A stretch of DNA of 35,653 nucleotides from Kineococcus vitellinus. Its GTDB lineage: Bacteria; Actinomycetota; Actinomycetes; Actinomycetales; Kineococcaceae. Location of the stretch: positions 1-35,653 of the forward strand of contig NZ_JAAALL010000008.1 of assembly GCF_009906315.1 (NCBI RefSeq), given 5' to 3'. Below are positions 1 to 35,653 of the stretch, one piece after another. The notes beneath the pieces are model-generated. The model made no database searches. It was not told where the DNA came from and saw nothing but the letters and a program-made list of their open reading frames with translations. Both the position numbers and the translations under genes were made by a program. Within the stretch, counting starts at the first letter, position 1; every line of letters begins with the position of its first letter.

Positions 1-107
1 CCCCAGCAGGTCCCCGAGCAGACCCCCGCACGACCGTCCGTGACCGCCCGGCTGCGGGCCGGCGGGGGTTGGGCACGACGAACGCCGTCTCCCGGAAGGT
101 CGCCCTC

Positions 108-1097
108 GTGTCGATGCCGCTGTCCATCCTCGACCTCGCGCCCATCGCGCCCGGTGAGTCCCCCACCGAGAGCATCGCGGCCAGCGTCGCGCTGGCCCAG
201 GAGGCCGAGCGGCACGGCTACCGGCGCGTCTGGTACGCCGAGCACCACAACATGCCGACGATCTCCTCCTCGGCGCCCGCGGTGCTCATCGCCCACGTGG
301 GAGCGCACACCTCCACGATCCGCCTCGGCGCCGGCGGCGTCATGCTGCCCAACCACTCGCCGCTGGCGATCGCGGAGCAGTTCGGCACGCTGGAGGCCAT
401 GTACCCGGGCCGCATCGACCTGGGCCTGGGTCGTGCACCCGGTTCCGACCAGCAGACCACCTACGCGCTGCGCCGCGACCCGGCCGCCTCGGAGCAGTTC
501 CCCGAGGACGTCGCCGAGCTGCGCGACTACTTCGCGGGCACCTCTCGGGTGCCGGGGGTCAGCGCGGTGCCGGGCGACGGGGCGCGGGTGCCGCTGTACC
601 TGCTGGGCTCGTCGACGTTCGGCGCGCGGCTGGCCGCCGCGCTCGGGCTGCCCTACGCGTTCGCCTCGCACTTCGCGCCGCAGGCCCTGCACGCGGCGGT
701 GACCGCCTACCGCGAGCAGTTCCGCCCCTCGGCGCAGCTGGAGCACCCGCACGTCATCGCGGGCGTGAACGTCGTCGCCGCCGACACCGCCGAGGAGGCG
801 CGCCGCTCCCACGAGCAGGTGCAGCGCCAGTTCGCGGTGTCGCTGTTCGGCCGGGGCCGCACCTTCACCGAGCCGGAGGTGGACATCCTCATGGAGACCG
901 CGGCCGGTCAGCACGTGCGGCAGATGCAGTCCTACGCGGCGGTCGGCACGCCCGCCGACGTCCGCGCCTACCTGGAGGAGTTCCGCCGGCACGCGGGTGC
1001 GGACGAGCTCATCGTCGCCCACCAGGCCCGCGACACGCAGGCGCGGCTGCGCTCGGTGCGGCTGACCGCCGAGGCGTTCGAGGGCGCGCCCGTCTGA
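108..1097 (+). CDS. LLM class flavin-dependent oxidoreductase (luciferase-like)
   Basis: This is a single-domain bacterial-luciferase-like (TIM barrel) protein of about 329 residues, expected to use reduced flavin to oxidise an unidentified small molecule in the cytoplasm. Family hallmarks are the opening [13 protein letters not shown], the early YAEHHNMP segment, the [11 protein letters not shown] and DLGLGRAPG segments, and the C-terminal [14 protein letters not shown] stretch. This layout matches the group of short 'MsnO8/YhbW-like' LLM proteins. I placed the start at GTG 108, where GGAAGG lies 8 nt upstream; TTG 69 and ATG 114 are alternatives in the same frame, and homologues usually begin close to the MPLSILDL segment. 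The 107 nt to the left hold nothing I can recognise. The gene is convergent with the next one, with only 2 nt between stop codons. The substrate cannot be predicted. Confidence 0.85.
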
Positions 1098-1099
1098 GG

Positions 1100-1993
1100 T
1101 CAGGGGCCGGGGGCGGCGAGCACCCGCTCCAGGGTCCGCCGCCCGAGCGCGCTCATCGCCGGGTTGCTCTCGAGGTAGTACCGGACGAGGCCGATGGCCT
1201 GGGCGAACGCCCAGGCCCGGCCTCGTGCGCGTTCCAGCTCCCCGCAGCCCAGCCGGGCGTGGAACTCCTCGCGCGCCTGCTGCCCGAACAGGTGCCAGGC
1301 CGCGACGAGGTCCAGCGCCGGGTCGGCCGCTCCGAGCCCGCCCACGTCGAGGACGCCCACCAGGCGGCCGGAGCCGGCGGGGTCGACGAGCACGTTGCCG
1401 GGCACCAGGTCCCCGTGGGTCAGCAGGTCCGGCTGCTCGCGCGGCAGCGTGCGCAGCGCCGCCCACGCCGCGCGGCAGCGCGGCACGTCCAGCAGGTCCT
1501 CGCTGCGCGCGCAGCACTGCTCCACCCACGCGTCGTGGGCTCTCAGGTCGCCGCCGCGGCCGGTGCCGCGGAACGTCCGCCCCCGCGTGGGCAGGGCGCG
1601 CACGTCCGCGACGAACCGCGCGAGGTCGCGCGCCAGGGCGGGTGAGCCGCAGCCGTCGGCGACGGTCCCCGGCAGCCACGACTGCACGGCCCAGGGGACG
1701 GGGCAGCCCGGGCCCGGTTCGCCGAGCGCGACGGGTGCGGGGGTGGCCACGGCGGTGCGTCCCAGCAGCTCGCGGGCCGCCTCGGCCTCGCGGCGCAGCT
1801 CCTCGCGCAACCGCGCCGGCGGCCCGGGGCGCAGCGGGAAGCGGGCGACGAGCTCGTCACCGATGCGGAAGAGCGCGTTGACGGTGCCGTCGGAGCGCAC
1901 CGGCCGCACCGGCAGGTCCCGCCACGCCGGGAACTGCGCGGCCACCAGCCGGCGGACGACCGCGGGCGGCAGCGCGAGCTGGCCGGGGTGCAT
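1100..1993 (-). CDS. Aminoglycoside/macrolide phosphotransferase-family protein
   Basis: A 297-residue protein-kinase-fold phosphotransferase. The catalytic loop reads HGDLVPGN (His193, Asp195, Asn200) and the metal-binding Asp follows in GVLDVGGL (Asp216), both typical of the APH family (PF01636). The N-lobe contains the VNALFRIGDELVARFP strand pair, like macrolide phosphotransferase-type members. Such proteins transfer phosphate from a nucleotide to small hydroxylated substrates; many chromosomal actinobacterial copies have no proven resistance role, so I do not call it a resistance gene. ATG 1993 was chosen because similarity to the family begins with LPPAVVRRLV; a GTG 18 nt upstream is possible, and neither has a good ribosome binding site. 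It is transcribed away from the VOC gene across a 221-nt spacer. Confidence 0.8.
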   Translation of the reverse strand: MHPGQLALPPAVVRRLVAAQFPAWRDLPVRPVRSDGTVNALFRIGDELVARFPLRPGPPARLREELRREAEAARELLGRTAVATPAPVALGEPGPGCPVPWAVQSWLPGTVADGCGSPALARDLARFVADVRALPTRGRTFRGTGRGGDLRAHDAWVEQCCARSEDLLDVPRCRAAWAALRTLPREQPDLLTHGDLVPGNVLVDPAGSGRLVGVLDVGGLGAADPALDLVAAWHLFGQQAREEFHARLGCGELERARGRAWAFAQAIGLVRYYLESNPAMSALGRRTLERVLAAPGP

Positions 1994-2214
1994 GGCCGGG
2001 ACACCGCTCACGGCGGGAGTCCAGCACGAGCGCCACCGTCCGGGCCACGGGTTTCCCGACCGGGGGTCCCCCACGGCGGTCGTCGGGTCGGGACTGGCCG
2101 GGGCGGGAGTCCCCACCGCGCCGGCCTGCGCCGCGCCGCGGGCTCGTGTCGCACCCCGCGGCTAGCGTCGCCCGCGCCGGCGAGCGGCGCCGGGACGTCG
2201 ACGAGGAGGCCGAC

Positions 2215-2625
2215 ATGACCGAGGTGCTCAGCGCGTTCACCTGCTACCGGGACCCGGACGCCGCGGTGCGCTGGCTGGAGCGGGTGCTGGGGTTCGAGGT
2301 GGTCAGCGCCTACCGGGACGAGGCCAGCGGCCGGCTGGAGCACGCGGAGCTGCGCCGCGGCGAGGCGGTGGTCATGGTCCAGCACGACGCGCAGGGCTAC
2401 GACGTGCCCGCGGTGAAGGGCGGCTCGGTGGGCCACGGGCTGTACCTGGCGGTCGGGGAGGACGCCGCGGTCGACGAGCTGCACCGGCGCGCCGTCGAGG
2501 CCGGCGCCCACGTCCTGGCCGGGCCCGCGACGACGGAGTGGGGCAACCACCACGTCGAGCTGCTGGACCCGGAGGGCCGGCAGTGGTCGGTCGGCGCGTA
2601 CGTGCCGGGACGGGCCGCCTGGTGA
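2215..2625 (+). CDS. VOC family (glyoxalase/bleomycin-resistance fold) protein
   Basis: A 136-residue single VOC domain with the usual two beta-alpha-beta-beta-beta halves: FTCYRDPDAAVRWLERVLGFEV at the N-terminus and HHVELLDPEGRQWSVGAYVPG at the C-terminus, the latter being the characteristic DPEGxxW ending. Proteins of this kind resemble PhnB/YkcA-like members and may bind a metal or a drug; the ligand is unknown. The start is ATG 2215 because GAGGAGG lies 5 nt upstream (2203-2209). A possible -10 box TAGCGT at 2163-2168 would give a leader of about 40 nt. A strong hairpin follows the stop codon. Confidence 0.85.
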   Translation: MTEVLSAFTCYRDPDAAVRWLERVLGFEVVSAYRDEASGRLEHAELRRGEAVVMVQHDAQGYDVPAVKGGSVGHGLYLAVGEDAAVDELHRRAVEAGAHVLAGPATTEWGNHHVELLDPEGRQWSVGAYVPGRAAW

Positions 2626-2631
2626 GCGCGG

Positions 2632-2665
2632 CGGGCGCGGCCCGGCACCGGGTCGGGCCCGCCCG
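2632..2665. terminator. Bidirectional terminator hairpin
   Basis: The arms CGGGCG-c-GGCCCG and CGGGCC-CGCCCG pair over 12 bp with one bulged C and a 9-nt loop. The hairpin lies between the convergent VOC gene (stop 2625) and the winged-helix gene (stop at 2666). There is no T-run, as is common for actinobacterial terminators. Confidence 0.6.
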
Positions 2666-3760
2666 TCAGCCGAGGCGGCCGCTCGGCAGCGCCGCCGCCC
2701 GCCGCCGCAGCGCCGCGAGCTGCGCGGCGGAGGGCTCGGCGAACCAGTCGGCGCTGATCCCCTCGCCCGCGCGCGTCCAGGTGCCCACGACGGTGCCCGC
2801 GGCGACGAGGGTGCCGCGGAAGACGCCGTTGCCGCCGGGCACGACCCGGTCCGCGTGCTCGCGCGCCAGCACGTGCCCGCGGTGGGCGTAACCGAGCAGG
2901 AACTCGTCGAAGCCCGGCAGCAGGTGCAGCTCGCGCAGCGCCCGGCGGTGCGCGGCGACGAGGCCGGCGACGGCCGGGTCGACCAGGTGCTCGACGCCGT
3001 CGACCTGCACGGCCTCGAACCCGCCGCGCACGGCGGCGAAGGCCCGCCGCGCCATGCCCAGCGGCAGCTTCGTCCAGCCCGCGAAGTCGGCCGCGCTCGC
3101 CGGCCCGTGCCCGCGCAGGTAGCGCTCCGCCCACCGCGCCGCGGCCTCCTCGTCCTCCGCGGCGTCCCCGGCCCCCTCCGGTCCGCCCGGTGCCCCGGCG
3201 GCCGGCAGCCACTCCTCGAGGAGCACGAACGCCTGCTCGCGGCCCAGCAGCGGCCCCTGGCACAGCGCGCCGGTCGCCGACAGTTGGAAGAGCAGGTGGT
3301 AGCCGCGCCCGGCGGCCGTGGGCTGCCCGGCCCGCTCGAAGGCCGCGAGCAGGTCCGCGCGCGAGGCCCCGCGCGAGCCGGTGAGCAGCTCCTGGGCGCA
3401 CCGCAGCGCCACCGCCAGGTCGGCCTCGCCGATGCCCAGCTGCGCGCGCCGGCGGGCGCTCGCGGCCACCGTGCGCCGCGCGCACAGGCGCAGCACCGGG
3501 CGCAGGTCGTCGCGGCCGATCAGGTGCAGGGTGCCCCGCACGGGCCACGAGCGCACCACCTCGCCGGTCGCCAGCGCCCGCGCGAGGTCGTCGCCGCCGT
3601 CGGCCGTCCGCAGCGCGACCGCGGTGGCGGCGGCCCGCAGGTCCTGCGCCTGCACCGCGCCCAGGCGCCGCACGACCTCCGCGGCACCGCCCGCGCGCGG
3701 GAGCACGCCCTGCGCGGCCAGCCGCCACACCCCGACCTCGCCCGCCGCCAGCTCCGTCAC
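2666..3760 (-). CDS. Winged-helix DNA-binding protein, possible AlkZ-type DNA glycosylase (HTH_42)
   Basis: A 364-residue member of the HTH_42/winged-helix family (PF06224) that includes the interstrand-crosslink glycosylases AlkZ of Streptomyces and YcaQ of Escherichia coli. The N-terminal GAVQAQD places Gln37 and Gln39 as a QxQ motif, the arrangement of catalytic glutamines reported for AlkZ, rather than the QxD of YcaQ. The conserved RSWPVRGTLHLI segment follows at about residues 70-82, and FRGTLVAAGTVVGTW near the C-terminus is also typical. From this I infer removal of bulky alkylated bases or crosslinks, with moderate confidence; many family members are untested. The start is GTG 3760; the sequence GAGCGT 6 nt upstream looks like a -10 box for a leaderless message. 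The gene lies 1 kb from the dinB-alkA repair pair but is not in an operon with it. Confidence 0.75.
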   Translation of the reverse strand: MTELAAGEVGVWRLAAQGVLPRAGGAAEVVRRLGAVQAQDLRAAATAVALRTADGGDDLARALATGEVVRSWPVRGTLHLIGRDDLRPVLRLCARRTVAASARRRAQLGIGEADLAVALRCAQELLTGSRGASRADLLAAFERAGQPTAAGRGYHLLFQLSATGALCQGPLLGREQAFVLLEEWLPAAGAPGGPEGAGDAAEDEEAAARWAERYLRGHGPASAADFAGWTKLPLGMARRAFAAVRGGFEAVQVDGVEHLVDPAVAGLVAAHRRALRELHLLPGFDEFLLGYAHRGHVLAREHADRVVPGGNGVFRGTLVAAGTVVGTWTRAGEGISADWFAEPSAAQLAALRRRAAALPSGRLG

Positions 3761-3815
3761 GCGCCCACGCTCCCACCGCCCTGCGACACGCGGCCAGGGT
3801 CCCCCGGCTCCCGCG

Positions 3816-3870
3816 GTGATCTTCCTCCAGGCGCTGGGCGCCTGGCTCCAGGTGCACCGTCGAAGATCAC
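3816..3870. repeat. Expanded copy of the dispersed GTGATCTTC palindrome
   Basis: The outer arms are GTGATCTTC and GAAGATCAC. Read on the minus strand, the first 20 bases match the 14190 and 26661 copies at 19 of 20 positions (GTGATCTTCnACGGTGCACC). The centre then carries extra sequence with its own perfect 8-bp hairpin (CCAGGCGC-tgg-GCGCCTGG). It lies 20 nt beyond the stop of the TauE-like gene and upstream of the winged-helix gene, so it could terminate the former. Confidence 0.75.
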
Positions 3871-3890
3871 CACCGGGAGCGGGGGGCGGG

Positions 3891-4646
3891 TCAGCGCAGC
3901 AGGTTGAGGCCGGAGACGACCGACAGGCCCAGCACCCAGCCCTCGAACTTCTTCTGGTCGATCCGCTTGGCCAGCCACCACCCGAGGAGCGCGCCCACGA
4001 CGACGGCCGGCGCGAGCTTGAGGTCCAGCCACAGCGACTCGGTGCTGATGAGGCCCAGGCCGAGGCTGAAGGGCACCTTGAAGACGTTGACGATGAAGAA
4101 GAACCAGGCGCCGGTGCCCAGGAACGACATGACGCCCAGGCCCATGGTGAACAGGTAGATCGACATGGGGGCCCCGCCGGCGTTGGCGACCATGGTGGTG
4201 AACCCGGCGAGGAACCCGAAACCCACCGCCGTCAGCCGCCGCGCGGCGGGGGTCATCGGCACGACGTCCTCGCGCCGGCGCAGCCGGTGCTGGCGCCACA
4301 GGTGGATCGCCACGAGCAGCACCAGCAGGGCGCCGATGGAGCGGCGCATCACCGTGTCGTCGACGACCCGCACGAAGCCCGCGCCGGCGACCACCCCCAC
4401 GGCGACGCTGGGGAAGAGCCGCACCAGCAGCCCCCACTCGGCGTGCCGGCGGTAGATCGAGATGGCGAACACGTCGCCCAGGATCAGCAGCGGCAGGATG
4501 ATCCCGGTCGACTCCTTGGCCGGCAGCACGAAGGCGAAGATCGCGACCGCGATCGTCCCCGCGCCGCCGATGGAGGTCTTGGAGAAGCCGATGACGAGGG
4601 CCGCCAGGAGCAGGGGGAGGAAGTCGGTCGTGGACACGTCCAGCAC
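3891..4646 (-). CDS. TauE/SafE (TSUP) family sulfite/organosulfur exporter
   Basis: A 251-residue integral membrane protein with about eight hydrophobic segments in two similar halves, the standard TSUP layout (PF01925). Each half has the typical glycine-rich opening: GFSKTSIGGAGTIAV near residue 20 and GFLAGFTTMVANAGGAPMSIYL near residue 155. Family members move sulfite, sulfoacetate, taurine-derived or other small anions across the cytoplasmic membrane; the substrate here is unknown and no sulfur-metabolism gene is adjacent. The start is GTG 4646, supported by a TAGTCT -10 box 6 nt before it, which suggests a leaderless transcript. It is divergent from dinB. Confidence 0.88.
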   Translation of the reverse strand: MLDVSTTDFLPLLLAALVIGFSKTSIGGAGTIAVAIFAFVLPAKESTGIILPLLILGDVFAISIYRRHAEWGLLVRLFPSVAVGVVAGAGFVRVVDDTVMRRSIGALLVLLVAIHLWRQHRLRRREDVVPMTPAARRLTAVGFGFLAGFTTMVANAGGAPMSIYLFTMGLGVMSFLGTGAWFFFIVNVFKVPFSLGLGLISTESLWLDLKLAPAVVVGALLGWWLAKRIDQKKFEGWVLGLSVVSGLNLLR

Positions 4647-4652
4647 CGTCGG

Positions 4653-4658
4653 AGACTA
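4653..4658 (-). promoter_or_regulatory. -10 box TAGTCT for leaderless tauE-like gene
   Basis: On the minus strand TAGTCT ends 6 nt before GTG 4646, so transcription would begin at or next to the start codon. No good -35 hexamer is visible. Confidence 0.45.
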
Positions 4659-4724
4659 CTGAGCGCACCCGCGCCCGGTGCCGCCGGTGCCGCCGGTGTC
4701 GGTGCCGCGGTGCAGACTCGTCGG

Positions 4725-6206
4725 GTGGGGGAGGTGGCGGAGCGCGTCGCGCGACGGGGCGGGCGCCCGGACCCGACACGTCCCGGCGTGCTGCACCTGG
4801 ACCTCGACGCCTTCTTCGCGGCCGTCGAGCAGCGCGACAAGCCCTCGCTGCGCGGCAAGCCCGTCGTCGTCGGCGGCACCGGTGGGCGGGGGGTCGTCGC
4901 GACCGCCAGCTACGAGGCGCGCGTCTTCGGCATCGGCTCGGCCATGCCCACGCAGCGGGCCCGCCGGCTGTGCCCGAACGCCGCCTACCTCGCGGGCCGC
5001 TTCGAGGCCTACCGGACGGTCTCCGAGCAGGTCATGGCGCTGGCGCGCGAGCTGTCGCCGCTCGTGGAGCCGCTGTCCCTGGACGAGGCCTACGTGGACC
5101 TGTCCGCCGTCCACGACGACCTCGACGTGGACGCCGTCACCCGCATCGCGCAGGAGTTCCGCGCCGCGGTGCGCGCGCGCACCGGCCTGACGGTCTCGGT
5201 GGGCGTGGGCGCCAGCAAGCTGCTCGCCAAGATCGCCTCCGACCTGCGCAAGCCCGACGCCCTCGTCGTCGTCCCCCCGCACGAGCAGCGGGAGCTGCTG
5301 GCGCCGATGAGCGTGCGGGCCCTGCCGGGCGTGGGCGCCGTGACCGGTGACCGGCTCGTGCGGGCCGGGCTGCGCACGGTGGGCGACCTCGCCGCCGCCG
5401 ACGAGGCCGAGCTGGTGCGCATGCTCGGCAAGGCCCACGGCAGCGGTCTGCTGGCCTTCGCCCGCGGGGTCGACCCGCGCCCCGTCGTCGCCGAGCGGGA
5501 GGCGAAGTCGGTCTCCGCGGAGGAGACGTTCGCCCTGGACCTCACCGACCGCCGCGACCTCACCGAGCGCGCCCGGCGGATGGCCGCCCGCGTCGCGGCC
5601 CGCCTGCAGGCGGCCGGCGTGTCCGGGCGCACCGTCACCATCAAGGTGCGCCGCTACGACTTCACCACCCTCAACCGCTCGCGCACGCTGCCGCGCACCA
5701 CGTGCGCCGCCGGCGAGATCGCCGCCCAGGCCGCCGAGCTGCTCGAGGGCGTCGACGTCGCCGACGGCGTGCGGCTGCTGGGCGTGGGGGTCTCGGGGCT
5801 GTCGGAGTTCAGCCAGGCGGACCTGCTGGCAGACCTCCTCGACGAGCAGCCCGACGAGCGGCCCGACGAGGAGCCCGGCGAGCGGTCCGGCGAGCAGCCC
5901 GAGGGGTCCGCGGACCCCGGGCACCCGGACGGCGGGGAGCCGCAGGGGGAGCCGGGCGCCCTGCTGGAGGGCGGTTCGCCGCGGCCCTACGGCCCGCACG
6001 CGGCGCCGGGCTGGCGGCCGGGGCAGGACGTCGCGCACGCCGAGCACGGTCCCGGCTGGGTGCAGGGCTCCGGCGCGGGCCGGGTCACCGTCCGCTTCGA
6101 GGGACCGCACACCCCCGTGGGGCGCATCCGCACCTTCCGCGACGACGACCCCGGCCTCGTCCCCGTCGGCCCGCCCGTCTTCGACCCCGAGCGGGGCGGC
6201 GCGTGA
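4725..6206 (+). CDS. dinB: DNA polymerase IV (Y-family translesion polymerase)
   Basis: A 493-residue Y-family polymerase for error-prone bypass of damaged bases. Visible motifs are HLDLDAFFAAVE (metal ligand Asp26, with the double-Phe steric-gate region at 30-31), SYEARVFGIGSAMP, the catalytic SLDEAYVDL (Asp120, Glu121), SVGVGASKLLAKIASDLRKPD, and the helix-hairpin-helix LPGVGAVTGDRL. The little-finger domain follows, then an acidic low-complexity linker rich in DE, PDE and GE repeats, and a C-terminal segment (HGPGWVQGSGAGRVTVRFEG) that I associate with actinobacterial DinB proteins. There is no obvious beta-clamp pentapeptide at the extreme end. GTG 4725 was chosen because CAGACT sits 6 nt upstream like the other leaderless starts here; GTG 4734 and 4788 are alternatives. 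I see no LexA box in the 78-nt spacer. The next gene overlaps by 4 nt. Confidence 0.93.
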   Translation: MGEVAERVARRGGRPDPTRPGVLHLDLDAFFAAVEQRDKPSLRGKPVVVGGTGGRGVVATASYEARVFGIGSAMPTQRARRLCPNAAYLAGRFEAYRTVSEQVMALARELSPLVEPLSLDEAYVDLSAVHDDLDVDAVTRIAQEFRAAVRARTGLTVSVGVGASKLLAKIASDLRKPDALVVVPPHEQRELLAPMSVRALPGVGAVTGDRLVRAGLRTVGDLAAADEAELVRMLGKAHGSGLLAFARGVDPRPVVAEREAKSVSAEETFALDLTDRRDLTERARRMAARVAARLQAAGVSGRTVTIKVRRYDFTTLNRSRTLPRTTCAAGEIAAQAAELLEGVDVADGVRLLGVGVSGLSEFSQADLLADLLDEQPDERPDEEPGERSGEQPEGSADPGHPDGGEPQGEPGALLEGGSPRPYGPHAAPGWRPGQDVAHAEHGPGWVQGSGAGRVTVRFEGPHTPVGRIRTFRDDDPGLVPVGPPVFDPERGGA

Positions 6207-7132
6207 GCGGCGGCACCGCGCCGCGGGCCGAGCGGCGGCTGGCCGTGCCCGGCGGGCTGGCGGCCGTGCCGCTGCGCCGCTTCCTGCTGGCGCACGCGCT
6301 GCCCGGCGCCGAGCGCCACGCCGACGGCGTCCACACCCGCACCTTCCCCACGGCCGCGGGCCCGGTGGTCGCCGACGTCGACCTGGGGACCGCGCCGCGC
6401 TGCGAGCAGGTCGTGGTGCGCCTCGTCGCCCCCGGGGAGGTGGCGGGCGCGGAGCGCGTGGTGGACGAGGTGGCCGCGCGGGTGCGCCGCTGGCTGGACC
6501 TCGACGGCCCGCACGCGGCCGCCGAGGCCGCGCTGGGCGCCGACCCCCGGCTGGGGGACCTCGTGGCCGCCCGTCCCGGCCTGCGGGTGCCGCGCACCGT
6601 CGTCGGCGCCGAGACCGCGGTGTGCACGGTGCTGGGCCAGCAGGTCTCGCTGGCCGCCGCCCGCACCTTCGCCGGCCGCCTCGTCGCCGCCTGGGGCGCC
6701 CCCGTCGCAGCGGGCCTGGCCGCCTTCCCGCTCCCGGCCGCGCTGGCCGCCGCGGGCCCGGACGCGATCCGCGCGGCCACCGGGGTCACCGGCGCGCGCG
6801 CCCGCACCGTCCACGCGCTCGCCGCGGCGCTGGCCGACGGCCTCGACCTCGACGCCGCGGCCGGCGACCCGCGGGCGGCGGCCGCGGCCCACGCCGCGCT
6901 GCTCGCGCTGCCGGGGATCGGGCCGTGGACGGCGGACTACGTCGCGCTGCGCGTCTTCGGCGACTCCGACGCCTTCCTGGCCGGTGACCTCGTCCTGCGC
7001 CGCGCCCTCGGCGGCGTCGGCGCGAAGGAGGCGCTGGCGCTGGCGGAGCGGTGGCGGCCCTGGCGCGGGTACGCGCTGCTGCACCTGTGGACGGCGGAGG
7101 TGTTCGCCGACGCGCCCGCCCCGGCGCGCTGA
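6203..7132 (+). CDS. alkA: AlkA-type DNA-3-methyladenine glycosylase (HhH-GPD)
   Basis: A 309-residue base-excision glycosylase that should remove alkylated purines. The N-terminal half is the AlkA_N-like sheet (HTRTFPTAAGPVVADVDLG). The helix-hairpin-helix reads LPGIGPWTADYVALR, followed by DAFLAGDLVLRRALG, where Asp262 occupies the catalytic aspartate position of the HhH-GPD superfamily. VCTVLGQQVSLAAART is the usual core helix. There is no Ada methyltransferase or AraC domain fused in front, unlike many actinobacterial AlkA/Ada fusions. The GTG start overlaps the dinB stop as GTGA, so the two repair proteins are almost certainly translationally coupled: one clears alkylated bases, the other copies past those left. 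A hairpin embracing the stop codon ends the operon. Confidence 0.88.
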   Translation: MSGGTAPRAERRLAVPGGLAAVPLRRFLLAHALPGAERHADGVHTRTFPTAAGPVVADVDLGTAPRCEQVVVRLVAPGEVAGAERVVDEVAARVRRWLDLDGPHAAAEAALGADPRLGDLVAARPGLRVPRTVVGAETAVCTVLGQQVSLAAARTFAGRLVAAWGAPVAAGLAAFPLPAALAAAGPDAIRAATGVTGARARTVHALAAALADGLDLDAAAGDPRAAAAAHAALLALPGIGPWTADYVALRVFGDSDAFLAGDLVLRRALGGVGAKEALALAERWRPWRGYALLHLWTAEVFADAPAPAR

Positions 7133-7163
7133 GCGGCGCCTCCGCGCCGCGGCCGCTCAGCGC
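7126..7163. terminator. Bidirectional terminator spanning both stop codons
   Basis: Perfect 12-bp arms GCGCTGAGCGGC and GCCGCTCAGCGC with a 14-nt loop. The left arm contains the alkA stop (TGA 7130-7132) and the right arm contains the reverse-strand stop of the CapA-like gene (7157-7159). Confidence 0.7.
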
Positions 7164-8263
7164 CCGTGCAGGTCGGTGCAGCCGCGCAGCGCCTCCTCGT
7201 CCTCGACGGCCCGCGCGGCCTCGGCCCCCGTCAGCGGCACCGGCACGCCGGAGACGATGCGCGCCGGTTCCCACCGCGCGTCCGCGGCGCCGCCGTCGCC
7301 GGGCAGCGTCAGCAGCAGCACCCCCGTCCGCGTGGTGACCCCCTGGCGCGCGTAGAAGACGAAGTTGCCCAGGCCGTAGTCGACGTAGCCGGTGCGCCCG
7401 CCGGCCTCCTTCCAGCCGCCGCCGAGCAGCCGGTGCGCGTGCGAGCCCACGACGGCGTCGGCGCCCGCGGCCACCAGCGCGTCCGCGAGCTCCTCCTGCG
7501 CCGGCAGCGGGCAGCCGGCCAGCTCCTCGCCCCAGTGCAGGACGACGACGACGGAGGCGCCGCTCCCCGCCGCCGCGCGCACCCCGCTCAGCAGCCGCTG
7601 CCGGCCGGCGGCGCTCTTCACGGAGGCGACGCCGCCGTGGCGGGGGCCGGCGGTCCAGTCCGCGGCCAGGCTGGAGTCGAGGACCTGGGTGGCGTCGAAG
7701 ACCGCCAGGCGGTGCCCGCGCACGCTCGTCGTCCAGGGGGCGTGCGCGGCGTCGGCGTCCGCGCCGATCCCGACCAGCGGAACCCCCTGCGAGGCCCCCG
7801 CGGCCAGGGTGTCCGCGAGGCCGTCGCGGCCGCGGTCGAGGGCGTGGTTGTTGGCCATCGCCGCGACGTCGACCCCGGCCGAGCGCAGCGCCCCGAGCGC
7901 CGCGGGCGGTGCGGCGAAGGTGAACCGCTTGGCCGCCGGCGTGCCGCCGGTGGTGATGGCCGTCTCCACGTTGACGACCGCGACGTCGGCCGCCGACAGC
8001 AGCGGCGCGATCGCGTCCAGGCCGCCGGGTTCCAGGGCGGCGGCGCTGGAACCCGCGAAGTGGACGTCACCGGCCACAGCCACGGTGAGTGGCGCCGCCG
8101 TCGAGGAGCCGGCCCCGGGGGCCGGGACGAACCCCTCGACGGCGGGGTCCCCGGCGGACGGGCTGCCCGCGGCGGGGGAGCAGGCGCTCAGCAGCAGCAG
8201 CGCGACGGCCGCCGCCGCGCGGTGCAGCGGGCAGGTGCGCGCGCGGGGCCCGGGAGTCTCCAC
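7157..8263 (-). CDS. CapA family (poly-gamma-glutamate/capsule-type) lipoprotein
   Basis: A 368-residue calcineurin-like metallophosphoesterase-fold protein of the CapA/PgsA family (PF09587). The N-terminus has basic residues, a hydrophobic stretch and the lipobox LLSAC (Cys28), so it should be a lipid-anchored protein on the outer face of the membrane. Family motifs are VAVAGDVHFAG, DVAVVNVETAI, VDVAAMANNHALDRG, VVVLHWGEE, GADAVVGSHAHRL and YGLGNFVFY; the conserved D, NxE, NNH, HWG and HxH residues are all present. Partners PgsB/PgsC are absent, so a polymer-synthesis role is unsupported; isolated CapA proteins are common and their substrate is unknown. GTG 8263 is the preferred start because it gives a normal signal peptide; GTG 8299 is possible. 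Confidence 0.85.
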   Translation of the reverse strand: METPGPRARTCPLHRAAAAVALLLLSACSPAAGSPSAGDPAVEGFVPAPGAGSSTAAPLTVAVAGDVHFAGSSAAALEPGGLDAIAPLLSAADVAVVNVETAITTGGTPAAKRFTFAAPPAALGALRSAGVDVAAMANNHALDRGRDGLADTLAAGASQGVPLVGIGADADAAHAPWTTSVRGHRLAVFDATQVLDSSLAADWTAGPRHGGVASVKSAAGRQRLLSGVRAAAGSGASVVVVLHWGEELAGCPLPAQEELADALVAAGADAVVGSHAHRLLGGGWKEAGGRTGYVDYGLGNFVFYARQGVTTRTGVLLLTLPGDGGAADARWEPARIVSGVPVPLTGAEAARAVEDEEALRGCTDLHGR

Positions 8264-8497
8264 GCCTGCAGGACGCGCCGGCCGCCCGCGCTGTTGCACC
8301 CGTTGCGGCGGGGGGTTTCCGTCGGTGCCGAACCCGGGGGCGTCGGTGCCACGGCGCGGCTCCTCTCGTCCGCGGGCCGCTCGGCCCGCGCGCGCCGGGG
8401 TGGTCGCGCTGCGGGGAGGACGCGGCGGGGGCCGCTCCTGTTGCGCCGCTCCCGCGACCGCCCTCGCGATCCCCCGCCCGGGGCGCCGCGCGCACCG

Positions 8498-8534
8498 CGC
8501 GGCACCGCACGCGCCGGACACGCGCGGTGCCGCG
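8498..8534. promoter_or_regulatory. Inverted repeat next to the SDR promoter
   Basis: Perfect 11-bp arms CGCGGCACCGC and GCGGTGCCGCG are separated by 15 nt and end 5 nt before the TACGGT -10 box of the SDR gene. It could be an operator or simply a hairpin; no regulator gene is adjacent apart from the LysR gene downstream. Confidence 0.35.
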
Positions 8535-8539
8535 TCCAC

Positions 8540-8545
8540 TACGGT
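8540..8545 (+). promoter_or_regulatory. -10 box TACGGT for leaderless SDR gene
   Basis: TACGGT ends 7 nt before GTG 8553. A poor -35 candidate CGGACA lies at 8515-8520 with 19-nt spacing. Confidence 0.45.
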
Positions 8546-8552
8546 GCGGTGC

Positions 8553-9287
8553 GTGCAGGGAACGGTGGTCGTCACGGGCGGCAGTCGCGGCATCGGTGCC
8601 GCCGTGGTGCGCGCCCTCGCGGCGCGGGGGGTGCGCACCTGCTTCACCTACTCCACGCACCGCGAGGCCGCCGACGTCGTCGCCGCGCAGGCCGCGGACC
8701 TCGGCACCGAGGCGGTGCCCGTCCAGGCCGACGTGTCCGTGGAGGGCGAGGTGCGGCGGCTGTTCACCCAGGCCCAGCAGCTCGGCCCGATCACCGGGCT
8801 CGTCAACAACGCGGGCATCACCGGGCGGCAGTCCGCCTTCGTCGACCTGGAGGTCGAGCGCGTGCGGCGGGTGCTCGACGTCAACGTGGTCGGCGCGTTC
8901 CTGTGCGCCCGCGAGGCCGTGCGGCGCATGGCGGCCACCGGTGGCGGCACGATCGTCAACGTCTCCTCGCGCGCGGCCGTGCTCGGCGGCGCCGGCGAGT
9001 ACGTCGACTACGCGGCCTCCAAGGCCGCCGTGGACGCCATGACCGTCGGCCTGGCGCGGGAGGTCGCCGCCCACGGCATCCGGGTGGCCGGGGTGCGCCC
9101 CGGGCTGATCCGCACCGACATCCACGCCAGCGCCGGTGAGCCCGAGCGCGTGGAGCGGCTCAAGGGCACCGTGCCGATGGGGCGCGGCGGCGAGGCCGAC
9201 GAGGTCGCCGAGGCCGTCGTGTGGCTGCTCTCGGACGCCGCCTCCTACGTGACCGGCACCACGCTGGACGTCAGCGGCGGTCGCTGA
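8553..9287 (+). CDS. SDR family NAD(P)-dependent oxidoreductase
   Basis: A 244-residue classical short-chain dehydrogenase. The cofactor motif TGGSRGIG is at residues 8-15 with an Arg in it that favours NADP(H), followed by NNAGIT, the catalytic Ser in IVNVSSRAAVLG, and YAASK with Tyr153 and Lys157. The C-terminal YVTGTTLDVSGGR is the standard ending. It resembles FabG/YgfF-type reductases; the substrate is not predictable. There is no ribosome binding site; GTG 8553 is set by the -10 box 7 nt upstream. The 3' end overlaps the convergent LysR gene by 17 nt. Confidence 0.88.
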   Translation: MQGTVVVTGGSRGIGAAVVRALAARGVRTCFTYSTHREAADVVAAQAADLGTEAVPVQADVSVEGEVRRLFTQAQQLGPITGLVNNAGITGRQSAFVDLEVERVRRVLDVNVVGAFLCAREAVRRMAATGGGTIVNVSSRAAVLGGAGEYVDYAASKAAVDAMTVGLAREVAAHGIRVAGVRPGLIRTDIHASAGEPERVERLKGTVPMGRGGEADEVAEAVVWLLSDAASYVTGTTLDVSGGR

Positions 9288-10215
9288 GCAGCAGCCCCGC
9301 GCGGGCCAGCACGCTGTCGCGGAACTGCTCGGCCACCCGCGGCAGGGGCTCCTCCCGCCAGACCAGCGCCAGCGTGCGCGAGGCCGAGGGCCCCGCCAGC
9401 GGGAGCTCGACCAGGCCAGCGAACGCCTCGGAGGTGCCCGGCTGCGCGGCCGGCAGCAGCGCGACGCCCAGCCCGGCCGCCACGAGCCCGCGGATGGTGT
9501 GCGCGTCCTGCCCCTCGAAGGCGACCCGGGGCGCGATGCCCGCTGCGGCGAACAGCGCGTCGGCGGTCTCCCGCAGCCCGTAGCCGGGTTCGAAGAGGAC
9601 GAACTCCTCGGCGGCGACGTCGCTCAGCGCGAGCGCCGGCCGGCCCGCGAGGCGGTGCTCGCCGGGCAGGGCCAGCACGAGCGGCTGCTCGGCGAGCTCG
9701 CGGGAGACCAGGCCCGCCCGCCGCGGCACGGGGGAGGTGAGCACGAGGTCGACCTCGCCGGCGGCCAGCTGGGCGAGCACGGCGCTCGCGGCGCCCTGGT
9801 GCAGCCGGAAGCGCACGCGGGGGTGGTCCTCGCGGAAGGCGCGCACCAGGGCCGGCACGGCGGAGGCGCCGAGGGTGTGCAGGAAGCCGAGGGCGACGCG
9901 GCCGGTCTCGGGGGAGTCGTCCTCGCGGACCGCGCGCACCCCGCGGTCGAGGTCGGCCAGCGCGCGGGCGGCGACGTCGGCCAGCGAGCGCCCGGCGGCC
10001 GTCAGGCGCACCCCGCGCCCGTCGGGCACCAGCAGCGGCACGCCGACGGCCTCCTGCACGCGGGCCAGCGCCCGGCTGGCGGTGGGCTGCTGCAGGCCGA
10101 GGGCGGCGGCGGCGCGCGTGACGTGCTCGTGCTCGGCGACCGCCACGAGCACCCGCAGCGGCCCCGCGAGCACGGCCAGCGGCTCGTCGTCCCGGCCCCG
10201 TCGTGGATCGCGCAT
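9271..10215 (-). CDS. LysR family transcriptional regulator
   Basis: A 314-residue LysR protein: N-terminal winged HTH (LRVLVAVAEHEHVTRAAAALGLQQPTASRALARVQEAVG, about residues 19-57) followed by a periplasmic-binding-protein-like effector domain. ATG 10215 was chosen because GGAAGG lies 10 nt upstream; an ATG 18 nt earlier lacks one. The gene is divergent from a YnfM-type MFS gene across 58 nt that holds a textbook T-N11-A box, the same arrangement as E. coli ynfL/ynfM. I infer that it controls that transporter and itself in response to a small effector. The 3' end overlaps the SDR gene by 17 nt. Confidence 0.9.
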   Translation of the reverse strand: MRDPRRGRDDEPLAVLAGPLRVLVAVAEHEHVTRAAAALGLQQPTASRALARVQEAVGVPLLVPDGRGVRLTAAGRSLADVAARALADLDRGVRAVREDDSPETGRVALGFLHTLGASAVPALVRAFREDHPRVRFRLHQGAASAVLAQLAAGEVDLVLTSPVPRRAGLVSRELAEQPLVLALPGEHRLAGRPALALSDVAAEEFVLFEPGYGLRETADALFAAAGIAPRVAFEGQDAHTIRGLVAAGLGVALLPAAQPGTSEAFAGLVELPLAGPSASRTLALVWREEPLPRVAEQFRDSVLARAGLLLSDRR

Positions 10216-10231
10216 GGGTCCGCATCCTTCC

Positions 10232-10246
10232 ATGCATTGGACGCAT
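10232..10246. promoter_or_regulatory. LysR box (ATGC-N7-GCAT, T-N11-A)
   Basis: ATGCATTGGACGCAT is a perfect 4-bp-arm dyad fitting the LysR consensus T-N11-A. It lies 17 nt upstream of the LysR start codon and 16 nt before the -10 box of the divergent MFS gene. Confidence 0.6.
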
Positions 10247-10261
10247 CGGTGTCGGGGTTCC

Positions 10262-10267
10262 TACGGT
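10262..10267 (+). promoter_or_regulatory. -10 box TACGGT for leaderless MFS gene
   Basis: TACGGT ends 6 nt before GTG 10274. The hexamer is identical to that of the SDR gene. Confidence 0.45.
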
Positions 10268-10273
10268 CGGGGC

Positions 10274-11552
10274 GTGAGCGTCGGGGGAGGCACCGGGCAG
10301 CGGACCGGGGATCGGGCCGGGGTGGACGGCGGGCCGTGGCCGGGCCACGAGCGCGGCACGCCCGGCTACCGCCGCCTCGTCGCCGCGCTGTTCGCCGCCG
10401 GCGTCGCCACCTTCGCGCAGCTGTACTCGGTGCAGGCGGTGCTGCCGCCCCTGGCCGCGGACCTGGGCGTCAGCGCCTCCCGCGCCGCGCTCGGGGTCTC
10501 GGTGGCCACCGGGGCGCTGGCGGTCTCCGTCGTCGGCTGGAGCGCGCTCGCCGACCGCGCGGGCCGGGTGCCCGCGATGGTCGCCTCGGCCGTGCTCGCC
10601 ACCCTGCTGGGCCTGGCCGTCCCGCTGGCGCCGGAGCTGGGCGCGGTGCTGGTGCTGCGCGCGCTGCAGGGAGCGGCCCTGGGCGGGCTGCCCGCGGTGG
10701 CGCTGGCCCACCTCGCCGAGGAGGTCCACCCCCGCGAGGTCGCGGTGGCGGCGGGCGCCTACGTCTCGGGCACCTCCCTGGGCGGGCTGTCGGGGCGGGT
10801 GCTGTCCTCCCTGGTCGCCGACCTCGCCGGCTGGCGCTGGGGCGTGGCGGCCGTCGCCGTCCTCGGCCTCGCGGCGACGGCGCTGTTCTGCCTGCTCGTG
10901 CCGCCCCCGCGCGCGCCGGCGCACCGGCGCCGCGGGCACCGCCGCGGCCGGGCCGGGTCTGGCGCTCCGGGTGCGCGCGGCGCTGGGCGAGCGCGGGCTG
11001 CTGGCCCTCTACGCCCAGGCGCTGCTGCTCATGGGCGCCTTCGTCACGGTCTACAACTACCTCGGCTTCCGCCTGCTGCAGCCGCCGTTCTCGCTCTCGC
11101 AGGCGGTCGTCGGCCTGCTGTTCGTCGTCTACCTGGCCGGCACCGCGAGCTCCTCGCTGGCTGGCCGGCTGGCCGCCGCGGGCCGGCTGCGCGTCCTGCT
11201 CGCCGCGACCGCGCTGCTCGCGGCCGGCTGCCTGCTGACCCTGGCCTCCTCGGTGGTCCTCGTGGTGGCCGGGCTCGCCGCGCTGACCGCGGGCTTCTTC
11301 GCCGCGCACGCCGTCGCGAGCGGGTGGGTGGGCGCCCGCGCACCGGCGGGCGCGCGGGCGCAGGCCTCGGCCCTCTACACGTTCGCCTACTACGCGGGCT
11401 CCAGCCTGCTCGGCTGGCTGGGCGGGTCCGCGTTCGTCGCCGGCGGCTGGCCGCTCGTCGTGGCGCTCGTCCTCGTCCTGGCCGCCCTCGCCGCCGCGCT
11501 GGCCGCCCTCGCGCTGCGCGGGCCGGCCCCGACCGGCAGCATGGCCCGGTGA
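10274..11552 (+). pseudogene. YnfM-family MFS transporter, interrupted by an apparent +1 frameshift
   Basis: Two open frames together make one 12-helix major facilitator close to E. coli YnfM. The N-half (GTG 10274 to about 10905) has GTPGYRRLVAALFAAG, LYSVQAVLPPLAADLG and YVSGTSLGGLSGR; the C-half continues in another frame with LLMGAFVTVYNYLGFRLL, FFAAHAVASGWVGA and YTFAYYAGSSLLGWLGG. The span is 1,279 nt, which is 426 codons plus one base. Removing one C from the CCCCC run at 10904-10908 joins the halves through a plausible basic loop (LVPPRARRRTGAAGTA), giving about 425 residues, close to YnfM. This could be a sequencing error, a real mutation or, less likely, programmed slippage. Without the correction the first frame stays open into the Sir2 gene. 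Probable LysR control from next door. Confidence 0.8.
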
Positions 11553-12454
11553 GCGAGACCTCCTCCGCGGCCCGCACCGGCGAGCCCGCGGGCCCGGTGG
11601 ACCCGACGAGCCCGGTGGACCTGACGAGCCTGGTCGACCTGGTGGCCGGCGGCCGCGTCGCCGTCCTGGCCGGGGCTGGCATGTCCACCGGGTCCGGCAT
11701 CCCCGACTACCGCGGCCCCAACGGCTCGCTGCAGCGGCACACCCCGATGACCTACCAGGAGTTCACCGGCTCCGCGCAGGCCCGCCGGCGCTACTGGGGG
11801 CGCAGCCACGTCGGCTGGGAGCACTTCCGCCGCGCGCGGCCGAACGCCGGGCACCGCGCCGTCGCGGCGCTGGAGGCCGCCGGGATCGTCACCGGCACCA
11901 TCACCCAGAACGTCGACGGCCTCGACCTGGCCGCCGGCAGCCGGGAGGTGGTGGAGCTGCACGGCAACCTCGACCGCGTGGTCTGCCTGCACTGCGGCGA
12001 GCGGACCTCGCGCGCGGAGCTGGCCGGGCGCCTGCGCGCCGCGAACCCCGGTTTCGAGGCCCGCGTGGAGCAGCTGCACGCCCTCAACCCCGACGGCGAC
12101 GCCGACCTCAGCGACGAGCAGCTGGCGGGTTTCCGCGCCGTGCCGTGCCGGCGCTGCGGCGAGGACGCGCTGAAGGCGGACGTGGTGTTCTTCGGCGAGA
12201 AGGTGCCCGAGGACCGCGTCGCCCGCTCGTTCGCGCTCGTCGAGTCCGCCCGCGCCCTGCTCGTCCTGGGGTCCTCGCTGAAGGTGATGTCGGGCTACCG
12301 CTTCGTCCTGCGCGCCGCCGAGCGGGGCACGCCCGTGGCGATCGTGAACTCCGGTCCCACCCGCGGGGACGCCAAGGCCGACGTGCGGGTGGACGCCCCG
12401 CTGCAGGTGGTGCTGCCGCGGCTGCTGGAACGCCTCGCGGTCCCCGCGCGCTGA
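11549..12454 (+). CDS. Sir2 family NAD-dependent protein deacylase (SIRT4-like)
   Basis: A 301-residue sirtuin that uses NAD to remove acyl groups from lysines. The Rossmann motif GAGMSTGSGIPDYRG begins at residue 42; TQNVDGLD, the catalytic His in ELHGN, two zinc pairs CLHC and CRRC, and LVLGSSLKVMSGYRF are all present. An insert of about 40 residues between the zinc pairs, and the HGNLDRVVCLHC wording, resemble class II (SIRT4-like) bacterial sirtuins. The GTG start overlaps the MFS stop as GTGA, so it is probably translated by coupling from that gene; if the MFS frameshift is real, ribosomes would arrive in the Sir2 frame without meeting a stop, which may matter for expression. Confidence 0.92.
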   Translation: MSETSSAARTGEPAGPVDPTSPVDLTSLVDLVAGGRVAVLAGAGMSTGSGIPDYRGPNGSLQRHTPMTYQEFTGSAQARRRYWGRSHVGWEHFRRARPNAGHRAVAALEAAGIVTGTITQNVDGLDLAAGSREVVELHGNLDRVVCLHCGERTSRAELAGRLRAANPGFEARVEQLHALNPDGDADLSDEQLAGFRAVPCRRCGEDALKADVVFFGEKVPEDRVARSFALVESARALLVLGSSLKVMSGYRFVLRAAERGTPVAIVNSGPTRGDAKADVRVDAPLQVVLPRLLERLAVPAR

Positions 12455-12481
12455 CCCGCGCGCGGGGGCGGACGGGTCAGC
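12450..12481. terminator. Bidirectional terminator spanning both stop codons
   Basis: Perfect 9-bp arms GCTGACCCG and CGGGTCAGC around a 14-nt loop. Each arm contains the stop codon of one of the two convergent genes (Sir2 on plus, MCP on minus). Confidence 0.65.
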
Positions 12482-13436
12482 TGCGCATGCCGGCGAGGAA
12501 CCCGCTGATCTGCGTGCGCAGCTCCTCGGAGAGGCGGGAGAGGCCGCTGGCGTCGCCGGATCCGCCCCAGCCGTCGGAGCCGTCGACCGCGGTGCGCACG
12601 CCGTCGACGAGGCCGTTCATCTCCACGACGGTGCCGCTGATGCCGGTGATGGCCCGCACGGCCTCCTGCGCCTGCGCCCGGATGCCGGCCACGCGCGCGC
12701 TGACCTGCTCGGTGGCGCGGCCGGTCTGGTCGGCGAGCTCCTTGACCTCGGAGGCCACGACCGCGAACCCCTTGCCGGCCTCGCCCGCGCGCGCCGCCTC
12801 GATGGTGGCGTTGAGGGCGAGCAGCCGGGTCTGGTCGGCGATGGCGTCGATGACGGAGACGACCTGCTGGATCTCCTCCGAGGCCCGGGTGAGGGCCTCC
12901 ATGGTCAGCGAGGCCTGCTCGGCCTCGCTGCTGGCGGCGCCCGCGGCGGCGGCCAGGCCCTGCGCGGACGCGCTCAGCTCCGTGGAGGCCGTGGCCACCT
13001 GCTCGGACACCCCGAGCACGCCGGCCTCGAACTCGTCGGCGAGCGCGTGGCGGCCGGCGGTGGCCTCCTCGACGACGCGGGCGCCGGCCTGCATGGAGAC
13101 CCGGCTGGCGTTGATGGCGGTGGCCGAGCCGCGGTAGGCGCCGCCGAGCCCGCCCAGCAGCAGCCGGCGGTGGAAGCGGCCGTCGGCGGCGGCGGTGAGC
13201 ACCTCGCCGGCCTCGCGGACGAAGGCGTCGGACACGTCCAGCGCCCGGTTCACGCCGTCGGCGAGGCGGACCAGCTCGGGGACGGACTCGAAGCCGGGGA
13301 CGCCCGCGACGCGGGCCTCCAGGTCGCCGGTGGCGGCGGCCTCGCACACCTCGGTGACCTGGCGGACCAGCTCGCGGTGCAGGGCGGCCTCGTCGGTGCG
13401 GGCCGCGCTCGCGGCACCCCTGCGCCAGAAACCCAT
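12477..13436 (-). CDS. Soluble methyl-accepting chemotaxis protein
   Basis: A 319-residue chemoreceptor with no membrane segment. The N-terminal third ([30 protein letters not shown] and the following GRFHRRLL segment) looks like HAMP-type helical bundles; the rest is the signalling coiled coil with the hairpin tip [41 protein letters not shown] (split here only for description), the part that contacts CheA and CheW. It lacks a sensory domain of its own. ATG 13436 follows the stop codon of the PAS gene by 2 nt, with GGAGG 7 nt upstream, so the two are made together; I infer that the PAS protein supplies the sensing, as in a split Aer receptor. Confidence 0.9.
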
Positions 13437-13438
13437 GA

Positions 13439-14005
13439 TCACGCCTCCTCGTCCGGCACGATGGACCACACGAACTGCTCGTACGTCGTGCCGCGCTCGG
13501 CCAGCAGCCGGTGCAGCAGCGCGGTGGAGGCCTCCACGGCCGCCTTGCCGGAGGAGTGCCGGCGCTCCTCGGCGAGCAGGTCCGCGTACAGCGCGCTCGC
13601 CGCCCGCACGCCCTCCTGGCCGGGCTTGCGCCGGTTGGAGTGGTAGCCGACGATCCGCCCGCCGCGGTCCTTGCTGGGCGTCACGTGCGCCAGGACCCAG
13701 TAGTTCGCGCCGTCCGCGGCGAGGTTGTTCACGTACGCGAACAGCTCCCGGCCGGAGGAGACGGTGTCCCACAGCAGCTTGAAGACGGCCTTGGGCATGT
13801 CCGGGTGCCGGATGATGTTGTGCGGGCGCCCGATCACCTCGTGGCGCTCGAAGGCGCCCACGCGCAGGAACACGTCGTTGGCGTAGGTGATGATCCCGCG
13901 GGGGTCGGTCTTGGAGACGATCAGCTCGTCGCGGGAGAACGTGCGTTCCTGGCCGGTGGGCCGCACGGCGGTGCGCGCGGGCCGTTCGGGTGCTGCGGTG
14001 CTCAC
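13439..14005 (-). CDS. Aer-type PAS domain protein
   Basis: A 188-residue cytoplasmic protein. Residues about 22-135 form a PAS domain of the Aer type: [19 protein letters not shown], then [38 protein letters not shown], and [13 protein letters not shown]. The [10 protein letters not shown] and WDT segments are the hallmark of Aer and related FAD-binding PAS domains that sense oxygen or redox state. A helical C-terminus of about 50 residues could contact the soluble MCP encoded 2 nt downstream. The start is GTG 14005, with GGAGGAG about 7 nt upstream. It is divergent from the rRNA methyltransferase gene, across a spacer rich in palindromes. Confidence 0.87.
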
Positions 14006-14063
14006 GGGGTGGCTCCTCCACTGTTCGACGGAGCGTCGAGCGGGCGGCGAGGTGCCGCCCCGG

Positions 14064-14087
14064 GTCGTCGCGCTGGTCGTCGCGCTG
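14064..14087. repeat. 12-bp tandem duplication
   Basis: GTCGTCGCGCTG occurs twice in direct succession just before the 34-bp palindrome in the divergent spacer. Confidence 0.6.
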
Positions 14088-14089
14088 GG

Positions 14090-14123
14090 TAGAGGTGCTC
14101 ACCCGGACGGGTGAGCACCTCTA
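14090..14123. repeat. 34-bp palindrome in divergent spacer
   Basis: Perfect 16-bp arms, TAGAGGTGCTCACCCG and its reverse complement, separated only by GA. No gene ends here: both neighbours start outward, at 14005 and 14264. It could be an operator, a cruciform, or the terminator of an unannotated small RNA. Confidence 0.75.
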
Positions 14124-14177
14124 GAAGCTGCATCGGCGTCCCGGCGCAGGACTTGAGCCCCGGCCCGCGCGCGGCCG

Positions 14178-14233
14178 CCCTCCCCGTCCGTGATCTTCCA
14201 CGGTGCACCGTGGAAGATCACGGACGGGGAGGG
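14178..14233. repeat. 56-bp perfect palindrome, copy of the dispersed GTGATCTTC repeat
   Basis: A perfect dyad of two 28-bp arms with no loop, centred between 14205 and 14206. The core 14190-14221 (half-site GTGATCTTCCACGGTG plus its complement) is identical to the copy at 26661. It ends 14 nt before the -10 box of the rRNA methyltransferase gene and so covers its -35 region. Confidence 0.85.
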
Positions 14234-14247
14234 GGCGCGGGGCGGCC

Positions 14248-14253
14248 TAGACT
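14248..14253 (+). promoter_or_regulatory. -10 box TAGACT for rRNA methyltransferase gene
   Basis: TAGACT ends 10 nt before ATG 14264, giving a leader of only a few nucleotides. Confidence 0.45.
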
Positions 14254-14263
14254 GGAGACCGCC

Positions 14264-15400
14264 ATGCAGTGCGACTACTACGACCGCCACGCCTGCCGCT
14301 CGTGCACCCTCATCGAGGTCCCCTACGCCGACCAGGTCAGCGGCAAGGAGCAGCGCTGCCGCGACCTGCTGAGCGGGCGGCTGGGCGAGCAGCCGCAGCT
14401 GCGGTGGCTGCCCAGCGTGCGCAGCCCCGAGGCCGGTTACCGCAACAAGGCGAAGATGGTCGTCGGCGGCACCGTGCGCCGGCCGACGCTCGGCATCCTC
14501 GACGCCGCCGGGCGCGGCGTGGACCTGCGCCGCTGCGGGGTGTGCACGCCGGGCATCCGGGCCGCGCTGCCCGAGCTGGCCCGCTTCGTCACCACCGCCG
14601 GTCTCACGCCCTACGACGTCCCCGCCCGGCGCGGTGAGCTCAAGAACCTCCTGGTCACCGAGTCGCCCACGGGCGAGCTCATGGTGCGCTTCGTGCTGCG
14701 CTCGGACGCCCTGCTGCCCGCGGTGCGCCGCCACCTGCCGCACCTGCTGCGCGCGCTGCCGCAGCTGGCCGTCGTCAGCGCGAACCTGCTGCCCGAGCAC
14801 AAGGCCGTCGTCGAGGGCGACACCGAGATCGCCCTCACCGAGCGCACGACGCTGCGGATGCCGCTGGGCGGCGTCGACCTGGACCTGCGCCCGCAGAGCT
14901 TCTTCCAGACGAACTCGACCGTCGCCGCCGCGCTGTACGCGCAGGTCGCGCAGTGGGTCGAGGAGGTCGCGCCGGCGAGCGTGTGGGACCTGTACTGCGG
15001 TGTCGGCGGCTTCGCGCTGCACTGCGCCGCACCGGGCCGGGAGGTCACAGGCATCGAGGTCAGCGAGGAGGCCGTCGAGAGCGCCCGGGCCGGGGCGCTG
15101 GCCGCCGGGCTCACCGGCGTGCGCTTCGAGGCGGGCGACGCCACCCGCTTCGCCCTGGGGGCGGGCGCCGTCCCCGACCTCGTGGTGGTGAACCCGCCGC
15201 GGCGGGGGATCGGCGGCGAGCTCAGCGGCTGGCTGGAGCGCTCCGGCGTGCGCCACGTCGTGTACTCCAGCTGCAACCCGGTGACGCTGGCCGCGGACCT
15301 CGCCGCGATGCCGTCGCTGCGGCCGGTGCGCGCCCGGGTGCTCGACATGTTCCCGCAGACCCCGCACGTGGAGGTCGTCGCGCTGCTCGAGCGGGCGTAG
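14264..15400 (+). CDS. rlmC: 23S rRNA (uracil-C5)-methyltransferase RlmC-like
   Basis: A 378-residue SAM-dependent methyltransferase of the TrmA/RlmC/RlmD family. The N-terminus has C3-x7-C11-x2-C14, and a further Cys in DLRRCGVC completes a likely [4Fe-4S] site. Other motifs are YRNKAKMVVGG, RPQSFFQTNS, the SAM loop DLYCGVGGFALH, VVNPPRRGIG, the catalytic Cys in YSSCNPVTLA and the terminal HVEVVALLER containing the general-base Glu. The absence of an N-terminal TRAM domain and the opening MQCDYYDRHACRSC point to RlmC (U747 of E. coli numbering), although actinobacterial relatives can have shifted specificity. The promoter overlaps the large palindrome upstream. Confidence 0.9.
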   Translation: MQCDYYDRHACRSCTLIEVPYADQVSGKEQRCRDLLSGRLGEQPQLRWLPSVRSPEAGYRNKAKMVVGGTVRRPTLGILDAAGRGVDLRRCGVCTPGIRAALPELARFVTTAGLTPYDVPARRGELKNLLVTESPTGELMVRFVLRSDALLPAVRRHLPHLLRALPQLAVVSANLLPEHKAVVEGDTEIALTERTTLRMPLGGVDLDLRPQSFFQTNSTVAAALYAQVAQWVEEVAPASVWDLYCGVGGFALHCAAPGREVTGIEVSEEAVESARAGALAAGLTGVRFEAGDATRFALGAGAVPDLVVVNPPRRGIGGELSGWLERSGVRHVVYSSCNPVTLAADLAAMPSLRPVRARVLDMFPQTPHVEVVALLERA

Positions 15401-15406
15401 GCCGCG

Positions 15407-15420
15407 CCCCGGGCCCGGGG
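15407..15420 (+). terminator. Palindrome after rRNA methyltransferase gene
   Basis: CCCCGGGCCCGGGG is a 14-bp perfect palindrome 6 nt beyond the stop codon. It may help termination, but perfect GC palindromes are easy to find in DNA of this composition. Confidence 0.35.
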
Positions 15421-15554
15421 GGTCCCAGGGGTCCGCGGGAAACGGGTCGACACCCGCACCGCCGCTCCGGGAGCCTGTCCGTGCGCCGATGACTTCCGCG
15501 CCGACGCCGGATCAGCACGACGAGAACCCCTCGTCCCGACGGCAGGAGCCCGCT

Positions 15555-17030
15555 GTGCCCGCACCCGAGGTCGCCCCGCCCCGACTGGACCTGCGCTCGG
15601 GCCCGCAGCGGGTCTTCGCCCACCTGCTCGTCAGCAACGCCGTCGTCAGCGTCGTCAACTACACCGTCTGGTTCGCGGTGACGTTCTGGATCTTCCTGGA
15701 GACCCGCTCGGTGTTCGCCACCGGCATGGTCGCCGGCCTCTTCGTCGTGGCCACCGCGGCGACGGGCATCTGGTTCGGCAGCCTCGTCGACGACCACCCC
15801 AAGCGCTCGGTGATGCAGGCCTCGGCGCTGGTCTCGGCGGGCGTCTACGCCGTGTGCCTCGCGGTGCTCCTGCTGACCCCCGACGGCGCCTTCTCCGACG
15901 TGGCCTCCTGGCGGCTGTGGGTCTTCGTCGTGCTCTGCATGGCCGGCGTCGTGGCCGGCAACCCGCGCGGCATCGCGCTGCCCACGCTGGTGACCCTGCT
16001 GGTGCCCGCGCACCTGCGCGACCGCGCCAACGGCCTCGTCGGGACGGTGACCGGCACCTCGATGCTCGTCACCTCCGTCATCAGCGGGGTCCTCGTGGCC
16101 TCCGGCGGCATGCTGCACGTCCTGCTGCTCGCGCTCGTCGTGCTCGTGGCCTCCGTGCTGCACCTGGCGCGCGTGCGCGTGCCGGAGAGGCGCCCCGCCC
16201 CCGCCGACGGGACCACCGGCGCGGCGGCCGGTGGGGGCGCGGCGGCGGGCGAGGGCGCGGCGGCGGGCGGCGTGGACCTGCGGGGCACCTGGCGCCTGGT
16301 GCGGGGCGTGCCGGGCCTGGTGCCGCTCATCGCCTTCAGCTGCTTCAACAACCTCATCGCCGGCGGGTTCATGGCGCTCATGGACGCCTACGGCCTCTCC
16401 CTGGTGCCGGTGCAGGTGTGGGGGCTGCTGTGGGGCGGGCTGAGCGCCGTGATGATCGTCGGCGGGCTCCTCGTCGCCCGCCTCGGGCTCGGCGGGCGGC
16501 CGGTGCTGCTGCTGCTGCTCGTCAACGCCCTGGCGTGGACCGCGACGATGCTCTTCCCGCTGGTGTCCTCGATCGTGACGCTGACGGTCGCCATGGTGGT
16601 GTTCATGCTGCTCATGCCGTTCGCGGAGGCCGCCGAGCAGACCGTGCTGCAGAGCGTGGTCCCCTACGAGCGCCAGGGCCGCGTCTTCGGCTTCGCGCAG
16701 AGCGTCGAGCAGTCCGCCGCCCCGCTCACGGCCTTCCTCGTCGGCCCCATCACGCAGTTCCTCGTCGTCCCGTTCATGACCGACGGGGCGGGGGCGGCGG
16801 CGATCGGCGGCTGGTTCGGCACCGGGCAGACCCGGGCCATCGCCCTGGTCTTCGTGCTCACGGGTCTCCTCGGGCTGCTCGCGACGCTGGTGGCCCTGGC
16901 CAGCCCGCAGTACCGCGCCCTGGCCGCCTCCTACGCGCGCACCACCGCGGGCGCCGACCCGTCCGGCCCCGCGGCCGAGCTGTCCGCCGACGCCCCCGCC
17001 GACGCCCCCGCCGACGCCGGTCCGCGCTGA
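15555..17030 (+). CDS. MFS transporter (DHA3-like efflux family)
   Basis: A 491-residue, 12-helix major facilitator with a Gly/Ala-rich cytoplasmic loop between helices 6 and 7 (about residues 215-240). GIWFGSLVDDHPKRSVM matches the loop 2-3 motif, with Asp-Asp-His-Pro-Lys-Arg replacing the usual DRxGR. The overall order resembles DHA3-type drug exporters such as MefA relatives; the substrate is unknown. The protein ends in an unusual repeated ADAPADAPADAGPR tail. I chose GTG 15555, where AGGAG lies 6 nt upstream; an in-frame ATG at 15489 would add 22 polar residues whose codons have unusually many A or T third positions, so it looks untranslated. Confidence 0.85.
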   Translation: MPAPEVAPPRLDLRSGPQRVFAHLLVSNAVVSVVNYTVWFAVTFWIFLETRSVFATGMVAGLFVVATAATGIWFGSLVDDHPKRSVMQASALVSAGVYAVCLAVLLLTPDGAFSDVASWRLWVFVVLCMAGVVAGNPRGIALPTLVTLLVPAHLRDRANGLVGTVTGTSMLVTSVISGVLVASGGMLHVLLLALVVLVASVLHLARVRVPERRPAPADGTTGAAAGGGAAAGEGAAAGGVDLRGTWRLVRGVPGLVPLIAFSCFNNLIAGGFMALMDAYGLSLVPVQVWGLLWGGLSAVMIVGGLLVARLGLGGRPVLLLLLVNALAWTATMLFPLVSSIVTLTVAMVVFMLLMPFAEAAEQTVLQSVVPYERQGRVFGFAQSVEQSAAPLTAFLVGPITQFLVVPFMTDGAGAAAIGGWFGTGQTRAIALVFVLTGLLGLLATLVALASPQYRALAASYARTTAGADPSGPAAELSADAPADAPADAGPR

Positions 17031-17056
17031 CCCGTCCCGGCCGGGGCGCGGGTCAG
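17027..17056. terminator. Bidirectional terminator spanning both stop codons
   Basis: Perfect 8-bp arms CTGACCCG and CGGGTCAG with a 14-nt loop; the arms contain the MFS stop (17028-17030) and the hydrolase stop (17053-17055). The arms are the same as in the 12450 terminator. Confidence 0.65.
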
Positions 17057-17853
17057 GCGGCGCGCAGGCGCAGCCGGTCGACGAGGGCGGCCAGCTGCTC
17101 GGGCGCCTCCAGGTGCGCCAGGTGGCCCTGGCCGTCGAGCTCGTGCACGCCCGCCGCGGGCACGAGGCGCGCGACGTCGTCGAAGGTCGTGCCGTACGGG
17201 GCGCGGCCCCGACTGCGGGCCCCGACGACGAGGTCGACCCGCCCCGCGCGCACGGCCAGCTCCGCAGGCCGCGGCGCCTCGTCGATCGCCAGCGTCTCCG
17301 CGTGCAGCGGGACGGCCAGCCGCCGCAGCTCGTCCCAGGTCGCCGCGTCGGCCCGCAGCGCAGCGATCGCCTGCGGGGGCGCGCCGGCGATCCGGCCGAG
17401 GGCCGCGGTGACGGTGGCGTCGAGGTCGCCGGCCTCCTGCGCCCGCCGCAGCTGCGGCAGGGCCGCGGCCCCGAACGGCGCCACGACCGGCTCGTAGGCG
17501 ATCACGTGCGGCACCGCCACCGCGTTCGCCAGGTGCAGCGCGACCAGGCCGCCGTAGCTCCAGCCGAGCAGCGCGCGGACGTCGCCGACGGTGCGCAGGA
17601 CCGCCGCGGCGTCCCGGACCTCGGTGCCGAGCCCGTACCCGGCGCCCAGGGGGCCGGAGGGGGAGCGGCCGCGCCGGTTGACGACGGCGACCGTCGGCCA
17701 GCCCCGCAGGTGCCGCGCCACCGGCGCCCAGGCCGCGGCGTCGGACAGGGCGCCGGGCACGACGACGAGGGCCGGCCCGTCCGGGTCGCCGTGCACGTCG
17801 ACGGTCACCCAGCTGCCGGCGACCGCCACCCTCTTCTGGATCATCTGCTCCAC
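17053..17853 (-). CDS. Alpha/beta hydrolase
   Basis: A 266-residue cytoplasmic alpha/beta hydrolase. The oxyanion region is VVPGALSDAAAW, the nucleophile elbow GWSYGG gives Ser99, and the catalytic His is in GQGHLAHLEAPEQL (about His244). The acid is not obvious: after strand 7 the chain reads VVGARSRG where a GxxD would be expected, so Glu or Asp after strand 6 (AYEPVVAP) may serve. The substrate is unknown. The start GTG 17853 is supported by CACAAT 7 nt upstream as a -10 box. The start codon and -10 lie inside an inverted repeat shared with the divergent TetR gene 39 nt away, so I infer repression by that regulator. Confidence 0.87.
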   Translation of the reverse strand: MEQMIQKRVAVAGSWVTVDVHGDPDGPALVVVPGALSDAAAWAPVARHLRGWPTVAVVNRRGRSPSGPLGAGYGLGTEVRDAAAVLRTVGDVRALLGWSYGGLVALHLANAVAVPHVIAYEPVVAPFGAAALPQLRRAQEAGDLDATVTAALGRIAGAPPQAIAALRADAATWDELRRLAVPLHAETLAIDEAPRPAELAVRAGRVDLVVGARSRGRAPYGTTFDDVARLVPAAGVHELDGQGHLAHLEAPEQLAALVDRLRLRAA

Positions 17854-17866
17854 AACGGGGATTGTG
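17851..17866. promoter_or_regulatory. Candidate TetR operator CACAA-N6-TTGTG
   Basis: A perfect 5-bp dyad with a 6-nt spacer covers the hydrolase start codon and its -10 box (CACAAT on the minus strand, 17861-17866). A second dyad CGTCA-N3-TGACG lies at 17885-17897 over the TetR start codon. Confidence 0.45.
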
Positions 17867-17878
17867 CAGCGGGCGCTC

Positions 17879-17884
17879 TAGAAT
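17879..17884 (+). promoter_or_regulatory. -10 box TAGAAT for leaderless tetR gene
   Basis: TAGAAT ends 7 nt before GTG 17892 and is the closest match to the sigma-70 consensus in the window. Confidence 0.5.
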
Positions 17885-17891
17885 CGTCAAC

Positions 17892-18587
17892 GTGACGACT
17901 CCGCCCGCCGCCGCACCTGCCGGCAGGCCCGCCGGCAGGCCCGCCGGGCGCCCCCGGGCCTTCGACCGCGACGACGCCCTGCGCGCGGCCGCGCTGCTGT
18001 TCTGGCGGCACGGCTTCTCCGGCACCTCGACGCGGATGCTCACCGAGGCCCTCGGGATCTCCAGCTCCAGCCTCTACGCCGCCTTCGGCAGCAAGGCCCG
18101 GCTCTTCGACGAGGCGGTCCGCACCTACGCCCGGCGCTACAGCGCGATCCACGAGGCGGCCGTCGCCGAGCCGTCGATCGCGCGGGTGCTCGAGCGGGTG
18201 CTCGTGGACTCCGTCGAGGAGTTCTGCCGCGTCGAGGAGGGGCACCCGGGGTGCCTGACGAGCAGCGCCGTCATGGCGGACGCCTCCACCACCCTCGACG
18301 TCCGCGCCCACGTCGCCGCGCTGCAGCGCTCCGACGAGGCGCGGCTGCGCGCCCGCGTCGAGCGGGCCGTCCTCGACGGGGAGCTGCCGGCGAGCACGGA
18401 CCCGGCCGTGCTCGCCGAGCTCGTGCAGACGCTCTGGCACGGGCTGGCGACCCGCGCGGAGCTGGGGGCCTCCCGCGCGGAGCTGGTCGGCGCGGCCCGC
18501 CTCGCGCTGGCGCTCCTGGACCCGGCCGGCCGTGCAGCGGACCCAGCAGCGGACCCGGCGGCGCTCAGCCCAGGACGTCCAGGGTGA
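17892..18587 (+). CDS. TetR/AcrR family transcriptional regulator
   Basis: A 231-residue regulator. After a short AGRP-repeat tail, the HTH spans about residues 20-65 (RDDALRAAALLFWRHGFSGTSTRMLTEALGISSSSLYAAFGSK), then an all-helical ligand domain including HPGCLTSSAV, a segment typical of the TetR_C_16/YcdC-like group. The N-terminal tail is encoded by a 12-bp tandem repeat (GCCGGCAGGCCC). GTG 17892 is fixed by the -10 box. It is divergent from the alpha/beta hydrolase and probably controls both genes. The 3' end overlaps the convergent DUF1905 gene by 23 nt. Confidence 0.9.
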   Translation: MTTPPAAAPAGRPAGRPAGRPRAFDRDDALRAAALLFWRHGFSGTSTRMLTEALGISSSSLYAAFGSKARLFDEAVRTYARRYSAIHEAAVAEPSIARVLERVLVDSVEEFCRVEEGHPGCLTSSAVMADASTTLDVRAHVAALQRSDEARLRARVERAVLDGELPASTDPAVLAELVQTLWHGLATRAELGASRAELVGAARLALALLDPAGRAADPAADPAALSPGRPG

Positions 18588-18873
18588 AGGCGGCCTCGTC
18601 GCCGACGTCGATCCCCTCGCGCCGGCGCACCGCCGCCTTCACCGGCAGCACGTAGGCGCCGTCGGCGCTCTCGGGGAACACCGAGGTGCGCCAGCGCGAG
18701 CTGCCGCAGGCCACCGCGACCGGCACCGCGCCGAAGCCCCGGGGCGGCCGCGGGACCTCGCGCACCAGCGCGGACTCCTCCTGCGGCAGCCGCACGAAGA
18801 CCCACGTGTCCGAGCGCGCCTGCCAGCGCCACAGCTCGGCGCGGAACGCGCAGCTCACCCGCACCTCGTCCAC
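18565..18873 (-). CDS. DUF1905 domain-containing protein
   Basis: A 102-residue protein that is almost entirely the DUF1905 beta-barrel domain (PF08922): FRAELWRWQARSDTWVFVRLP at the start, GFGAVPVAVACGSSRWRTSVFP in the middle and YVLPVKAAVRRREGIDVGDEAAFTLDV at the end. In larger proteins this domain is joined to a YdeI/OmpD-associated domain, absent here. The function is unknown. GTG 18873 has CAGGAT 7 nt upstream as a possible leaderless -10 box. It diverges from the small membrane protein gene. Confidence 0.85.
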   Translation of the reverse strand: MDEVRVSCAFRAELWRWQARSDTWVFVRLPQEESALVREVPRPPRGFGAVPVAVACGSSRWRTSVFPESADGAYVLPVKAAVRRREGIDVGDEAAFTLDVLG

Positions 18874-18924
18874 GCCCGCGATCCTGCCAGGGCGCCCGGA
18901 CACCGGGTGGCCGATGCTGGGCGC

Positions 18925-19530
18925 GTGTACGCCGACACCCCCGCCGTCCGCGCGCGGCAGCTGGTCGCCGACGCCTGCTGGCTCCTCGCCGTCGTGGCGG
19001 CGGTCCTGGCCGGCCGGGCGGTGCGGGCCGCCGTGGACGGCCTGGCCGCCCCGGCCCGCCGCTTCGCGGGCGGCGCCGACGACCTCGCCGCCCAGCTCGG
19101 CGGTGCCGCGGACGGCGTCGCGGACGCGCCCCTGATCGGCGACGACCTCGCCGGCCCGCTGGAGCGCGCCGCCGACGGTGCCCGCTCGCTGTCGGCCGCG
19201 GGCGGCGACCAGGTCCAGGCGCTCGCCCACCTCGCGAGCGTGCTGGGCCTGACGACGGCGCTGGTGCCGATCGTGCTGGTGACGGTGCTGCGCCTGGTGC
19301 CGCGGCTGCGCTGGTGGCGCCGCGCCGCGCAGGCCCGGCGCCTGGCGGCCACGCCCGACGGCGACGACCTGCTGGCCCTGCGGGCGCTGCAGTCGCGCTC
19401 GGCGCAGGAGCTGGGCGCCGCGGTGCCGGACCCGGTGCGCGCCTGGCGCGAGCAGCGCCCCGGCGCCGTGCGGGCGCTGGCCGACCTGGAGCTGAGCGCC
19501 CTCGGCCTGCGCCGCCCCGGCCCGCGCTGA
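18925..19530 (+). CDS. Hypothetical two-helix membrane protein
   Basis: A 201-residue protein I cannot name. It has a hydrophobic segment at about residues 12-35 (DACWLLAVVAAVLAGRAV), a polar Ala/Asp-rich region of about 70 residues that should lie outside (RFAGGADDLAAQLGGAADGVADAPLIG), a second membrane segment at about 105-128 (TTALVPIVLVTVLRLVP), and a basic helical tail on the inside. Similar proteins occur in other actinobacteria to my knowledge, without assigned function. GTG 18925 follows GATGCT by 6 nt; GTG 18907 is an in-frame alternative. Confidence 0.65.
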   Translation: MYADTPAVRARQLVADACWLLAVVAAVLAGRAVRAAVDGLAAPARRFAGGADDLAAQLGGAADGVADAPLIGDDLAGPLERAADGARSLSAAGGDQVQALAHLASVLGLTTALVPIVLVTVLRLVPRLRWWRRAAQARRLAATPDGDDLLALRALQSRSAQELGAAVPDPVRAWREQRPGAVRALADLELSALGLRRPGPR

Positions 19531-19545
19531 CCGGGCCTGCGGGCT

Positions 19546-19560
19546 CCCCGGCTCCCGGGG
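19546..19560. terminator. Short hairpin between convergent genes
   Basis: CCCCGG-ctc-CCGGGG forms a 6-bp stem with a 3-nt loop between the convergent genes ending at 19530 and 19569. Confidence 0.45.
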
Positions 19561-19568
19561 TCGGGAGC

Positions 19569-20762
19569 TCAGGCGGCCGTCAGCCGCAGCGCCCGCCGCA
19601 CCCCGGCCAGCGGCGGGGCGGGCAGCGCGCCGTCCTCCACGAAGCGGCGGGCGGCCTCCACGTTCGCCTCCACCATCGCGTGCCAGGCCGCCGGCCGGCG
19701 CCGCAGCCGCGCGCGCCGGGCCCGCACGAGCACGGCGACGAGCGGCACGAGCGCGTCGAGCACCGGGGTGCGCCCGATGCCCAGGGCGTCGGCGGTGCGC
19801 GGCTCGTGCATGGCCCGGGCCACGGCGCGCACGACGGGCAGCGCGAGGCCGGCGGGCAGGCCGCTGACGTCCACGAGGCCGTCCGCGAGCGCCTGCAGGC
19901 CCGCGGCGGTCAGGGTGCGCGAGTCCCGGCTCGGCGGGCCGGTGAGCGCGGCGACCCGCCGGTCCAGCTCGCGGGCGCCGGCCCGGTCGACGGCGGCGGC
20001 CAGCAGCGGGCGCTCGACGCCGAGCAGGGCGCCCAGGTGGTGCCAGTGGCGGAACAGCTCGCGCTGCTCCTCCTGCGTCAGCGGCAGGCCGACGGCCTCC
20101 GCGCACACCGGGGCCACGAGGGCGAAGTCGAGCCAGGTGCGCACCTGGTCGAGCTGGCTGACGGGCAGGTGGCCGTCGACGCGGGGGGCGTGCCGGCGCA
20201 CCAGCGCGTGCACCACCCGCACGCGACCGGTCTCCACGAACCCCGGCCGGCCCGGGCGCAGCCAGCCGGGGACGGAGGCCGCGTTGAGCCAGCGGCCGGT
20301 GGACAGCAGCCGCTCCGAGGCCCCCTCCACGAGCCGGCCGGTGGAGACGAGGACGGCGGCCGGTGCGGGCGGGGCGTAGGAGCGCAGCAGCGAGCCGGCG
20401 CCGATGTCGAAGACGTGCGCGGCGAACGGCGCCGTGTAGGCGATGCGCGAGGACACCTCCTGCACGACGTCGGGGACGGCCAGCGCGGTGCGCTCCATCT
20501 CCTCCACGAGCGCGCGCACGGCGGGCGTGCGGGCCGGGGTGCCGCCGAGGGCGGCGGTGAGCTCCGCGCGCACCGACGGGTCGGCGCCCACCCGCTCGGC
20601 GACGGCGTCGGCCAGCGGGTCCCCGCGCCGGCCGGCGGCCGCCAGCTCCGCGAGGGTGGGCAGCCGCACGGGCGCGCCGGGCGCCGGTGCGGAGGGTGCG
20701 GAGGGTGCTGCGGGGTCGGCGGGTGCTGCGGGGTCGGCGGGTGCGGGCGCGGCGGCGCTCAC
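19569..20762 (-). CDS. Oxygenase MpaB family protein (DUF2236, latex-clearing-protein-like)
   Basis: A 397-residue predicted haem-binding, mostly helical protein of the family that includes fungal MpaB and the rubber oxygenase Lcp (PF09995). Recognisable parts are DPLADAVAERVGADPSVRAEL, the GAGSLLRSYAPPAPAAVLVSTGRLVEGASERL stretch, the family signature TGRVRVVHALVRRHAP, and FRHWHHLGALLGV. The His residues in the last two are candidates for haem ligation, but I cannot assign them safely. There is no secretion signal; the first 30 residues are an Ala/Pro-rich repeat. The substrate is unknown; Lcp cleaves polyisoprene, but most relatives are untested. Its GTG overlaps the upstream TetR stop (GTGA), so the two genes form an operon. 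Confidence 0.85.
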   Translation of the reverse strand: MSAAAPAPADPAAPADPAAPSAPSAPAPGAPVRLPTLAELAAAGRRGDPLADAVAERVGADPSVRAELTAALGGTPARTPAVRALVEEMERTALAVPDVVQEVSSRIAYTAPFAAHVFDIGAGSLLRSYAPPAPAAVLVSTGRLVEGASERLLSTGRWLNAASVPGWLRPGRPGFVETGRVRVVHALVRRHAPRVDGHLPVSQLDQVRTWLDFALVAPVCAEAVGLPLTQEEQRELFRHWHHLGALLGVERPLLAAAVDRAGARELDRRVAALTGPPSRDSRTLTAAGLQALADGLVDVSGLPAGLALPVVRAVARAMHEPRTADALGIGRTPVLDALVPLVAVLVRARRARLRRRPAAWHAMVEANVEAARRFVEDGALPAPPLAGVRRALRLTAA

Positions 20763-21394
20763 CGCGCCTCCTCCTCCAGCCAGGCCTGCAGCACCCGGCA
20801 CAGCGGCGCCAGCTCGCGGTCCAGGTCGGGCAGCAGCGCCTCGGTGGGGTGCTCGACGGCCAGCCAGCTGCGCAGGACCGCCAGGTAGGCCGCGTGCACG
20901 GCTCCCGCGACGGCCTGGGGGACGACGGCCGCGGGGGCCATGTCGTGGCGCCGGGCGACGAACTCGGCGACCGAGGCCCGCCACAGCGCCCACTGCTCGG
21001 ACTCCCCCGAGCGCAGCTCCGGGGAGCTGTCCAGGACCTGGAAGCGCTGCATCCAGCGCCCCTGCGCGTCCACGACGCGCTGCAGCGCGCCGAGGACGCA
21101 CTCGCGCACGAGCTCGGTCGTGGGCCCCTCGCGCCCGGCGGCGGCGTCCAGCAGCGCCTGGAACCCCACGCTGTACTCGTCGAAGCGGAACCAGAAGATC
21201 GACGCCTTGGAGGGGAAGTAGCGGAAGAAGCTCGTCTTGCTGACCCCCGCGGCCGCGGTGATCTCGGCCAGGGTCGTCTGCTCGAACCCCTTGCGCAGGA
21301 ACAGTTCCACCGCGACGGCCTCGATCTCCGCCCGCGAGGAGGCGGGCGGCCTGCCCCGGCGCGGCGCCGCGCTGCCCGGCGACTGTTCGCTCAC
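20759..21394 (-). CDS. TetR family regulator of the MpaB-type oxygenase operon
   Basis: A 211-residue TetR protein with a clear HTH at about residues 17-62: SRAEIEAVAVELFLRKGFEQTTLAEITAAAGVSKTSFFRYFPSK. The remainder is a helical ligand domain (DEYSVGFQALLDAAAG onward, TetR_C_17-like). It is first in an operon with the MpaB-family gene and divergent from the GH3 gene. By analogy with LcpR and lcp in rubber-degrading actinobacteria I infer autoregulation and control of the oxygenase. GTG 21394 has CACGCT 6 nt upstream as a possible leaderless -10 box. Confidence 0.88.
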   Translation of the reverse strand: MSEQSPGSAAPRRGRPPASSRAEIEAVAVELFLRKGFEQTTLAEITAAAGVSKTSFFRYFPSKASIFWFRFDEYSVGFQALLDAAAGREGPTTELVRECVLGALQRVVDAQGRWMQRFQVLDSSPELRSGESEQWALWRASVAEFVARRHDMAPAAVVPQAVAGAVHAAYLAVLRSWLAVEHPTEALLPDLDRELAPLCRVLQAWLEEEAR

Positions 21395-21491
21395 GGCGAC
21401 AGCGTGCCACAGCCGGGGGGAGGCGACCCCCCCGTCGTACGCTGACCGCCGCACCCGCGACCGCACCGCCCGTGACGCACCAGGAGGAACC

Positions 21492-23876
21492 GTGCCCACC
21501 GAAACGACCCCGCAGGGGGCCTGGCAGGACGCAGCCCTGCCCGTCGCCGAGCGCGTCGAGGCCCTGCTGGCCGAGATGACGCTGGAGGAGAAGGTCGCCC
21601 AGCTCGGCAGCCGGTGGGTCGGCAACTCCCACGACGAGCCGGCGGAGGGCGAGGGCGAGGGCGCCGGCAACGTCGCCCCGCTGCAGGACGTCTTCGCCGC
21701 CGGCGCGCTGGAGTTCGAGAAGGCCTCCGAGCACGGCCTGGGGCACCTGACCCGCGTCTACGGCTCGCGCCCGGTGACGGTGGAGGAGGGGCGCGCGGAG
21801 GTCGTGCGGCTGCAGCGCTCCATCGTCGAGCGCACCCGGCTGCGCATCCCCGCGATCGTGCACGAGGAGTGCCTGACCGGGTTCACCGCCTTCCAGGCCA
21901 CCGTCTACCCGGCCGCGCTGGCGTGGGCGGCCACGTTCGACCCGCAGCTGGTGCAGGAGATGGCCGCCGCGATCGGCGCGGACATGGCCGCGGTCGGCGT
22001 GCACCAGGGCCTGTCGCCGGTGCTGGACGTCGTGCGCGACTACCGCTGGGGCCGCGTCGAGGAGACGATGGGCGAGGACCCGCACCTGGTCTCGATGCTC
22101 GGCGCCGCCTACGTGCGCGGGCTGGAGTCCGCGGGCGTCGTGGCCACGCTCAAGCACTTCGCGGGCTACTCCGCCTCGCGGGCGGCGCGCAACCACGGGC
22201 CGGTGTCGATGGGCCGCCGCGAGCTGGCCGACGTCGTCCTGCCCAGCTTCGAGGCGGCGCTGCGCCTGGGCGGGGCGCGCTCGGTGATGAACTCCTACTC
22301 CGACGTGGACGGGGTCCCGGCCGCCTCCGACGACTGGCTGCTCACCGAGCTGCTGCGCGAGCAGTGGGGGTTCACCGGCACGGTCGTCTCCGACTACTCG
22401 GCCATCGCGTTCCTGAAGACGATGCACCTCAGCGCCGTCGACGAGACGGACGCCGGGGTCCAGGCGCTCGTGGCCGGCATCGACGTCGAGCTGCCCGACA
22501 CCCTCTGCTACGGCGAGCGCCTGGTGGCGGCCGTGCGCGCGGGCCGGGTGGACGAGGCGTACGTGGACCGCGCGCTGCGCCGGCTGCTGGCGCAGAAGGC
22601 GGAGCTGGGGCTGCTGGACGCCGACTGGACGCCGGAGGGGTCGGTGGCCGCCGGCGCCGGCCGCGACCTGGACGCCGCGGCCAACCGGGACATCGCCCGC
22701 CGCATCGCGGAGGAGTCCGTCGTGCTGCTGGCCAACGGCTCCGGGACGCTGCCGCTGCCGGCGGACGCGGTCCGGCGCATCGCCGTCGTCGGCCCGTGCG
22801 CGGACGACGCGAACACCTTCATGGGCTGCTACGCCTTCCCCAACCACGTGCTGCCGCGCTACCCCGGCCTCGGGCTGGGCGTGCAGGTGCCGACGCTGCT
22901 GGAGGCGGTGCGCGCGGAGTTCGCGGGCGCCGAGGTCGTCCACGAGGCCGGCTGCGACGTGCGCGAGGGCGGCACCGGGGGCTTCGCCGCCGCGGTGGAG
23001 GCCGCCCGCGGGGCGGACGTCGTCGTGGCCGTCGTCGGCGACCGGGCCGGCATGTTCGGCGCCGGGACCTCCGGCGAGGGCTGCGACGCGGAGACGCTGC
23101 GGCTGCCGGGGGTGCAGCAGGACCTCGTCGAGGCGCTGCTGGCCACCGGCACGCCGGTGGTGCTCGTGGTCGTCTCCGGCCGCCCGTACGCGCTGGGCGA
23201 CCTCGTGGGCGCGGGCGCCGCGCACGGCGGGGCCGCGGCCGCGGTGCAGGCGTTCATGCCCGGCGAGGAGGGCGGCGCCGCGCTGGCGGGCGTGCTCTCC
23301 GGGCGGGTCGTCCCCACCGGCAAGCTGCCCGTGCAGGTCCCCGCGACCCCCGGCGGGCAGCCGAGCACGTACCTGCAGCCGCTGCTGGGCACGAACAGCC
23401 GGGGCATCTCCAACCTCGACCCCACGCCGCTGTTCCCCTTCGGGCACGGGCTGTCGTACACCTCCTTCGCCCTCGGCGACGTGCAGCTCGCCGACGGGCG
23501 GCTGCCCGTCGACGGCGCCACGAGCGTGTCGGTGACGGTGACCAACACCGGCGAGCGCGACGGCGCGGAGGTCGTGCAGGTCTACGCCCACGACGTCGCC
23601 GCCCGCGTCACCCGCCCGGTGCGCGAGCTCGTCGGCTTCGCCCGGGTGCCGCTGGCCGCCGGGCAGGCCCGGCGGGTGACCTTCACCCTGCACGCCGACC
23701 GGTTCTCCTTCACCGACCGCGACCTGCAGCGCGTCGTGGACCCCGGTGCGGTGCAGCTGTTCGTGGGCACCTCCGCGGCCGGCGGCGAGGCGCTGGAGCT
23801 CGAGCTCGTCGGCGAGCGCCGCGTCGTGGGCCACGAGCGCGTGCTGGACACCCCGGTCAGCGTCCAGGAGGCCTGA
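21492..23876 (+). CDS. Glycoside hydrolase family 3 protein (beta-glucosidase/beta-xylosidase)
   Basis: A 794-residue GH3 enzyme with the full three-part layout: N-terminal TIM barrel (about 20-350), alpha/beta sandwich (about 390-620) and C-terminal fibronectin III-like domain (about 670-785, VSVTVTNTGERDGAEVVQVY). The nucleophile is Asp301 in GTVVSDYSA; the acid/base is probably Glu529 in GEGCDAETLRLPG. KHFAGY and RARNHGPVS-like substrate-binding segments are present. There is no signal peptide, so it should hydrolyse imported beta-linked oligosaccharides in the cytoplasm; the sugar is not certain. AGGAGG lies 4 nt before GTG 21492, and TACGCT at 21438-21443 is a possible -10 box. No sugar transporter is adjacent. 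A strong terminator follows. Confidence 0.92.
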   Translation: MPTETTPQGAWQDAALPVAERVEALLAEMTLEEKVAQLGSRWVGNSHDEPAEGEGEGAGNVAPLQDVFAAGALEFEKASEHGLGHLTRVYGSRPVTVEEGRAEVVRLQRSIVERTRLRIPAIVHEECLTGFTAFQATVYPAALAWAATFDPQLVQEMAAAIGADMAAVGVHQGLSPVLDVVRDYRWGRVEETMGEDPHLVSMLGAAYVRGLESAGVVATLKHFAGYSASRAARNHGPVSMGRRELADVVLPSFEAALRLGGARSVMNSYSDVDGVPAASDDWLLTELLREQWGFTGTVVSDYSAIAFLKTMHLSAVDETDAGVQALVAGIDVELPDTLCYGERLVAAVRAGRVDEAYVDRALRRLLAQKAELGLLDADWTPEGSVAAGAGRDLDAAANRDIARRIAEESVVLLANGSGTLPLPADAVRRIAVVGPCADDANTFMGCYAFPNHVLPRYPGLGLGVQVPTLLEAVRAEFAGAEVVHEAGCDVREGGTGGFAAAVEAARGADVVVAVVGDRAGMFGAGTSGEGCDAETLRLPGVQQDLVEALLATGTPVVLVVVSGRPYALGDLVGAGAAHGGAAAAVQAFMPGEEGGAALAGVLSGRVVPTGKLPVQVPATPGGQPSTYLQPLLGTNSRGISNLDPTPLFPFGHGLSYTSFALGDVQLADGRLPVDGATSVSVTVTNTGERDGAEVVQVYAHDVAARVTRPVRELVGFARVPLAAGQARRVTFTLHADRFSFTDRDLQRVVDPGAVQLFVGTSAAGGEALELELVGERRVVGHERVLDTPVSVQEA

Positions 23877-23883
23877 GCGGCAC

Positions 23884-23914
23884 CGGCCTCCCGCGGCGAC
23901 CCCGCGGGAGGCCG
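23884..23914 (+). terminator. Terminator of the GH3 gene
   Basis: Perfect 13-bp stem CGGCCTCCCGCGG / CCGCGGGAGGCCG with a 5-nt loop, 7 nt after the stop codon and 6 nt before the next promoter's -10 box. Confidence 0.75.
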
Positions 23915-23920
23915 ATGCCC

Positions 23921-23926
23921 TAGCCT
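23921..23926 (+). promoter_or_regulatory. -10 box TAGCCT for leaderless NYN gene
   Basis: TAGCCT ends 6 nt before GTG 23933. The -35 position would fall inside the GH3 terminator stem. Confidence 0.45.
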
Positions 23927-23932
23927 CGCGGT

Positions 23933-24517
23933 GTGGCGAGCGCGACGGTCGGACAGGGTGCAGGGCGCACGACGTACGTGGTGGTGGACGGGGAGAACCT
24001 CGACGCCACGCTGGGCGTGTCGATCCTCGACGGGCGCCCCGCGCCCGAGCAGCGCCCCCGCTGGGAGCGCCTGCTCGACTTCGCGCGCACGACGTTCGAG
24101 CAGCCCGCCAAGGGCCTGTTCTTCCTCAACGCCTCCTCCGGGCACCTGCCGATGTCCTTCGTGCAGGCGCTGCTGGCCCTGGGCTACCAGCCCATCCCGC
24201 TGGCGGGCGGGCCGGGGGAGAAGGTCGTCGACATCGGCATCCAGCGCACCCTGGACGCCCTCGTCGACCGCGACGGCGACGTGCTGCTCGGCAGCCACGA
24301 CGTCGACTTCCTGCCGCAGATCGACCGGCTGCTCACCGGCGACCGCCTCGTGGGCCTCGTCGGCTTCCGGGAGTTCGTGAACTCCCAGTACGCGGGGCTG
24401 CGCGAGCGGGGCCTGAAGGTGTTCGACCTCGAGGACGACGTGCGCGCGTTCAACGTCGTGCTGCCGCGGGTGCGGATCATCCCGCTGGCCGACTTCGACC
24501 CGACGCGCTACCTCTGA
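23933..24517 (+). CDS. NYN domain-containing protein (predicted ribonuclease)
   Basis: A 194-residue single-domain PIN-like nuclease of the NYN family (PF01936). The acidic metal-binding residues sit in YVVVDGENLDATLG, in VVDIGIQRTLDALVDR, and in LLGSHDVDFLPQI, the normal spacing for NYN proteins. FLNASSGHLPMSFVQALLALGYQPIPL lies between. The C-terminal VFDLEDDVRAFNVVLPRVRIIPLADFDP is shared with close actinobacterial relatives. It probably cuts RNA, but the target is unknown. The start GTG 23933 is fixed by the TAGCCT box; an overlapping GTG at 23931 is out of frame. Confidence 0.85.
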   Translation: MASATVGQGAGRTTYVVVDGENLDATLGVSILDGRPAPEQRPRWERLLDFARTTFEQPAKGLFFLNASSGHLPMSFVQALLALGYQPIPLAGGPGEKVVDIGIQRTLDALVDRDGDVLLGSHDVDFLPQIDRLLTGDRLVGLVGFREFVNSQYAGLRERGLKVFDLEDDVRAFNVVLPRVRIIPLADFDPTRYL

Positions 24518-24588
24518 GGCCCGCGCGGCGACCGCCGCCGCGCTCGCCGGGATCCCCGGGCCCGCCGGGCCCGCTGCGCGGGGTTCAG
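24514..24588. terminator. Terminator region between NYN and DUF3817 genes
   Basis: Two stop-containing arms (CTGAGGCCCGCGC at 24514 and GCGCGGGGTTCAG at 24576) match at 11 of 13 positions. Inside them is a perfect 7-bp hairpin CGGGCCC-gcc-GGGCCCG... with stem 24557-24563 and 24567-24573. Confidence 0.5.
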
Positions 24589-24938
24589 CCCTGCGCGGCG
24601 GCGGCGGTCGTGCGCGAGGCGCGCGCCGCCGGCGGGGTCAGCCAGCCGCGGCGCTGCACCCAGCGCTCGAAGACGACGGTGCCGAAGGGCGGGAAGCCCG
24701 CGGCCAGGCCGACCAGCGCCACCCACCAGCGCCAGCGCAGCACCCGCGCCGCCCACACCGTGGACAGCAGGTAGACCACGAAGCCGACGCCGTGGACCGG
24801 CCCCACGACGGGCACCCCGCCCTCGTGCGGGGTCTCGACCTGCAGCACCCACTTGAGGAACATCGCGACGAGCAGCGCCGTCCACGAGACGGCCTCGACG
24901 AGGGCGATGACGCGGAACCAGCGGGCGGCGGCGGGCAC
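24585..24938 (-). CDS. DUF3817 domain-containing membrane protein
   Basis: A 117-residue protein with three hydrophobic segments (ALVEAVSWTALLVAMFLKW, VHGVGFVVYLLSTVWAA, WWVALVGLAAGFPPFGTVVFE). These and the PHEGGVPVVGPVHGVGF segment are the DUF3817 signature (PF12823). The function is unknown; YdzA-like relatives occur widely in Gram-positive bacteria. GTG 24938 was chosen because GGAGG lies 5 nt upstream; longer in-frame extensions lack a ribosome binding site and have a composition unlike coding sequence. It converges with the NYN gene. Confidence 0.85.
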   Translation of the reverse strand: MPAAARWFRVIALVEAVSWTALLVAMFLKWVLQVETPHEGGVPVVGPVHGVGFVVYLLSTVWAARVLRWRWWVALVGLAAGFPPFGTVVFERWVQRRGWLTPPAARASRTTAAAAQG

Positions 24939-25075
24939 GGGGTCCTCCAGGGCTCGGGGGTGCTGCTGCGAGCTCCAAGTCTTACGCCTCGTAGGAGGCG
25001 GACCGCCACCACGGGGTGTGGGATCGCTCACTCCACCGCGCCTCACGCCCCGCCCGCCGCCGGCCGGTCAGGGCG

Positions 25076-26566
25076 TCAGGAGAAGACCGTGCGGTGCCAC
25101 TCCTTGCGGGCCGTCCCGGTGCGCTCGAGCATCACGTGCTTGACGGCGGTGTACTCCTCCAGCGAGTACGAGGACATGTCCTTGCCGAAGCCGGACGCCT
25201 TGACCCCGCCGTGCGGCATCTCGCTGACGATCGGGACGTGGTCGTTGATCCACACGCACCCGGCCTGGATCTCGGCGCTGGCGCGCATCGAGCGGAACAC
25301 GTCGCGCGTCCACGCCGAGGCGGCCAGCCCGTAGGGGGTGTCGTTGGCCAGCTCCAGCCCCTCGTCGTCGGTGTCGAACGGCAGCGCGACCAGGACGGGG
25401 CCGAAGACCTCCTCCTGCACGACCTCGGAGTCCTGCGCGGCGTCCACGAGCAGGGTGGGGGCGTAGAACGCGCCCGCGGACAGGTCCGTGCCGTCGGCGG
25501 CGCTGGTCGGGGCGAACCCGCCGGTGACGACCCGCGCGCCCGCGGCGACGGCCCGCTCCACCATGCCCGCGACCCTCTCGCGCTGGCGCAGCGAGATCAG
25601 CGGGCCCAGGTCGGTGGCCGGGTCCGTCGGCAGCCCGACCCGGACGCCGGCCATGAGCTCGGCGGTGCGGGCCACGAACGCCTCGAACAGCGGGCGCTGC
25701 ACGTAGGCGCGGGTCGCGGCCGTGCAGTCCTGCCCGGAGTTGATGAGCGAGGCGGCGACGGCGCCCTGGGCGGCGGCCTCGACGTCGGCGTCGTCGAAGA
25801 CGACGAACGGCGCCTTGCCGCCCAGCTCCAGGTGCACCCGCTTGCCGGTGCGCGCGGCGACCTCCATGACCCGCCGGCCCACGGCGGTGGAGCCGGTGAA
25901 GGAGGTCATGACCACGCGCGGGTCGCCCACGAGCGCCTCGCCGGCCTCCGGACCGGTCCCGGTGACGACGTTGAACACCCCGTCGGGCAGCCCGGCCGCG
26001 GTGAGGACCTCGGCGAGCAGCAGGGTGGTGAGGGGGGTGTCCTCGGCGGGCTTGAGGACGATCGCGTTGCCGGCGGCGACCGCCGGCAGCACCTTCCAGA
26101 CCGCCATCTGCAGCGGGTAGTTCCACGGCGCGATCGAGCCGACGACCCCGAGCGCCTCGCGCCGCACGAAGGAGGTGTGCTCGCCGTCGTACTCGGCGGC
26201 GGCCTTGCCCTCCAGCACGCGCGCGGCGCCGGCGAAGAAGGCGACGTTGTCGATGCTGCCGGGCACGTCGAACTCGCGCGCCATCCGCAGCGACTTGCCC
26301 GTCTGCGCGCTCTCGGCGGCCGCGAGCTCCTCGGCCCGCCCGGCCAGCAGGGCGGCGGCCCGGGTGAGGACCTCCGAGCGCGCGGCGGGGGTGGTGCGCG
26401 ACCAGCCGCGGAAGGCGCGCCGCGCGCTCGCGACGGCGTCGGCGACGTCCTGCGCCGTGGCGCCCGCCCCGGCGGCGACGACCTTGCCCGTGGCCGGGTC
26501 CAGGACGCTCAGCTCGGCGCCCCGGCCGGCCCGCCGCGCCCCGTCGATGTACTGCAGCTCGTCCAC
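25076..26566 (-). CDS. Aldehyde dehydrogenase, probable gamma-aminobutyraldehyde dehydrogenase
   Basis: A 496-residue NAD(P)-dependent aldehyde dehydrogenase. Key motifs are APWNYPLQMAVWKV with the oxyanion Asn, the NAD loop FTGSTAVGRRV, the general-base Glu in LELGGKAP, the catalytic Cys281 in NSGQDCTAATR, and EEVFGPVL. The NSGQDCTAATRAYVQR wording and the C-terminal GGVKASGFGKDMSSYSLEEYT match aminobutyraldehyde dehydrogenases of putrescine breakdown, so oxidation of 4-aminobutanal to GABA is likely. No putrescine aminotransferase or oxidase is adjacent. GTG 26566 has GGGGAGG 6 nt upstream. The upstream spacer holds a copy of the dispersed palindrome about 95 bp before the start. Confidence 0.9.
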   Translation of the reverse strand: MDELQYIDGARRAGRGAELSVLDPATGKVVAAGAGATAQDVADAVASARRAFRGWSRTTPAARSEVLTRAAALLAGRAEELAAAESAQTGKSLRMAREFDVPGSIDNVAFFAGAARVLEGKAAAEYDGEHTSFVRREALGVVGSIAPWNYPLQMAVWKVLPAVAAGNAIVLKPAEDTPLTTLLLAEVLTAAGLPDGVFNVVTGTGPEAGEALVGDPRVVMTSFTGSTAVGRRVMEVAARTGKRVHLELGGKAPFVVFDDADVEAAAQGAVAASLINSGQDCTAATRAYVQRPLFEAFVARTAELMAGVRVGLPTDPATDLGPLISLRQRERVAGMVERAVAAGARVVTGGFAPTSAADGTDLSAGAFYAPTLLVDAAQDSEVVQEEVFGPVLVALPFDTDDEGLELANDTPYGLAASAWTRDVFRSMRASAEIQAGCVWINDHVPIVSEMPHGGVKASGFGKDMSSYSLEEYTAVKHVMLERTGTARKEWHRTVFS

Positions 26567-26658
26567 GAACAGCCTCCCCAGCCACGGATCCCGTCGGCGA
26601 CACCCTGCCCGATCGACGGATCGAGCGGAAGAGCACCCCTGCCGCCGCGCCCGCCCAG

Positions 26659-26694
26659 CGGTGATCTTCCACGGTGCACCGTGGAAGATCACCG
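26659..26694. repeat. Dispersed GTGATCTTC palindrome, 36-bp perfect copy
   Basis: A perfect dyad whose 32-bp core (26661-26692) is base-for-base the same as the core at 14190-14221. It lies 34 nt past the stop of the GGDEF-EAL gene and 92 nt upstream of the aldehyde dehydrogenase start, so here it could be a terminator. Confidence 0.85.
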
Positions 26695-26728
26695 ACAGGA
26701 GGGGCGGCGGGGACCACGCGCGGGCGGC

Positions 26729-28987
26729 TCAGACGAGGGCGCCCTCGCCCTCCGGCTCGTCCCGGGCCGGCTGCGCGGCGCGCCGGCGCACGAAGCCCGG
26801 GACGTCCCCGGCGTCCATCGCGGCGCCGAACAGGTGGCCCTGGGCGCGGGAGATGCCCAGCGCCTGCAGCGGCGCGAGCTGCGCGGCCTCCTCCACCCCC
26901 TCGGCCAGGATCTGCATGTCCAGCGCGCGGCACAGCGCCGCGATGCCCTCCAGCAGCGAGGTGTCGCCCCCGGTGACCAGGGTCGTCAGCGACCGGTCCA
27001 GCTTCACCGTCGAGATGGGGAAGCGGCGCATGTAGGACAGCGAGGTGTAGCCGATGCCGAAGTCGTCGAGGTCGACGTGGAAGCCGGCCGCCACGACCTC
27101 GCGCAGCGACGCCGCGATGGAGGGGTCGTCGGGCAGCTCCTCGTGCTCGGTGACCTCCAGGTGCACCCGGTCGGGGGCGATGCCGTGCCGGGCGGCCAGC
27201 GAGGAGATCCAGCGGGCCGCGCCCCGCCGGCGCAGGCTGCCGACGCCGAGGTTGAGCGCCAGGTGCAGCGGCGGCAGGCCCAGGGCGTCCCAGCGCGCGA
27301 GGTCGGCCATCGCGCGGGCCGCGACGTGCTCGTCCAGGCGCGCGCCGAGGCCGGCGGCCTCGGCGTGCTGGAGGAACTCGTCGGGCACCAGCACGCCCGC
27401 GCGGGGGTGGTGCCAGCGCACGAGCGCCTCCACGCCCACGACGACGCCCTGGGCGGGGCCGGGGGCGAGGTCGACGATCGGCTGGTGGACGACGACGAGC
27501 TCGCCCACCTCGAGCGGGTCGCCGTCCTGCAGCAGCAGCCGGCGCAGCTCCTGCTGCACGACGAGCGCACCGAGGACGCGCTCGCGCAGCTGCGGGCGGT
27601 ACACCTGGGCGCGGCCCTTGCCGGCCTGCTTGGCCGCGTACATGGCGATGTCGGCGTCCACGAGCGCCTCGGCGAGGGTCGCGCCCGCGCGCAGCGGGGC
27701 GATGCCGATGCTGGCGCTGACCTGGTGCGGCAGGCCGTCGAAGGCGAAGGGCGCGTCGAGGGCGGTCAGCAGCACGTCGCCGGGGCCCTCCTCGTCCTCG
27801 GGGGGCGTCCAGGCGACGACGATGAACTCGTCGCCGCCGGTGCGGGAGACCACGCCGCGCGGGCCGACCGCCCGCCGCAGCCGCCCGGCGACCTCCACGA
27901 GCAGCGCGTCGCCCACGGCGTGCCCGCGGGTGTCGTTGATCTGCTTGAAGTCGTCGAGGTCGACCAGGCACAGGTGCACGTCCTGCCCGGGCACCCGCCG
28001 CCGCAGCTGCTCCGCCGCCCGGGGCAGCCCGCGGCGGTTGACGAGGTCGGTGAGGGGGTCGCGGTCCGCGGTGCGCTCGGCGCGGTTGACCGCCAGCGCC
28101 GCGAGCGTGACGCCCGCGCAGGCCAGCACGTAGCCGCTGGGGGCCACGACCTCGACGGCCACGTCGGGCAGGACGCCGAAGGCGCCCAGCACCCACAGCA
28201 CGGGCACGGCGCAGAAGACGGGGACCACGGCCAGCAGCCGGTGGCCGTCGCGGCGCAGGCCGCCGCCCGCGGCGGGCGTGCCGAGGTGGCGCATGCTCGG
28301 GTGGGCGGCCGCGGCGGCCAGCAGCACGGAGACGGCGCAGCCGAGGGTCCGCAGCGGCGAGGCCTGCAGCACGAGCAGCTCCCCGCGGGCGGTGACGAGC
28401 GCGGCGACGGCCAGCAGCGTCCCGGCGGCCAGCAGCACCAGCGCCGTCGCGGGGGCCATCCCGGTGCGCGTGGACAGCAGCCGCAGCAGCACGACGGCCA
28501 GGACGACGTCGGCCGCGGTGCCGGTGAGGACGGCGGCGTCCGCGCCGACGCCGGTGGCGCGCAGCATGCCGAGGACCTGCACGACGACGAGCGCGCCGCC
28601 GCAGGTGGTGAGGAAGAGGTCCGGCCAGGTGGTGCGCGCCGCGCCGGCGGAGCGGGCCAGGGTGCGCACGAGGAAGGGCACGACGGCGAGGGCGACGAGC
28701 TGGACGACGAGGACCGTCCAGCGCGTGGCGTCGACGCCGCCGCGGGAGGCGGTCGTGACGACCGCGCCGGCGAGCCCGGTGGTGACCAGGACGAGCACGA
28801 GCACCCACACCAGCGGGACGACGGGCCGGTGCGCGCGCACGCCGAGGCAGGCCACGAGCAGGGCGCCCGCGTGCACGAGCAGGGCGGCGACGTCACCGGC
28901 CGCGGTGCCGCCGCCGGCGGGCAGCAGCGGCACGAGGCCGGTGAGGACCGCGAGCACGCCGAGCACGCCGAGCACGCGCTTCGACAT
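26729..28987 (-). CDS. Membrane-anchored GGDEF-EAL cyclic di-GMP enzyme
   Basis: A 752-residue protein with about nine N-terminal membrane helices (residues 5-290), a GGDEF domain (about 310-465) and an EAL domain (about 490-740). The cyclase signature is intact (RTGGDEFIVV, about residue 384), and the inhibitory RxxD site is absent (RGVV at that place). The phosphodiesterase residues are also intact: EALVRW (Glu520), the Asn in LALNLG, EVTEHE, DLDDFGIGYTSL, TVKLDRS and EGVEEAAQ, so both activities are possible. It could link an unknown membrane signal to cyclic di-GMP levels and hence motility, in keeping with the chemotaxis genes nearby. ATG 28987 has GAGGAG just upstream. It is a single-gene unit downstream of the CDF gene. 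Confidence 0.92.
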   Translation of the reverse strand: MSKRVLGVLGVLAVLTGLVPLLPAGGGTAAGDVAALLVHAGALLVACLGVRAHRPVVPLVWVLVLVLVTTGLAGAVVTTASRGGVDATRWTVLVVQLVALAVVPFLVRTLARSAGAARTTWPDLFLTTCGGALVVVQVLGMLRATGVGADAAVLTGTAADVVLAVVLLRLLSTRTGMAPATALVLLAAGTLLAVAALVTARGELLVLQASPLRTLGCAVSVLLAAAAAHPSMRHLGTPAAGGGLRRDGHRLLAVVPVFCAVPVLWVLGAFGVLPDVAVEVVAPSGYVLACAGVTLAALAVNRAERTADRDPLTDLVNRRGLPRAAEQLRRRVPGQDVHLCLVDLDDFKQINDTRGHAVGDALLVEVAGRLRRAVGPRGVVSRTGGDEFIVVAWTPPEDEEGPGDVLLTALDAPFAFDGLPHQVSASIGIAPLRAGATLAEALVDADIAMYAAKQAGKGRAQVYRPQLRERVLGALVVQQELRRLLLQDGDPLEVGELVVVHQPIVDLAPGPAQGVVVGVEALVRWHHPRAGVLVPDEFLQHAEAAGLGARLDEHVAARAMADLARWDALGLPPLHLALNLGVGSLRRRGAARWISSLAARHGIAPDRVHLEVTEHEELPDDPSIAASLREVVAAGFHVDLDDFGIGYTSLSYMRRFPISTVKLDRSLTTLVTGGDTSLLEGIAALCRALDMQILAEGVEEAAQLAPLQALGISRAQGHLFGAAMDAGDVPGFVRRRAAQPARDEPEGEGALV

Positions 28988-29061
28988 GGTTCTCCTCGCC
29001 CCCTGGGTGCCCGGACGACCCGGTCCCTGTGCGCATCGGCACGCGGGGGCCCGCGCTCGTT

Positions 29062-29075
29062 CGCCCGATCGGGCG
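29062..29075. promoter_or_regulatory. 14-bp palindrome upstream of GGDEF-EAL gene
   Basis: CGCCCGATCGGGCG is a perfect palindrome 75 nt before the GGDEF-EAL start and 50 nt after the CDF stop. It could be an operator or part of a terminator. Confidence 0.3.
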
Positions 29076-29124
29076 TGCCGGGTCCCCCGGGTCCCCGGGG
29101 CGTCGCGGCGGCGGGGGGCCCGCC

Positions 29125-30084
29125 TCAGTCGTGGGTGGCGACCTCGTGGCCGCCGTGCCCCTGGGGCTCCAGCTGGAACGTGGCGTGCTCGACGGCCACG
29201 GGGAAGTGCTCGGCGACGCAGGCCTGCAGCTGGTCGAGGATCTCCGGGGCGTGCCCGTCGCTGAAGCAGGAGTCGTCGAGGACGACGTGCGCGGAGAGCA
29301 CGGGCAGGCCGGAGGTGATGCGGCTGGCGTGCAGGTCGTGCACGGCCTGCACGTGCGGCAGCTCCAGCAGGTGCCGGCGCACGTCCTCCAGGTCCAGCCC
29401 GGGCGGGGTCTCCTCCAGCAGCACCGAGGTCGTCTCGCGCAGCAGCCCGAGCGTGCGCGGCACGATGAGCACCCCGATGAGCAGCGAGACGACGGCGTCC
29501 GCGCGCGTCCAGCCGGTGAGCGCGATGACCACCGCGGCCACGATGACCGCCACCGAGCCGAGGCCGTCGTTGACGACCTCCAGCACGGCGGCGCGCACGT
29601 TGATGCTGCGCCCGCCGTCGCCGCGCAGCAGCAGCAGCAGGGCGACGACGTTGCCGACCAGGCCGACGACGCCGAAGACGACCATCGCGCCGGAGGCCAC
29701 CTCGGGCGGGTCGAGCAGCCGCCGCACGCCCTCGACGAGGACGAAGACCCCGACGGCGAGCAGCGCCGCGGCCTGCAGGGTCGCGGCGAGCACCTCGGCG
29801 CGCCGGTAGCCCCAGGTCCGCCGCGCGGACGCCGGCCGGGCGGCCAGGCTCGCGGCGATCAGGGCGATGACCAGGCCCGCGACGTCGGTGAGCACGTGCC
29901 CGGCGTCGGCCAGCAGCGCGAGGCTGCCGGACAGCCACGCCCCGACGGCCTCGGCGACGAGCACGACGGCGGTGACGGCGAGGGCGCCCGCCAGCCGGCG
30001 GCGGTCCTGGCCGGGACCGCCGTGCCCGTGCCCGTGCCCGTGGCCGTGGCCGTGGCCGTGGCCGTGGCTCCCGCCGCGGGTCAC
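29125..30084 (-). CDS. Cation diffusion facilitator (zinc/cobalt-type efflux)
   Basis: A 319-residue CDF transporter with six membrane helices and a cytoplasmic ferredoxin-like C-terminal domain (VRRHLLELPHVQAVHDLHASRI). The first transport-site half is ADAGHVLTD (HxxxD in helix 2). The second reads LEVVNDGLGS, with Glu where zinc-specific CDFs usually have His; I believe this ExxxD form is common in one actinobacterial subgroup and it may alter metal choice. The N-terminus is a run of eight His-Gly pairs encoded by a hexanucleotide repeat. C-terminal GHGGHEVATHD adds further metal ligands. GTG 30084 overlaps the ArsR stop (GTGA), so metal-responsive control by ArsR is expected, pumping zinc or a similar ion out. 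Confidence 0.92.
   Translation of the reverse strand: MTRGGSHGHGHGHGHGHGHGHGGPGQDRRRLAGALAVTAVVLVAEAVGAWLSGSLALLADAGHVLTDVAGLVIALIAASLAARPASARRTWGYRRAEVLAATLQAAALLAVGVFVLVEGVRRLLDPPEVASGAMVVFGVVGLVGNVVALLLLLRGDGGRSINVRAAVLEVVNDGLGSVAVIVAAVVIALTGWTRADAVVSLLIGVLIVPRTLGLLRETTSVLLEETPPGLDLEDVRRHLLELPHVQAVHDLHASRITSGLPVLSAHVVLDDSCFSDGHAPEILDQLQACVAEHFPVAVEHATFQLEPQGHGGHEVATHD
30021..30068. repeat. Hexanucleotide tandem repeat in CDF gene
   Basis: Eight in-register 6-bp units (three CGTGCC then five CGTGGC) encode the His-Gly run. Unit number can change without breaking the frame. Confidence 0.8.
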
Positions 30085-30425
30085 GAGAGGGCCTCGTGCG
30101 CGGCCGGGGGGCGGGCGCAGGTCCCCTCGGCGTGCTCGTCGCCGACGGCGAGGACCACGCCGAGCAGGTCGCCGAGGGCGTGGCTCAGGCGCGCGTCGGT
30201 GATCTCGTAGCGCACCCGCCGGCCCTCGGGCACGGCGACGACGAGCCCGTGCCCGCGCAGGCGGGCCAGGTGGTTGGACAGCGACTGGCGCGAGACGCCG
30301 AGCAGGTCGGCCAGCTCCGCCGGGTAGCCCGGCGCCTCGCGCAGCGCCAGCAGCAGCCGCGAGCGCGTGGGGTCGGACAGAGCGTGGCCGAAGCGGGCGA
30401 GCACCTGCGCGGACGTCGCGATCAC
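30081..30425 (-). CDS. ArsR/SmtB family metal-responsive repressor
   Basis: A 114-residue winged-helix repressor: LARFGHALSDPTRSRLLLALREAPGYPAELADLLGVSRQSLSNHLARLRGHGLVVAVPEGRRVRYEI is the standard fold, with the recognition helix at SRQSLSNHLARL. The C-terminal helix ends in GDEHAEGTC followed by HE about 11 residues on, resembling the alpha-5 D-x-H...H-x-E metal site of SmtB/CzrA sensors with an extra Cys. I infer zinc-type sensing. GTG 30425 is chosen over ATG 30440 because TACCGT lies exactly 6 nt upstream as a -10 box, and the ATG would lie inside that promoter. It is the first gene of the ArsR-CDF operon and probably represses itself. Confidence 0.9.
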   Translation of the reverse strand: MIATSAQVLARFGHALSDPTRSRLLLALREAPGYPAELADLLGVSRQSLSNHLARLRGHGLVVAVPEGRRVRYEITDARLSHALGDLLGVVLAVGDEHAEGTCARPPAAHEALS

Positions 30426-30446
30426 CCCCCGACGGTACATCGGGGG
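30426..30446 (-). promoter_or_regulatory. ArsR operator overlapping -10 box
   Basis: Perfect 7-bp arms CCCCCGA and TCGGGGG separated by 7 nt. The TACCGT -10 box (minus strand, 30432-30437) lies in the spacer between the arms, so a bound repressor would block polymerase directly. Confidence 0.5.
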
Positions 30447-30482
30447 ATGGATCGACGTGCCGCCCGGTGCACGGGGCGCGGC

Positions 30483-31568
30483 TCAGGCCGGCGGGCGGCC
30501 GTCACCGGGGCCGTAGCTGAAGGACGGCCAGCCGCCGCGCCACTCCACCTCGCGGATCTGCATGCGGATCGTGCCGCCGGTGCTGGCGTCGTAGTAGTGG
30601 TGCACCGCGTAGGTGCGGCCGCGGTCGTTGAGCACGTCGAGGGCGCCCGTGCCGACCTGGTCGCCGCGCCGGCCCAGCAGCAGGTCCCCGCCGCCCTCGG
30701 TGAGCAGCCGCCCCTCGCGGTCGACGAAGGGGCCGGTGGGGCTGGTGGAGCGGCCGACGTAGGTCTCGTAGGTGCTGTCCACCCCGCGGCAGCAGAAGTC
30801 CCGGGAGACGGTGAGGTACCAGTGGCCGCCGTGCTTGAAGACCTGCGGGTTCTCGACGGCGTTCGGCAGGTCGACGGGGTTGCTGGCCAGGTCCGTGACC
30901 GGGCCGACGGGACGCACCATGTCCACCAGCCGCTGCACCTTCACCCCCGTCCAGAACGAGCCGAACGCGATGTACCAGGTGCCGCCGTCGGAGAACACCT
31001 GCGGGTCGATGGCGTTGAAGTCGTCGTCGGCATCCGAGCGCAGCACCGGCCCGTGGTCGACCCAGCTCTCCAGGTCGCCGGGGGTCCGCGTCGTCGCCAG
31101 GCCGATCGCGGACTCGTTGGTGCCGAACGAGGAGGCGGCGTAGTACAGGTGGAAGGTGCCGCCGCGCTCGACGACGTGCGGTGCCCACAGGTGGGCCACG
31201 CCGTAGGCCCGCGTCCACTCGGGCAGCGCGATGGCCCCGACCGACTCCCACGGCCCGGCGAGGCTGCCCACCGAGCGGCGCACGAAGATCCCGCCCGGGT
31301 CCTCGGCGTCCGCGCGGCCGGTGGAGAAGACGTAGTACGTCCCGCGGTCGCTGAACAGCGTCGGGTCGTGCACCGGGTCGTCGACCTCGCCGGGCACGAA
31401 GTCGCCGACGTCACCGCTCATCGGCAGCTTGCCGCTGGGCGGCGGCCCACCCGGTCCACCCGGTGCGGCCTGGGCCACGGCGCCCGCGCTCGTCAGGCAC
31501 AGGGCGGCGAGGGCGGCGGCGAGGGACGCGCTGCGGCGTCGGGCGGTGCGTCGCGCGGTTCGGGGCAC
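30483..31568 (-). CDS. Secreted GH43 arabinan endo-1,5-alpha-L-arabinosidase
   Basis: A 361-residue five-bladed beta-propeller glycosidase. The signal peptide has many Arg residues (ARRTARRRSASLAAALAAL) and a likely cut after AQA (residue 34), so it is exported. Catalytic residues are the base Asp68 in DPVHDPTLF, the pKa-tuning Asp in NAIDPQVF and the acid Glu in NAVENPQVF. VHDPTLFSDRGTYYVFST is the hallmark of endo-arabinanases, which cut internal alpha-1,5 links of plant pectin arabinan. AGGAGG lies 7 nt before GTG 31568. Together with the GH3 enzyme it suggests use of plant polymers. A LacI-like operator overlaps the predicted promoter. Confidence 0.9.
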   Translation of the reverse strand: MPRTARRTARRRSASLAAALAALCLTSAGAVAQAAPGGPGGPPPSGKLPMSGDVGDFVPGEVDDPVHDPTLFSDRGTYYVFSTGRADAEDPGGIFVRRSVGSLAGPWESVGAIALPEWTRAYGVAHLWAPHVVERGGTFHLYYAASSFGTNESAIGLATTRTPGDLESWVDHGPVLRSDADDDFNAIDPQVFSDGGTWYIAFGSFWTGVKVQRLVDMVRPVGPVTDLASNPVDLPNAVENPQVFKHGGHWYLTVSRDFCCRGVDSTYETYVGRSTSPTGPFVDREGRLLTEGGGDLLLGRRGDQVGTGALDVLNDRGRTYAVHHYYDASTGGTIRMQIREVEWRGGWPSFSYGPGDGRPPA

Positions 31569-31618
31569 GGGGGTTCCTCCTGCTCGTCGTCGAGCGCACC
31601 CGAGCGGGTGCCGACCCG

Positions 31619-31647
31619 AGCATGCCCGCCCGTACAACGTTGCACAA
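31619..31647 (-). promoter_or_regulatory. Promoter with LacI-type operator for arabinanase gene
   Basis: On the minus strand TTGTGC (31642-31647) and CATGCT (31619-31624) are 17 nt apart. The dyad GTGCAACGTTGTAC (31632-31645, 12 of 14 symmetric, centred on AACGTT) overlaps the -35 box, as LacI/GalR-family operators often do. Confidence 0.45.
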
Positions 31648-31708
31648 GACGGGCCCGGCGCGTGTCCCGGGGCGCGGCAGGCCGGGCGCACCGGCCGCCG
31701 CGACCGCC

Positions 31709-33265
31709 TCAGCCGTGCCGGAAGCCGGCCGCCATCTCCTCCTGCTCGCCCAGGACGGCGGCGATGCTCGCCTGCACGGCGTCCAGCTCGCCGATGGTGC
31801 GCCCGGTCTCCTCGATCCCCGCCGCGACCGAGCGGCTGCTGTCCTGGATGTCGGCGATCTGCCGGCCCACCCGCTGGGTCGCCTCCGCCGTCTCGCGGGC
31901 CAGCTCCTTGACCTCGCCCGCCACCACGGCGAAGCCCTTGCCCGCCTCACCGGCCCGGGCCGCCTCGATGGTGGCGTTGAGGGCGAGCAGGTTGGTCTGG
32001 CCGGCGATCGTCGTGATGACCCCGATGACGTCGCTGATCGAGGCCGTGACCTCCTCCAGCGCCTGCACCTCGCCGGTCATGGCCGCCGCCTGCCGGCGGG
32101 CGTCGTCGGCGACGCGCCCGGAGTCCAGGGCGGCCTCCCGCAGCCGGGACACCGTCTCCAGCAGCTCGCGGGCCGAGGCCGCGTCCTGCTCGATCCGCCG
32201 CAGCGTCGCCAGGCGCTGGGAGACCAGCTGAGCCACGTTGCGCAGCGCGGCCGCGCGCGAGGAGGACAGCTCGATGGTCTCGGTGGTGAAGAAGTCCATC
32301 GTCCCGACGACCTCGCCCTCCACCAGCAGCGGGAAGCACACGCCGGAGCGCACGCCGGCGCGCTGGGCCGCGGGGGCCCGCACGCAGTCGGTGACCTCGG
32401 CGAGGTCGGGGACGAAGACCAGGTCGCGGGCCCGCCAGGCGCGCCCGGACAGCCCGACGCCCTCGGCGAAGCTCGCGCTCAGCGTCACGTCGCGGAACTC
32501 CTGGCCGGCCGAGCCGGACTCCAGCTGGAACTTCAGCGTGCGGTCGGCCTCGTCGAGCGCCCAGTACGAGCCGTAGGCCCAGCCGAACCTGCGGCGCACC
32601 GTCTCCAGCGCCGCCCGCAGGGCCGCGGCGGCGTCGGGGGCGGCGCCCGTCGCCGTGATGACCTCCGTGACCGAGGCGCGGTCGTCGAGGACCTCCTCCA
32701 GCCGCGCGGCCGTCACGGCGTCCTCGACCACGTGCGCCAGCACCCGGCCGATCGCCTTCCACTTCTCCTCGCGGGCGCCGAAGAACGGCAGCGGTGTCGA
32801 GCCGTAGTACTCGTGCAGCGCGACGAGGCGCCCGCCGACGACGACCGGCAGGAGCGCCCCCTGCGCGGCCCCCGCGGCGGCCGCCGCGCGCCAGCGGGCG
32901 TGGGTGGGGACGACGGCGGTGGACTCCTCGTCCAGCACGGCCATCGTCTGGGCCGTGGCCCACCGGACCTGCTGCGCGTCCAGGGTGATCGTCGTGATCC
33001 CCGTCGCGCCCAGCGCGGCGCTCAGCGGGCCCGTCTCGCCGCGCAGCGCGAAGGCGCCCCCGCCCACGGGCAGCCACACCGCCCCGTAGGTCAGGCCCAG
33101 CGCCGACGCCAGGGTCGACACGACCGTCCGGTGGGCCTCCAGCTCACCGCCCCGCTGCCCGTCCAGCGCCGCCAGCACGGCCTCGAGGGCCTCGACGTCG
33201 CGCGGTTGCGGCTGGGGCGGGGGCGCGGGGGTGCGCGCTGCCCGGGCGGTGCGGCGGTTGAGCAT
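31709..33265 (-). CDS. Cytoplasmic methyl-accepting chemotaxis protein with two GAF-like domains
   Basis: A 518-residue receptor without membrane helices. Residues about 20-180 ([23 protein letters not shown] onward) and 190-350 ([30 protein letters not shown], then [19 protein letters not shown] and [16 protein letters not shown]) are two GAF-type sensory domains. Residues about 360-518 form the signalling coiled coil with the tip [33 protein letters not shown] (described here as a landmark). It should sense an internal ligand or redox state and signal to CheA. ATG 33265 has GGAGG 7 nt upstream. The gene stands alone. Confidence 0.9.
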
Positions 33266-33297
33266 GGGTGATCCTCCGCGGTGCGGTCGCGAGGCAG

Positions 33298-33452
33298 GGG
33301 CGCGCGTGGTCTCGGCGCTGCCGCGGCACACGGGTCCCGGTGCGACGGCGCTGTTCCCATCGGCGTTCGGCCGCGGCGGCTGAAGCCCCGCCGGACGACG
33401 CGGTGGCGGTGCCGGGGACCGGGCAGCGGCCGCGCCGAGACCACGCGCGCCC
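33298..33452. repeat. 21-bp perfect inverted repeat, arms 113 bp apart
   Basis: The arm starting GGGCGCGCGTGGTCTCGGCG at 33298-33318 is the exact reverse complement of 33432-33452. The enclosed 113 bp contain no gene. It lies between the MCP start and the helicase stop, in a 241-nt spacer. Confidence 0.75.
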
Positions 33453-33506
33453 TCACCGCCCGGAGCCGTCCTGAGCCCCTCGGTCCCGCCGGCGCCCTCG
33501 GTCCCG

Positions 33507-35653
33507 TCAGTCCCCGTCGCCCAGCACGAACGGGTGCACCGCGTCCGCGCCCGCCCGCCGCAGCTGGCGCGCCGCGACGGTGAGCGTCCACCCGCTGCGG
33601 GTGCGGTCGTCGACCAGCAGGACCCGCCGGCCCGCCACGGGCGCGTCCTCGGGCAGCTCGAAGCGGCGGGCCACCTGGGCCAGGCGGTGCGCGGAGTTCA
33701 CGTCGCTGCGGGTGGGGCCGTCCTCCAGCAGGCGGAAGGTCGCCAGGACCGGCAGGTCGGTGTAGCGGGCCAGGCCCTCGGCGAGGTGGGCGACCAGCCG
33801 CGGCCGCGAGGCCGAGCACATCGCCACCACGCCGTCCAGGCCCAGCTCGCGCGCCCAGTCGTCGAGGACCGCGGCGGCCGCGTGCCGCAGCGGCACCGGC
33901 GTCTCGCCGTCCACCGCGCCGGGGGCGAACAGCTCCCGGACGGCGTTGCCCCAGCCCAGGTCGGTGGTGCGGGCCACGGCGCGGCCGGTGCCGGGCTGCT
34001 CGGCGGGGGCGATGCGCCCGGAGACCGGGACCCCCAGCGCCTTCACGCCGGCCGGCCACACCTTCTTCGGCTCCAGCGGCACGCCGGGGCGGTCCAGGTC
34101 GGCCCCGGCGGCGCTGACGGCGGACTCGTCGACGTCACGGGGCACGTCGAAGCCGCCGCAGCCGTCGCAGCGCCCGCACGGCGCGGCCTCCGGGTCGTCG
34201 AGGGCGCGGCGCAGGAACTCCAGCCGGCAGCCCGTCGTGGCGACGTAGTCGAGCATCGCCTGCTGCTCGACCTCGCGGGCCTGGGCGACCCGCGCGTAGC
34301 GCTCGCCGTCGTAGGCCCACTCCCGCCCGGTGGACAGCCACCCGCCGCGCACCCGGCGCACCGCGCCGTCGACGTCGAGGACCTTGAGCATCGTCTCCAG
34401 CCGGTTGCGCCGCAGCGCCACCCGCGCCTCCAGCGCCGGGGTCGACAGCGGCTCACCGACCTCGGCGAGCGCGCCCAGCGCGCGCCGCACGTCCTGCTCC
34501 TCGGGGAAGCCCAGGGAGGCGAAGTAGCGCCAGATGTCGCGGTCCTCCGCACCCGGCAGCAGGACCACCTGCGCGTCGTCGATGCCGCGCCCGGCGCGCC
34601 CGACCTGCTGGTAGTAGGCGATGGGGGAGGAGGGGGCGCCCAGGTGCACGACGAAGCCCAGGTCGGGCTTGTCGAAGCCCATCCCCAGCGCGCTCGTGGC
34701 GACCAGCACCTTGATCCGGTCGTTGACGAGGTCGTCCTCGGCCTGCAGGCGCTCGCCCGGGTCGGTCTGCCCGGTGTACGGCACCGCCTCGACGCCGTGC
34801 GAGCGCAGGTGCGCGGCCACGTCGGCGGCCGCCGACACCGTCAGCACGTAGACGATCCCCGAGCCCGGCAGCTGCGGCAGGTGCTGCACCAGCCACGCCA
34901 GCCGGTGCGCGTGCGAGGGCAGGCGCACCACGCCCAGCCGCAGCGAGCTGCGGTCCAGCGACCCCCGCAGCACCAGGACGTCCTCCAGCGTGCGGGTGCC
35001 GGTGACCGACAGCTGCTCGGCGACGTCGGCGGTCACCCGCGCGTTCGCCGTCGCCGTCGTCGCCAGCACCGGGATGCCGTCGGGCAGGTCGGCCAGCAGC
35101 GTGCGGATGCGGCGGTAGTCGGGGCGGAAGTCGTGCCCCCAGTCGGAGACGCAGTGCGCCTCGTCCACCACCAGCAGCCCCGTCGTCGCCGCCAGCGGCG
35201 GCAGCACCTCGTCGCGGAAGCCGGGGTTGTTCAGCCGCTCCGGGGAGACCAGCAGCACGTCGACGGCGCCCGCGCGGACCTCGTCGAAGACCTGCCCCCA
35301 CTCCTCGGCGTTGGTGGAGTTCACCGTCACCGCGCGCACCCCCGCGCGCTCGGCCGCGGCGATCTGGTTGCGCATCAGCGCCAGCAGCGGGGAGACGATG
35401 ACCGTCGGCCCGGCGCCGCGGGCGCGCAGCAGGGCCGTGGCCACGAAGTACACCGCCGACTTGCCCCAGCCGGTGCGCTGGACGACCAGCGCCCGCCGCC
35501 GGTGCGCCACCAGCGCCTCGATCGCCGTCCACTGGTCCTCGCGCAGCCGGGCGCCCGGGTCGCCCACGAGGCGGCGCAGGACCTCCTCGGCCTCCGCGCG
35601 CAGCGCGGCCGGGTCGAGGGCGGGGGCTGCGGGCGCGCTGCTCGGGGTGGGCA
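33507..35653 (-). CDS. RecQ-like DNA helicase fused to phosphoribosyltransferase-like domain (5' truncated)
   Basis: At least 715 residues; the reading frame stays open to the right edge with a plausible start-proximal helix ([24 protein letters not shown]), so the true start lies outside. The helicase core has Walker [29 protein letters not shown] (DEAH plus RecQ aromatic loop), TTATAN, and motif [11 protein letters not shown]. The zinc module [10 protein letters not shown]...CGRCDGC has its four Cys. There is no HRDC domain; instead the last 150 residues include [18 protein letters not shown], a PRPP-binding-loop-like motif of type I phosphoribosyltransferases. It should unwind or remodel DNA; the role of the appended domain is unknown. 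Confidence 0.88.

Follow-up and report, generated by a model that had tools for sequence, protein, structure and literature searches.

The window, by which we mean the whole stretch of DNA analysed (35,653 nt), is contig C687 of the 4.86-Mb draft genome of Kineococcus vitellinus, which comprises 698 contigs. Three sites in this window carry a palindromic element. The 32-bp palindrome GTGATCTTCCACGGTGCACCGTGGAAGATCAC occurs exactly at positions 14190-14221 and 26661-26692, and its half-site of 16 bases, GTGATCTTCCACGGTG, is found on both strands at these two positions and, with one mismatch, at 3855-3870. Allowing up to three mismatches, we detected six half-sites in the window, compared with a mean of 0.23 and a maximum of 2 in 100 dinucleotide shuffles. 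The sixth match, at 33268, has two mismatches and lies within a predicted reading frame.

The copy at 14190 is located in a divergent spacer. On one side follows a gene for a PAS-domain protein (13439..13966, minus strand), which adjoins an MCP-signalling gene (12477-13442), and on the other side a gene of the RNA (uracil-5-)methyltransferase family (PF05958; 14264..15400, plus strand), whose ATG at 14264 is 42 bp downstream. Here, locus-specific complementary arms of 12 bp (CCCTCCCCGTCC/GGACGGGGAGGG) extend the core to a perfect palindrome of 56 bp (14178..14233), and the region 14170-14250 folds at -70.9 kcal/mol (z -9.4). Another perfect hairpin, TAGAGGTGCTCACCCGGACGGGTGAGCACCTCTA, without relation to the first, is found in this spacer at 14090-14123. 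A preliminary description of this DNA had placed the 14190 copy between divergent genes and over a promoter. The divergent arrangement was confirmed. A consensus scan of 13950-14300 yielded no sigma-70 promoter, nor did it yield a U-tract terminator.

The second copy (26642..26710) contains the core at 26661-26692 inside a longer hairpin that has small internal loops (-56.8 kcal/mol, z -8.8), with 36 bp between the core and the stop codon of a minus-strand GGDEF/EAL gene (26729..28987). Both symmetric copies, on both strands, reached minimum free energy z-scores of -8 to -11 relative to shuffles. The third site is an asymmetric variant of 55 bp (3816..3870); a minus-strand TauE/SafE-family gene (3891..4646) has its stop codon 20 bp away. 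The variant retains the outer arms GTGATCTTC/GAAGATCAC, matches 19 of 20 bases in its right half and contains two inner palindromes, CCAGGCGCTGGGCGCCTGG and GGTGCACC. Rfam covariance models gave no relevant match with E-values up to 5. The preliminary description had recognized the two identical 32-mers, the mismatch-free 56 bp, the expanded relative with an internal insertion that itself folds, the intergenic position of all three sites and the closeness of two of them to a stop codon, and in all these points our analysis agrees with it.

Copies and variants of the core in the genome

The idea of a dispersed family was to be given up if the genome held no further copies. We found the pattern GTGATCTT-N8..38-AAGATCAC at 48 places in the draft and its reversed control at none. 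With the variants at 3816 and on C48, and with copies truncated at the ends of contigs, the number rises to ~51. Nine of these lie no more than 60 bp from where a contig ends, compared with ~0.9 expected, so the draft probably under-counts the copies. The 32-mer, in which base 11 is A or G, accounts for the large majority of copies, TTGC replaces TTCC in three of them (contigs C300, C123 and C320), and a few are 41-55 bp long. Across the 48 copies, listed with their flanks, the conserved region has a sharp edge: GTGATC...GATCAC is uniform apart from these variants, and the next base is C or G in a ratio of 65/35. The core was not found in other species beyond two isolated matches for its degenerate 20-base form in GTDB r220 (in Streptomyces and Blastococcus), both apparently in coding sequence, and the exact core was absent among the matches listed for ten congeners. 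The family is thus real, abundant and lineage-specific, and its core is effectively private to the species.

We compared the flanks of the copies with each other. On average, the left flank pairs with its own right flank at 9.8 of 13 positions, compared with 5.5 +/- 0.3 for shuffled partners, and the mean perfect pairing run is 7.6 instead of 1.2, with the longest runs reaching 20 bp. Pairing is strongest next to the core and drops to background after the first mismatch (0.41 vs 0.39). Since the flanks differ between loci yet pair within a locus, the core caps long locus-specific hairpins: the 32-mer is their upper part, and the lower stems are private to each locus. The preliminary description had spoken of identical cores with unrelated flanks, which holds between loci but not within one, where the flanks are complementary. 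We also considered an old insertion into the loops of pre-existing hairpins. This was rejected because pairing is best at the core, the reverse of what leftover loops predict. Several copies, such as the one at 9230 of L055, have outer arms of the type CTGTGGAC...GTCCACAG; the TTGTCCACA within these arms resembles an actinobacterial DnaA box.

The length between the conserved outer ends ranges from 32 to 55 bp in this genome, and the long variants share an exact half-mirror relationship with the palindromes of 32 and 41 bp. If the right half of the C164 copy is mirrored about GGTGCACC, exactly the 32-mer results; mirroring C48 yields exactly its G-allele 32-mer, and the left half of either C48 or the 3816 copy, when mirrored, yields exactly the 41-bp palindrome of C221. 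Template switching during replication can create and repair hairpin stems (PMC8794818), and both perfect arms and half-mirror derivatives are expected from template-switch hairpins and quasipalindrome correction (PMC8794818, PMC7202029). As the half-mirror variants are the expected product of this process, template switching probably took place, while recombination between the forms, in the opposite direction, may be another source of such variants. The asymmetric C48 and C164 copies possess perfect locus-specific arms of 14 and 10 bp despite their asymmetric interiors, which indicates that arm pairing does not need symmetrisation of the core. Arm pairing is hence kept or made separately from core symmetry. 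Template switching acts at one locus and alone moves no core to 48 loci; it explains the symmetry of the element, not its dispersal.

Position at gene ends and a probable role in transcription termination

Following a proposal in the preliminary description, we tabulated the strand context of the copies, using gene boundaries that were predicted with a codon-usage gene caller and not curated. The 38 copies that could be classified comprise 19 in convergent, 15 in tandem and 4 in divergent spacers, the 14190 copy being one of the latter, and ten further copies lie at contig edges. Length-weighted expectations are 6.5% convergent, 52% tandem and 41% divergent, which corresponds to an excess in convergent spacers (p ~3e-13) and a deficit in divergent ones (p = 5e-5). 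For all 15 tandem copies, the upstream stop codon is nearer (median 19 bp away) than the start codon of the following gene (median 94 bp). Terminators would be distributed in this way, and the preliminary view that the palindromes are not independent terminators is not supported.

No T-run was found beside any of the 48 listed copies and no U-tract follows the stem. Together with the GC-rich hairpin within ~50 bp of a stop codon, this corresponds to the I-shaped terminators of mycobacteria and high-GC actinobacteria, which in mycobacteria are the usual type, lack a U-tract and lie <50 bp from stop codons (PMC12288462). Whether actinobacterial RNA polymerase terminates at U-less hairpins is disputed, and both views are cited in the same review.

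Judged from placement and the statistics of arm pairing, we think it fairly likely that the 32-mer is the conserved tip of U-less, bidirectional I-shaped terminators that was amplified in this lineage and shaped by template switching. Each copy would form, in RNA, a hairpin of 14 to >25 bp with a locus-specific lower stem. Because the DNA is palindromic, the element would be active on both strands, so that a single copy between convergent genes could halt RNA polymerase coming from either side. The tip would have multiplied after the species split from its relatives, and the arms would have been kept or made perfectly complementary, probably helped by replication template switching in which one arm is copied from the other. 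Besides the missing U-tract, other observations speak against this interpretation. Four copies, including that at 14190, lie between divergent genes, and a terminator does not need an identical 32-bp tip: of 70 strong hairpins found between genes in the sampled contigs, 37 do without the core and have private sequences. The identical tip throughout the genome is also what sets the element apart from ordinary I-shaped terminators; we know of no report of such terminators with a common 32-bp tip.

If this interpretation is right, a repeat family multiplies without the usual REP transposase while living inside transcription terminators, and its tip evolves in concert across the genome while the lower stems stay private. 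Two questions could then be studied in this natural system: how short palindromes spread without RAYT, and whether long perfect terminator stems are built by template switching. The family would also be useful for annotating the ends of genes in high-GC actinobacteria, for which predictors based on U-tracts fail, and would account for some of the assembly breaks.

Related palindromes in other genomes

Congeneric genomes carry families of their own with the same GTGATC ends, often in nested arrays, for instance GTGATCTTGCTGGG..CCCAGCAAGATCAC in G001 and GTGATCAAGCACT.. in G008; G009 and G010 are also rich in such palindromes. Copy numbers for a loose pattern differ strongly between relatives, with 41 in G008 compared with 9 in its sister G004, and 60 in G009 compared with 9 in G002 (~85% nucleotide identity). 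G004, G002 and G003 have only 8-9 loose matches, and congener counts of 6-9 look like chance, the low counts in G002 and G003 being less secure because these are fragmented drafts. Other repeated hairpin families were noticed at gene ends as well: in G001, a family CGACTTCTGGGGAGCT... (L103 15230, L142 4731), and in G001 and G007 hairpins of the form CGAAGGGCCC...GGGCCCTTCG with variable tips (L103 18777, L106 19377, L144 17220).

The preliminary description had proposed a comparison of orthologous sites, and this could be carried out in part: the spacers do not align, and the congeners contain no comparable element at the orthologues of the 14190 and 26661 loci. In G001, G005 and G009 the spacers orthologous to that of the 26661 copy are 51-90 bp long, compared with 168 bp here. 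From the lack of a comparable hairpin we conclude that new sites were gained. Among the 3816 orthologues a long hairpin, of another sequence, occurs only in G001, where the arrangement of genes is different. At one orthologous convergent spacer, the hairpins of the genome studied here (G000) and of G001, G004, G008 and G009 are strong, with z from -6.7 to -8.4, and their sequences are unrelated; that of G007 is moderate (z -2.6), and four congeners have none that is significant. The strong hairpins of the congeners favour the terminator interpretation, and the four spacers lacking one count against it.

We extended the search to the whole class with the pattern GTGATCWWSC-N6..36-GSWWGATCAC. 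It matched 18 of 394 Actinomycetes genomes, seven of them with at least three copies, and the controls gave zero. The seven are the genome studied here (47 copies), G134 (42), G033 (12), G015 (11), G209 (7), G012 (6) and G174 (3). In each genome rich in this pattern the interiors are genome-specific, and the outer ends GTGATCWWGC recur patchily; G096, from the genus of G134, has no copy. The copies in G134, G015 and G033 tend to lie at gene ends, with a C-rich left and a G-rich right flank. Locus-specific pairing of the flanks is established for the K. vitellinus genome only, because it was not clearly above the shuffled level in the other genomes, including the sampled copies of G001 and G008. 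In G134, an actinomycete of another taxonomic family, the more than 40 copies are GTGATCATGCAC palindromes, some of them in arrays (L171-L178). In G209 (L179-L183), GTGATCTTGC palindromes are part of a longer conserved, MITE-like repeat, in which the flanking 25 bp are identical in either orientation. In the open-access literature we found no description of the GTGATCWWGC motif, only unrelated primer-like matches, which is weak evidence of novelty.

Routes by which the core may have spread

The preliminary description had suggested a mobile or gene-converting element of the REP/RAYT type. Amplification across the genome in one lineage indicates that the element is mobile or gene-converting in some sense; the RAYT part did not hold. 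REPs are palindromes of 20-40 bp that lie dispersed between genes of convergent or unidirectional orientation, for the most part behind coding regions, and some of their families are species-specific; Actinobacteria are not among the REP-bearing phyla listed (PMC3733652). With 32 bp and ~48-51 intergenic copies, the element has the size, dispersal and gene-end context of REPs, both of the GTAG type with RAYT and of the CGTC type without a dedicated transposase (PMC3733652). It differs from them by its symmetric core, which has no polarity and no unpaired GTAG or CGTC tag beyond the 32-mer, by the continuation of the stem into locus-specific complementary flanks and by the lack of a Y1 transposase. 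PF01797 (Y1_Tnp), the domain of RAYT-like transposases, was found in none of the 11 congeneric genomes, where positive controls matched, nor in G134, G012, G015, G033 and G209, five of the six other repeat-bearing genomes, and we rejected this enzyme as the mover. The motif GTCGTGCGTC adjoins the right stem foot in five of 48 copies (L054, L061, L075, L083 and L088), three of which belong to co-duplicated chemotaxis-receptor 3' ends. It was discarded as a general terminator motif because it has 31 matches in the genome compared with 37 for the reversed control. In place and context the element resembles a REP or an I-shaped terminator, but it is neither a GTAG- nor a CGTC-REP.

A miniature mobile palindrome is possible, though we would not bet on it: a non-autonomous element with the ends GTGATCWWGC...GCWWGATCAC that is moved by a non-Y1 enzyme and inserts at gene ends or hairpin tips, with the terminator role as a tolerated placement or a later co-option. 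The edges of the 32-mer, sharp on both sides with unrelated flanks, are consistent with such an element. So are the lineage-restricted amplification in G008 and G009 and the fact that other families patchily show these ends around interiors specific to each genome, as in G134 but not in G096 of its genus. Besides the missing Y1_Tnp, it is opposed by the lack of a recurrent transposase beside the copies and by the fact that insertion alone yields no inverted locus-specific flanks that pair best at the core. No target-site duplication was seen and no empty site recovered, the nearest congeners being ~75-86% identical with unalignable spacers and G096 and G134 likewise too diverged. Like MITEs and REPINs, the element is a short non-coding repeat with conserved ends and lineage-specific amplification. 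MITEs measure 70-300 bp, compared with 32 bp here, and no autonomous partner with matching ends was found.

Conversion of hairpin tips appears somewhat doubtful. Here, extruded palindromes would be cleaved at the tip, or synthesis would fold back on itself, and subsequent repair with another copy as template would homogenise the tips without any transposase. Identical tips on private outer arms and the half-mirror variants fit this process, as do allele changes in both arms (GC/GC at C60, C84 and C296, TTGC/GCAA at C300), which occur beside mixed A-C / G-T copies. Moreover, three chemotaxis-receptor paralogues have common 3' ends with an adjoining element, from which it follows that conversion or duplication does occur here. 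Conservation, however, ends abruptly at base 16 of each half without outward decay, and the gain of sites deduced from the 26661 orthologues goes beyond the conversion of existing tips. Because both routes address the spread of the tip rather than its function, their probabilities overlap with that of the terminator interpretation. With more reservation, we suggest that Actinomycetes might harbour a so far undescribed class of self-propagating, transposase-less palindromes, with GTGATCWWGC ends and genome-specific interiors, that spread via hairpin tips at gene ends, by fold-back replication or repair of tip breaks, and give each lineage its own terminators.

We regard it as unlikely that a dimeric protein binds the core as double-stranded DNA, with the core acting as a global operator or as a site of chromosome organisation. 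Perfect dyad symmetry, sharp edges, near-identical copies and the position of one copy 42 bp before a start codon would suit such a site. The consistent stop-codon side of the tandem copies and the depletion from divergent, promoter-bearing spacers would be left unexplained by it, a DNA-binding site would not need arm complementarity beyond the core, and the spacing of the outer ends varies. A DNA uptake sequence arranged in inverted pairs that double as terminators, as in Neisseria, is highly improbable: species-specific motif variants at terminators do resemble uptake-sequence dialects (PMC3630211), but known uptake sequences occur in hundreds to thousands of copies, most of them single (PMC2346458), whereas the 97 half-sites found here at up to two mismatches nearly all belong to the 48 palindromes, the unpaired ones being two-mismatch matches or copies cut by contig ends.

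Apart from the three chemotaxis-receptor ends and two pairs of proteins with weak similarity, we found no common family among the genes next to the copies. In each of L054, L061 and L075 (first ~350 bp), a near-identical 3' end of an MCP-like chemotaxis-receptor gene precedes the element, which in all three has CGGCCG as its inner flank and carries GTCGTGCGTC. This suggests that gene conversion among these paralogues carried the terminator along. We saw no solitary pair of half-sites bounding a gene of IS size. At L077 129-1075, two copies flank a single restriction-endonuclease-like gene of the DUF559/MTES_1575 family, which is absent at the other copies.
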